A DNA stretch of 46,419 nt, taken from contig WIAG01000027.1 in NCBI GenBank assembly GCA_014055495.1, forward strand, positions 1 through 46,419, given 5' to 3'. Shown piece after piece: positions 1 to 46,419 of the stretch. Source of the DNA: Nitrospira sp. CR1.2 (GTDB lineage Bacteria; Nitrospirota; Nitrospiria; Nitrospirales; Nitrospiraceae). The number at the start of each line of letters is the position of its first letter. Position 1 is the stretch's first letter. A program made the position numbers and the translations under genes. The notes beneath the pieces are model-generated. The model searched no databases, was not told where the DNA came from, and was given only the letters and a program-made list of their open reading frames with translations.

Positions 1-1
1 A

Positions 2-106
2 ACGGCGGCAACATTCTGTCGCCTACCCGATCCGTACCGGCCACAGTCTTACGTCCCGGCATCGCCGGTGGAGCTGGAAGCGCGCGCTTATCGGGTGCTT
101 GCATGA
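2..106 (+). CDS. C-terminal end of an unidentified protein (partial, enters from left edge)
   Basis: An open frame runs from the window edge and stops at TGA 104-106, giving about 34 residues with a plausible protein composition (it ends in ELEARAYRVLA). The other plus-strand frames through this stretch are rich in Arg/Ser and look like non-coding translations. No domain can be recognised from so short a tail, and it could be chance. The call rests only on frame composition and on its position at the edge of the window. Confidence 0.3.
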   Translation, partial: TAATFCRLPDPYRPQSYVPASPVELEARAYRVLA

Positions 107-332
107 TGATCCCGCACGATGTCAGACTTTCGGTCTCCCGACAGCCACGCCGGCGGCCGGTACAAGGAAACCCCAACCACCTAAGTGTAGCAAGAGAATC
201 GTTTTCATCCAGTTCACGCTATAAAGCGCAAAAAATGGTTTGGATAGGCAACAAACATCGTCCCGTGACGAGGCAGGTGTAGGAAAAAGGGCGGGTATTT
301 TTGTGTGAAATGGACGACGGCCGGAATACAGA
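107..332. other. Intergenic stretch with no recognisable gene
   Basis: This stretch lies between the partial frame at the left edge and the 3' end of the truncated flippase pseudogene. Open frames here are antisense or composition artefacts. It is more AT-rich around 180-310. No repeat, tRNA or convincing terminator was seen. Confidence 0.4.
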
Positions 333-898
333 TCAGGGGGCAGGAACTGGAGGCTCTTCGCCCTTTGGGAGCATGGCAAGGCACGCCAACCCAATGGCAA
401 TCCAGACAAATTCCCGAAAGCGCCGCAACAGGGCAAAGGTGATTCCGGTCACATCTCCATATCCGAAAGCCGTCAGCAGCAAGAGATTGCCGGCGTCCTG
501 CGCGCCTAAGCTACCCGGGATGAAGAAGGTGCCCCCTTTGATCAGCACCGCGAGGGCTCCGATTGCCAGCGCCGACAACACTGTCACCGGTTGGCCCAGA
601 CAGAGGATCATGACGAAGACTTCCAGCGCTTCCGCGAGCCATCCCAGGAGAAACAGCCCGGTCGAAAGGAGAAAGGCGAAGCGCTGCGTCGCATAAAATC
701 CGGCGATGGTGCGATCCAAGTCGAGCAGTTGTTGCTCACGCGATTCCAAATAGTGGATGCGCAGGCCGAGGCGCCGCAGCATCTTCAGGATCCACCCGAA
801 CATGCCCTGGCGTTGCACCACCACGAAGGCTCCGATGCCGAACACGAGCAACCCCACACTCACCAACCCTGCCGTGATGGTCTGGCCGGCCGATCCGC
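333..898 (-). pseudogene. 5'-truncated lysylphosphatidylglycerol-synthetase-TM/UPF0104-type flippase
   Basis: The C-terminal ~188 residues are a clear paralog of the intact flippase encoded at 29390-30397, sharing [14 protein letters not shown], the GWLAEALEVFVM segment and GGTFFIPGSLGAQDAGN. Homology stops abruptly at base ~898. The N-terminal half (about 145 residues, including the first membrane segments) is missing. Upstream in the same frame the sequence translates to an unrelated basic peptide that is really an IS30 transposase fragment read antisense. The ORF continuing to 1139 is therefore chimeric and not a real gene. Bases 832-898 are identical over 67 bp to 29901-29967, although the rest of the two copies differ at many positions. 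The copy has lost its start and is almost certainly non-functional. Confidence 0.85.
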
Positions 899-1013
899 AT
901 AGCCCGTGGCAACGCGGCACCAAAGAGAACACCAAGGGCTTATTGCGCCAGTACTTGCCCAAGGGCACGGACTTGTCGGGCAACACCCAGCGCGAGTTGA
1001 ACGCCATCGCCTG
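890..1013 (+). mobile_element. IS30-family transposase remnant
   Basis: The plus-strand frame reads [16 protein letters not shown] followed by [13 protein letters not shown] and then QRELNAIA. This is the characteristic C-terminal part of IS30-family transposases, containing the region with the last catalytic Glu (here in KENTKG). Only about 41 codons remain. The 5' side is fused at ~890-898 to the flippase pseudogene, and the 3' side ends at a stop, 13 bp before the stop codon of the next minus-strand gene. No terminal repeats are visible, so it is a scar rather than a mobile unit. It marks the left junction of the polysaccharide island. Confidence 0.8.
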
Positions 1014-1026
1014 AACTGGCACTTCG

Positions 1027-2574
1027 TCAGAGCAGCGCTGCAAGTTTCTGCCACATCTGCGTACAGAGCTGTTTGGCAAAAATGACGGGAGGGCTTTCTC
1101 GCCAATACCAGACGCGTTCGGGGTGCCTGTCAAAGTCAATCAAGTCCGAATTCCAATCGCCAGAATAAGCGAATCCAATAGCGTGCATGCCGAGCGATAG
1201 TCCCGCCAACCCCACCACTACATACTTCAGCCAGACCCTCTGGTGAATTCGGTCGAGGGCGGGGCCCAGTAAGAAACAGAGGAACGGGGTGCTATCCGCC
1301 AGAAGCCTTGGACCATAGCAAAGCCCTCCCCACCAGCTCCCAAGCATTGCCACAGGAACGAGCAAGAAAAGGGGCGCCAGGCTCAGATACTTCAGAAGCA
1401 CCTGTTCCGGTTCTCTCCAGACCACCACCATGCCAGCCAGCGCACAAAGAAAAATCGGGGAGTAGATGAACAGCCCGCGTGCTGGGGAAAAGAGCACGCC
1501 TGCAAGCCCTTCAAACAGGGGTGTGTTGAACCAGGAAAGATGGTGTCCGACCAAGGAAGAGGGACTGACCACGGTCGCACCAAATCCTGTCTGAAGAGGT
1601 GAGCCAAAGTGCACTGCGTTGTACCACAGAAACAATAGTAGAGGAGGAACACCGGCAATCATGAAACCAATACACTGACCACGATGCTTATGCACAATAT
1701 ACAGTACGATTGGCACGGCCATGACAAGATTCAGTGGGCGACACATAACCGCAACCCCAAGCGGAAGCCCCGCCCACGCACTAAAGACCGGAGTTTCCAC
1801 GCCCCTCACCAAGCAGTACAGCGTGAGCGAGAGAAAGAGTTGGCTCGGCCCATGCTGCCACAAGGCCTGACTATTAAGACTCAGGCAGTTCGTTCCGAAG
1901 GCATAGACGAACGCGACAAACCATGCTACGCGCGGCCTCGTCACGCGGCGTAACGCGAGAAACAAGATGAGCACCGACAACGCCATGATGAGCACAGCTG
2001 CTCGTTTTTCCAGGTCGAACATCCCAGCGCCAGCTCCTTTGAGCACCGGAATAACATACACCGGCAGGGCAAGGATGGCTCCCCACGGTGGGTAGCTTGA
2101 AACCAGGTGACCATTGACAAGCCGTACGAAGTATTGATCCTCATATAGATGGATCGTCGAGGCCCACTCATCAAGATAGAAATCGTGGTCCGTGAGGAGG
2201 CTTACAGGGAGAAAACGTGCAGGGAACGTATCGCCCGTTTCGAAGGTATGCCCATTGGAGTAATACACAGTCACCGCCCCTAGGAATAGCAGCAGCGGAG
2301 ACTGCATTCCTTCGAAAGTCGACCTGGCGCCCCGTCTTTCCTCCAACCAGGCTTTGCTTAACGTGAGTGCAAAGCAGAGGGCAAGCCAGTTTCTCAGAGA
2401 AGTGGCGTGGACATGAATGGGGCCAACTTGCACATCGTAGCCTCCCTGCATGAGGAACAGGACAAGGACATTGGCACAGGTCACATACCATAGCACCAGG
2501 ATGCAGCTCTCGAAACGAGAGGGTGCCTGGGCATCGGTTGGAGCAACACGCTGTAGGAGTTGGCGAAACGTCAC
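1027..2574 (-). CDS. Polytopic membrane protein, GT-C-like (possible glycosyltransferase)
   Basis: This encodes 515 residues with roughly 11-12 hydrophobic segments spread through the whole chain. A large loop after the second or third segment holds acidic and aromatic residues (LLTDHDFYLDEW), where GT-C enzymes of the ArnT/GT39 type carry their catalytic Asp. It could therefore transfer a sugar from a polyprenyl-phosphate donor at the outer face of the inner membrane. It is the last gene of a minus-strand run (deacetylase, methyltransferase, GT2, small membrane protein, this gene), which supports a surface-glycan role. The family assignment rests on topology and the loop motif, not on a diagnostic signature. 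A Wzy-like polymerase or EpsI-type protein are alternatives. Its stop codon lies 13 bp from the IS30 remnant. Confidence 0.6.
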   Translation of the reverse strand: MTFRQLLQRVAPTDAQAPSRFESCILVLWYVTCANVLVLFLMQGGYDVQVGPIHVHATSLRNWLALCFALTLSKAWLEERRGARSTFEGMQSPLLLFLGAVTVYYSNGHTFETGDTFPARFLPVSLLTDHDFYLDEWASTIHLYEDQYFVRLVNGHLVSSYPPWGAILALPVYVIPVLKGAGAGMFDLEKRAAVLIMALSVLILFLALRRVTRPRVAWFVAFVYAFGTNCLSLNSQALWQHGPSQLFLSLTLYCLVRGVETPVFSAWAGLPLGVAVMCRPLNLVMAVPIVLYIVHKHRGQCIGFMIAGVPPLLLFLWYNAVHFGSPLQTGFGATVVSPSSLVGHHLSWFNTPLFEGLAGVLFSPARGLFIYSPIFLCALAGMVVVWREPEQVLLKYLSLAPLFLLVPVAMLGSWWGGLCYGPRLLADSTPFLCFLLGPALDRIHQRVWLKYVVVGLAGLSLGMHAIGFAYSGDWNSDLIDFDRHPERVWYWRESPPVIFAKQLCTQMWQKLAALL

Positions 2575-2690
2575 AATTTGGACTCAGTCAGGTTTTCCTG
2601 TCATTGATCTTCCAGTGGATGAGGCACTGACTTAGTGCCTCACAGCGGACAAGCAGCGACCAACCACCGCCGCGGCCCTTGCGGGATCAG

Positions 2691-3014
2691 CTAGATCTCT
2701 ACGAACACAATTCCGTCAAGGATGCCAGGTATCCCATTTCGATACGCTTCCTTGACCAGCGGCGAGACCGCCGATCGGTCCCCTTGCGCATTCGCATTGG
2801 CACTGACCCAGGTTAAAAAGAATGAGCATGCGCTTAAGAAGTCACCAGGCTGCTGTATCCACGAGAGAGAAACATGCCAGTCTTCTGGCTGGTGATCGTC
2901 CGGCGATGCTCTTCTGTGTTTCCGTAGCCCGGCGGTGATGGATAGAGCAAGGTAGACGCCCGCGCAAAGGGCCACGATGCCCCACTCACCATATCGATGG
3001 ATACTCGTGATCAA
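2691..3014 (-). CDS. Small membrane-anchored protein of unknown function
   Basis: The likely product is 107 residues starting at TTG 3014, which has a good ribosome site (AGGGAG) five bases upstream. The longer in-frame extension to 3110 would overlap the upstream GT2 and lacks such a site. It has one clear membrane segment near residues 11-30 (EWGIVALCAGVYLALSI), a short basic stretch, and then a soluble tail without recognisable motifs. It lies 55 bp downstream of the GT2 gene in the same direction, so it is probably co-transcribed. No family was recognised. Confidence 0.5.
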   Translation of the reverse strand: MITSIHRYGEWGIVALCAGVYLALSITAGLRKHRRASPDDHQPEDWHVSLSWIQQPGDFLSACSFFLTWVSANANAQGDRSAVSPLVKEAYRNGIPGILDGIVFVEI

Positions 3015-3069
3015 ACGTTTCTCCCTCACATGAACTACTGACTCACCTGTACCACAGTGCCTCCACCGG

Positions 3070-4059
3070 TCATCTGAGGTGAAGGGCGTAGGACAACCAT
3101 ACCAAGACAAAGGTGACGCCGCTGTAGATGTAATAGAACCCGTGCATCGGAACTGTCACGGCCGAAAACAACACACCCCTTCGGCGGAGAAAAAAAACAA
3201 ACAGGTCACGGTTCAGAAGCAGAAAGATGCTTGCTAGAAAAAGACACCCGTAGGCCAGCGGGGGAAAAACCGGGGTCAAGGGCAGCATCGCCAGGAAGAG
3301 TCCTGCCACTGCGGCACTGGCTCGATGCGATAATTTTAAATTGAGGTCGTTGACCAATCCCTGCCGCTCGTGAATAAGCCGAGACCAGGGAATGGCACGA
3401 TACAGGATCTCCGCGCGTAAGAGCGACTTCCACCGCCACTCCTTCAAATGAGTTGCCTGAAGACCTTTGTCCAGCCAGATCCGATACCCCAGGCGATGCA
3501 TGCGGTCTCCCAGCTCAATATCCTCGATGGATGGCGTGGGATATTTCTCTTGGTCAAACCCACCGACGTTCACAAAGACATCTTTACGGATAGCCCCACA
3601 TCCCCCCCAAAACGTGGTGGCCCGGTTATTCGCCTGCTGGTGCACATAATGATGCAGCAGATTTTTGTATTGCGAGAGAAAATTCTTAGCCGGCGGGCTG
3701 TCATCGTATGACCCGAAGACCGCTGCCAGTTCAGTATCCTCGATAAACCTTGCAACCACCCGATTGAGCACATCGTTATGCACCACCACGTCGGCGTCCA
3801 CAAACAAGAGAATCTGTCCGGTTGCCAACTTCACTCCTGTGTTACGAGCCGCGCCGGGGCCACTCGGACCTGGACAATGCGCCACCAGAGCACCGTGCGC
3901 TTGCGCAATCGCAACGGAATTGTCCGTTGATCCATTGTCGACGACGATCAACTCATACTCACGATACGACGAGCGCTGAATTCCTGCCAGACATTGACCC
4001 AGACACCAGCCGCCATTGTATACAGGGACGACGACTGACAGAAAATTCTTGTTACCCAT
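3070..4059 (-). CDS. Family 2 glycosyltransferase with C-terminal membrane segments
   Basis: The start is ATG 4059 (MGNKNFLSVVVPVYNG), preceded by GGGAG at good spacing. The frame extends upstream but would overlap the methyltransferase. The GT-A nucleotide-binding motif is VVDNGSTDNS (residues ~39-48), and the DxD metal site is VDADV (88-90). The acceptor-side motifs are FWGGCGAIRKDVF and the catalytic-loop SIEDIELG. Two or three hydrophobic segments follow residue ~245, so the enzyme probably sits on the cytoplasmic face of the membrane and elongates a lipid-linked sugar. The substrate cannot be predicted. The degenerate GT2 at 26327-26895 is a close relative, sharing GSYDD, NFLSQY and the TFWG region. 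Confidence 0.9.
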   Translation of the reverse strand: MGNKNFLSVVVPVYNGGWCLGQCLAGIQRSSYREYELIVVDNGSTDNSVAIAQAHGALVAHCPGPSGPGAARNTGVKLATGQILLFVDADVVVHNDVLNRVVARFIEDTELAAVFGSYDDSPPAKNFLSQYKNLLHHYVHQQANNRATTFWGGCGAIRKDVFVNVGGFDQEKYPTPSIEDIELGDRMHRLGYRIWLDKGLQATHLKEWRWKSLLRAEILYRAIPWSRLIHERQGLVNDLNLKLSHRASAAVAGLFLAMLPLTPVFPPLAYGCLFLASIFLLLNRDLFVFFLRRRGVLFSAVTVPMHGFYYIYSGVTFVLVWLSYALHLR

Positions 4060-4081
4060 CTCGCTCCCCGTCTTGGCTTGC

Positions 4082-5098
4082 TTATTTTCTGCTGGAAAAC
4101 ACCACAACGTTGAAATACGGACCGACCACATACAGGATCAACCGTAGAACAGGAATTTGTTTGGCCACATTGTAGATGGCAAGCTGCATGCGCTGAAAAG
4201 GAGAAAAGTACTGGGCTTCTTCGCAGGAGATAGACGGGAGCAGAATTCGATGGTTGGTAAACAGGCACTTATTCAACAGTCTTCTCAATTCCATGAATGA
4301 CAAGACTTTGATATTTTCATAAGAAATCCCCTTCACGAGCTTGACGTAGCCGTTCATCCACCTTCTTGGTAAAAATCCCACTCCCCACACACGGACATGA
4401 GGCTCCGGGGTCAGACTAAAACGATTGGGAGTTGCCAGGAAGAGCATTCCCTGCTTCGTCATCACGCGACGACACTCCGCCAGAGTGCTTTCTTGACTTC
4501 TCACATGCTCGAGCACATCTTCGGCTAAGATGATGTCAAATCTTGTGCCCGGAAATGGAAGATACTCGGCACAGCAGCAGACCAAAGGTACATTCATCTT
4601 GAGCTCTTCCAGCCTTTTCCTCGCCACGACCAGCCAACGAAACGCAATATCTGCGCCAACTACATGGTCGTATTTTCGTTTTGCAGCCACGAGAAATCCG
4701 CCGGTTCCGCACCCGATCTCCAGTACTCTATTAAACCCGCGGAGCTTCTCGGTCTCAGCTAAGGACTCAATCAAGCTCAGACATTCAGCCCCCTTTTCAA
4801 CTAAAGCGGCCGTGCGTCTAATGAATCGTTCGGCGCGATCCTCCGACACTTCTGGCGTCATCTTCCAATAGAGACGGACCAATCCCATAAAGTCGAGCTT
4901 GTGGTACTGCTCGGCTAAATGCCCGGCCTTCTTGTGATCATCTTCAAAATCAATATAGGGATCAGGGAACACACGAAAATCGGGAATGCCCAGGATGACA
5001 GGGTATTTCTTGGAACATGCCGAGCAAGCATACTCACTTTCTTGAAAACTAAGTACCCCCTTGCACGTTGGGCAACAGAACTCCTCAACCTGCAACAT
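4082..5098 (-). CDS. SAM-dependent methyltransferase with N-terminal Zn-ribbon
   Basis: ATG 5098 is chosen because GGAGGT lies 7 bases upstream; the in-frame GTG at 5107 falls inside that ribosome site. Residues 9-28 form a Trm112-like zinc ribbon (CPTCKG at 9-14, CSAC at 25-28). A class I methyltransferase core follows, with motif I LEIGCGTGG at 126-134, an acidic residue ending strand 2 (VVGADIA), and LAEDVLEHV as the post-I/motif II region. This fusion is common in cell-surface polysaccharide clusters, where it methylates a sugar or a lipid-linked intermediate. It sits between the deacetylase (26 bp gap) and the GT2 (22 bp gap), in one apparent operon. The acceptor is unknown. Confidence 0.88.
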   Translation of the reverse strand: MLQVEEFCCPTCKGVLSFQESEYACSACSKKYPVILGIPDFRVFPDPYIDFEDDHKKAGHLAEQYHKLDFMGLVRLYWKMTPEVSEDRAERFIRRTAALVEKGAECLSLIESLAETEKLRGFNRVLEIGCGTGGFLVAAKRKYDHVVGADIAFRWLVVARKRLEELKMNVPLVCCCAEYLPFPGTRFDIILAEDVLEHVRSQESTLAECRRVMTKQGMLFLATPNRFSLTPEPHVRVWGVGFLPRRWMNGYVKLVKGISYENIKVLSFMELRRLLNKCLFTNHRILLPSISCEEAQYFSPFQRMQLAIYNVAKQIPVLRLILYVVGPYFNVVVFSSRK

Positions 5099-5124
5099 AA
5101 CTTTCACCTCCTGTTTCTATACTT

Positions 5125-5880
5125 TCACGCAAACCATGCTTTGGTCGCCCGCATCGCCCGCCGGACGCCTAAGTACAGATCCATCCCTCTCGTGTCGAGC
5201 GATTCCATCAACCACTGCGAAGAGAGGTAATACATATCCACCCTGGGAAGCAGAGCCGAATCCGCCTCTGACGTGACTTTTCCTAAGATCGTTGAACAGG
5301 CCCCGGTGAAATGCTCCTTCGCGAGATCGACCACCCACGAGGCATACTTCCCGTAGGGATAGGCAAATACCTCTACGTCCCCGCCCAATCGCTCCTGGAT
5401 CGTCTGTTTCGACTCTCGCATCTCCCGCGCCGCTTCATGACGCGTCACGCAGGCCAAGTCAGGATGCGTCACCGTATGGGAGCCAAACTCGATGTGATGC
5501 CGCGCCATTTCCTCGATCTGTGTCCAGGAGAGCAACAACTGCTCACCGACCGGAGATACATGACCAGGCCAGGAATTCTGTTTACCGCAATATCCGGTAA
5601 TCAGAAAGACTGTTGCTGTAAAACCGAGTTCTTCTAGAACAGGAAAGGCTTCCCGATACACGGTTTCATAGCCGTCATCGAACGTCACCACGCAGGTCCG
5701 TTCACGAAAGGGCTGTCCATCTCGCACCAGCCTCGCCGCCTCTGCCAGAGACAGCGTCTGAAACCCCTGCTGATGCAGCCACTCCATCTGCCGCCGAAAG
5801 ATTGATGGAGTAGTCGAGATCACAGACCCGCTGGAATCCAGCGAATGGTAGGTGAGGATGGGAAGCCGGTATGGAGTCAT
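5125..5880 (-). CDS. NodB-type polysaccharide deacetylase
   Basis: This is a 251-residue carbohydrate esterase family 4 protein. The catalytic base and metal site are TFDDGY (Asp68, Asp69) and SHTVTHPDL (His135, His139). A later AYPYGKY motif forms the active-site wall. It would remove N- or O-acetyl groups from a glycan in a metal-dependent manner. No signal peptide is apparent at the start (MTPYRLPILTYHSLD), so it may act in the cytoplasm or on a membrane-proximal substrate, as for several exosortase/EPS-linked DUF3473-like relatives. It opens the leftmost operon (deacetylase, methyltransferase, GT2, small membrane protein, GT-C). Upstream lies the decayed BNR fragment. Confidence 0.92.
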   Translation of the reverse strand: MTPYRLPILTYHSLDSSGSVISTTPSIFRRQMEWLHQQGFQTLSLAEAARLVRDGQPFRERTCVVTFDDGYETVYREAFPVLEELGFTATVFLITGYCGKQNSWPGHVSPVGEQLLLSWTQIEEMARHHIEFGSHTVTHPDLACVTRHEAAREMRESKQTIQERLGGDVEVFAYPYGKYASWVVDLAKEHFTGACSTILGKVTSEADSALLPRVDMYYLSSQWLMESLDTRGMDLYLGVRRAMRATKAWFA

Positions 5881-6042
5881 CTGGCCCTTTTGATCAATGG
5901 AGAAGCACCGTTGCTTCCCACGATCCGCAGTCTCCTCAGCCGTAGAGACATAGCCTCATGGGCTTCGACTGTTCGCCGTAGAAAACCTCGCGAAGTGTCT
6001 ATCTTCTCTCGTGGCTTGGCAACGAAATACGCGCCATTCGTA

Positions 6043-6357
6043 CTAAACCTGGAATCGGCCAATTCGATCGTAAAGCCAGATGATATGCCGATAGTGTGCC
6101 GTTGAAGCCAGCAGCGTCGTCGAAGAGAAGCCGTCACTCCTCGACACATTCTCCTCCGGCGACCAGGTGGAACCCCTGTCGGTTGAGCAGCGGTAGTTGA
6201 TTTCACTGTTGCCGGGGTCCCGCGATCGTGCCATGCAAGGTGGACAAGCCCCCCGCGACAATTAAAGAACTGTGCTGGGAATCGCCTGGCGCATTCGAAA
6301 GGCGGAGGTTCGGCTCCCAGGTCTCTCTCCCGTCGATGGAGCGCAGTAGATGTTCAC
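6043..6357 (-). pseudogene. Remnant of a BNR/Asp-box (sialidase-like) repeat protein
   Basis: Two minus-strand frames carry adjacent pieces of the same repeat. One reads RSIDGRETWEPNLRLSNAPG, the other DPGNSEINYRCSTDRGSTW followed by SPEENVS and AHYRHIIWLYDR. The Asp-box pattern S-x-D-x-G-x-T-W is clear in both. A frameshift near 6210-6235 is needed to join them, another is needed before the first repeat (IYC-RSIDG), and the frame stops at TAG 6043. It therefore looks like a decayed fragment of a beta-propeller protein of the kind seen beside GH or surface proteins. Nothing suggests that it is still expressed. Confidence 0.65.
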
Positions 6358-6359
6358 CA

Positions 6360-7514
6360 TCACTGGAATCCAAATTCATTCAACCACTTCGCAAGCAGGA
6401 CGCCGGTCAGCTGATTACCGATCCGGTTCATGTGACTGTCCGGATAGAAATACAATCGCTCGGCAGAATGGCTTTTCTGGTACGCACGAAACTCCGGCAA
6501 CAAATCCAGGATGGCCACGTGTTTCTCGGCGGCCCAGTCAGCGAGGAAGCGCTGTGGCCTGTCGAGGTCCAGCGCCTCATCGTTGATCCGGTAAGCCTCC
6601 TTCCATTTCGCCAGTTCCCAATCGTAAATCTGCATGCTCCTCGGCTGGACCAGCAGCAGCATTTCGGCGTTGTTTTGCCGACACCATTGATGGATGTCGT
6701 CCAAGGCAGTCCGCGTGCGGGCAAAGGCCTCAACCGTTTCGGGAGGCGGCTGGCGCAGGTGGACTTTGGCAAATTCCCAGAGCCAGCGGTCGACAGCGTT
6801 GAGGCCAGGATTGCTGCGATTTTGCGGCGCAACAAATGTATTCTGCAAATACCACAGCACCTGGGCCAACCGCTGGGCCAGGAGGGAGGTGCGCTTGAGT
6901 TTTTCAATCGCTTCTCGAGCTGGCGAGCTACGCTCGGTGCCGTCCAGCGAACGCCTGACCATCAAACCGTCCTTGATGGTAAACTGTTTCTTGAACCCAC
7001 CCATCTGGACGTCCGTGAAGTCGTTGCCGACGAAAAGCGATACGATCACGAGACGCGGCGCATAGGTTCCGCCGTATTGACGCAGCCAGTGTAGTTGGTC
7101 GGTGGTGCCGGTGCCGGGAATACCGGCCTTGATCACGCGGATGGCCTCCGATCGCAACTGTTCTTCCGCAAGGTAGAGATAAGTCTCCGGCAATTCGACG
7201 CCCCAGCCAAACGCAAACGAATCGCCGAGTGCCAGGATGCGACCTCGCGTGTCGGGCACGGGACTCGGCCGGTCACGGAGTCCCTCGGAATTGATGGCGA
7301 CAGTCACATTCCACTCGCGGGTGAAATGCCGACGGGTGACATTCGGCTTGAGCGACACCTGGTCGTAGGGATCGAGCTGATAGATGTCCATGGACAGCGG
7401 TGAATCGTTCTGGGCAACCAATCGCAGAATCGCTTCGCAGAAGATCAGACTTAACGCCAGAGAGCCTAGAAGGAGTGAGAGATTAACCAGAAGGCTTTTC
7501 CAACGATATCTCAT
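6360..7514 (-). CDS. Membrane-anchored SGNH/GDSL hydrolase-like protein
   Basis: The start is ATG 7514 (MRYRWKSLLVNLSLLLGS). The in-frame upstream extension overlaps the GT4 gene and looks non-coding. The 384-residue product has an N-terminal signal anchor (about residues 7-33) and then an SGNH fold. Block I is LALGDSFAFGWGV with Ser99, block III is LFVGNDFTD, and block V is YPDSHMNRIG with the Asp359-x-His361 pair. All catalytic positions of the family are present. Relatives in polysaccharide loci act as acetylesterases or as AlgX/AlgJ-like O-acetyltransferases on exported glycan in the periplasm. It is the last gene of the nine-to-ten gene GT operon, 53 bp after a GT4 gene. Confidence 0.85.
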   Translation of the reverse strand: MRYRWKSLLVNLSLLLGSLALSLIFCEAILRLVAQNDSPLSMDIYQLDPYDQVSLKPNVTRRHFTREWNVTVAINSEGLRDRPSPVPDTRGRILALGDSFAFGWGVELPETYLYLAEEQLRSEAIRVIKAGIPGTGTTDQLHWLRQYGGTYAPRLVIVSLFVGNDFTDVQMGGFKKQFTIKDGLMVRRSLDGTERSSPAREAIEKLKRTSLLAQRLAQVLWYLQNTFVAPQNRSNPGLNAVDRWLWEFAKVHLRQPPPETVEAFARTRTALDDIHQWCRQNNAEMLLLVQPRSMQIYDWELAKWKEAYRINDEALDLDRPQRFLADWAAEKHVAILDLLPEFRAYQKSHSAERLYFYPDSHMNRIGNQLTGVLLAKWLNEFGFQ

Positions 7515-7567
7515 GAGCGCTGACCGCCTTGCTTGCGAATCAAGCATTTCGCGTTGTGAAGCAAAAT

Positions 7568-8824
7568 TTATACCATGGCATGTTCGGCCCGTTTCCGCTC
7601 GCCGATCCGACTGATGAGCGCCAGATACCGATCGAGATGCTCTTCTTCGGTCCACTGCTTCCGATAGGCCTCATGACCTCGTTTCCCCAGCTCTGCCTTC
7701 AGCTCAGGATTCGTACGCAGCGACTCGATCGCATCGCCCAGTTCATGGCCATTCCGGTAAAGGAGCCCGCCCCCGCTCGTTGTCACCAGTTCCGACAACG
7801 CGCCAATGTCTCTCGCAATCACGGGCGTCTTAAACGAGAAGGCCTCCGCGACCACCTGGCCAAAGGTCTCGTAGCAGAGCGACGGCACGATCACCGCGAC
7901 CGCATGGGCATATAGTTGCCGTAACCGCTCGAATGGCAGGGCCCCAAGAAATGTCACGCGCGGACTGTCCTGGGCGAGGCGTTTTAGCTCAGACTCATAT
8001 TGACCGGTCCCTGCCACCAGAAGATCGGCCTGGTCTTGCTGTGCAAAAAATGGAATTACCTCTTGCAGCCCCTTGAGCTTTTCCAAGCGTCCGACATAGA
8101 GGAAATATGGCAGCTGACCATCCGGCAGGGAAGCGGGCAAGAATTCGCCGCGCTCTTGTTCTGCCTGCCGGCTGGGAACGAACATCGGTATCACCGTCTT
8201 CTCAACATTCAGCCCCATATGTCTGTGTGCATCGGCGGCAAATTGGCTGGGCGAGATCACCGCGTCGAGCTGCCTGAGCGCACGATCCATTATGCCGGTG
8301 TAGCGCCAGAGTTGCGGGGGCTTCCGACAGGACAACTGGCACATCAGGCAGCTCGGCTTCGTGCAGGCCTCCTGGTTGAACTTAAAGAGCACATGCGTCG
8401 GACACAGCAACCAATACTCATGCGTCGTGTACAGCTTGATCGCACAGCCATATTCGAGGACTTTCGGCCCTCCGACAAGCGACACATTATGGTAATGGAT
8501 CACGTCGAACCGGCCCTCGGTAAGAATCCGCTTGATCTTTCCGGCCTTCAAACCGGGAATGCCCAATTGCTGGGTCAGGAGCGGCGACAGGATGCCGGCC
8601 TTGCTCTTGAGGCTGTGCAACGTAATGCGAGGGTGGTTTGGCCACTCGCCGACCGGCTCTGTGGCATGCTGCGCGTAATAGGCATCGCGGCAATGAATCA
8701 CGTCCACGGAATGGCCTCGCTCCGCCAGCAGATTGGAGAAGCGATACACAAACATGCCGTCCCCGCCAAAACTATAGGGGGGATAAAATGTCGTGACCAT
8801 GCAGAACCGCAGCGACGGCCCCAT
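7568..8824 (-). CDS. Family 4 glycosyltransferase
   Basis: The ATG at 8824 overlaps the stop of the upstream GT4 (TGATG), so the two genes are translationally coupled. The protein is a two-Rossmann GT-B enzyme of 418 residues. The N-domain begins MVTTFYPPYSFGGDG, with the gly-rich loop that contacts the donor. The C-domain contains YVGRLEKLKG and the EX7E motif in ETFGQVVAEAF. A cysteine-rich insertion (CTKPSCLMCQLSC) follows the THEYWLLCPTH segment. That pattern occurs in one GT4 subgroup and may bind zinc. It is probably a retaining sugar-nucleotide transferase acting on the lipid-linked repeat unit; donor and acceptor are unknown. Confidence 0.92.
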   Translation of the reverse strand: MGPSLRFCMVTTFYPPYSFGGDGMFVYRFSNLLAERGHSVDVIHCRDAYYAQHATEPVGEWPNHPRITLHSLKSKAGILSPLLTQQLGIPGLKAGKIKRILTEGRFDVIHYHNVSLVGGPKVLEYGCAIKLYTTHEYWLLCPTHVLFKFNQEACTKPSCLMCQLSCRKPPQLWRYTGIMDRALRQLDAVISPSQFAADAHRHMGLNVEKTVIPMFVPSRQAEQERGEFLPASLPDGQLPYFLYVGRLEKLKGLQEVIPFFAQQDQADLLVAGTGQYESELKRLAQDSPRVTFLGALPFERLRQLYAHAVAVIVPSLCYETFGQVVAEAFSFKTPVIARDIGALSELVTTSGGGLLYRNGHELGDAIESLRTNPELKAELGKRGHEAYRKQWTEEEHLDRYLALISRIGERKRAEHAMV

Positions 8825-10059
8825 CAACGAACCTCATTGAGCACCCGTTCAAAGAGAGCTGCCGTGGACTGTGCCGCCAGCTCCCACGTAAATAACTTTG
8901 CCCGTTCGAGCCCAGCCAGGCTCATACGATCCCTGATCGACTCGCTGCTCAGCACGTCGCGAAGAAGCGTCACCAGCACATCCGGACGACTCGGATCAAA
9001 AAACAAGCCGACCTGCCCCACCACTTCCGGCAGAGAGCCCCGGTCGCTGGCAATCACCGGAGCTCCGCAGGCCATAGCTTCTACCGCAGGAAGCCCGAAT
9101 CCCTCTTCCAGAGAAGGCAGCACCAACGCCCGAGCGAGGTTGTAGAGCACCGCGAGTTCGCTGTCGGGCACAAACCCTGTAAACAGCACGCGGGCAGAGA
9201 GACCTCGCTGTTCGATGTCCGCCTTCAATTCCGCATAATGGGAAAAAAACACATCGCCCTTGTAATCCCCCACCAACACGAGCTTGTGATCTGCGAAACG
9301 GGGGTCTTCCATGAGCCGATGAAACGCATCGACCAGCACCCCTAAATTTTTGTGCGGGCTGATGCCCCCGACATAGATTAGAAACGGTTCCCCGGATCTC
9401 AATCCATATTTCGGTAAGACCGCTGTGGCCCCTTCCAGATTCGGCAGGCGAATGAACACATCGCTCGGGCCTTCTGTCGTCGTCTCCACTCGCGTAGCAG
9501 GAACCCGGCAATACTCGACGATCTGCTGCTTGGCATGGCTTGAAACGGTTAGAATCATGTCCGATTGCCAGAGTGCAGCCTGTTGCTTGAGCTTCCAGAA
9601 CAAGCGCGATTTCCGATTGGGGAAGACTCGCTCCGGATGGTGGTCGGCGATCATGTCATGGATGGTCACAATCACTTTGCACCGGTTCAGGATTGGGAAA
9701 TAGGAGTATACAGCCGGAAAGTAAAACAGATCGACCGGCTCCTGCGCGACCACGCGGCTCAGCGCCCATAAATCCTTGAGCGAGCGACTCCCTGAGGCAG
9801 AGGCGGCGACGGTCGGGGAGACCTCCGTCGATGCCACCACGACTGTGACCCCTGGAGGAAACTCGCTCGCTCGCGCCGTGTCCCCATCCGCAAAGAAGAT
9901 GTACTCGTGCTCCCGGTCAGTCGCGACCAGCGTCGTCAGCAATTCTCTGGTGAAACGTCCGAACCCCCGGCGATTCGACCAGCAGCAGGCATCCACGCCG
10001 ATGCGCGGTTTTCTTGTGCTCGGACCCACGCCTGACGATCCAGATGCCGCTATGCCCAT
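8824..10059 (-). CDS. Family 4 glycosyltransferase (mannosyltransferase-like)
   Basis: ATG 10059 (MGIAASGSSG) is preferred, with GGGGAG upstream; it overlaps the preceding GT2 by 10 bp. The 411-residue GT-B protein has the N-terminal GFGRFTRELL loop and IHDMIADHHPERVF. The C-domain contains YVGGISPHKNL, LPSLEEGFGLPAVEAMACG (EX7E) and ASDRGSLPEV. These features are typical of WbaZ/MtfB-like mannosyltransferases that elongate O-antigen or EPS repeats. The donor cannot be fixed from sequence alone. It lies between the four-GT2 array and a second GT4 in the same operon, with coupled starts and stops on both sides. Confidence 0.92.
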   Translation of the reverse strand: MGIAASGSSGVGPSTRKPRIGVDACCWSNRRGFGRFTRELLTTLVATDREHEYIFFADGDTARASEFPPGVTVVVASTEVSPTVAASASGSRSLKDLWALSRVVAQEPVDLFYFPAVYSYFPILNRCKVIVTIHDMIADHHPERVFPNRKSRLFWKLKQQAALWQSDMILTVSSHAKQQIVEYCRVPATRVETTTEGPSDVFIRLPNLEGATAVLPKYGLRSGEPFLIYVGGISPHKNLGVLVDAFHRLMEDPRFADHKLVLVGDYKGDVFFSHYAELKADIEQRGLSARVLFTGFVPDSELAVLYNLARALVLPSLEEGFGLPAVEAMACGAPVIASDRGSLPEVVGQVGLFFDPSRPDVLVTLLRDVLSSESIRDRMSLAGLERAKLFTWELAAQSTAALFERVLNEVR

Positions 10060-10961
10060 CGCCGCACACTCTCCCCTTCTCCACAAAGGTATCCCATAAG
10101 CTCTCCACAGGCCCAACTCGTCATAAACAGAACCAGGTACGGCATGGCGACCGTCAGCTCCCGGAGATGCCGCCGCCGGTGCAGCACCAACTGTGCAATG
10201 CGTAGCGGGAGGATCACGGGAAGAAGCGTCGAGCCGGCTGCGTAGCCAAGCCGCGTGAGGCGCGAGGCGGCAGCGACCCGTCTCCCCGCATAGTGGCGGC
10301 CATGGTGAAAGGTCTGCACGAGGACTTTACCGACTCGATAGCGCAGGGTGTGATACACCACGGCATCGGGAGCCATATAGAGGGTGCTGCCCTGCCTGCG
10401 TAGTCGCTCATGAAGGAAGGCTTCAAAAAACCCGTTACGAAACTCATCCTGGATTTCCTGTAACAATGTCCGCTTGTAAGAGACGTTGTTCCCGGACAGC
10501 GTTGCGCTCACGCCTTCTACGCAGGGAAGCATGTATTTCCCATACTCATAGAAATACACGGCCCAATCGACGGCCCGATGCGTGCCGTCTCGTTCCACAG
10601 CTCCGCCGACGATCTCTTGGGGGGCAGCATGAGCCCTTCTAATTGCGCGACACCAGGTCGGCGCCACAATGCTGTTGTCCTCAAGCAGGGCCACGATCCT
10701 CCCTGTGGCTGCCTGGATTCCCAACGTGCGCAATTCCGGCACGGTGGTACCGGGAGGTGCCTCGATCAATCGGACAAATGGAAAAGCCTCTTCGATCGAA
10801 CGACCGGCACCCTCGCAACAGTTACATGCCACAATGACATCGATCTCTCCACCGCTAACCTGGTCTTTCAATGATGTCAGGCAGGCCTCCAGACCGGCTC
10901 GCGAATGAGCGGCCGCCAGGACAACGGACAACTCTATGCCTACAGCCGGTGCGTTGTTCAT
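10050..10961 (-). CDS. Family 2 glycosyltransferase, paralog 4 of a tandem array
   Basis: This 303-residue GT2-like protein has a C-terminal hydrophobic region. Its N-terminal GT-A strand is ELSVVLAAAHSRAG, but the usual D-N-x-S-x-D-G-T nucleotide-binding motif reads CNCCEGA, losing the first Asp. The DxD position reads LLEDNSIV, keeping acidic residues. Array-specific motifs are VDWAVYFYEYGKYMLP, LSGNNVSYKR and FHHGRHYAGRR. Its ATG overlaps the stop of paralog 3 by ATGA. It probably works on a membrane-bound acceptor. Whether it is catalytically active is uncertain given the altered first motif. Confidence 0.82.
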   Translation of the reverse strand: MNNAPAVGIELSVVLAAAHSRAGLEACLTSLKDQVSGGEIDVIVACNCCEGAGRSIEEAFPFVRLIEAPPGTTVPELRTLGIQAATGRIVALLEDNSIVAPTWCRAIRRAHAAPQEIVGGAVERDGTHRAVDWAVYFYEYGKYMLPCVEGVSATLSGNNVSYKRTLLQEIQDEFRNGFFEAFLHERLRRQGSTLYMAPDAVVYHTLRYRVGKVLVQTFHHGRHYAGRRVAAASRLTRLGYAAGSTLLPVILPLRIAQLVLHRRRHLRELTVAMPYLVLFMTSWACGELMGYLCGEGESVRRWA

Positions 10962-11854
10962 TCGACCTTCAGGAGGCTGTCACCAGAGCCCAAGAGATAC
11001 CCTACAAATTCCCCCGCCGCATAGCTCACCATGAACGCCGCCTGCAACGGCAGCGACCAAACGAAAGCGCCGACATGCTGCTGTTTGTTCAGCACCTGGC
11101 GTGTCATTCTCCAGAGCATGAGCCCCGGAAGCAACGGCGAGGCGCAGCAGTACAAAAGCCTGCCCGGAAGCGACGTGCGTTTCCGACGCATGCCGGCGAA
11201 CGATCGGGAATAGTAATAGCGCTGGGCCATAAAGTACCAGAATCCAAATTCTTTCTTATGGCTGACAATGATCGAAGACGCGGAGAGAAACGTAACCCCC
11301 TTCTTGCTGAGCTCCTGATGCAGAAAGAACTCCCAGCATTCCTTCTTCACCGATTCGTCGACACGATCGAGGATCGCCTTGCGATACGACACGTTGTTTC
11401 CGGTAACACCTGACACTTCTCCGTCGGGAATGGGCGGCATGACCCCGCTATACTCGCAGAGAAACACGGCCCAATCGATCAGGCGCTCGACGCTGCCGTT
11501 GACCACCGTCCCGCCGACCACCTGGTACCCCTTGTCATGCGCCGCGAGAATCTCACGAAACCATCCGTTCTGAACAATGCAATGGTCTTCGATGATCGAG
11601 ATAATCTCCCCCGTCGCGCGTTCCATCCCGATCGCTCGCAATTCCGGAATGCCCAACCGTCTTGGGAAATGGACCAGTGTGACATCTGGAAAGTGCTTGG
11701 CAACGTGCGCGGCCGTGCCATCCTGGCAACAGCAGAGCACCAGGATCTCCACCTGAAAGTTCTTCCGTTCTCGTTCCAGGGCGATCAAACAATCATGAAT
11801 CGACGGCAGCCTATTGACGCAAGCGATAACGACAGAGATTGATCGATTACCCAT
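10958..11854 (-). CDS. Family 2 glycosyltransferase, paralog 3 of a tandem array
   Basis: The product is 298 residues and starts MGNRSISVVIACVNR. The nucleotide-binding loop has become VLCCCQDGTA, with the conserved Asp-Asn pair replaced by cysteines. The metal-site region is SIIEDHCIV, which keeps Glu-Asp. It shares the array motifs IDWAVFLCEYSG, VTGNNVSYRK and YYSRSFAGMRR with its neighbours. One or two C-terminal hydrophobic segments suggest membrane association. It lies 29 bp downstream of paralog 2 and is coupled to paralog 4 by ATGA. Divergence from its neighbours is high, so the duplications are old and probably correspond to different sugar linkages. Confidence 0.82.
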   Translation of the reverse strand: MGNRSISVVIACVNRLPSIHDCLIALERERKNFQVEILVLCCCQDGTAAHVAKHFPDVTLVHFPRRLGIPELRAIGMERATGEIISIIEDHCIVQNGWFREILAAHDKGYQVVGGTVVNGSVERLIDWAVFLCEYSGVMPPIPDGEVSGVTGNNVSYRKAILDRVDESVKKECWEFFLHQELSKKGVTFLSASSIIVSHKKEFGFWYFMAQRYYYSRSFAGMRRKRTSLPGRLLYCCASPLLPGLMLWRMTRQVLNKQQHVGAFVWSLPLQAAFMVSYAAGEFVGYLLGSGDSLLKVE

Positions 11855-11883
11855 GGTTCGCCGCTACTCCGGTGGTGATGATG

Positions 11884-12798
11884 TTATTGAATGAACTCAC
11901 AACTCCGTCCTGGCCCTGCCAGATACCCGCAGAACTCACCCCACGACCAACTGACGACTGCCAAGATCGAAACGGGCAATGAACACATAAACTGCGGAAG
12001 ATAGCGTCGCTTCTGCATGATCGGCCCAGCAATCCTCCTCATGAACAGAACAGGCAATAGCGGAGTCCCGAGCGCATACAGGACGCGTATGACCGGCGGC
12101 ACCTGCGTAATCCTCATACCGGCGAAACAGCGGCCGTGATGATATCGTCTGACCAGAAATGGGAGCAGCCGATAGGACTTCCTATCATAGACCACCATAG
12201 AAGGCACCGACCGAAGCTGAACCCCTTCCTGCTGTAGCGCCCGACACCAATAGGTCTTCCAGAACCTCTGCTCGACGAATTGTGTTCCCTTGTCTAACGC
12301 CGCTCGCTTGAACGCAATGTTATTGCCAGGAAGTTCTGAAACATCCCCCCCTGTGAGAGGCAACATGAACTGCCCATACTCGCAAAAGTAGGCAGCCCAA
12401 TCGACCAGACTTCGCTGGGGCATCGGGTCAACCGCACCACCGACGATCAGATCCGACGACTCGTGAGCAGCCTGGGTGGACAAGACCCACCGTCTATCCG
12501 GGACGGAGCAGGCATCAGTGACGGCGATAATCGCGCCACGAGACTGTCTGATCCCGGCGCCCCAGAGGGCGGGAAGTGGAGTCCCCCGTGGAAATCGAAG
12601 CGTCAGCACTCCCTCGTCCTGAACTATTGATTGGTTTGCTGCCTCATCGCCAGAACTATCCACGACAATGATTTCGAGACCGTCCGCCCCTTCCTGGCCG
12701 CGGAGAGACGAGAGGACAAGCTCGAGATCTAGCCGGGAATGTGTACAGGCCACAATGACAGAGAGTCGAGGGTTTTTCAGGGACTCCTGGCCGATCAT
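11884..12798 (-). CDS. Family 2 glycosyltransferase, paralog 2 of a tandem array
   Basis: The true start is ATG 12798 (MIGQESLKNPRLSVIVACTH), which overlaps the stop of paralog 1 as ATGA. The frame extends another 81 codons upstream, but that extension is antisense-like composition inside the neighbour. The product is 304 residues. The nucleotide-binding motif VVDSSGDEA is retained, while the DxD region reads VTDACSVP, with only one acidic residue. Shared array motifs are VDWAAYFCEYGQFMLP, LPGNNIAFKR and YHHGRCFAGMR. C-terminal hydrophobic segments follow the GT-A core. The substrate is unknown. Confidence 0.83.
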   Translation of the reverse strand: MIGQESLKNPRLSVIVACTHSRLDLELVLSSLRGQEGADGLEIIVVDSSGDEAANQSIVQDEGVLTLRFPRGTPLPALWGAGIRQSRGAIIAVTDACSVPDRRWVLSTQAAHESSDLIVGGAVDPMPQRSLVDWAAYFCEYGQFMLPLTGGDVSELPGNNIAFKRAALDKGTQFVEQRFWKTYWCRALQQEGVQLRSVPSMVVYDRKSYRLLPFLVRRYHHGRCFAGMRITQVPPVIRVLYALGTPLLPVLFMRRIAGPIMQKRRYLPQFMCSLPVSILAVVSWSWGEFCGYLAGPGRSCEFIQ

Positions 12799-13709
12799 GC
12801 CTGATGGCCTGTGGGCGCCAGGTACCCTATAACTTGACCGGTCGTCCAACTCGCAAGGAACAGCAGAAGTACGGGTGTCGCAAGAAGCAAGTGCGTGATG
12901 TGCTGCCGCCTGCGAAATACTTGGCAAGCGATTCGTGTCAGCATGAGGAACGGGACGAGTGGTGCCGCGACAATGTGGGCCAGTCGGACTGCGGTGGACA
13001 GTCGCATGGCACGGGATGAACCGAATTGCCGGCCATGCCAAAATCGCTGTCGCATGAACTTAATGAACGTAAACGATCGTAGATGGCGTACGCCAATCCG
13101 TGGCGTCATGAACAATTGATAGCCCTCCGCCGTAAGCTTGGCATGGATGTCGGGCTCCCAAAATCCTCGGGCGCGCACATCCGTACAACTATCCAACGCC
13201 CATCGTTTATAGGACGCATTATCCGCAGGAATGTCGCGAATGACATAGGGAGCAAAGGGTCTCATGTACCTCGCATACCGGCACAGGTAAACCGCCCAAT
13301 CGGTGATACTTGCCGACGCATCGTTCTCAATGGCTCCTCCGATTCCGACATAGGCGCTGCCATGGTGCGCTGCGAGGACTTCCTTCATCCAATCGTCATC
13401 GGGGACACAATGAGCTGTGGTCAGGGCTACGATAGAACCCCGGCTCGCTCTGATGCCGGCTTCCCATAACTCAGGAATCCACTGCTCAGGGGAAGTACAC
13501 ATGAGCGCTACGTCGGGAAACTGCGCCGCGACAATGGCGGCTGTTCCATCCGTCGAATTATCCACCACAATGATTTCTGCGCGGCACCCGTTGCGTTGCT
13601 TCTGCAACGCACCAAGACATGCAGCCACACTGGTCCTGGCATTATGAGACCCTATCACGACCGAAAGTTCAGGAAGATCCTGTGCGCTCGCACCCGGCGA
13701 TGTGGCCAT
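12795..13709 (-). CDS. Family 2 glycosyltransferase, paralog 1 of a tandem array
   Basis: The 304-residue protein opens the four-paralog array. It keeps the GT-A nucleotide-binding motif VVDNSTDGT, but the expected DxD position reads LTTAHCVP, with no acidic residue there; DDDW follows four residues later. Array motifs appear as TDWAVYLCRYARYMRP, IPADNASYKR and FWHGRQFGSSR. A hydrophobic C-terminus suggests a membrane location. The start overlaps the TAA of the upstream Gfo/Idh gene (TAATG), and its stop overlaps the start of paralog 2. The Asp-rich segment after the lost DxD could substitute for metal binding, or the enzyme may be metal-independent or inactive. Confidence 0.83.
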   Translation of the reverse strand: MATSPGASAQDLPELSVVIGSHNARTSVAACLGALQKQRNGCRAEIIVVDNSTDGTAAIVAAQFPDVALMCTSPEQWIPELWEAGIRASRGSIVALTTAHCVPDDDWMKEVLAAHHGSAYVGIGGAIENDASASITDWAVYLCRYARYMRPFAPYVIRDIPADNASYKRWALDSCTDVRARGFWEPDIHAKLTAEGYQLFMTPRIGVRHLRSFTFIKFMRQRFWHGRQFGSSRAMRLSTAVRLAHIVAAPLVPFLMLTRIACQVFRRRQHITHLLLATPVLLLFLASWTTGQVIGYLAPTGHQA

Positions 13710-14764
13710 TATGAATGACTCACGGCTGTGTAACCGTCACGGCTCATACCCTCCACCAGGATGTCTCGAACCCGAGCGATATTCAGCATCGCCTCAGTGG
13801 TAAAGGGGGCGCACTGCCCGGTCCGTATGGCTGCATAAAATTCGGCAACCAGCCGCGTGAGGCCAGGATAGGCTCGCTCCCTGGAGAGGGCCCTCTTGGC
13901 CAGGTTGATCGATGCCGCAGCCAATCTCCTGGCAGCCAAATCAAAAGGCCGCAGAATTTTTCTTTCTTTCGACACAGCCCCCGGCTCGATGAACGCATAC
14001 CCATGAAAGAGGTCGAGATGAATGGTTCCAGCGGCGCCAAAGATCTTCAACGTACATTGGGTGGGACGAGCCTGAAGACTGATCATCACAGACACCGTCA
14101 CGCCGCTCACTTCTGCCATCGCTCGAAATTCTCCCACGCGCGGACGGAGACGCATCCAGGTGTCCGGAACCATTCCGCCCGGGAGAAAGACCTGTGCAAG
14201 GGAAAGCGGATGGGGCAGAATCTCGGCGACGACGGAGTCGAGTTCGCTCTCCTGGCGTCCCACGCCCCCTGCCGTGCAAAAGATTGCTTCCAGGTGCAGC
14301 ACATGCCCGATGCGATCAAGGAGCCGCCGAGCCTTCATCACACCCTGCTGAAACACAAATTGATGGACCGGGCAAATAAGAACCCCACGGCGAGCCGCCA
14401 GCTGGATTAACCGTTGTGTTCCTTCGGCATCAGGCGTCGCAGGCTTTTCGATCAGCACGTGTTTGCCGGCTTCAAGCGCAGTCCCGGCGATCTGTTCATG
14501 CGTGGCAATCGGGGTGCAGATGTGGACAAGATCGCAGGAGGTCCGGCTCAATAGTTCCTCGATATCGACACAGGCCTCGACGCCTTGAAACGTCCTCGCC
14601 AGCCGGCTGGCGGCTTCGAGATTGCAATCAGCAATGGCAACGAGATTTCCCTGTGCCTTCCTGGCCTCATAAGCATGCCACTGTCCCATAAGACCAGCAC
14701 CGACGATCCCGACCCGAAGCCGTCTGTTCTCTATGGCAAGACTTTCGATCGGTCCAGTTGCCAT
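13709..14764 (-). CDS. Gfo/Idh/MocA-family NAD(P)-dependent oxidoreductase
   Basis: ATG 14764 (MATGPIESLAIENRRLRV) has AGGT five bases upstream and is preferred to earlier in-frame ATGs. The N-terminal Rossmann motif is VGIVGAGLMGQWHA, and the family active-site Lys sits in LIEKPATPDAEG. PVHQFVFQQG and the PHPLSLAQVF segment line the substrate pocket in the second domain. Relatives oxidise or reduce nucleotide sugars, for example at C3 or C4, or interconvert free sugars. In a surface-glycan locus a UDP-sugar substrate is likely. It lies 40 bp downstream of another Gfo/Idh gene and is coupled to GT2 paralog 1. Confidence 0.9.
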   Translation of the reverse strand: MATGPIESLAIENRRLRVGIVGAGLMGQWHAYEARKAQGNLVAIADCNLEAASRLARTFQGVEACVDIEELLSRTSCDLVHICTPIATHEQIAGTALEAGKHVLIEKPATPDAEGTQRLIQLAARRGVLICPVHQFVFQQGVMKARRLLDRIGHVLHLEAIFCTAGGVGRQESELDSVVAEILPHPLSLAQVFLPGGMVPDTWMRLRPRVGEFRAMAEVSGVTVSVMISLQARPTQCTLKIFGAAGTIHLDLFHGYAFIEPGAVSKERKILRPFDLAARRLAAASINLAKRALSRERAYPGLTRLVAEFYAAIRTGQCAPFTTEAMLNIARVRDILVEGMSRDGYTAVSHS

Positions 14765-14804
14765 AATTACCTGAGCACGCAACATTGCCAAGAAACGGCG
14801 TCCC

Positions 14805-15908
14805 TCACGAAAGGTCCTTTCGCGTGGCAGCTCCGGATAGATAGGGTGCAATGGCGACGACCTTCCTTGACTCCGCCGCATCATAGGCAGCCAAAGTCAA
14901 AGCAAGGGTCGCCTTGTGATCTTCCGCTGTCCCGGACGGAACACGGCCATCCTCAATCGCCGAAAGAAAATTGCCAAAATGGACGGCGGTCGCGGAGGCA
15001 AATGGATTCATGCCATCTGTTCCTATCACCGTCGCCCGCTCAGCCTGTTGCAACACCGCTTGTCCACCTTTCACGACATGCAGTCCCATGAACGGTTTTC
15101 GCTGACGCGTGTGAAGCCCGACCTCAAACCGCAGCTCCCCTCCTATTGACGTGTGAACGGCGGCATGCTCCCCGTCGAGTCTCATCTCCAAGTAGCGTTC
15201 AGGCCCCTTGCTCACACGATCCAAGAGAATGGATGCCGCCCGTCCATCCGGAAATTCCATCGCGATGATATTGAGCGATTCGGTGTTGGATGCACGAATT
15301 GGTCGTGGCATGTGCGCCCAAAGCGTGGACGGCGTCGCATCGAAAAAGTGTCGGATCAGCTCGAAGACGTGCACGCCGAACTCGAAACACAATCTACGCT
15401 GCATGTTCGCGCGCCACCCCCCTTCCGTATCGGCCGTCGGCCGAAAGGTTTGCCAGGCATGCAAGAAGAGCAGCCGCCCAAACTCCGGAGAGCCGATCTG
15501 TTTCTTGGCGGCCGTATATATGTTCATATTCGGGAATTGACTGTTGACCACGACCGACCGCATGCATCGCGACGATGCGAGAATAATCTCGTCGGCATGC
15601 GCCAAACTTTCCGCCAGTGGCTTCTCGCAGAAGACATGACAGTCACGCTCAAGCGCATCGAGGCATTGCTGGTGATGCAAAAACGGCGGAGTACAAATAC
15701 TCACAACATCGGGCTTCGCCTTGTCAAGCATCTCCTCGTGGCTGTCGTAGATCCTTTTGAAAAGACCGGTCTTTTCCATCGCCGCCCTCGTCGCAAGATC
15801 CACATCACAACCGGCGACGAGAGTCACGCGACCCTTGAGCCGGCGATAGGCCGGGAGATGAATATTTCTCGTGACCGCTCCCAACCCGATGACGGCAAGA
15901 CGAATCAT
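14805..15908 (-). CDS. Gfo/Idh/MocA-family NAD(P)-dependent oxidoreductase
   Basis: The protein is 367 residues. The Rossmann loop is VIGLGAVTRNIHLP, the strand-2 acidic end is GCDVDLA, and the catalytic-Lys motif is FCEKPLAES. A second-domain histidine pair occurs in EFGVHVFELIRHFF. The ATG overlaps the stop of the upstream GH30-like gene (ATGA), so hydrolase and dehydrogenase are translated together. The reaction is probably hydride transfer on a sugar or sugar nucleotide. Three Gfo/Idh genes occur in this island (this one, 13709-14764 and 23050-24105), suggesting several dedicated steps of precursor synthesis. Confidence 0.9.
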   Translation of the reverse strand: MIRLAVIGLGAVTRNIHLPAYRRLKGRVTLVAGCDVDLATRAAMEKTGLFKRIYDSHEEMLDKAKPDVVSICTPPFLHHQQCLDALERDCHVFCEKPLAESLAHADEIILASSRCMRSVVVNSQFPNMNIYTAAKKQIGSPEFGRLLFLHAWQTFRPTADTEGGWRANMQRRLCFEFGVHVFELIRHFFDATPSTLWAHMPRPIRASNTESLNIIAMEFPDGRAASILLDRVSKGPERYLEMRLDGEHAAVHTSIGGELRFEVGLHTRQRKPFMGLHVVKGGQAVLQQAERATVIGTDGMNPFASATAVHFGNFLSAIEDGRVPSGTAEDHKATLALTLAAYDAAESRKVVAIAPYLSGAATRKDLS

Positions 15909-17353
15909 TGTGCGCTCTTCTTTATGCCGACACCGGAGAGGGTACCGGCCGAATCAATTGATCCACCGCGATATGTGGTGACGCTCTGTGCAGGCAGTGC
16001 GACATTGAAGGTGGATGTATCCGATGCGATCGGTTCTAATTCGCTCCAGAATTCCCGGACGGTGGTCCGGATCGCCGAGAAATGAAGCGGCGCCACGGCG
16101 TCTGTGACCGTCACATTTACGCGGCGGTCCTCCTGACCGGCATTGATCGCCACGATCACCGACTGTGCCCCTGACTTGTATGCCGTCACCAACAGATCTT
16201 GGCTCGATGAATGCGTTTCGACTCGAACCTGTCCCGGACGCACGAATTTCGAGAACTGCCCTGTCAAATAGTAGAGCGGTCCGACATGGTGTTGCACGTA
16301 TTTCCCGTCTAAAAACTCGATGCTCAGGATTGTGTGGTTCCTTTCCCAAGCTCCGAAGAATCCCCACATATAATCCACAGCGCTGACATCGTACGTTGCC
16401 ACGAGCTTATGGATGATTTTCATCCACTCCATGGCACCGGAAAAAGTCATGTCGTTGGGAACGCTAAACTCCGTCATCCAGATGGGGATTCCGTATTCGG
16501 CCGCGAGATTCCGCATGTGCGCAAGGTCGTGCGCGAGTTCGGTCTCCTTGGTATCGTACAAGTGGTAGGCCAGCGCGCCCACGTATCGGCGGGCTTTGGA
16601 GTCACGAAGCACGACGGACGCTCGTTTGTAGGCTTCGGCGGGATTCAGATCGTCCGGAATGACCAACATGGTTCGAAACCCTTCCTGCCGCATTCTGGCC
16701 CCCAACCGCTTCACAACCGTTCTCATCCATTCAGCCGACCAAATCCCGCTGCGCTTATACCCAGGTTCATTGATGATCGAGAAATACGGTAATTCCACTC
16801 CTCTATCGCGCCACCTCAGCATGATCGCCAAGGCCCATTCGACGTACTCATCGGGATTGTCCTCCGTCATCCACGCCTCAAGCGTAACTGGTGAAACAAA
16901 GAATGTCGTCATCCCTTTTGCTCGAGCTTGCTCCACGAGGCTAATATGTGCATCGGTCCGTTTCCATTCAAAATGGAATTTTGTCCAGTCAAAGGCCGCC
17001 GGATCCACATTGTCGTTGATCGGTTCCACCCCTCCGTCCAACACCGGTCGCATGCGCGTGAGGCCTAAATCTGTGTACAGGAGAGTCAGGACATTCTCCT
17101 GTGCCGCAGCGGGCACCGAAGTGGAGCCCGCATTACTTACATGCGGATCGTCCCACACTCGACTTGATGCTCCAAATCCCTCCATCGTCTGACGAGGCTC
17201 CTGAGGGAAGATCGTCACTTCGACCATTGTTGGCATGCTATCGCGCCCGAGGTTGACCGACGCACAGGCCGGCATCGCCACGAGCAAGACACCATTCAGC
17301 AGGACGACAGAAATCTTTTTCGCGACTTCTTGGAAGCGGTTATTACTGTTCAA
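15905..17353 (-). CDS. Exported GH30-like (clan GH-A) glycoside hydrolase
   Basis: TTG 17353 is preferred because GGAGA lies upstream at usual spacing; the frame runs on to 17401 through a less likely ATG. The product has an N-terminal signal (KKISVVLLNGVLLVAMPACA) that could be a lipoprotein signal, although the lipobox is weak. The mature part opens with QTMEGFGASSRVW, the classic GH30 start. It contains the acid/base Glu in IINEPGY (residue ~196) and the nucleophile Glu in WMTEFSVP (~295). A beta-rich C-terminal domain (residues ~390-482) follows. It probably cleaves the exported polysaccharide in the periplasm or at the surface. The exact linkage (xylan, galactan or glucan type) is not predictable. 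Confidence 0.82.
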   Translation of the reverse strand: MNSNNRFQEVAKKISVVLLNGVLLVAMPACASVNLGRDSMPTMVEVTIFPQEPRQTMEGFGASSRVWDDPHVSNAGSTSVPAAAQENVLTLLYTDLGLTRMRPVLDGGVEPINDNVDPAAFDWTKFHFEWKRTDAHISLVEQARAKGMTTFFVSPVTLEAWMTEDNPDEYVEWALAIMLRWRDRGVELPYFSIINEPGYKRSGIWSAEWMRTVVKRLGARMRQEGFRTMLVIPDDLNPAEAYKRASVVLRDSKARRYVGALAYHLYDTKETELAHDLAHMRNLAAEYGIPIWMTEFSVPNDMTFSGAMEWMKIIHKLVATYDVSAVDYMWGFFGAWERNHTILSIEFLDGKYVQHHVGPLYYLTGQFSKFVRPGQVRVETHSSSQDLLVTAYKSGAQSVIVAINAGQEDRRVNVTVTDAVAPLHFSAIRTTVREFWSELEPIASDTSTFNVALPAQSVTTYRGGSIDSAGTLSGVGIKKSAQ

Positions 17354-17688
17354 GCGAAATTCTCCTGGCGTGCAGCTCAGCATCGACCATCCGATGGACA
17401 CAGATGATCGTAGGCGTTATTTGTTGGTGACCATTCGACCCCGTGGATGCCTGGGTCATAGTTCAAGACCCCATTATGTCGATTACGCCGCCAGATTTTG
17501 TGACAACTAACCTACTCGTCGCTGACTCACGAATGGCATATTCATCAACTATGGGGATATGTCCTGCGGAACTCCGGCAGCAGGGTCAGGCGTGCAGCGT
17601 CCACGATGCTCCCCAACCGAATGACCGCAAGCCAAACCATCAGAACCCTCCACTGGAAATTGAGAATGCTGCATTCGCTCCCCGCGAG
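17354..17688. other. Intergenic region between Wzx and the GH30-led operon
   Basis: About 330 bases separate the flippase stop from the hydrolase start. Both genes are on the minus strand, so this stretch should hold the 3' end of one transcript and the promoter of the next. Plus-strand open frames here have no homology-like features. No strong palindrome with a T-run and no clear -35/-10 pair could be singled out by eye. Confidence 0.4.
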
Positions 17689-19161
17689 CTACCACGGGCC
17701 CGATCGCACCTTTTGAAAGAAGCTCACCAATGCGAGCTTGTCATTCCTGCTCAAAAATAACAACAGGCCGATGACGGTGGCCAGCGCCGCTGCAGCTTTC
17801 GCCAGTAGGGTTGAACCGTGCCACGCGCCGTAATGCCGAAAGATGCTGCCGAGCACCAGCGTGACCAACAGGCTATACCCCATCAGGAAGACAAGATTCC
17901 TCGGCAAGGCAAACCCGTGCCAGAGCTTGAGCCTAACAAAGGTGCCGAGCAACACCAGCGAACTCGCTATCACGAAGCCGACCGCCGCCCCGATGCCCCC
18001 ATAATGCGGCACAAGAACCACCGCGGAACAGGCGGCCAGGACGTTCCCCGAGCATGTGATGGCCGTATACGAGATCATGTCGTCCAGTCCAATCAAGAGA
18101 GCTTGGCAGACGCCGGAAAGCAGGGCGAAACTTTGCCACAGCATAAACACGAACATATATTGCGCGGCGCCTAAAAACTTCGTGGAGAATGCCAGATCAA
18201 GCACGAGGTGAGGGAAGAGGATGGCAGGGAGCGAAAATATCGTCACGATCATGGTCAGTTGCTTCAGGAATTCCATGGCAACTTGAAACTTTTCTTCCTT
18301 TGGTCCGACCCGGGTGACTCTTGGTGTAAAAAATAATTCAGTGAGCGGCATCAGAACCATGTTCATGAGAAGGGCAACAGACATACCGGCATGCAGAAGC
18401 CCGGCCCCGGCCTCGCCAAGATTCTCAAGTACGGAATACCGTGTGATTAAGAATGCTCCTTGATAGGTGAAAGCTGCGGCATAGAACAAAATGCTGAAAG
18501 AGACGACATTGCCTAGCCTGCGAAAACCAGCCGCAATGCCAACAGCGCACTGAGTAATCGACCATCCCATCACGCGACGAAGATATTCGACGACCACAAT
18601 GGCCCACACCGTTACAATGAGCACCGTCGCGACATAGAAACCTAAAATCCCTCCTGCAAGGAGCCCGAATGTGCTTGCCAATGCCATGACGAGGCCCGTC
18701 AAAGCGGTCAACCGCGCCGATCCGGAGGAATACTGGGCCGCCGCTAGTGCATTGGGGATAAATGAGGCCAACGCCATCCCCGGAATACCTAGTAACCCCA
18801 CCAGAAGCAAGATTTTATACGGTGCTATTACGGCGGGGAGGAGATCGATTCTGAACAGCACTAGACTTGTTGTCACCAGCGCACCGACTGTGCCGAGCAC
18901 AAGTAACGCTTTCAGAACCACGGCATACCCATCACAAAAGGCATCGCCTCCCTCGCTATGGGCTTTGGAAAGGAACTTCACCGTCGAACGGGAAAAATTT
19001 AGGGTGCAGAGGTTCGCCACAAACTGGATAGTTTGATCGATGATGCTGATGACTCCGATGCCTTCAGGGCCGACCAACACCGCGGCAACCTTCGTTCGAG
19101 CAGCGTTCACCAGTACAGCAAGAGCCTGGGGGGCCCCGATTCCCAGAAGAATTTTAAGCAT
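17689..19161 (-). CDS. Wzx-type polysaccharide (lipid-linked oligosaccharide) flippase
   Basis: The product is 490 residues from ATG 19161 (the in-frame TTG before it is less likely). It has about 12-14 hydrophobic segments with the MOP/MATE-superfamily layout. It starts with the typical amphipathic first helix (ILLGIGAPQALAVLVNAARTK) and has PEGIGVISIIDQ, as in RfbX/Wzx. It would move the undecaprenyl-linked repeat unit from the cytoplasmic to the periplasmic face of the inner membrane. It is the only export candidate in the island, and no Wzy or Wzz was recognised nearby. It lies 52 bp downstream of a GT4 gene in the same direction. Confidence 0.9.
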   Translation of the reverse strand: MLKILLGIGAPQALAVLVNAARTKVAAVLVGPEGIGVISIIDQTIQFVANLCTLNFSRSTVKFLSKAHSEGGDAFCDGYAVVLKALLVLGTVGALVTTSLVLFRIDLLPAVIAPYKILLLVGLLGIPGMALASFIPNALAAAQYSSGSARLTALTGLVMALASTFGLLAGGILGFYVATVLIVTVWAIVVVEYLRRVMGWSITQCAVGIAAGFRRLGNVVSFSILFYAAAFTYQGAFLITRYSVLENLGEAGAGLLHAGMSVALLMNMVLMPLTELFFTPRVTRVGPKEEKFQVAMEFLKQLTMIVTIFSLPAILFPHLVLDLAFSTKFLGAAQYMFVFMLWQSFALLSGVCQALLIGLDDMISYTAITCSGNVLAACSAVVLVPHYGGIGAAVGFVIASSLVLLGTFVRLKLWHGFALPRNLVFLMGYSLLVTLVLGSIFRHYGAWHGSTLLAKAAAALATVIGLLLFLSRNDKLALVSFFQKVRSGPW

Positions 19162-19213
19162 CAACGATCCGATCTATCTGGCTCATGTCGGCCATCTAGC
19201 CATCCTCTTCTGT

Positions 19214-20350
19214 TTAGCAATATCCATTCCGATCCTCTTTGTCCGCCACACGATCCAAGATACGCATGGTTTCCCGTGCCACCATCTCCCATGAAAACCG
19301 CTTAGCCCGCTCACGGCCCTGTTCGGCATACTTGCGACGGACTGCCCCATCCAGCAAGAACGTCGAAAGTCCCTCGACCAAATCTTCTACTGACGGAGTC
19401 GGCATGGCCAGCGCCGCATCTCCTGCGCCCTCTTCCAATGTCGGGTGCTTCACCGTCAACACAGCGGCACCGCTGGCCATAGCCTCGAACATGGTATAGG
19501 AGATCCCTTCGTAGATGGTGGGCAGGGCGTACACATCCGCGCCGGCGTACAGCCGTGCCAACGGCTCAAGCTCCGCATAAGGGCGATACACCACGGCATC
19601 CCCGACCCCATGCTGTTGCGCGATCTCAGCAATCGGGACATTCGTGGTGTTCGGTCCGACGATTAACAGAGCGTGGGGCAAGTTATGTTGTCGGCGGACG
19701 ATGGCGAAGGCTTCGATGAGATTCGGAACATGCCGCCTCTTCGCAAGCTTCCCGACAAAAATAACATAAGGAACCTCTTTGCCCAGCGCACGAATAACTT
19801 CTTCTTTGATCGCCGCCGGATCGTGGCGTTGGAAGTAGTAATCGTGTGCGGCCGGATAAATCGTGTCGATCTTCTCCGGTGGAATGCCAAAAAATCGCAC
19901 GAGATCGGCTTTTGTGGCAAGAGAGTTCGCGATCACGCGTTCGGCACACTTCGCACTGTACCGTTGCAGCGTCGTCGCACGGAGGCGGGTGAACCAGGAA
20001 AACTCGCCTGGTAGGGCTTCATAGAAGCCATGATTTGCCAACACCATGCGCCCACGATGCAACAAGGGACAGATGTAGGAGGGGCAAAACAATATCGCAG
20101 CACCTTTTGCCGCTCTGTGGAAACATACCTGTTCCCAAATGGCGGCTGGATATTGTCCCCCGAACACCTTGACCTCAACGGAAGTGACGCGATCGAATCC
20201 ACTCATCTCTATGTTCTTCGGGCTCATCAACACCACTCGATCGAACGGGATCTTCATCCGGCTCCATTGCTGTGCCACGAACTCGATATAGCGGCCTATC
20301 CCGGTTCGCTGCTGAGCCATTCTGAAGGCGTTGACGACAAGTGTTCTCAT
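19214..20350 (-). CDS. Family 4 glycosyltransferase
   Basis: The product is 378 residues with a strong ribosome site (GGAGGA) before ATG 20350. It is a GT-B fold protein. The N-domain loop is RTGIGRYIEFVA, and ANHGFYEALPGEFSW marks the interdomain region. The donor-binding domain includes FVGKLAKRRHV and the EX7E motif in YEGISYTMFEAMASG. It resembles WbdA/WbaZ-type mannosyl- or related transferases. A 13-bp inverted repeat pair begins just upstream of its ribosome site. It is followed by the Wzx gene. Confidence 0.92.
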   Translation of the reverse strand: MRTLVVNAFRMAQQRTGIGRYIEFVAQQWSRMKIPFDRVVLMSPKNIEMSGFDRVTSVEVKVFGGQYPAAIWEQVCFHRAAKGAAILFCPSYICPLLHRGRMVLANHGFYEALPGEFSWFTRLRATTLQRYSAKCAERVIANSLATKADLVRFFGIPPEKIDTIYPAAHDYYFQRHDPAAIKEEVIRALGKEVPYVIFVGKLAKRRHVPNLIEAFAIVRRQHNLPHALLIVGPNTTNVPIAEIAQQHGVGDAVVYRPYAELEPLARLYAGADVYALPTIYEGISYTMFEAMASGAAVLTVKHPTLEEGAGDAALAMPTPSVEDLVEGLSTFLLDGAVRRKYAEQGRERAKRFSWEMVARETMRILDRVADKEDRNGYC

Positions 20351-20364
20351 TCTTTCCTCCTCCG

Positions 20365-20476
20365 TGGCCTGTAACAGACGATTGTAGACTACCTTATCCG
20401 GCTCTGGCGCGATGGGGGCAGCCTAAAAACATCCATCTTAACCGCAGGCTCAGTACATAATCTGCTGTTACAGGCC
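20365..20476. repeat. 112-bp MITE-like element with 13-bp terminal inverted repeats
   Basis: TGGCCTGTAACAG at 20365-20377 is perfectly complementary to CTGTTACAGGCCA at 20464-20476. Similarity continues imperfectly inward (CGATTGTA against GATTATGTA). The 86-bp interior carries no open frame. The outer left end lies a few bases from the Shine-Dalgarno of the GT4 gene, so the element forms its 5' leader. No target duplication is obvious. It may be a non-autonomous transposon end-pair or a structured leader. Confidence 0.6.
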
Positions 20477-20603
20477 ACTAGTCATGCCCTGATAACACTC
20501 ATCACAACGGACACGCGCGCATAGCATCACGCCGTCCAATTCCTCGATCGATGCGGAGCAACGGATTCAATTTGATAGCAAAAAACTGAACGCTATGAAA
20601 TGA

Positions 20604-21284
20604 CTACCTGTCAGAACTCATGACGGAAGGTTGCCCGCCAGGATTCTTCTGCTGAAGAACTTTGCGATAGCCTGCAGTTTGCAGCGCTCCCACAAGAAGA
20701 ATTGCCGCAGCAAATACGAGTACAAATCCCGCCATTCTCTTTTCAAGCAGCTGATAGACCGCCCCGTGCACGATCAAGAGTGCAAATCCCGCGTAATTCC
20801 ATCGTTGCAACGTTTTCCATCGGTGAGAGCCGAGCTTGGTCAATGCTGCGTTGTTCGACAAACCCAATAAGAGCGCCAGCACGAGGGAAATTCCGAGACC
20901 GGAATAATTTGCCAAACCGAAGAGGTCGTATCGCAAGGGAACGAGATGGCTCTCTTCACGCGGGTAGAGAAAATAGAGCCAGAACCGTCCTGCCATATGA
21001 ACCTGCAAGCCCACGACCGTATGCACGAGGCCTATAATGCCACCCCAAATGCCGACGTCGCGACGCAAACTGGTGTTGAGCGGGTTAGAGCACCCACGCA
21101 AAACATTGATGGGACCAATGATAAGCGAGAGCCCGATGAGTGCCAACCCGACATATGCCGTGGCCATGCTCCAGCGGAAGGTCGCGTCCTTCGAATCCAC
21201 GGCAACGAACAATCCTACCGTCAGCACTCCGCTGATTGCCGCAATACAGAGCTGCCGGATGACCCTCTTGCTCATGAATGCCAT
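20604..21284 (-). CDS. Ferric-reductase-like (MsrQ/YedZ-type) haem-binding membrane protein
   Basis: The product is 226 residues with about six membrane helices. Histidines are placed as in ferric-reductase-like transmembrane domains: GLVHTVVGLQVHMAG in one helix pair and LLIVHGAVYQ in a later one. These are candidate bis-His haem ligands. It would carry electrons across or within the inner membrane. There is no fused flavin or NAD domain, and no MsrP-like partner is adjacent. It sits between the GT4/Wzx pair and an IS5-family element, so its link to polysaccharide synthesis is unclear and may be accidental. A short C-terminal polar tail follows the last helix. Confidence 0.7.
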   Translation of the reverse strand: MAFMSKRVIRQLCIAAISGVLTVGLFVAVDSKDATFRWSMATAYVGLALIGLSLIIGPINVLRGCSNPLNTSLRRDVGIWGGIIGLVHTVVGLQVHMAGRFWLYFLYPREESHLVPLRYDLFGLANYSGLGISLVLALLLGLSNNAALTKLGSHRWKTLQRWNYAGFALLIVHGAVYQLLEKRMAGFVLVFAAAILLVGALQTAGYRKVLQQKNPGGQPSVMSSDR

Positions 21285-21323
21285 AGCGCTTCTCTGCAGC
21301 CCGAGATTCCGTTTATTTACTAG

Positions 21324-22081
21324 GGGCTGCTCACAAATGACAAAGTTCTATACATTCTCGCTTTTGGGAGTTTGCGAGAATAGACCGAAAGATGTTGCGC
21401 GACGATCAATGGAAGCATTGTGGATCGCCCGCACGGGCTCGCCGTGGCGCGACCTGCCCCCAGCACTTCGGAGCGTGGCACACAGCGTATATGCGCTTTT
21501 CCCGCTGGAGCAAGAAAGGGGTTTGGGCGCGGATGGCCGAGGCACTCAAGCGTGACGCCGATCTAGAGCAGTTGTTTGTCGACTCGACCATCGTGCGAGT
21601 TCACCAGCACGCTACCGGCGTCCCCCCAAAATGAGCGATCAAGCCATCGGACGCAGCCGGGGGGGCCTGAGCACCAAAATTCATGCGACTGTCGAAGCCT
21701 TGGGCAATCCCGTGCGCATACGCCTGACCGGCGGGCAAGCGGCCGACATAACCGAAGCGGCGGCCCTTATCAAGGGGATTGAGGCGCAATGCGTCATCGC
21801 CGACAAGGGCTACGATGCCGATGCATTCGTCGATCTCATTGAAACCCAGGGCGCACAGGTGGTGAATCCACCACGCAGTCATCGTCTGACTCAGCGTGTC
21901 TATGATCGTCACCTTTATAAAGACCGCAACCTCGTCGAACGCTTCTTCTGCCGACTCAAGCCGTTCAGGCGCACCGCCACACGATACGAGAAGCTTTCGC
22001 AGAACTTCATGTCCATGCTCAGTCTGGCTTGTGCCTGTATCTGGCTGGCATGATCGCTACAATTCAATTGTCATCACGCCC
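21324..22081 (+). mobile_element. Decayed IS5-family (IS427-group-like) insertion sequence
   Basis: The element is bounded approximately by GGGCTG at the left and a related, poorly conserved inverted end (CACGCCC) at the right, each flanked by TA. It encodes one transposase in two or three frames (see the pseudogene entry). The ends are degenerate and were placed by eye. Its right end abuts the stop codon of the methyltransferase gene at 22092. Confidence 0.65.
21392..22053 (+). pseudogene. IS5-family DDE transposase, internally deleted and frameshifted
   Basis: The frame starts with the typical MLRDDQW and jumps directly to EALWIARTGSPWRDLPP in another frame, losing about 35 residues. It then returns to HFGAWHTAYMRFSRWSKKGV in the first frame. 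Catalytic Asp 1 is in LFVDSTIVRVHQHA. The second half starts at 21631 (MSDQAIGRSRGGLSTKIHA) and contains Asp 2 in IADKGYDAD and Glu in LVERFFCRLKPFRR. The junction CCCCCCAAAATGA, with overlapping stop and start, could be the programmed shift seen in IS427-type elements. The N-terminal deletion and extra shift, however, mean the enzyme is dead. Confidence 0.8.
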
Positions 22082-22091
22082 TAAGGGCGTG

Positions 22092-23024
22092 TCATGCGCG
22101 GCGACCGGACACCAGCAACGCTCCAGTTGGATACACCAATTCCCCGCCGCGAGACAGGACCTCGCGACAGGTGTTCATAAAGTCCTGCCGCACACGCGCA
22201 ACGACCTCAGATGACACTGTGGCGAGACGTTTTCTGGACAGGGAAGAAAACGTTGTTTGCAGCTCCCAAAACTCTTCTGGCGTATTGATGATGGACTGTT
22301 GCCCCTGCCACTCCGAGCGAATATTCTGAAATCCGGCTGCTCGAATAAATGCCGGTACCGATTGCTGCATATGCGTATGTTCATGCGTCCAACCTGCCTC
22401 TTCGCTCTTGCCTGAGGACGGGACATAGGCCGCGACCATCCCGTCCAAAAACTTGCATGCCACGAGTTGCTTACCCTGAAAACGGCGCACAACGTGCGGT
22501 AGGAGCTTCAGCCGATGGACCAATCCCACGAGAGAGAGCCAGGGTGCGCCGCTCCCGACAGCCAACACCAACCGGCCTCCAGGACGAAGCACGCGATGCA
22601 TTTCCTGTAAGGCCGTCTCAGGATGAGGAAAATGACGCAAGGCGAACAAGGAGACTACCGCGTCGAACGATCCATCCTTGCAGTCCAGCGACTCCGCATC
22701 CATCTTGCGAAATTCGACACGATCTGCGAGGCCTCGCCCTCGCGCGTTCTGCCTGGCAACCTCCAGCATGCCGTCGGACAAGTCGATGCCGACAACCCTG
22801 CCCGATGGCCCCATCTCTGCAACCGCACGAAGCGCGACTATTCCCGTCCCTGCACCGACATCCAGAACGTGATTGTCTGGCGCGAGCCCGGCAAGCGCGA
22901 CGAGACGGGCAGCGACCGGAGCAGACAATTGAGTCACGAACCGGTCGAAGCTCTGCGCGACTGGGTTGTAACTTGCCGCGTCTTGGGTCTTGAACTCTGC
23001 ATGGTTAGGGTTAACGGTTGTCAT
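22092..23024 (-). CDS. Class I SAM-dependent methyltransferase (UbiE-like)
   Basis: The start is ATG 23024 (MTTVNPNHAEFKTQ). The frame continues upstream into the neighbouring Gfo/Idh gene but without coding character. The product is 310 residues. Motif I is VLDVGAGTGIVALRA, followed by VVGIDLSDGML, FRKMDAESLDCKDGSFD and ALRHFPHPETAL, the order seen in UbiE/COQ5-type enzymes. The acceptor may be a sugar or lipid intermediate made by the adjacent oxidoreductase genes. It lies 25 bp downstream of a Gfo/Idh gene and ends next to the IS5 remnant. Confidence 0.88.
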   Translation of the reverse strand: MTTVNPNHAEFKTQDAASYNPVAQSFDRFVTQLSAPVAARLVALAGLAPDNHVLDVGAGTGIVALRAVAEMGPSGRVVGIDLSDGMLEVARQNARGRGLADRVEFRKMDAESLDCKDGSFDAVVSLFALRHFPHPETALQEMHRVLRPGGRLVLAVGSGAPWLSLVGLVHRLKLLPHVVRRFQGKQLVACKFLDGMVAAYVPSSGKSEEAGWTHEHTHMQQSVPAFIRAAGFQNIRSEWQGQQSIINTPEEFWELQTTFSSLSRKRLATVSSEVVARVRQDFMNTCREVLSRGGELVYPTGALLVSGRRA

Positions 23025-23049
23025 GGTGCATCCACGGCTACAGCAAGAT

Positions 23050-24105
23050 TTAGATATTCCCGGCCAACCGAATCGCGATGTGTTCTTTACTGCTGCGATA
23101 CACGGCGTTGGCAATTTCCACCGCTCGAAGACCGGCAACGCCGTCCGCAATCGCGCTCTCTTTCCCCCGAGTCAGGCGGACGAAATCTGTGAACTCCTGC
23201 CGGAACATCTGAATGACCGACGATTGCCACCCGATGAATTTCTCCCGGAGCATCGTCATGGGATAGAAGCGAACCGTCCGCTTCCGGCGTCCACCCGGCT
23301 TGTCCTGTGTGATCAGAAGATTCATCATGGGTGCATAGTAGGCGCGCACCATGCCCTTAGTGCCGTAGGCTTCGAGATAGAACCGATAGCCCTTCCACTC
23401 CGTCCACGTGGCCTGCAACACGGCATATTTTCCCTGGGGATTTCGCAACAGGGCAATACCATTGTCCTCCGATGCGCCCAGATTCCAGACACGGTTGGAC
23501 GTGAAGCCGTAGACCTCATCCACCTCACCCAGCACATACCGCGTGAGGTCGATGATATGAATCCCGACATCCATCAAAGCGCCACCACCGATACCATTTA
23601 TATCGTATTCCCACGAGTTCCGAAATTCAGAGAGACCCGTGTGCCCGGCAAAGGCTCGGACATGGTCCAACTCTCCGATGAGCCCTGTGTCGATGGCTTG
23701 CTTGAGATATTGGATTTGCGGGAAGTAGCGATGATTAAACCCAGTTGCAAGCACCTTCCCGCTTGCCCGTGCCGCGTCGACCATGCGCCTGCAAGCCTCC
23801 ACCGAATTCGCCAGCGGTTTTTCGCAGAGGACATGTTTCCCGGCTTTGAACGCACTGACGACAAGATCCTCGTGAAACTGAGGTGGTGTCGACACAATCA
23901 CGGCATCCAGATTTGCCTGCGGGAGCATCTCCTGAACATCTTTGAATATCTTGACGTCTGAAGATGACGCCATGGCTCGTGCCCGCACCGGATCGACGTC
24001 GACAATCGCCGACAACACACAGCCTTCAACCTGAGCCAAGGCTTTGGCCCGAAGCTGACCGATACATCCGGCGCCGATGAGTCCGAATTTCATAGGAACA
24101 CTCAT
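23050..24105 (-). CDS. Gfo/Idh/MocA-family NAD(P)-dependent oxidoreductase
   Basis: The product is 351 residues. The Rossmann loop is FGLIGAGCIGQLRA, the acidic strand end is IVDVDPVRA, the active-site motif is LCEKPLANS, and the C-terminal-domain motif is GGGALMDVGIHIIDL, with His in the substrate site. The ATG overlaps the stop of the small membrane protein gene as ATGA. It sits in a cassette of FAD oxidoreductase, small membrane protein, this enzyme and a methyltransferase, so it probably modifies the same sugar. The substrate is unknown. Confidence 0.92.
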   Translation of the reverse strand: MSVPMKFGLIGAGCIGQLRAKALAQVEGCVLSAIVDVDPVRARAMASSSDVKIFKDVQEMLPQANLDAVIVSTPPQFHEDLVVSAFKAGKHVLCEKPLANSVEACRRMVDAARASGKVLATGFNHRYFPQIQYLKQAIDTGLIGELDHVRAFAGHTGLSEFRNSWEYDINGIGGGALMDVGIHIIDLTRYVLGEVDEVYGFTSNRVWNLGASEDNGIALLRNPQGKYAVLQATWTEWKGYRFYLEAYGTKGMVRAYYAPMMNLLITQDKPGGRRKRTVRFYPMTMLREKFIGWQSSVIQMFRQEFTDFVRLTRGKESAIADGVAGLRAVEIANAVYRSSKEHIAIRLAGNI

Positions 24106-24440
24106 GAGGCTGAGTTTCTAAGTTGAACAAGTTTATTGTAAATGATGCCGATCGAAGCCCCCGCCAGGGTCCCGCAAGCAAACCCATAGGCAAATCCAAC
24201 GAAACTGCCAACGAAAGAGACGGAATAGCCGATAAAAAACTGACTCAGTAACTGCAAATGCGGCCCGACGATGTAATGACCGGTTTCGTCGGTATATCCC
24301 CCTTTGAAGACGAGCCAATTGGTGGCAATGAAGATCGCCAATCCCATCAAGAGACCCAAGATGAGCCCGAACATTTTACTATTGATACGGAGGATCGCGC
24401 TAAAGAGTTTCTCGTCTTCGAGCTGCATCATGGTCGGCAT
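24102..24440 (-). CDS. Small three-helix membrane protein, homologous to tail of adjacent FAD enzyme
   Basis: ATG 24440 is preferred: AGGAG lies seven bases upstream, whereas the ATG at 24446 is one base from it. The product is about 112 residues: a short N-terminal helix, then hydrophobic segments (MFGLILGLLMGLAIFIATN, YSVSFVGSFVGFAYGFACG). The pattern L-Q-L-L-x-Q-F-F-x-G-Y-x-V-x-x-x-G-x-x-VGFAY matches the C-terminal ~110 residues of the protein encoded immediately upstream. It may therefore be a subunit assembling with that enzyme in the membrane. No named family was recognised. Confidence 0.8.
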   Translation of the reverse strand: MPTMMQLEDEKLFSAILRINSKMFGLILGLLMGLAIFIATNWLVFKGGYTDETGHYIVGPHLQLLSQFFIGYSVSFVGSFVGFAYGFACGTLAGASIGIIYNKLVQLRNSAS

Positions 24441-24467
24441 GGTCATACTCCTCTGGCATCAAATAGA

Positions 24468-26327
24468 TCAATAGCGATCCAGGAATTGTCTGAATGACAT
24501 CAGCTCGGCCTCTCGTCTGGCGCGGTAGATCACGAAGCCCAACGCGAAGTTTCTGAGATAGGCAAACAGCCAGCCCCAGAGGAAGACGGACGTAAAGCTG
24601 TAGGCAAACCCGACGAGCGCACCCGACACCGTCACCGTGTATCCTTGGAAGAACTGTCCCAACATTTGCAGATTCTGCCCGGCTCGCTCTCCGCCTTTGA
24701 CTGCTATCCACAAGGTAGCGATCGCCACAATCAGACCGGAGACGGTTCCCAGGGCGGTCGCAAAGGCCAACTTATCGAGTTTGGCGAATGCCAGAACGAG
24801 ACTCTGACTGGCGGCCGGCGTCATCGGTTGCGGGACTTGCGGCTGCGTGGCCGCAAGCTGGCCAAGTTGCACCTTGGCGTCGGCTTCGCGGCTGGTCGTT
24901 TCTTCGTGGTACTCTTGCTCCGCGTTCACTTGCCATAGATCATGCCTTGCGCCTTGAATATTGTCTACTGCCAGCATGGCCGTCAGCATCGAGTGGTCCT
25001 GATTGTTGTACCGATGCATACCGTTTCGCCCTACGACTTGCAGGTTTTGGAAGCCGTCCAGAAATTCCCGGATACAGGTGAGAGCCTCTTGATAGTCCGC
25101 ATCGTACACAGGATAGGCTTTCGGCATTCGCACAATCGACCCGTCTTCGACATCCTCCGCCTTCGCAATGCCGATCAATTCGAGTTCGCGCATTCCAAGT
25201 TCGATGAGGTCCTTGTCGCTCATCGTCCATAACCCATCCCCCTCGAAGCAAAAATACTCCAACCCCAAACAGGTCTTGTTCTGGTCCGGAACCATATAGG
25301 GACTCCAGTTCTTGAAGTTCTGAATCCGTCCGACCTTGACCTGCGAGTCGTGAATATAGATCCAATTGTCGGGAAACAAGTCCTTCTTATTCACGATCAG
25401 TGCGACGGTCAGAAAGTCCCGGTACCTCAGTCGGTCAGCTGCGGCGATGACTTCCTTGGGTGCAGGCGGATTCATTTTATGAATCAGTTCTCTGATCGGC
25501 ATGCTGCTGATATAGTGCGTGCCTGTCAGAGATTCATTTCGACCCTGCATCGAGACATCCATCCCATCAATTCGATTGCCTGCCCAACGAATCCTGTCAA
25601 CCGAGGCGCCGAGATGCACCTGACTGCCATCCTTTTTCACTAACTCTCCCACGATTTCCCACATCATCCCGGGGCCGCGTTTGGGATAATCGAACGCGTC
25701 GATCAGGGTCTTGACGACCGCCCCCTTCTCCGTCGATTGTTGTTTGATCAGCGCATTTTTGACGGCCACCAGCAGTGACAACCCTTTAATCCGCTGCGCC
25801 GCCCAATCAGCTGCAATCGTGTTAGCCGGCATGCCCCAGACTTTTTCCGTGTAGGTCTTGAAAAAGGTTTTGTAGAGCCGCTTGCCGAATCGATTGGAGA
25901 CCCAGGACTCAAAATTATCCTCCGGTTTCTGGGGAAAGAGTTGCGCCCAGACATAACTCATCAGGATGAGCAGACTGTTGAAAACTCCTAGCCCGAACAA
26001 GGCATTGACTGGCTTAAGGGGGTAGAAGAAAAAATTTCTATTATAGTAGATCCTGGACAACCGCTGGCAATGCAGGAAGTCGCCCTCGGGAAGCACCTCT
26101 CTCCACATCTTGTCCACGACGGAAACCTTCGTGAAAAAACGGTGGCCGCCGATGTCAAAATGGTAGCCTTTATACTCCACCGTTCTGGAAATGCCGCCGA
26201 GGATCGCATCTTTCTCGAGGACCACGGACTTCGCACCGACCTTCGACAGCTGGTAGGCCGCCGTGAGTCCCGCCGGTCCCCCTCCGATGATCACGACCTT
26301 CTGGTCTCGCGGATTAACTGCTGGCAT
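24468..26327 (-). CDS. FAD-dependent oxidoreductase (UDP-galactopyranose-mutase/amine-oxidase-like) with C-terminal membrane module
   Basis: The product is 619 residues. The N-terminal FAD-binding motif is VVIIGGGPAGLTAAYQLSKVG, with Glu at the end of strand 2 (VVLEKD). GGISRTVEYKGYHFDIGGHRFF is the conserved amine-oxidase/UGM-like second segment. The C-terminal FAD contact is NLQVVGRNGMHRYNNQDHSM. After a hydrophilic Gln/Glu-rich linker (~residues 480-510), about 110 residues with three hydrophobic segments follow and resemble the separate small protein encoded next to it. Relatives in polysaccharide loci act on sugars, for example in ring-form mutation or desaturation, but the reaction is unproven here. 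The ATG overlaps the TAA of the broken GT2 upstream (TAATG). Confidence 0.85.
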   Translation of the reverse strand: MPAVNPRDQKVVIIGGGPAGLTAAYQLSKVGAKSVVLEKDAILGGISRTVEYKGYHFDIGGHRFFTKVSVVDKMWREVLPEGDFLHCQRLSRIYYNRNFFFYPLKPVNALFGLGVFNSLLILMSYVWAQLFPQKPEDNFESWVSNRFGKRLYKTFFKTYTEKVWGMPANTIAADWAAQRIKGLSLLVAVKNALIKQQSTEKGAVVKTLIDAFDYPKRGPGMMWEIVGELVKKDGSQVHLGASVDRIRWAGNRIDGMDVSMQGRNESLTGTHYISSMPIRELIHKMNPPAPKEVIAAADRLRYRDFLTVALIVNKKDLFPDNWIYIHDSQVKVGRIQNFKNWSPYMVPDQNKTCLGLEYFCFEGDGLWTMSDKDLIELGMRELELIGIAKAEDVEDGSIVRMPKAYPVYDADYQEALTCIREFLDGFQNLQVVGRNGMHRYNNQDHSMLTAMLAVDNIQGARHDLWQVNAEQEYHEETTSREADAKVQLGQLAATQPQVPQPMTPAASQSLVLAFAKLDKLAFATALGTVSGLIVAIATLWIAVKGGERAGQNLQMLGQFFQGYTVTVSGALVGFAYSFTSVFLWGWLFAYLRNFALGFVIYRARREAELMSFRQFLDRY

Positions 26328-26895
26328 TATCGTGCTCCATAGTTGAGGATAAACAGGATCAGCCCCATGACAACGGTCTCAACCAGAAACACCGGCTGCC
26401 AGGGGGGACAGCAACAGTACACCAAGAACTCCGCACGCCACACCATAGGTACCCCAAAACGTGGACGCCTCCTCGCGACCGTTCTGATGAACAGAATAAT
26501 GCACCAACTTCCGGTACTGAGAAAGAAAATTTCGACTCCCCCGGTTGATCATCATACGACCCGATCATTGCCGCAACGTCAGAATCTCGGGCAAAGAGGT
26601 CTCTCACCCGATCGATCACATTTTCGGGAACTGTCCCAGCGACATCGACTGACAAGAGCAGTTCCGACATCGCCTTCGACGCGCCAAGGTTTCTGGCGCG
26701 GCTAGGCCCTTTCGGCGTAGGAAAGCGATACACGGTTATACCGGCTGCTTCTGCAAACTGGGAGGATCCGTCAGTGTCGCCATCGCCGATCACGATGACT
26801 TCATCTGGCGGAGGCTCGGCACGCCTGATTGAATCCATATTCGCGTGAAATCGTTCGCCCCCGTTGTGAACTGGAACGATCACTACGACGGCCAT
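26327..26895 (-). pseudogene. Frameshifted, internally deleted family 2 glycosyltransferase
   Basis: The N-terminal part reads MAVVVIVPVHNGGERF, with the nucleotide-binding motif VIGDGDTDGS and the metal-site region LLSVDVAGT. After GSYDDQPG, a run of five G residues (near 26547) breaks the frame. In the next frame SRNFLSQYRKLVHYSVHQ and STFWGTYG continue the protein. It then jumps directly to C-terminal membrane segments (VLGVLLLSPWQPVFLVE) and stops at TAA 26327-26329. The acceptor-binding middle of the enzyme is therefore deleted. It is related to the intact GT2 at 3070-4059. Its stop still overlaps the start of the FAD oxidoreductase, so the remnant may still be translated for coupling. 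Confidence 0.82.
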
Positions 26896-27893
26896 GGCAA
26901 ACGATTCACCGGAATTATCCTCCTACTGGCTTAGACCCGCGACTGATGTTCGAGCGAGTCATCAAGGGGCACACCCTGCTGACTCTCCCCTCCTGCATGC
27001 CTGCGGCATCTGTCGAGAGACTTGAGGCAAGCATAGAGGGGACGAGGCCACTGCTGTCCAAAATAATCCGCCCCTCTGTGTGTCTCCTGCATGAATGCTG
27101 CGTTTGAGACGACTTCGGCGCCTGTTCTCGAAGGAGGTTGTCTGGTCTGGGTGCTGTCCAAGATTATGCGGCAAAAAGCCCTGTTTGCAAGGGCATCGGA
27201 GTGATCGCGGATGCTTAAAGGGCGCATTGAGCCACGTCCACAGGTCTCGATACGTCAACAGATTGAAGCGGAGCAAGGCCGCGAGGTTCGAGAGACTCCA
27301 GGGCCAGGTGGACTTGAGCCGGAGATATTTCAACAGCACCATGGCAATCAACGCAATCCAGATCTGGACCTGCACGGCGTTCTCACTGGTGCCGACAAAC
27401 GTCTTGATCTTGAGGTGTTGCTTCAAAGCTTTGAAGAGGAGTTCGATCTGCCAGCGCTCCTTATAGATGGCGGCAATCGTACTGGCGGCCAGATGCATGA
27501 GGTTCGTCAGGAAGGTGAGCCGTCTCTGCTGCGTCTCGTCCCAGATGGTCACCTGCCGCAAAGGGACGGGACAGCGGCCTGCAGGCCGGTGAGGCGAATC
27601 ACCTCATCGGCCACCATCGGGCCTCGCATGGGAACTGGCCGCCGCTCCAGGACTTCGTGCAGCATGTTCGTCCGTGGACGCGTCACAAACCCCACCTCGG
27701 CGAGCGTCCAGCGATGATATAGGACATAGTCGAGATACCCCCGATCCATCGCCACTATGGTGCCTGGTGGAAATGTGAGTTGGTGGGCGATGCGCACGTC
27801 GTTAGTATCCCCGTCGGTCACTAGAGAATTTTTGATTTAAGTGCATACACTCTGTAGAATGCCCTCCATTGGTTTCTTGATGGAGGCAACAGG

Positions 27894-28286
27894 ATGGATG
27901 CCTATTCGCAGGATCTACGGGACCGTGTGTTGAGAGCATTGGAACGTGGGGAGCGTCCGACAGCCATTGCCGCCCGATTTGAAGTCAGTCGGGTCTGGGT
28001 GTATCAGGTGCGGAACCGGCTCACGCAGACGGGGCAGCGGAGCAGTCTCCCAATTGGAGGCCATCGGCAGTCCCGATTGGTCGGGATGGAGCCGACACTG
28101 CGGGCGTGGTTGAAGGAAACAGGTGATCTGACCCTTGCGGAGATGTGTGCCCGATTAGCGGCACACGGGATTGCGATGAAGGTCCCCGCCTTGTGGCATC
28201 AACTCGACAAATGGAAGCTCACACGTAAAAAAACCCCTACACGCCAGCGAGCAAGATCGCGCCGACGTGCACGCCGCACGGCGTGA
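27894..28286 (+). CDS. IS630-family transposase, N-terminal frame (orfA)
   Basis: The product is 130 residues and starts MDAYSQDLRDRVLRALERG. Helix-turn-helix DNA-binding segments (AIAARFEVSRVWVYQVRN) and a second winged region (LTLAEMCARLAAHGIAM) are typical of the IS630 paired-type N-terminus. The frame shifts relative to orfB at a run of seven A bases at 28227-28233; one A fewer would fuse orfA to orfB. Beyond that run the orfA frame is an Arg-rich artefact. It binds the inverted repeats to assemble the transposition complex. Confidence 0.85.
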   Translation: MDAYSQDLRDRVLRALERGERPTAIAARFEVSRVWVYQVRNRLTQTGQRSSLPIGGHRQSRLVGMEPTLRAWLKETGDLTLAEMCARLAAHGIAMKVPALWHQLDKWKLTRKKTPTRQRARSRRRARRTA

Positions 28287-28833
28287 GTGGCAGGCAGCCC
28301 AACCCGCTCTGGACATCACGAAGCTGGTCTTTCTGGATGAAACAGGGGCTTCGACGAACATGGCACGGCGCTACGGACGCGCCCCGCGTGGTGAACGGTG
28401 CGTCGCCTCTGTCCCGCACGGACATGGGCATACCACCACCTTCGTTGCCGGGCTGCGTCATGATGACATCTCCGCTCCGATGGTGGCGGATGGGGCCATG
28501 ACCGGCACCCTGTTCCTCAAATATGTCCAGGAGTTCTTATGCCCGACGCTCCACCCCGGCGATATCGTCATCGCCGACAACTTACGCAGTCACAAAGTGG
28601 CGGGCGTCAAAGAGGCGCTTGAGGCGGTGGGGGCACACATTCGCTATCTCCCGCCGTATTCCCCCGATCTCAATCCCATTGAAAAACTGTTTGCCAAACT
28701 CAACGCGCTGCTCCGCAAAGCCGCCCCTCGAACCGTGGATGCGCTCTGGGCTGAGATCGGCATGCTGCTCGACCGCTTCACACCCGCTGAATGCACGCGC
28801 TACTTCGCGTCTTCAGGCTATGTAAAGACATAA
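28267..28833 (+). CDS. IS630-family transposase, catalytic DDE frame (orfB)
   Basis: The catalytic domain starts functionally upstream of 28267, through the A7 tract shared with orfA. Asp 1 is in LVFLDETGASTNM, Asp 2 in IVIADNLRSHK, and Glu in PPYSPDLNPIEKLF, the canonical IS630/Tc1-mariner spacing. All three catalytic residues are intact. Production of the full-length transposase requires frameshifting or transcriptional slippage at the A tract; otherwise only a catalytic fragment from the internal ATG 28267 is made. Confidence 0.87.
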   Translation: MHAARREWQAAQPALDITKLVFLDETGASTNMARRYGRAPRGERCVASVPHGHGHTTTFVAGLRHDDISAPMVADGAMTGTLFLKYVQEFLCPTLHPGDIVIADNLRSHKVAGVKEALEAVGAHIRYLPPYSPDLNPIEKLFAKLNALLRKAAPRTVDALWAEIGMLLDRFTPAECTRYFASSGYVKT

Positions 28834-29167
28834 ACCAAAAACGCTCTAGAGCCCAGCAGGTACTGGATCGCACGAGCAAAGGCCGCACGATCAATCAAAG
28901 CTAAGATTTGCGCAAACAACTCGCGACGGCGACCATATGACACCTCCGGCGTGTGAGTAACACGGCGCGGATACGCCGTGAATGGATGTGGCGGAACAGC
29001 CTATCCTACTCACAGACCCCCGGCATTTTAAGAACTTATTTTGGACAAGAGTGGGACGAGGCCATTCAATAAGCCCTCCAGGTGTAGGAGGTACAAGAGT
29101 CATTACGAAAGAGAGAGCCATTGCACTTCGTCAGAAAGGCAGATTGGACTCACCTGGCGACTCATCT

Positions 29168-29376
29168 CTAGCAGGCTGCGGAAAAACTCGATTGTTGCGT
29201 CATACGCCGCGATCAGTTCATGTGGCGTGTTGGTATCAGAATCGGTCGCAGGATGCGCAAAAAGGCCGTCCAGCAAGGCCGCAGCGAGCGAAGAGGCGAA
29301 TCGTACTCTCTGCCGTACGGTGAGCGTCTGAGCGATGCGAGAACGCCGCTGGCGGACTTTTTCCGCATCCTGCTAG
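29168..29376. repeat. Inverted-repeat-flanked intergenic element, family A
   Basis: CTAGCAGGCTGCGGAAAAA at 29168-29186 pairs with TTTTTCCGCATCCTGCTAG at 29358-29376 (18 of 19 complementary). The interior carries an additional hairpin-like GTAC/GTAC core and GTCCAGCAAGGCCGCAG (29268-29284). That 17-mer recurs exactly at 43219-43235. There is no coding frame. It lies 14 bp after the stop of the flippase gene and could terminate the phosphonate operon or be a MITE. Confidence 0.75.
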
Positions 29377-29389
29377 AGTGAAGGGAGCG

Positions 29390-30397
29390 CTATCGCTGGG
29401 CGGCGGGGTCTTCAAGCGTATCATTCTGTCCTTTCCCGACCACTACTAAACACGCCAACCCGATCCCGATCCATACCAGTTCACGGAATCTTCGCAGCAG
29501 CGCGAAGGTGATACCCGTGACATCGCCATACCCGAAGGCGGTCAACAGGAACAGATTGCCGGCGTCTTGCGCGCCCAGGCTGCCGGGGATGAAAAACGTG
29601 CCGCCCTTGATAAACACCGACAGCGCGCCGATCGCAATGGCCGACAACACTGTAATGGGTTGTCCCAAGCACACAATCATGACGAACACTTCCAACGCCT
29701 CGGCCAGCCATCCGAGAAGAAAGAGGCCGGTCGATACCAAGAAGGCCGTTCGCCGGTGCGCGTAGAAGTGGGCAATCGTGCGATCGAGTTCAAGGAGTTT
29801 CTGCTCTCGCGACTCCAAATACTGCAGTCGCAGGCCGATGCGTCGAAGAAGGTTCAACATCCAGGCAAACATGCCTTGCCGTTGCACGATGACAAAGGCA
29901 CCGATGCCGAACACGAGCAACCCCACACTCACCAACCCTGCCGTGATGGTCTGGCCGGCCGATCCGCCGGCGCCTAACAACCAAAACCCCAACCCGATCC
30001 CGGCCAGGATGAAGAGAATCTGGGCGATCGTCATCGTGGTCTTGGCCGTCACCACCGACGCCAACCCCTCCACGATCGGTACACCCTGTCGTTTGAGCAA
30101 AAACGCTTTGAGCGGTTCTCCACCCACGTAGGCCGTGGGAGTGGTCATGTTCACCACTTCTCCGGCGGTTCGAATCGCCAGCACTCGCCAGAAAGGCACG
30201 TCTTTCGCCCACGCGCCGAGCGTGACCAGCCATCCGTAGGCGTCCAGAATGTACATGAGCAGAGAGGGGAGGAGAATCACCAGCATCGCGGCAGGACCGA
30301 GCTGCGCCACCGCATCATAGATACGCTCGATGCCGATGTGCCAGACCAGTGCCGAGAGTGTCAGGGCCCCGAGAAGAAGGAGGGCCGCCTTAAGCAC
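29390..30397 (-). CDS. UPF0104/LPG-synthase-TM-type lipid flippase-like membrane protein
   Basis: The product is 335 residues with about eight membrane helices, in the TIGR00374/AglD/HpnL-like family (established fold: lysylphosphatidylglycerol synthetase TM region). Family features are TTPTAYVGGEPLKAFLL near residue 90, and AEALEVFVM plus GTFFIPGSLGAQDAGNLFLL in the C-terminal half. GTG 30397 overlaps the upstream CDP-alcohol transferase stop by 8 bp, so the two are coupled. Given that gene order, export or flipping of a phosphonate-headgroup lipid is a reasonable inference. A truncated paralog exists at 333-898. Confidence 0.82.
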   Translation of the reverse strand: MLKAALLLLGALTLSALVWHIGIERIYDAVAQLGPAAMLVILLPSLLMYILDAYGWLVTLGAWAKDVPFWRVLAIRTAGEVVNMTTPTAYVGGEPLKAFLLKRQGVPIVEGLASVVTAKTTMTIAQILFILAGIGLGFWLLGAGGSAGQTITAGLVSVGLLVFGIGAFVIVQRQGMFAWMLNLLRRIGLRLQYLESREQKLLELDRTIAHFYAHRRTAFLVSTGLFLLGWLAEALEVFVMIVCLGQPITVLSAIAIGALSVFIKGGTFFIPGSLGAQDAGNLFLLTAFGYGDVTGITFALLRRFRELVWIGIGLACLVVVGKGQNDTLEDPAAQR

Positions 30398-31844
30398 GGG
30401 CCCGTGCCGAGGGTCGGATCACCCAGACCATCATCAACCAGAAGACGGTTGAGCCGAGCGCGGCCATCCACAGAAACCAGTCCAGCTTGTCCAGCAGCGC
30501 AAAGAGGAAGACCACCACGGAAAAATCGCGACTCGCCACGTTTTTCAGAATGAAGTCGGACCAGGCCGCCTGCTTGGGCGTATTCCAGCCACGCGTGGCG
30601 CCGATTTTTTGCGCCTTCGTGACCAGCCAGAAAGACATGATATTGCCGAACACCGCTGCGCCGCCCAACGCCAACGGAACCCAGGCGCCTTCGGCACCGG
30701 CCTGCCGGAGATAGGCACCGCAGGCGATCCCGGCAAAGATGGCGATATGCACCACGTTGTCCATGGCGATATCCAGCCAGGCACCGAACGGCGATTCGGT
30801 AAACGTGAGCCGAGCCACCTCACCATCGCAACAATCGATGACCGCCGCCAATTGAAAGAGCAACGCGGCCACGATCCCGGCCGAGTACGTCCCTAAACCA
30901 AACCCCACCGCAGACAGAATCCCGACCGCCGTCGCCACCATGGTGATCACGTTGGGCGAACATTTCATCCGCAAAAACAGTCTGGTCAACAGCCGCGAGA
31001 AGGTCCGATTGAAATAGCGATCGACGAATCCCTCGGCCTCTCCCTTCAACGAACGGAAGAGGGTCCGCTCCGCCAATCCGGCGCTGGTATGATCCCATAC
31101 GTCCCGGTACCACAGACCCGCATGAGCCGCAGCCGCCACCACCCGCACACGCCCTTCCACCGCCGCCTGTTCCAGCCAACGACGCATGGGAACGGCACCC
31201 GATGGCTCGGCGCTGCTCTTGGCCGTCCCCGTCCCGGCTCCTGCCGGTGGATTCAAAATGCTGGCCGGGACGACCACAAGATCCGCCGCCACTTGGTGAT
31301 GTTCCCGGCTCGGCTGATTGTGAAACGAGACCAGCCGCCCCTCTCGCAACGCAACGACCGGATTGCGACGCCCAGACGAGGACTCGTCCGGACCTCCGGC
31401 CCTCGTCACCACGAGCGCCTCCCCGTCTCGCACCGTTTGCCGAAGGTGCTCGATCAGTTGCTTCGAAAACACCGCCTGCACCCCGGCAATAAGACAGAAC
31501 CCGCGCACCTCGGTGGCCAGCGATTCCCAGGTCCGCGGGTCATCCAGCGGGAACTCACGCACCGGCATCCATCGGACCGGAATCGTCACGCGTGCCCCGC
31601 GCGCCAAGGCCTGCTTCAGCAACTCTTCATCGGGGCCGGCCAGCACAATCAACTGGCGAATGCCTCCACGTTGCAAGGTGAGCACGGTCCGCTGAAACAG
31701 ACTCAGGCCGCCGATATGAGTCAGGGGTCCGACGTCGGCCAGGCCGCGACCTGGGCGATCGCCGAACAAGCCTGCCCCTGGCAAGAGGATCGCCGTGCTC
31801 AATCCCTGGAGTTCGGCGCCATGTTGTAGCGTACGTTCACTCAT
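30390..31844 (-). CDS. CDP-alcohol phosphatidyltransferase fused to an N-terminal nucleotidyltransferase-like domain
   Basis: ATG 31844 (MSERTLQHGAELQG) is chosen; the frame also reaches a GTG at 31913. The N-terminal ~220 residues have an NTP-transferase-like beginning (TAILLPGAGLF, GLSLFQRTVLTLQ), but the usual GxGxRL...PK signature is degenerate. The C-terminal ~210 residues are a membrane CDP-OH-P domain with the full signature D-G-x2-A-R-x8-G-x3-D-x3-D (DGEVARLTFTESPFGAWLD, then a fourth Asp). It transfers a substituted phosphoryl or phosphonyl group from a CDP/CMP donor to an alcohol. With a PntC-like gene next door, the donor may be CMP-aminoethylphosphonate. The architecture recalls bifunctional inositol-phosphate enzymes. 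Confidence 0.85.
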   Translation of the reverse strand: MSERTLQHGAELQGLSTAILLPGAGLFGDRPGRGLADVGPLTHIGGLSLFQRTVLTLQRGGIRQLIVLAGPDEELLKQALARGARVTIPVRWMPVREFPLDDPRTWESLATEVRGFCLIAGVQAVFSKQLIEHLRQTVRDGEALVVTRAGGPDESSSGRRNPVVALREGRLVSFHNQPSREHHQVAADLVVVPASILNPPAGAGTGTAKSSAEPSGAVPMRRWLEQAAVEGRVRVVAAAAHAGLWYRDVWDHTSAGLAERTLFRSLKGEAEGFVDRYFNRTFSRLLTRLFLRMKCSPNVITMVATAVGILSAVGFGLGTYSAGIVAALLFQLAAVIDCCDGEVARLTFTESPFGAWLDIAMDNVVHIAIFAGIACGAYLRQAGAEGAWVPLALGGAAVFGNIMSFWLVTKAQKIGATRGWNTPKQAAWSDFILKNVASRDFSVVVFLFALLDKLDWFLWMAALGSTVFWLMMVWVIRPSARARA

Positions 31845-31930
31845 TGTCCGACTCGTCGTTCGCCTTTTCTCATTCGTCTCCGGATATCTTACGAAATACG
31901 CGCCACGATTCACATGCGGCGAGCCACGAC

Positions 31931-32650
31931 TTACAGCCGCGGGAGGACGTCTCGCTCCGCCTTCGTGATATCTTCGGGGAAATCGATTTCCGTCCAGGGC
32001 AACCCGCCGATTTTTTCATGCCCGACTTTGACATCACGAAAATATTGCAACAACCCGTCTTCGTACTCCATATCCCATCGCCCCTGATCGACGTACCCCT
32101 TGAGAGACGCGATCACGTGGGGAGCATCCGCGCGACGCACCCGGAGAAACCCCACCCCTTCACCGGCAAGATCGTACCGATCGGGCATCTTCTTACTCAG
32201 CGCAATCACGCGGTCACCCTGTACGACGACCATACATTCTTCGCCCGTTTGCTTCACCGTATCGTCCATCAGCAGGCAATTTTCGTACGACGAGGATACC
32301 AGCCGCCGAAGGATTTCCCGATGAAACAACACGTCCGCATCCATGATGACGGCGTCGTCGGTGAGCGCCTGCCTGGCGATCCATAGGGACGAAATACTTC
32401 CACGGTGAAACTCTTCGTTCACCAGATAGGAAAGATCCACGCCATGGCACTGCGAACCGACAGCAGCCCGAATCATCTCCTGTTTGTAACCGACCACGAT
32501 GGTCGCGTGTGTGACCCGGACCGAGGCCAGGGACTCGAGATAGCGGGACAACAACGTCTGCCCGCCGATCTCGATCAAACATTTCGGCCTGTGCTGGGTC
32601 ACCGGCCAGAGGCGCTTGCCGACTCCGGCCGCAAGAATGATCGCCTTCAT
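31931..32650 (-). CDS. PntC-like nucleotidyltransferase (probable CTP:aminoethylphosphonate cytidylyltransferase)
   Basis: The product is 239 residues. The signature AAGVGKRLWPVTQHRPKCL is at residues 7-25, and the metal site MDADVLF has Asp104/Asp106. The C-terminal acidic site is WTEIDFPEDITKAE. Phosphocholine/AEP cytidylyltransferases (LicC/PntC type) share this compact form. The ATG overlaps the transaminase stop as ATGA. Activation of 2-aminoethylphosphonate to CMP-AEP is inferred from the neighbouring decarboxylase and transaminase. A sugar-1-phosphate substrate is the main alternative. Confidence 0.8.
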   Translation of the reverse strand: MKAIILAAGVGKRLWPVTQHRPKCLIEIGGQTLLSRYLESLASVRVTHATIVVGYKQEMIRAAVGSQCHGVDLSYLVNEEFHRGSISSLWIARQALTDDAVIMDADVLFHREILRRLVSSSYENCLLMDDTVKQTGEECMVVVQGDRVIALSKKMPDRYDLAGEGVGFLRVRRADAPHVIASLKGYVDQGRWDMEYEDGLLQYFRDVKVGHEKIGGLPWTEIDFPEDITKAERDVLPRL

Positions 32651-33741
32651 GCGCGCGCCGTGGCCCCGGAGAGGACTTCCTCAAACGCGCCCAGGAAGCC
32701 GTCGATCTGAGCCTCGGTGAGGGCCCCCATATTGGCGACGCGGAAGACCTTCGATTCGAGCTGCCCCTGCCCCGCATAGATCACGTACCCGCGGGCCTTG
32801 AGCTGATCATGCAGGGACGCGTAGCTGAGGCCGGCGGGCAGATGAAAGGCGGTGATCGTATTCGAGAGCGAGTCCGCCGACAGCAAGGTTTTCACACCCA
32901 ACTTGGCCATTCGTTCCCGAATGCGGACTGCCGCCCGCTTGTAACGCTGCAGCCGATTGGCAACGCCCTCCTCCAACAGCTCGTCCAACGCTTCTTCAAA
33001 GGCATAATACACCTGCACGGCCGGCGTGAAGGGCACGATCCCCCGTCCCTGGTCATCGACGTAATGTGTCAGGGTCAGATACCAGGACCGCTTGGGATAC
33101 TTGCGCATGCGCTCCAAAAATCCCTTACGCAGCAGGACAAACGAGACGCCGGGGAACCCCTGAATGCACTTCCCGGCCGTTCCCGCCACCATGTAAATAT
33201 GCGATCCGGCAATGTCGATCGCTTCGCCCGCCAGACCGCTGACCGAATCGAGGACGAATACCCGGTTGAGACTGTCCACGACTTCGGCAATGTCTTTCAC
33301 GGGATTGATCAACCCGGTGGTCGTCTCGTGATGGACCATCGACACCGCGTGGACCTCGGGGTGCTGACGCAAGGCCAATCGGAGCCGTTCAGGATCAGGC
33401 CGCACGTGCCAGTCCGACTTGAGTTCGGACACACCCAGCCGCTGCAAGCCGATCATGTTTGACAGGCGTTCACCGTAGACCCCGTTGTTGAGCACCAACA
33501 TGCGCTTGCCTAGCGGCAGGCAGGACATGACGGCAGATTCCACCGCCGCCGTGCCGGACCCGGTCAAAACCACGGCCACGTAGTCGGACTCTGCGCCCGG
33601 CACGAAGGCGGTGAGCAGCTTCTGTTGAATACGAAGCAGCATGTCGGAAAACTCGGATTCCCGATGACAGATGTCCGGGCGCAACAAGGCCTGCCGCACC
33701 CGCTCGCTCACATTTACCGGTCCTGGATTCAGAAGTATCAT
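32647..33741 (-). CDS. Class V PLP aminotransferase, 2-aminoethylphosphonate-pyruvate transaminase type
   Basis: ATG 33741 (MILLNPGPVNVSERV) has GAGG upstream; the 15-residue in-frame extension is not needed. The product is 364 residues. Opening LLNPGPVN, CHRESEFSDML and TGSGTAAVESAVMS are hallmark motifs of the AEP transaminase subgroup. PLP contacts are Asp165 in VLDSVSG and the Schiff-base Lys191 in GTAGKCIQGFPG. In the biosynthetic direction it would aminate phosphonoacetaldehyde to 2-aminoethylphosphonate. It lies between the split decarboxylase and the cytidylyltransferase, which supports that role. Confidence 0.87.
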   Translation of the reverse strand: MILLNPGPVNVSERVRQALLRPDICHRESEFSDMLLRIQQKLLTAFVPGAESDYVAVVLTGSGTAAVESAVMSCLPLGKRMLVLNNGVYGERLSNMIGLQRLGVSELKSDWHVRPDPERLRLALRQHPEVHAVSMVHHETTTGLINPVKDIAEVVDSLNRVFVLDSVSGLAGEAIDIAGSHIYMVAGTAGKCIQGFPGVSFVLLRKGFLERMRKYPKRSWYLTLTHYVDDQGRGIVPFTPAVQVYYAFEEALDELLEEGVANRLQRYKRAAVRIRERMAKLGVKTLLSADSLSNTITAFHLPAGLSYASLHDQLKARGYVIYAGQGQLESKVFRVANMGALTEAQIDGFLGAFEEVLSGATARA

Positions 33742-33809
33742 GTTATGCCTCAGGCTGTTGATCGGAACGGAGCAGGACGGGCTCACCCAGCACGTTCAGT
33801 GCGCCGCAA

Positions 33810-34367
33810 TTATTCAATGGCTTTCATGAACCGCGCGGTGATCGCCGGCGGTTCCAGGGCAATCCGTCCGGCATCCTCGACGAACTCGTTCACCTTGACG
33901 AGCAGCATGCTCGGCCCATCATTCTTCAACATCTCTCTGAATTCGTAGACGAGATCTTCCCGGTCCAACACCCGCTCGACCGCCACATACCCGGCCGCCT
34001 TCGCCACCTTCTCCAATTGAACGACGTTGGAAATGGTCGGCTGATTGCCCGTCGAGCCATAGACTTCATTGTCGAACACGACATGAACGAAGTTCTTGGG
34101 CCGCAAGGCGCCCACCGTGGCCAACGTGCCCATGCCCATCAGCACATTGCCGTCGCCGTCGAAGACGACGACTTTCTTGCCGGGTTTCGCGAGTGCCACG
34201 CCCACACCGATGGCCGCGGCATTGCCCATCGAGCCGATCATGTAAAAATGTGTCGGCCGATCGGCAAGTTTTTGAGCTTCCCGCGAGGGGAATCCGTTGC
34301 AAATGATGACCGGTTGATCCGTAAGCAATTCAAGCAGCGCCGCCATCGCCTGGGCCCGGCTCTGCAT
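33810..34367 (-). CDS. Phosphonopyruvate decarboxylase, TPP-binding (beta) subunit
   Basis: ATG 34367 (MQSRAQAMAALLELL) follows AGAAGGAA. The 185-residue product is the C-terminal Pyr/PP-type half of a ThDP enzyme. The ThDP motif runs from GDGNVLMGMG (Asp70-Gly73) to VVFDN (Asn100), and IGSMGNAAAIGVG is the typical preceding segment. It pairs with the subunit encoded upstream at 34465-34962, separated by 97 bp. Most phosphonopyruvate decarboxylases are single chains of ~380 residues; here the two halves are separate genes, as in archaeal sulfopyruvate decarboxylase. It is expected to decarboxylate phosphonopyruvate to phosphonoacetaldehyde. Confidence 0.83.
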   Translation of the reverse strand: MQSRAQAMAALLELLTDQPVIICNGFPSREAQKLADRPTHFYMIGSMGNAAAIGVGVALAKPGKKVVVFDGDGNVLMGMGTLATVGALRPKNFVHVVFDNEVYGSTGNQPTISNVVQLEKVAKAAGYVAVERVLDREDLVYEFREMLKNDGPSMLLVKVNEFVEDAGRIALEPPAITARFMKAIE

Positions 34368-34464
34368 CGTTCCTTCTTCTGGCCTCACAGCATCGACCTC
34401 GTCGTCCGTCTCTCGCACCTCGCGGGAAGCATGTCGCGCTTCACGAGATGCGCGGCATGGTTTC

Positions 34465-34962
34465 CTACGGGTGTAACCCCTTGATGATGCCCTTCTTGAT
34501 CAAGAGGGCCACGGGAACCCGCTGCTTCATAAACGTCTGAGCCACCCACCGGAGATCGTCCGCCATCGTCTGCTCCGACAAAGTCCGGTGAGGAATTTTC
34601 ATCGTATCGAGTAATTGTGGCATGGTCTCACCCATCACGAGATGTTCCGGGGCGTCTTTGCCCTCAAACCCCCGCCAGGAGACCAGCAAGATGCACGGCT
34701 GCCGATAGATCACATTGAGCGACACCAGCGTGTTGAGCGAGGTGCCCAGCCCGGAGTTCTGCATGAGCACGGCCGGAATTTTTCCGGCCATAAACGCACC
34801 GGCGGCCATGGCGACGGCTTCATCCTCCCTGACAGCAGGCGTGTAGAGTTTGCGGGTGAGGAGTTCTTCGATGATGCCGCCCAGGAGGGAATCGGGCACG
34901 CCCGTGAAGAAATTGACCCCTAACTGTTCCAACGCCTGCACGAAGATGTCACTATCGACCAT
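34465..34962 (-). CDS. Phosphonopyruvate decarboxylase, N-terminal (alpha) subunit
   Basis: The product is 165 residues. FFTGVPDSLLGGIIEEL matches the start of phosphonopyruvate decarboxylases, and AVREDEAVAMAAGAFMAG carries the conserved Glu that activates ThDP. MQNSGLGTSLNTL is another family motif. It forms the pyrimidine-binding half and needs the beta subunit for activity. AAGAGGAG precedes the start, and a sigma70-like promoter lies 45-73 bp upstream, so this is the first gene of the phosphonate operon. Sulfopyruvate decarboxylase is the alternative reading, because that enzyme is also split. The phosphonate neighbours favour Ppd. Confidence 0.85.
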   Translation of the reverse strand: MVDSDIFVQALEQLGVNFFTGVPDSLLGGIIEELLTRKLYTPAVREDEAVAMAAGAFMAGKIPAVLMQNSGLGTSLNTLVSLNVIYRQPCILLVSWRGFEGKDAPEHLVMGETMPQLLDTMKIPHRTLSEQTMADDLRWVAQTFMKQRVPVALLIKKGIIKGLHP

Positions 34963-35006
34963 GAACCATGCTCCTCTTGCCGGGACGAGCCCGACACAAG
35001 AGGCGC

Positions 35007-35035
35007 ATTATAGCCAAGGGGTCCCCCATTCACAA
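35007..35035 (-). promoter_or_regulatory. Sigma70-like promoter of the phosphonate operon
   Basis: On the minus strand, TTGTGA (35030-35035) and a perfect TATAAT (35007-35012) are separated by 17 bp. This places the start of transcription near 35000, about 40 bases before the first start codon. The region also separates the operon from the divergent secreted-protein genes. Confidence 0.7.
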
Positions 35036-35104
35036 GAACGACGCGCACGGGTTGCCGCCGCCAGAACGACCGTGATAGCGTGCCGATAGCCCTACTCAAT
35101 CGCC

Positions 35105-35647
35105 ATGCGCACTTCCTGTTCGATATGGTCGCCTCCCGCCTTCCGGCGCTGGGTTCTGCTGCCCGGCCTGCTGCTCCTCGGTCTCGTCGGACCCGTCTTT
35201 GCCATCACCATGGCGAACGATCCGTCCGGCTACCGTGAACTCCGCTGGGGGATGTCCCTCGGCGACGTCTCGGACCTCATCGTGGCGCAGGAGAACACCC
35301 ATACGACCGATTACACATTCAAGGATCGCCCACCTGCGTACGCCGATATCCCAGTGGATAGTGTGCTGCTGTCCACCGTGGATGCCCAGTTCGCACGGGT
35401 CACCATTCGCTATAGTGGCGCCCAGACCCACAAGCAGGTGTTGCAGTATCTCGAACGGACGTACGGCGCCATCGAGCGGCTCCCGGGACAGATGATGCGA
35501 GGCCTGAACCAGCAATATACCTGGCGAGGACCGGACACGGAGATCAGCCTGACGTATGAAGCCAACCGGGACCGAGGTTTCATCTTCATCGAGAGCCGGA
35601 GCCTGGCTCCCCGGTTTCAAGATCGGATTCCGAACACAGGGGACTAA
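35105..35647 (+). CDS. Secreted protein of unknown function, tandem paralog 1
   Basis: The product is 180 residues with a signal peptide: basic start, a Leu-rich core (LLPGLLLLGLVG), and likely cleavage after VFA. The mature part has GYRELRWGMSLGDVSDLI, a pattern seen in small periplasmic proteins that begin with a G-x-x-W-G element. It later has FARVTIRYSG, QVLQYLERTYG and FIFIESRSL. The downstream gene encodes a paralog of the same layout. The mature part probably folds as a small alpha/beta periplasmic domain. No catalytic residues or partners are recognised. It is divergent from the phosphonate operon. Confidence 0.75.
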   Translation: MRTSCSIWSPPAFRRWVLLPGLLLLGLVGPVFAITMANDPSGYRELRWGMSLGDVSDLIVAQENTHTTDYTFKDRPPAYADIPVDSVLLSTVDAQFARVTIRYSGAQTHKQVLQYLERTYGAIERLPGQMMRGLNQQYTWRGPDTEISLTYEANRDRGFIFIESRSLAPRFQDRIPNTGD

Positions 35648-35653
35648 TCGAAC

Positions 35654-36181
35654 ATGCGCAGACCACCCACGCGCCTCCATGTCTATTGGTTGATGACGAT
35701 CCTCGCGGCGGCCGGCCTGTTGATGTCCGCCGCTCCCGCGCTGGCCGTCCCCATGCAAAACGACCCCAATGGATTCGACGGCATCCCCTGGGGAGCGGCC
35801 GTTGCCGAATCGGACCGGTTCGTCAAGGTCGAGGACGCAGGCCGGGTGCAAACCTTCGAACCCAAAACGACGCCACACACCCTGGGACCGGCGGCGGTCG
35901 ACGCGATGAAGTTCAGCACCATCGATGGGAAATTCGCCCGTGTCATGGTGCGCTACACCGGCAAAGAAACCCATGACCGCCTGCTGACGTTCTTGCAGCA
36001 ACAGTTCGGGCCGATCGATCAGACTCCCGGACAGATGGCCGGCGGCGCCGTGAAGTTTTTCAACTGGCAGGGGCCCGACAGCGCAATCATCCTCCGGTAT
36101 GATCTGCGTACCGGCCTCGGCGTGATCTTTTTCGAAAGTGAAGCTTTTCGCGTGAAGTTGAACGAAGGCAATTCCCCCTAA
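35654..36181 (+). CDS. Secreted protein of unknown function, tandem paralog 2
   Basis: The product is 175 residues with a signal peptide ending near ALA (LAAAGLLMSAAPALA). The mature sequence parallels the preceding gene: GFDGIPWGAAVAESD against GYRELRWGMSLGDVSD, FARVMVRYTGKETHDRLL against FARVTIRYSGAQTHKQVL, and FGPIDQTPGQM against YGAIERLPGQM. It is only 6 bp downstream of paralog 1, so the two are co-transcribed. Its TAA stop is immediately followed by the family B repeat. Function is unknown. Confidence 0.75.
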   Translation: MRRPPTRLHVYWLMTILAAAGLLMSAAPALAVPMQNDPNGFDGIPWGAAVAESDRFVKVEDAGRVQTFEPKTTPHTLGPAAVDAMKFSTIDGKFARVMVRYTGKETHDRLLTFLQQQFGPIDQTPGQMAGGAVKFFNWQGPDSAIILRYDLRTGLGVIFFESEAFRVKLNEGNSP

Positions 36182-36413
36182 CCCGCATCATTCATGGCGG
36201 TTCGTCGCGAAACCGGCGCGCGGAGCCGTGAGGGCCCAAGGCGTACTCGTGCAGTACGTCGAGGGCGCACGGCGCGATGAAGAAAGAGCGCCACGTTTGT
36301 GCGCGCCGCCGAGTCGGTGAGGCGGCCGGACCGAAGGGGAAAGCCCGTCGGCCGAAGGCTGGTTGCAGCAGCGGATCGGCGATTGGAGCGGAAGCGGTAA
36401 TGAATAATGCGGG
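36182..36413. repeat. Inverted-repeat-flanked intergenic element, family B
   Basis: CCCGCATCATTCAT (36182-36195) pairs with ATGAATAATGCGGG (36400-36413), 13 of 14 complementary. The interior has a GTAC...GTAC stem-like core and is very GC-rich, with no coding frame. It starts directly after the TAA of the upstream gene. A related left end lies at the stop codon of the RND pump gene (41640). Confidence 0.72.
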
Positions 36414-36510
36414 CTAACGTTCTGACCGGTTTCCGGCCGCTCGGCGACTTCCCGTCGAGGCTGAAATGCGCGCGATTCTTGTCTTGTTTCACGCTCGCAT
36501 GATAGCTTGA

Positions 36511-36534
36511 CGGTGAGTAACCACTCACTCACCG
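36511..36534. promoter_or_regulatory. Probable TetR-family operator
   Basis: CGGTGAGT (36511-36518) and ACTCACCG (36527-36534) form a perfect 8-bp dyad with an 8-bp spacer that itself contains another ACTC half-site. It lies 14 bp upstream of the TetR start codon and overlaps a TTGACG -35-like element at 36507-36512. Autorepression of the regulator-pump operon is the likely use. Confidence 0.65.
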
Positions 36535-36547
36535 GACAGGCCATTCG

Positions 36548-37195
36548 ATGAAAGCAGCCGCCGCCCTTGCCCGCACGCCCGGCCGGGACCGTCAAGCCAG
36601 CCTGATTTCCTCCGCCGCCAGTCTCTTCGCCGCCAAGGGTTTCAACGGTACCACGACGAAAGAAATCGCCAAAGCCGCCGGTGTGAGTGAGGCCTTGGTA
36701 TTCAAGTATTTCCCGACCAAACGCGCGCTCTATGCGGCGATCCTCGCCGAGAAGGCCCCTCTCAGCGAGTTGCTCAACGCCGTCGAGGCAGTGGCCCGCA
36801 CACGTGACGACCATCGTGTCTTTACGCTCATCGCCGGGTACCGGATTCGCCCGGGAGCCGATCCGACGATGCTGCGATTGTTGCTCTTCAGCGCCTTGGA
36901 AGGCCACGAGCTGGCGGATATGTTTTTCGGCAAACAACACCGGGTGTTTTACGACTATCTGGCCGGATATATTCGGACCAGGATCGACGAAGGCGCCTTC
37001 CGTCGCATCGATCCCCTGTTGGCGGCCCGCGCCTTCATCGGCATGGTGGTCCACCACCGTCTGCTGCATGAGATATTCGAGGTTCCGTTGCATTGCCCGC
37101 ACAAGGACATCGTGCGCACTTACGTGGAATTGTTCTTGAAAGGTTTGCAACGTCCCGCGGCAGCCAAAAAGCGAGGCCTGACCCGTGTCCGGTAA
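36548..37195 (+). CDS. TetR-family transcriptional regulator
   Basis: The product is 215 residues. The N-terminal TetR helix-turn-helix is complete: LISSAASLFAAKGFNGTTTK, then EIAKAAGVSEALVFKYFPTK. The C-terminal ligand-binding part resembles AcrR-like repressors that also act on RND pumps. The gene ends inside the start of the adaptor gene (11-bp overlap), and a palindromic operator sits just upstream. It probably represses the three-gene operon until an inducer, perhaps a pump substrate, binds. Confidence 0.92.
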   Translation: MKAAAALARTPGRDRQASLISSAASLFAAKGFNGTTTKEIAKAAGVSEALVFKYFPTKRALYAAILAEKAPLSELLNAVEAVARTRDDHRVFTLIAGYRIRPGADPTMLRLLLFSALEGHELADMFFGKQHRVFYDYLAGYIRTRIDEGAFRRIDPLLAARAFIGMVVHHRLLHEIFEVPLHCPHKDIVRTYVELFLKGLQRPAAAKKRGLTRVR

Positions 37196-38378
37196 TCCGA
37201 TCACACGACATCCCATCGTCACCCTCGGGCTGATCGTCTTTGTCGCTGTGGCGGCCTTGGTCGTGTTTCGCCTCACGAGCGGCGCCAAGACCGACCCGCG
37301 CAAGAACCGGATCCTCACCGTGGGCACCATGACGCCCATCAAACAGGATCTCGACGTGCGGTTGACCTACACCGCCGATTTGATCCCGAACCAGCTCGTG
37401 AACATCTTCTCACGCGTGGACGGGTACATTGCCAAGATCTATGTCGATAAGGGCGATCTGGTGAAGGCCAATCAGCTGCTGGTCGAAATCGATCACACCG
37501 ACTATGTGCATGCCGTCAATCAGGCCAAGGCCAACCTGCTCTCCGCGCAAGCAAAGGTGGTCCAGCAGGACGCCGGCGTGCGGAATGCCACGCTCACGCT
37601 CGACCGCATGCAGGCGCTGATCAAGGACCAGTTCGTGTCCCAACAGGATCTGGACACGGCCCTCGTGAACCGTGATGCCGCCGTGGCCTTACAGGATTCT
37701 CTCCGCGCCCAGGTGCAACAGATGACGGTCGCCCTGGCACAGGCCGAGACAAATCTCGCCTATTCGTACATCCGCGCCCCATTTGCCGGCTATATCGCCG
37801 AGCGCAACCTCGACCCCGGCGCCTATGTGAGCGGCACCACCGCCAGCACCTCGACGGTCTCGCGCGGCATCTTGAGCGTACACGACGTCGAAACCGTCCG
37901 CACATTGATCGAGGTGGTGGAGAAGGACGTCCCCCTCGTGCAAGTCGGACAACGCGCCGACGTCCGCGCCGAGGCCTATCCGAACGAGGTCTTCGAGGGC
38001 CGGGTCACCCGCATTGTCCAAGCCTTGAATCGCGCCACGCGCACCATGACCGTGGAGGTCGATCTGCCGAACAAGGACCATCGCCTGAAAGGCGGCATGT
38101 TCGCCCGCGTCGAAGTCCTGGTCGGGAGACATCCCCAGGCAATTCAGATCCCACTGGATGCGGTGAGCCGACTGGAAGAATCCCAGTATGTCTATGTGGT
38201 CAAGGACGGGAAGGCCCACCAGGTTCCAGTTGAACTTGGCGCTCGCGCCGACAATCGTGTCGAAGTGCTGAAAGGACTCACAGGGGACGAACAACTGATC
38301 GTCTCCGGCAAGGATTTGGTGAGCGAAGGCGTCCCGGTCCAAACACAGCAGATAGACACCGTGAAACGTGAGTCGTAA
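37185..38378 (+). CDS. RND efflux periplasmic adaptor (membrane fusion protein, HlyD/AcrA type)
   Basis: The product is 397 residues from GTG 37185. A single N-terminal membrane anchor (VTLGLIVFVAVAALVVF) is followed by the lipoyl-like half-motif VDGYIAKIYVDKGDLVKANQLLVEID. A coiled-coil hairpin (about residues 100-190, rich in Gln/Ala/Asp) follows, then the second lipoyl half AYSYIRAPFAGYIAERN. Beta-barrel and membrane-proximal domains complete it. It connects the RND pump to an outer-membrane channel. No TolC-like gene is adjacent, so the channel must be encoded elsewhere. Confidence 0.93.
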   Translation: MSGNPITRHPIVTLGLIVFVAVAALVVFRLTSGAKTDPRKNRILTVGTMTPIKQDLDVRLTYTADLIPNQLVNIFSRVDGYIAKIYVDKGDLVKANQLLVEIDHTDYVHAVNQAKANLLSAQAKVVQQDAGVRNATLTLDRMQALIKDQFVSQQDLDTALVNRDAAVALQDSLRAQVQQMTVALAQAETNLAYSYIRAPFAGYIAERNLDPGAYVSGTTASTSTVSRGILSVHDVETVRTLIEVVEKDVPLVQVGQRADVRAEAYPNEVFEGRVTRIVQALNRATRTMTVEVDLPNKDHRLKGGMFARVEVLVGRHPQAIQIPLDAVSRLEESQYVYVVKDGKAHQVPVELGARADNRVEVLKGLTGDEQLIVSGKDLVSEGVPVQTQQIDTVKRES

Positions 38379-38462
38379 CAGGTACCACGCGAAGGGACCT
38401 CCTCCGTTGACGCTGTGCTCATGTCGTTTCACATCTAACGTTTCACCTCCCGCGTCTCCATC

Positions 38463-41400
38463 ATGTGGCTGACACTGCTCGCACTTCGCAACCGCATCGG
38501 CATCCTGATGCTGTCCCTCGCTATGGTGATCTTGGGGGCCACGTCGCTGGAACGACTCCCGGTCGATCTCTTTCCCAACATTCAAGTTCCGGTCGCTTTT
38601 GTCGGGGTCATCTACAAAGGCGCGCCTCCGCTGGACATCGAGCAAAGCGTCGTCTATCCCATTGAGAAGGCCGTCAGTTCCGCCTCCAACGTTGAACATG
38701 TGGAGTCGTTCGCCAAGCAAGGCATCGGGGCGGTGCAGATCTGGTTCAACTGGGGTGCGGACATCAATGTGGGCCAGATGGAGGTGATGCAGCGCATCAC
38801 CCAAATTTTGAACAGCCTCCCGCCGGGCATTCTGCAGCCCTTCATCGTCAAGTTCGACGTCTCCAACATTCCGGTCGCCTTCGTGACCGCTTCCGGCGGC
38901 GATCTCGACGAACGGGCGCTCTACGACCTGGCCTACAACACCATCGCCCCTCAAATCGAACAAATCGCCAATGTCGCCGCAGCCACGGTGGAAGGCGGGA
39001 AGATCCGGCAGATCAACATCAATCTGGACCCGGCTCTGCTCCAAGCACGGGGTCTCTCCATCCTCGACGTCGTCAAGGCCGTGAAGGCCTCCAACCTGAT
39101 CCTGCCGTCAGGCGACATCAAGGCGGGAAACCTCGACTACAACGTGTTTACCAACACCCAGTTCAAGACCGTGGAGCCCATCAACGATGTCGTCGTGATG
39201 ATCGACGCGCGCGGCAACCCCGTGCGCGTGCGGGATGTCGGCATCGTGGCCGATTCATCGGATATTCAAACCAACGTGGTCCGCACGGACGGCAAACGAT
39301 CGGTCTATCTCCGGGTCAACAAACAGCCGATCGCCAACACGGTGGAAGTCGTCGACAGCTTGCGCAAGGCGATTCCCAAAATGATCGGCATTCCTCCCGG
39401 GGTACAGTTGGGGATCTCCTTCGATCAGTCGGTCTACATCCGGCAATCGATCAAGAACCTCATCGAGCAGGCGCTGCACGGGTCGCTGCTGGCGGCGGCG
39501 GTCATCCTGCTGTTCTTGCGAAACCTCACCAGCACGCTGATCATCTCGGTCGCCATCCCGCTGTCGATTCTGGTCACGTTCATTGTGCTGTACTTCACCA
39601 ACCAGACGCTGAACGTCTTCACGATGGGAGGATTGGCGCTGGGCATCGGGCGCCTGGTGGACGATTCGATCGTCGAACTCGAAAACATCCAACGCCATTT
39701 GAACGTCGACCGGAATCGCTGGGACGCGATCGTCAACGCCGCTCGCGAGGTCGCCATGCCGATCTTCGCCTCCACGGTCACCACCGTCGTCGTGTTCCTG
39801 CCGATGTTCTTTATCGTCGGCATCGCGCGGCTCCTGCTCATTCCGTTGACGCTCACAATCGCCATCGCGTTGTTCACCTCGTTCTTCGTCTCACGGACCG
39901 TCACACCGGCGCTCTGTTATCGCTTCTTGAAATCGGAACAGGAGGCGCACCGCTCGCTCCCCTCCTGGTTCGTGCGCATCATGCAGTGGAGCCAGCGACG
40001 GTACGAAGCCCTCGATGAAGGGTACGAACGCAGCCTGCGCTGGGTGTTGGCCCATCGCCGCACGTTATTGGTCGCCGTGGTCGCGCTGTTCGTGAGTTCC
40101 CTCGCGTTGTTGCCCTTCATCGGGACCGAATTTCTGCCGGTATCGGACGAAAGCCAGTTCCGCATCGTCTTGCGCGCGCCCGTCGGCCAGCGGGTGGAAA
40201 AAACCGTCGATCAAGTCGCCGAGGTCGAACGGGTCCTGCGGGAAAAGATTCTACCGGACGAGTTGGAAGCGATCGCCTCCAGCACCGGGGTGCTCGCGCA
40301 GGGACGCTCCTCGCTGTTCAATCCCAACACCGGGCCGCATACGTCGGTCATTTCCGTCTATCTGGTCTCTCCAGACAAACGCCGACGCAACCAGGTCGAG
40401 ATCATGAATGCCGTGCGGCCGTCGGTCGTCAAACTGTTTCCCGGCGTGGCGATGTTCTTCGATCCGGGCGGCCTGGTGAAACGCGTGACGAGTTTCGGCT
40501 CGCAGAAATCCATCGACGTGGAGATTTACGGCTACGACTTCGAAAAGGCCCGGATCGTCATCCAGCAGGTACAGGAGATCATGCACAAAATCCCGGGCAT
40601 GGCGGACGTCGAAGTCAGCCGTGAAGAGAACTACCCCGAAGTCAATGTGGTGGTGGATCGGGAAAAGGCCGCGTTGCTCGGCGTCAGCGAAACGGATGTC
40701 GCGAATGCCGTGTTGTTCTCCCTTAACGGGAACGGCCAGACCGACCCGATCATCTACACCGATCCGCAGAACGGGAATGAGTACTACATCAGCGCCTGGC
40801 TCGCCGAGGAACATCGCAAGGACCTGACGGCCATCGAACATGTGCTGCTGACGACGAAAAACGGCGAGCCGGTGCTGCTGAAGAATCTGGCCACACTGAA
40901 ATTGAACGCCGGGCCCGTGAAGATCGAGCGCAAATACTTCCAGCGCGTCGTCCACATCACGGCCAACCCGGTCGGCCGCGATCTCGGCGCCATTGCCCAG
41001 GACCTGGAATCGGCATTCGCCCAGATGCAATTGCCGACAGGCTTCAGCATCCGGCTCGCCGGCCAGATCCAGCAACAACGCGAGACCTTCGAGGGCCTCA
41101 TGTATGCCAGCGCCCTGGCCTTGGTTCTGGTGTACATGGTGATGGCCGCACAGTTTAAATCGCTGATCGATCCCTTCATCATCATGTTTTCGGTACCGAT
41201 GGGCATTCCGGGCGTGATCGTCATTCTCTACCTCACCAACACGACGATCTCAACTTCGTCTCTGATGGGCATCATCATGATGCTGGGCATCGTCGTCTCC
41301 AACGGTGTCCTATTGGTTGATTACACCAATGTGTTGCGGCGCCGTGGACTGAACCTCTCCGCCGCCGTCGTCACAGCCTCTCGCACCAGGCTACGGCCGA

Positions 41401-41642
41401 TTCTCATGACGTCGCTCGCCACGGTCGTGGGTCTGATCCCGATGGCCCTCGGACTGGGAACCGGCAGCGAAACCAACGCGCCCCTCGCGCGCGCCGTCGT
41501 GGGCGGTCTCACCGTCTCGACGATCCTGACGCTGTTTCTCGTCCCGACCGTTTATACGATGCTGGAAGAACGGTTCCCGCGGCGAGCAGACGAACTGGGT
41601 CAAACACCGGCAGAACCGGAGTTGGCAGGGCAACAGGCCTAG
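38463..41642 (+). CDS. RND efflux transporter, HAE1/AcrB-type inner-membrane pump
   Basis: The product is 1,059 residues, the usual length for the family. It has 12 membrane helices in two halves, each followed by a large periplasmic loop. The proton-relay Asp pair is in LVDDSIVELENIQRH (Asp400-Asp401). Helix-loop elements such as RLPVDLFPNI and GTEFLPVSDESQF are conserved. It starts 84 bp after the adaptor stop. It should drive proton-coupled export of hydrophobic or amphipathic compounds; the substrate is unknown. The last codon is followed by TAG that also forms the left edge of a family B repeat. Confidence 0.95.
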   Translation: MWLTLLALRNRIGILMLSLAMVILGATSLERLPVDLFPNIQVPVAFVGVIYKGAPPLDIEQSVVYPIEKAVSSASNVEHVESFAKQGIGAVQIWFNWGADINVGQMEVMQRITQILNSLPPGILQPFIVKFDVSNIPVAFVTASGGDLDERALYDLAYNTIAPQIEQIANVAAATVEGGKIRQININLDPALLQARGLSILDVVKAVKASNLILPSGDIKAGNLDYNVFTNTQFKTVEPINDVVVMIDARGNPVRVRDVGIVADSSDIQTNVVRTDGKRSVYLRVNKQPIANTVEVVDSLRKAIPKMIGIPPGVQLGISFDQSVYIRQSIKNLIEQALHGSLLAAAVILLFLRNLTSTLIISVAIPLSILVTFIVLYFTNQTLNVFTMGGLALGIGRLVDDSIVELENIQRHLNVDRNRWDAIVNAAREVAMPIFASTVTTVVVFLPMFFIVGIARLLLIPLTLTIAIALFTSFFVSRTVTPALCYRFLKSEQEAHRSLPSWFVRIMQWSQRRYEALDEGYERSLRWVLAHRRTLLVAVVALFVSSLALLPFIGTEFLPVSDESQFRIVLRAPVGQRVEKTVDQVAEVERVLREKILPDELEAIASSTGVLAQGRSSLFNPNTGPHTSVISVYLVSPDKRRRNQVEIMNAVRPSVVKLFPGVAMFFDPGGLVKRVTSFGSQKSIDVEIYGYDFEKARIVIQQVQEIMHKIPGMADVEVSREENYPEVNVVVDREKAALLGVSETDVANAVLFSLNGNGQTDPIIYTDPQNGNEYYISAWLAEEHRKDLTAIEHVLLTTKNGEPVLLKNLATLKLNAGPVKIERKYFQRVVHITANPVGRDLGAIAQDLESAFAQMQLPTGFSIRLAGQIQQQRETFEGLMYASALALVLVYMVMAAQFKSLIDPFIIMFSVPMGIPGVIVILYLTNTTISTSSLMGIIMMLGIVVSNGVLLVDYTNVLRRRGLNLSAAVVTASRTRLRPILMTSLATVVGLIPMALGLGTGSETNAPLARAVVGGLTVSTILTLFLVPTVYTMLEERFPRRADELGQTPAEPELAGQQA

Positions 41643-41915
41643 CCCGCATGATGCATGAGCAGTTCTGCTGCAATCACCAAATCATTGCTGCGACAGGCCT
41701 TCGGCCGGCGGGCTCGCCCCTCTCAACAGCCTGCGAAGAGTCTGTCCGAGTCATCCTTCGTCGCGAGGCAAAGGAGCTGTTGGTAGAGGCGAGACCGCAG
41801 GCGCTAAAAAACCGGAGGCATATTCACTGGAATACGTTGAGGATTTTTTCGCGCTGAGAACGATGCAGATGCCGGCAGCTCATTTGCCGCAGCAGAATGG
41901 CATGACTCGAACAGA
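41640..41915. repeat. Degenerate repeat region (family B left end plus unrelated non-coding tract)
   Basis: TAGCCCGCATGATGCATGA, which includes the pump stop codon, resembles the TAACCCGCATCATTCATG end of the element at 36179. A short hairpin, GGCCTTCGGCC, and a Lys/Arg-poor non-coding tract follow. No matching right end was found, so the element is partial. The ~275-base stretch holds no convincing gene. Confidence 0.5.
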
Positions 41916-41918
41916 GTC

Positions 41919-42263
41919 TTAAGGACGGAGACTAGGGAAGAGGGAGGCCAATTGCATCGCCAGTCCCATGTCCCCGCTGATGCGGAGTCGACCGGTCATG
42001 GCAATCATGGTGCCGCTGACCTGGCCGTTCAGGACACGGAGACAATCCTCGCCCGACATGGCCAGCGTCACATTCGGGTCCGGACGGGTGCCCTCCGACA
42101 CCTGGCAGGACCCATCCCGAATCTGCACGAGGTACTGCCCTCCGTCGGTACCGTGCAGATCGAACTGGTAGACCACATCCAGCCCTTCGGCCGCCTCAGG
42201 GTCCAGTTTGTCGGCGAGCGTGGCAAAAAAGGCGCGCACCGTTTTGGGTTGTGCGTGATTCAT
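41919..42263 (-). CDS. SCP2 sterol-transfer-like domain protein
   Basis: The product is 114 residues, spanning one SCP2-type domain: VYQFDLHGTDGGQYLVQIRDG, then PDPNVTLAMSGEDCLRVLNG and ALSGDMG-like RISGDMGLAMQLASLF. This fold binds hydrophobic ligands. It is intracellular, with no signal. It is likely co-oriented with the SpeD-like gene, with a strong hairpin between them that covers the region just before its start codon. The biological ligand is unknown; roles in ubiquinone or lipid handling are seen in relatives. Confidence 0.85.
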   Translation of the reverse strand: MNHAQPKTVRAFFATLADKLDPEAAEGLDVVYQFDLHGTDGGQYLVQIRDGSCQVSEGTRPDPNVTLAMSGEDCLRVLNGQVSGTMIAMTGRLRISGDMGLAMQLASLFPSLRP

Positions 42264-42270
42264 GCGATGG

Positions 42271-42303
42271 CGCCCCGGCGAGCCAATGTCCCCCGCCGGG
42301 GCG
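42271..42303 (-). promoter_or_regulatory. GC hairpin before the SCP2 start codon
   Basis: CGCCCCGGCG (42271-42280) and CGCCGGGGCG (42294-42303) form a perfect 10-bp stem with a 13-base loop, ending 7 bases before the SCP2 ATG. It includes the place where a Shine-Dalgarno would be. There is no T-run, so it is more like a ribosome-site-masking or processing hairpin than a simple terminator. Confidence 0.55.
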
Positions 42304-42314
42304 GACGTACCAGG

Positions 42315-42758
42315 TTAGTACCGCAACATGGCCCGATGGCTCGAACGACGGGCACCGAAGAACGCCTTGGAGAATTCTTCGACGACGGTCGGCTCATAGC
42401 CTTTGCAACTGAAAATATCGAGATAGGCGCTGTTGGTGTCATTGGCGAAGTGCCCGCTGATCAAGGATGTCTCGATCAACTGCACCATGCTGTAGCCCGC
42501 CACGCGCCCTTCACCGAAATTGATGATCTGGCACGCACCATATCGTTTCATTTCGATCAATTCGCAGAGCTGCACCACGTAAGCTTCGATCTGCTTGGCG
42601 TCGCGAATGCGGTCGGGGATACAATCGTGGAGGTCGACGGAGGTGCAAATACCCCAGGCCTTGCCGGGTCCGACGGAGTCCGGGTGGACCGCGGAGTCAG
42701 CAATCCTGGCTGAAGATGATGAGATGTCGTCGGATGTGGCACCTTCGGCGTTGTGCAT
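42315..42758 (-). CDS. SpeD-like pyruvoyl-dependent decarboxylase (AdoMet decarboxylase family)
   Basis: The product is 147 residues from ATG 42758 (in-frame upstream codons exist). The C-terminal ~115 residues align by spacing to bacterial S-adenosylmethionine decarboxylase. Ser90 (GYS) corresponds to the processing Ser55 of the T. maritima enzyme, Ser98 to the pyruvoyl Ser63, His103 to His68, and Cys118 (IFSC) to Cys83. The residue before the pyruvoyl Ser is Thr97 instead of Glu (motif LIETSLISGHF). The start of the domain is WGICTSVDLHDC. Self-cleavage and a pyruvoyl group are therefore plausible. The substrate could be AdoMet or another amino acid (SpeD paralogs acting on arginine or ornithine are known). 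There is no speE next to it. Confidence 0.75.
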   Translation of the reverse strand: MHNAEGATSDDISSSSARIADSAVHPDSVGPGKAWGICTSVDLHDCIPDRIRDAKQIEAYVVQLCELIEMKRYGACQIINFGEGRVAGYSMVQLIETSLISGHFANDTNSAYLDIFSCKGYEPTVVEEFSKAFFGARRSSHRAMLRY

Positions 42759-42914
42759 ATGCGATACGACCTTTCTGTTGGGGGTGGTGGGAGCGGTGAA
42801 GCATCTGTTTTGCACTATACTGAACGTGTGAAACACTGTAAATCTTTATCGCGGAAATTTCTCCCGCACAGCGCACGTTGACAAACTCTCAGACCCTTAG
42901 CGAGAATGCGTCCC

Positions 42915-43094
42915 ATGACTGATCCATCCACATCGCCATCCAACGCGTCAGCCTCGACCGCCGCCTTGCCCGAACGGCTCTGCACCTGGTGCAAAGTCGC
43001 AATGACCACCAGGTTGGTGGCCGGCGGACAATTCATTCACTACACCTGTCCCAAATGTGTGTTCCAGCACACCACCAAGCGCGCCCCTAAGTAA
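42915..43094 (+). CDS. Small zinc-ribbon-like protein
   Basis: The product is 59 residues from ATG 42915 (another in-frame ATG is at 42906). The Ser/Thr-rich start is followed by two Cys pairs, RLCTWCKVAMTT and YTCPKCVFQHTT, spaced as in a small zinc ribbon. It may be a protein-binding or redox-sensing module, but no family is recognised. It is a plus-strand single gene between minus-strand neighbours, just upstream of a family A repeat. Confidence 0.6.
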   Translation: MTDPSTSPSNASASTAALPERLCTWCKVAMTTRLVAGGQFIHYTCPKCVFQHTTKRAPK

Positions 43095-43111
43095 GCCTGC
43101 GTCAGCTGTGA

Positions 43112-43327
43112 TTCGGCGGGGATAGGAGCCTCTCGGTGCGTCGCAGGGAGGCCAGCGAACGAGAACGATGCTGGCAGCCGCTTTCATCACTCCGACACGC
43201 AGGCCGATCAAAGAGGTCGTCCAGCAAGGCCGCAGGAAGCCTGACGACTGAGGCGTACCCTCTGGGTACGTCGCAGGGAGGCACGCGCCCGAGAACGATG
43301 CTGGCGGCCTCTTTCATCGGCCTGCTA
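43112..43327. repeat. Two degenerate, tandem family A repeat units
   Basis: Two units share a core with CGTCGCAGGGAGGC followed by GAGAACGATGCTGGC (once near 43139-43182, again near 43269-43302). The second also has GTCCAGCAAGGCCGCAG (43219-43235), exactly as in the element at 29168-29376. The right edge CCTGCTA includes the stop codon of the downstream minus-strand flavoprotein gene. No coding frame is convincing across it. Confidence 0.65.
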
Positions 43328-44035
43328 TTCGTCGTAATATTTTTCGCGATAGATCGGGCACAACCCCTTGGCATGGAGCGTCGCCGTCACGTCCTTGATC
43401 ATTCCGCTCCCCCCGCAAAGATAGACAGCAAGATCGCTCACGGAAGCGATCCGCCCCTCCACCAACGTTGTGACTCGACCATGGACACCCCGCCACCCCG
43501 GCTCCGGCCTGGACAGGGTGGTCACGGCCGTAAACCGGGGATGGGCCGCAGACAACGCGTCCAGATCATCCTGCCAATAGAGATCCCGCTGGCTGCGTAG
43601 CCCCCAGAACAGCGTGACCGGCCGGGCCGGCGCCCGCTGCAACTGCGCCAGGATCATACTCCGGATCGGCGCGATGCCAGTGCCCGTCGCCACGAACAGC
43701 AGATCCTTCGTCTCGTCGTCCCGGAGGTAAAACGCGCCGGCCGGGCCCTTGAATGACGTCTGGTCCCCCTCACGCAGGCTAAACAGATAACTCGACCCGG
43801 GCCCGCCCTGGACCAGATTGAGAACCAAAAGAATTCGGTCTCGCTGTTCCGGCGACGACGCAATGGAATAGGGCCTGGTCACCAGGCGAGGTTGCCCTTC
43901 CTTGGGAACCTCGAACGAGACGAATTGCCCGGCCTTAAAGGTGATGCTGGCCGGTTCCAGCACACGCAGCTCAAGGGCCCGCACGTCATGCGTCAGATCC
44001 TGAATCCGGCTCACTTCAGCGGTGAACGTGTTCAC
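43325..44035 (-). CDS. Ferredoxin-NADP+ reductase-family FAD/NAD(P)H oxidoreductase
   Basis: GTG 44035 (MNTFTAEVSRIQDL) is preferred; a longer frame starts at TTG 44071. The product is 236 residues. The FAD-binding motif is RPYSIAS (residues 54-60), the pyrophosphate loop is GGPGSSYL, the NAD(P)H-binding motif is VATGTGIAPIRSM (116-), and the late motif is CGGSGMI. There is no fused ferredoxin or globin domain, so the partner must be separate. It lies just downstream of the site-2 protease in the same direction. The electron acceptor is unknown. Confidence 0.88.
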   Translation of the reverse strand: MNTFTAEVSRIQDLTHDVRALELRVLEPASITFKAGQFVSFEVPKEGQPRLVTRPYSIASSPEQRDRILLVLNLVQGGPGSSYLFSLREGDQTSFKGPAGAFYLRDDETKDLLFVATGTGIAPIRSMILAQLQRAPARPVTLFWGLRSQRDLYWQDDLDALSAAHPRFTAVTTLSRPEPGWRGVHGRVTTLVEGRIASVSDLAVYLCGGSGMIKDVTATLHAKGLCPIYREKYYDE

Positions 44036-44077
44036 GGCTTCCAACCTGAGGTGAAGTGACGGGAGTGGCAAATCCGG

Positions 44078-44791
44078 CTAACCTCGCCCGGAAGGGAGCA
44101 GCAGATGCGTTTCATAACTCATGATACCAAGAAATGCCGCCAACCCGAGGTAGTAGAGGCCGTAGCTGAGCTTGGTGGACAGCGGCACCTCGTAGTACCG
44201 CTCAGGCAGGCCATGGGGGCCCCCACGGAACGTGGACATGACATGCGGGATCGCCATGATCGCAATCAACAACAGCATGGGGCTCTGGCTCATGACGAAC
44301 AGGCCGATCAAGATCGGCACACCCAGCCACCAGACCTTCGGCGAAATGATGGCGGTGATGCGCCCGCCGTCCAGCGGCGAAAGCGGAATGAGGTTGAAGA
44401 GGTTGATCATGAACCCGGCGTAGGCCAGGGCCAACAGCAATTGGCTCCGGGTATATTCCGCGGCGTAGTAACAGGCCATGGCCGCCACGGTCCCCGCGAC
44501 CGGCCCGGCAATGCCCACATAGGCCTCGGTTTCCACACCCATCGGCTGCTCTTTGAGTTGAATCCAGGCGCCGACGAAGGGGATGAAGGTCGGAGCACCG
44601 ACGTTGAGATTGCGCTGTTTGGCGGCAGCGTAATGCCCCAACTCGTGAAACAGAATCAGCAGCACAAATCCAACCGCGTACCACCAACCGAAGATAAAAC
44701 TATACGCCACCATCGACAGCAGCATCGTCCCGCCAGTGAGGGCGATTTTGCCAAATTTGAGGCCGCTGAGAAGCAACAGAAGAATTTTCAC
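44078..44791 (-). CDS. Site-2-protease-type membrane zinc metallopeptidase
   Basis: The product is 237 residues with about five or six membrane helices. The zinc motif is LFHELGHYAAA (His49, Glu50, His53), and the second zinc ligand is in NLIPLSPLDGGRI (Asp141). These are the standard active-site features of S2P/RseP-type proteases without a PDZ domain. It would cleave membrane-embedded helices, for example of regulators or signal remnants. It starts at GTG overlapping the DUF2167 stop (GTGA). The pairing with DUF2167 suggests a shared membrane process. The substrate is unknown. Confidence 0.9.
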   Translation of the reverse strand: MKILLLLLSGLKFGKIALTGGTMLLSMVAYSFIFGWWYAVGFVLLILFHELGHYAAAKQRNLNVGAPTFIPFVGAWIQLKEQPMGVETEAYVGIAGPVAGTVAAMACYYAAEYTRSQLLLALAYAGFMINLFNLIPLSPLDGGRITAIISPKVWWLGVPILIGLFVMSQSPMLLLIAIMAIPHVMSTFRGGPHGLPERYYEVPLSTKLSYGLYYLGLAAFLGIMSYETHLLLPSGRG

Positions 44792-45684
44792 GAGGACGGG
44801 CCTCCGTCCCCGCCCGCCTGCTCCGGCTTGGGTTTCTTATTGAAGTACTTGGCCGCAAGCCCACCAAGCGCAATCACCAGCAGCATCAACAACTTCTTTC
44901 CCGCCATCACCAAGGGAATAATGAAGGCCCAGAGCTTTGCCAACAGGCCGGACTTAACGGCTGCGCCCGCGATGAGCGCCGTCAGGCCGACCGCCGCCAC
45001 CTTGTCGGTCGTACTGTTAAAGTCGGTATACCGCTTGCCTTCGACGAACTCCACATTGGCCAGCAGGAGGCCGACATGCGGTTTCAGCACCGCCAGCTGT
45101 TCCAGGGACCCCACCATGTTCATGCTCAGGTAGCCCTGCCGCCCTAAGGCCAGCGTGTTGTAATTCACCCCCACCGATTCACGTTCCTGCGCGGAGATCG
45201 CCCAGACCACTTTGTTTGCCGCCTTATCGTAATGAGGCTTCTCCTCCCAGCCGCGAATGACCAGCGGGGGAAAACCCTGGGCCTGTCGCCGCCGATTATC
45301 CTCGTCTGTTCCTTCCTTGATCGCCGCCATCAGCGCATCCGCGTCCCAGTTGGCCGCCTCGTCGTCTTTAACATACCCCGCATCGATGTACCGCACCACC
45401 ATGAACCACTCTTCTCCCTCGCCGGTCGCCGTAATCAGCCCCAGCTCCGAGCCGGACGGAAAGTTCCCCATTTGTTTCAGCAGTTGCTGCGTCTCTTGGG
45501 CCCCAAGAAATTGATAGCCCTTCGGCACGTTCAGCAGGGCTTGATCGCCCAACTTCGCATCGGTCGGCCCCATGACCCAGGGAAGCGCCGCCGGTTTTCC
45601 CTCATCCGCCAGCAACGGTGAGACAGGGGAACCGGTCACCAAGCCCAACAACACCAGCAGCAGCCCGATGTGGCGACGAATCAT
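44788..45684 (-). CDS. DUF2167-type membrane protein
   Basis: The product is 298 residues from ATG 45684, preceded by GGGAGG. It has a signal-like start (IGLLLVLLGLVTGSPV) and a soluble region with LPWVMGPTDAKLGDQALLNVP, the DUF2167 opening. Further family features are WFMVVRYIDAGYVKDDEAANW, YNTLALGRQGYLSMNMVGS and FNSTTDKVAAVGLTALIAG. One or two C-terminal membrane segments precede a Lys/Pro tail. The family has no known biochemical function. Its stop overlaps the start of the site-2 protease. Confidence 0.85.
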   Translation of the reverse strand: MIRRHIGLLLVLLGLVTGSPVSPLLADEGKPAALPWVMGPTDAKLGDQALLNVPKGYQFLGAQETQQLLKQMGNFPSGSELGLITATGEGEEWFMVVRYIDAGYVKDDEAANWDADALMAAIKEGTDEDNRRRQAQGFPPLVIRGWEEKPHYDKAANKVVWAISAQERESVGVNYNTLALGRQGYLSMNMVGSLEQLAVLKPHVGLLLANVEFVEGKRYTDFNSTTDKVAAVGLTALIAGAAVKSGLLAKLWAFIIPLVMAGKKLLMLLVIALGGLAAKYFNKKPKPEQAGGDGGPSS

Positions 45685-45727
45685 TCCAAGACCTCCCTGG
45701 GCAGCACATGCGTACGACAGGCGGATG

Positions 45728-46087
45728 TTACAACTTACCATCTACCAGCGACCGGAGTTCTTCCATCCGGCGACGGTTCACGCCGAGATCGCCATATCCG
45801 ACACGCGAAGCCGAGCGGAAATGGATAGTCTTGCTCTCCTCGTCGAACAGGAACTCGACGTCGTCGACAAAGCGCAGCAAGAGGCTGGTGAATTCGACAT
45901 GGAGGTAGGCGTCGTCTTCCTCCACCAACGTCGTGCGTGGCAGAGCGGCGATGACGGCCTTGAGCGCCTCCTTCGCTTCCGCGCGGCTTTTTCGATAGCG
46001 GAACGGCGCAATCGCGTGGCGCTCGTCCCCCGCCGTTGTCGAGACACAGTTAGGTTTATTGGGGCAGGGCGGCAAGCGTCTATTCAC
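45728..46087 (-). CDS. DUF1499-domain protein
   Basis: The start is GTG 46087, with GAAGG upstream; the frame extends further but without support. The product is 119 residues. The opening LPPCPNKPNCVSTTAGDERHAI is the signature of DUF1499, followed by ALKAVIAALPRTTLVEEDDAY, FVDDVEFLFDE and FRSASRVGYGDLGVNRRR. It is soluble and has no signal. The family is uncharacterised, though often found near membrane-stress or cofactor genes. It lies upstream of DUF2167 in the same direction. Confidence 0.85.
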   Translation of the reverse strand: MNRRLPPCPNKPNCVSTTAGDERHAIAPFRYRKSRAEAKEALKAVIAALPRTTLVEEDDAYLHVEFTSLLLRFVDDVEFLFDEESKTIHFRSASRVGYGDLGVNRRRMEELRSLVDGKL

Positions 46088-46264
46088 GGACCTTCTCCCA
46101 TTCCTTGGCCGAAACAGCCATGTGTAGGTCAGCGAGTGTACAGATCCGGTTTGCCACAGCACTCCATTCTGCGACGAAGAGTGCGCACCATCAAGCCAAG
46201 CCCACCGACTTCCAACGCCTTCGCGGGTCGAGTCATTCGAGAGTTTTTGAATGCTTCATCGGGA

Positions 46265-46419
46265 CTAATACACCACGGTCGTGAGGGACAGCGGCCCGAC
46301 CGCCGTTTTGTCCAACACCTTGACCGCCATCCGGCCGATCACACGACCGTCTTCCACTTCCACATCGACCCGCCAATCCCCCGGATCGAGCCCCTCCTTG
46401 AAGGTGTAGGCGCGATACC
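46265..46419 (-). CDS. C-terminal end of a DUF2914-like protein (partial, continues past right edge)
   Basis: The minus-strand frame enters from the right edge and ends at TAG 46265-46267. It reads YRAYTFKEGLDPGDWRVDVE, then DGRVIGRMAVKVLDK and SLTTVVY. The PG-x-W-R-V-x-V and GRVIGR patterns match the C-terminal part of DUF2914-like beta-sandwich proteins. Only ~50 residues are visible. Confidence 0.65.
   Translation of the reverse strand, partial: YRAYTFKEGLDPGDWRVDVEVEDGRVIGRMAVKVLDKTAVGPLSLTTVVY

Follow-up and report, generated by a model that had tools for sequence, protein, structure and literature searches.

Gene organization around the fusion gene

The window, that is, the whole stretch of 46,419 nucleotides analyzed here (contig WIAG01000027.1 of Nitrospira sp. 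CR1.2), carries six consecutive genes on its minus strand, in the order: the N-terminal (34465..34962) and C-terminal (33810..34418) TPP subunits of a phosphonopyruvate/sulfopyruvate decarboxylase-like enzyme, a 2-aminoethylphosphonate (AEP) transaminase-like protein (32647..33786), an intact PntC-like cytidylyltransferase (31931..32650), a fusion of an eroded cytidylyltransferase with a CDP-alcohol phosphotransferase (CDP-AP) (30390..31844), and, as the last gene of the operon, a flippase-type membrane protein of the HpnL-like/LPG_synthase_TM type (29390..30397). The contig is part of a genome of 4.06 Mb, the relatives of which are Nitrospira. All six genes were identified in 34 of the 46 stretches from relatives, and the rest are mostly interrupted by contig ends.

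The fusion gene starts at ATG at 31844, the start chosen by an earlier sequence-only reading of this DNA, or alternatively at an upstream GTG at 31913, giving a longer open reading frame (30390-31913, minus strand); residues of the protein are numbered herein from the codon at 31910. The protein includes an eroded cytidylyltransferase-fold core (approximately residues 35-175; 31386..31808), within which GAGLFGDRPGR (residues 45-55; 31746..31778), left over from the nucleotide signature loop, was recognized from the sequence and the alignment, and a conserved replacement motif, RWMPVREFPLDDPRTWE (residues 113-129; 31524..31574), from the alignment. The core is followed by a faster-evolving stretch of the N-domain (approximately residues 176-250; 31161..31385) and by the CDP-AP membrane domain (30393..31040), assigned by Pfam and the structural model, which includes the intact catalytic motif (30759..30836), all on the minus strand. 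This C-terminal motif, D359CCDGEVAR...G376...D380...D384, fits the consensus D(x2)DG(x2)AR(x8)G(x3)D(x3)D, and the Pfam family CDP-OH_P_transf (PF01066) was matched at E = 4.6e-10, above the family cutoff. By motif and family score, the fusion protein is a CDP-alcohol phosphotransferase, predicted to move a phospho- or phosphono-group from a CMP- or CDP-linked donor onto an alcohol. The open reading frame with its intact DG-AR-G-D-D motif, the loop remnant, and the second, intact cytidylyltransferase gene next to it were all found as the sequence-only reading had described them.

The fusion was matched at E ≤ 1e-3 in 91 of 100 genomes, its own genome included, and the protein of Candidatus Nitrospira defluvii FP929003.1 (L190) is 90% identical; two of the 91 genomes (G069 and G072) gave weak matches to other CDP-APs, and 89 were scored as gene-positive. 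This wide presence, together with the conservation of the operon in relatives, indicates that the arrangement of open reading frames is not due to chance.

Predicted structure of the N-terminal domain

Pfam scanning of the whole fusion protein gave no match to an N-terminal domain. The N-domain scanned alone matched NTP_transf_3 at E = 0.022, and the same family was matched by 24 of the 34 scanned members of the N-domain alignment (E up to 1; best 7.1e-5). A profile of the 34 members gave a best E of only 0.88 against PDB; the N-domain profile matched the neighboring NTP genes (best 6.4e-8). An AlphaFold2 model of the fusion, based on an alignment of 47 sequences (pLDDT 86.7; pTM 0.84), predicts the N-domain to be a nucleotidyltransferase fold carried on a CDP-AP. 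With both domains taken together, this model matched AF2299 of Archaeoglobus fulgidus (PDB 4o6m/4o6n/4q7c; Z 27.4, 329 aligned residues, rmsd 4.0) and IPCT-DIPPS of the same organism (PDB 4mnd; Z 26.9, 399 of 408 residues aligned, rmsd 3.6), and the chains of PntC, MurU, RmlA, and GMPP aligned mostly on its N-part with Z values of about 19-21. The GMPPA/GMPPB complex was also among the structural matches. The likeness to NTP-transferases claimed by the sequence-only reading is weak by sequence and clear by predicted fold, and a chance likeness was set aside in view of this fold and of the profile matches to the neighboring NTP genes.

The predicted fusion resembles AF2299 in the two-domain fold and its arrangement, with 22% identity over the structural alignment; AF2299, with a chain of 330-341 residues, has a smaller N-domain. 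The N-domain of AF2299 is reportedly inactive, and a cytidylyltransferase-like domain on a CDP-AP already has a precedent in this protein. IPCT-DIPPS has the same order of cytidylyltransferase and CDP-AP, but the cytidylyltransferase residues are gone in the window protein, and the bifunctional IPCT-DIPPS family NF041135 scored 90.5 bits on the C-part only, against a cutoff of 580.

Loss of catalytic residues

The catalytic-site alignment was composed of 47 eroded N-domains (one of its rows, L088, being a frameshifted locus), three paralogous sequences, 12 bifunctional enzymes, of which one (L083) belongs to the order of this genome and 11 to Nitrospirota families beyond it, and 15 neighboring NTP genes; L073, which was left out, likewise lacks the signature. 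The signature Arg and Lys are present in none of the 47 eroded domains and in all of the 12 bifunctional enzymes and 15 PntC-like genes. The metal-binding Asp is also retained throughout the latter two groups, and in only one eroded row (L118), with Glu in L194. The three paralogous rows retain none of these three residues. In the WxDxD stretch, the first Asp is still Asp in 25 of the 47 eroded rows. For the window protein, the signature Arg is gapped, the Lys corresponds to Gly61, and the metal Asp to Gln145, single alignment columns being approximate because the eroded rows have low similarity.

A total of 182 open reading frames with the CDP-AP motif were surveyed, not all of them distinct, since the loci overlap. 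The RW..E motif without the signature was found in 138, neither in 15, and an intact signature in 17 (12 bifunctional enzymes and five re-fused genes, two of which are the same locus), while 12 were short, some being unrelated CDP-APs or fragments. None of the 182 combined the RW..E motif with an intact signature, and no intact version of the eroded domain itself was among them. Homologs with intact catalytic residues, named by the sequence-only reading as a finding that would speak against it, gave a split outcome: they exist, but belong to a clade apart, that of the IPCT-DIPPS-like bifunctional enzymes, or are re-fusions of the neighboring NTP gene.

Selection and a conserved motif

Pairwise dN/dS, estimated for 29 sequences of the Nitrospira group by the method of Nei-Gojobori with near-saturated dS (about 1.0-1.2), had medians of 0.038 (N core), 0.155 (linker), 0.081 (junction), and 0.056 (catalytic domain); 15, 60, 92, and 8 saturated pairs, respectively, were excluded, and region borders were offset by one residue from the domain limits given above. 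A smaller set of 13 sequences gave values of 0.035 and 0.05. The eroded core is under purifying selection and is not junk; a decaying pseudo-domain was set aside, since the median of the N core speaks against decay.

Five residues, R113, W114, E119, F120, and W128, are invariant across the 34 rows of alignment A1. The motif at this position, RWxPxREFP..DP.TWE, aligns with the NxxWxxGNxxSL loop of the intact enzymes, that is, with the old nucleotide region, and the former signature loop is variable in both length and sequence. The RWxPxREFP motif is specific to the operon genes of Nitrospirales, and is absent from the Binatota-type, the paralogous, and the L109 sequences.

Natural variants and probable descent of the N-terminal domain

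The transferase alone occupies the operon position in seven of the 89 genomes (G043, G045, G049, G056, G058, G063, and G066). Four of these seven genes are nested within full-length relatives with support of 99/87; that of G056 was left out of the tree. For the f4 genomes without the N-domain (L076 and L077), the tree placement fits either loss or ancestral absence.

In four genomes of a single genus (4 of 14), an open reading frame of 483-488 residues was identified, in which an intact PntC-like domain runs directly into the transferase. DNA alignment of a fused locus (L183) with a separate one (L184) indicated an in-frame loss, in which the last part of the NTP gene, its stop codon, and almost the whole eroded domain were removed. 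The N-domain of L183, the one re-fused protein modeled, matched PntC first (Z 29.4), followed by LicC (25.4) and sugar nucleotidyltransferases (24.0 and below); this best match, PntC/PntC-AEPT of Treponema denticola (PDB 6pd1/6pd2), is fused to a transaminase, whereas the Nitrospira PntC-like protein is separate or, in the four genomes, fused to the transferase. The two domains are loosely placed in the model (pTM 0.63; low-confidence linker), for which the alignment had only one fused row, and the match to IPCT-DIPPS over both domains gave a Z of 25.0 but an rmsd of 15.7, so that the domain arrangement may differ from that of IPCT-DIPPS or may not be fixed by the model. Tree support for a shared ancestry of these four genes was just 56/46. 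A triple fusion, hinted at for G083, G078, and G085 by long open frames, was rejected, as separate open reading frames were found in G083 and G078. Because relatives delete the eroded domain or swap in an intact one, it is most likely dispensable.

The tree of CDP-AP domains (69 rows, midpoint-rooted, and with a long-branch warning) separated the 12 bifunctional enzymes, all with intact signatures, from an eroded clade of 57 rows with support of 100/100. One of the bifunctional enzymes, L103, matches IPCT-DIPPS over nearly the full length (E 2.6e-52). The 57-row side includes 46 operon genes of Nitrospirales (40 with and six without the N-domain), L109, a class-level relative carrying the same operon, seven Binatota-type genes, and three paralogs. 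The simplest reading, the direction of which depends on the midpoint root, is that catalysis was eroded in an ancestor of the 57-row clade.

Probable donor substrate of the transferase

The neighboring gene (31931-32650) carries the intact signature LAAGVGKRL...RPK, and its product gave T. denticola PntC-AEPT as the best PDB sequence match (E 2.3e-13), aligning with PntC from end to end. Two Glu residues, E104 and E196, have been reported to be near the AEP amine in T. denticola PntC (PMC6697681); the equivalent of Glu196 lies within the MEYE stretch of the neighbor, and the position of Glu104 is occupied by Asp, as in LicC.

This NTP gene was found in 85 of the 89 fusion-bearing genomes. In three of the four exceptions (G031, G070, and G075), the contig that carries the fusion is short; the fourth, G061, is a high-quality genome that retains only the N-part of the fusion and lacks the CDP-AP part, the NTP gene, and PepM. 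Within the 79 high-quality genomes, both the fusion and the NTP gene were found in 71, the fusion alone in one, the NTP gene alone in none, and neither in seven; the corresponding numbers for the fusion and PepM were 71, one, one, and six. The Fisher values, 2.8e-9 for fusion-NTP and 1.7e-7 for fusion-PepM, do not represent independent trials because the genomes are related. For this scoring, G069 and G072 were taken as fusion-negative and G031 as PepM-negative (just a 34% match, of another type), and many genomes in the survey are fragmented bins.

No PEP mutase was identified within the window. The PepM of this genome (G000:C107) is located on another contig, where it adjoins Ppd-like and polysaccharide-export genes; it has a fused C-terminal NTP domain, and its motif EDKLFPKTNS fits EDKxxxxxNS, which is absent from a second clear PEP_mutase match of the genome. 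PepM is located close by in 14 of the 46 stretches of relatives, all of the family of the window, and in G071 the NTP gene is relocated away from the operon and adjoins PepM. Taken together, the co-occurrence, the PepM proximity, and the PntC alignment favor CMP-AEP as the donor of the fusion transferase. CDP-glycerol was described as bound in the AF2299 structure; the Nitrospira operon instead points to CMP-AEP.

The sequence-only reading had suggested for the N-domain a role other than synthesis of the donor. That the domain does not synthesize it is well supported by the clade-wide loss of catalytic residues, the PntC-like gene in 85 of 89 genomes, and the relatives in which the domain is deleted or replaced. 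The interpretation as a whole is supported in part, with substrate binding, regulation, and channeling, the roles suggested there instead, all as candidates.

Possible roles of the fusion protein

The following scheme is considered the probable one, with considerable room for others. The cassette would make AEP, which the stand-alone PntC-like enzyme would activate to CMP-AEP; the C-terminal membrane domain of the fusion would then move AEP from CMP-AEP onto a hydroxyl acceptor, and the flippase-like protein would translocate the lipid-linked product. The N-domain would be a pseudo-cytidylyltransferase, descended from a bifunctional IPCT-DIPPS-like cytidylyltransferase-CDP-AP enzyme and, after the loss of catalysis, retained on the transferase as a cytosolic domain with a capping or positioning function. 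A nucleotidyltransferase domain, in those known structures that have one, is described to cover the transferase pocket in part (PMC8633023). Judging from the predicted fold and position, capping or positioning fits the dead domain best, because the N-domain can be absent or replaced by an active enzyme. Points against the scheme are the location of PepM on another contig, the higher score of the beta decarboxylase subunit as a sulfopyruvate decarboxylase, the failure of all six cassette proteins to reach an NCBIfam equivalog cutoff, the Asp at the Glu104 position of the PntC-like protein, the soluble acceptors described for six-helix CDP-APs, the stretches of L076 and L077 without an HpnL-like gene, and the first Asp of the WxDxD stretch that 25 of 47 eroded rows retain.

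Considerably less probable is that the eroded domain is a dead docking subunit, which would hold the PntC-like enzyme over the transferase and channel CMP-AEP. The two genes co-occur and adjoin, the intact domain is covalently placed at the position of the eroded domain in four genomes, and the GMPPA/GMPPB complex, in which GMPPA is the non-catalytic partner, is among the structural matches; however, the seven genomes without the eroded domain still have two separate enzymes, and the re-fused model places its two domains loosely, albeit from an alignment with a single fused row. Somewhat less likely again is a scheme in which the cassette would be the last, so far missing part of AEP metabolism in nitrite oxidizers: the CMP-AEP transferase would yield a phosphono-modified membrane lipid, possibly built on a hopanoid or another polyol lipid, with the dead nucleotide pocket rebuilt as a new conserved site regulating the transfer. 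On this reading, evolution would itself have carried out a domain swap by putting a live domain in place of the dead one.

The invariance of the five residues, the alignment of their motif with the nucleotide loop of intact enzymes, and the variability of the former signature loop could also be explained if the domain were a ligand sensor, with a pocket rebuilt around RWxPxREFP..DP.TWE for binding a regulator, for example, an acceptor, phosphate, or a nucleotide. This is unlikely, as the Binatota-type, paralogous, and L109 relatives lack the motif and the whole domain can be missing.

About as unlikely is that the cassette is not for AEP, but includes a sulfopyruvate decarboxylase or activates another phosphonate or phospho-alcohol. 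The beta subunit of the decarboxylase scored 185.6 bits for sulfopyruvate decarboxylase vs. 175.0 bits for phosphonopyruvate decarboxylase, and the window is devoid of PepM. The alpha subunit, on the other hand, scored 110.5 and 128.7 bits, respectively, the transaminase is of the AEP type (TIGR03301, 338.1 bits against a cutoff of 360.8), and the PepM with EDKxxxxxNS is present in the genome, tracks the fusion, and also occurs in the relatives' stretches mentioned above. That the N-domain is still a cytidylyltransferase working through non-canonical residues, for which the retained fold, the strong selection, the Asp kept by 25 of the 47 eroded rows, and the four fusion genomes without the NTP gene might be cited, is highly improbable, given that all 47 rows lack Arg and Lys and 46 lack the metal Asp, that 85 of 89 genomes have the intact NTP gene, and that G061, the one exception of high quality, has lost the CDP-AP part as well.

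As to the preferred scheme of AEP transfer with a dead cap domain, what is new is the phosphonate setting, the domain replacement series, and the candidate CMP-AEP transferase. Nothing on this cassette was found in the PMC literature searched, which covered only open-licence papers, so that this negative result is weak evidence. The tailoring steps after PepM have been called 'enigmatic', and CMP-AEP is described to be captured 'presumably' by carbohydrate or lipid nucleophiles (PMC6697681). The cassette is present in 72 of the 79 high-quality relatives, its end being formed by the CDP-AP, mostly together with a flippase-like gene, and it thereby puts a specific protein forward as the candidate CMP-AEP transferase. 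The three natural architectures, with a dead, no, or a live domain, allow the contribution of a pseudoenzyme domain to be measured without guessed truncations.

Possible acceptor and product

CDP-APs with six helices are described to use soluble acceptors, and lipid-acceptor types to have extra C-terminal helices (PMC4634129). In the fusion model, the predicted helices end with the CDP-AP core and none lies beyond. Diacylglycerol as the acceptor therefore fits badly with the soluble acceptors described for six-helix CDP-APs, and a simple phosphonolipid on diacylglycerol was set aside, though kept as a candidate. The flippase-like protein encoded last in the operon suggests that the product is linked to a lipid, and a polar group carried on a lipid would fit both the soluble-type acceptor site and the flippase. 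This flippase-like protein matched TIGR03476 (HpnL) with 152.6 bits over residues 3-310, below the cutoff of 195.65, and no other hpn family was matched among the ten proteins scanned. The HpnL-like gene was not seen within the stretches of the f4 genomes L076 and L077, in which the cassette is present.

A hopanoid acceptor argued from the presence of squalene-hopene cyclase was rejected as not discriminating, since all of the 79 high-quality relatives match. Two observations serve as leads and not as proof: the Binatota-type homologs L118 and L194 adjoin hpnI, hpnJ, and an HpnL-like gene, and genomes of two other families have an additional gene within the operon, that of L064 matching squalene-hopene cyclase repeats.

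Replacement of the eroded domain in relatives

In-frame fusions of an intact PntC-like domain to a CDP-alcohol phosphotransferase (CDP-AP) domain, from which the eroded domain was gone, were identified in loci fetched from relatives, at L197 (5205-6668), L198 (5293-6750), L199 (5285-6742), L089 (5500-6948), and L183 (5224-6687); L183 and L197 appear to be one and the same locus. At L064 (5207-6190), L077 (4573-5550), and L076 (7436-8413), an additional gene of approximately 325 residues was located between the gene for the stand-alone PntC-like cytidylyltransferase and that for the transferase, and its product at L064 matched the squalene-hopene cyclase repeats (SQHop_cyclase_C, 1.4e-11).

Eroded fusions in other gene settings

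Eroded fusions of the Binatota type at L118 and L194 are adjoined by hpnI, hpnJ, and an HpnL-like gene, and are within a hopanoid cluster. A paralogous eroded fusion is included in the cluster at L080 (149-8526), together with genes for an HpnL-like protein, HAD phosphatase, NTP transferase, class III aminotransferase, Gfo/Idh oxidoreductase, and myo-inositol-1-phosphate synthase; this cluster follows the same cassette logic as the operon of the window, with an inositol-type head group.

Operon organization and incomplete copies

The decarboxylase of the window (33810-34962) is composed of two separate TPP subunits rather than a single chain, and sulfopyruvate decarboxylase is likewise split. 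Downstream of the operon, transposase genes were found at 26962-28833: one is a fragment of DDE_Tnp_1, and the other, of the IS630 type, is spread over two reading frames that overlap.

One genome carried the operon both as an intact copy (L114) and, approximately 12 kb away, as a second copy from the transaminase to HpnL (L115, 2194-6580) that was split into many short frames. The operon at L075 (1131-5431) carried the fusion gene with its N-domain but without the CDP-AP part, and lacked the stand-alone cytidylyltransferase gene; this state could represent either decay or an assembly effect. The genome holding L075 (G061) also lacked PEP mutase.
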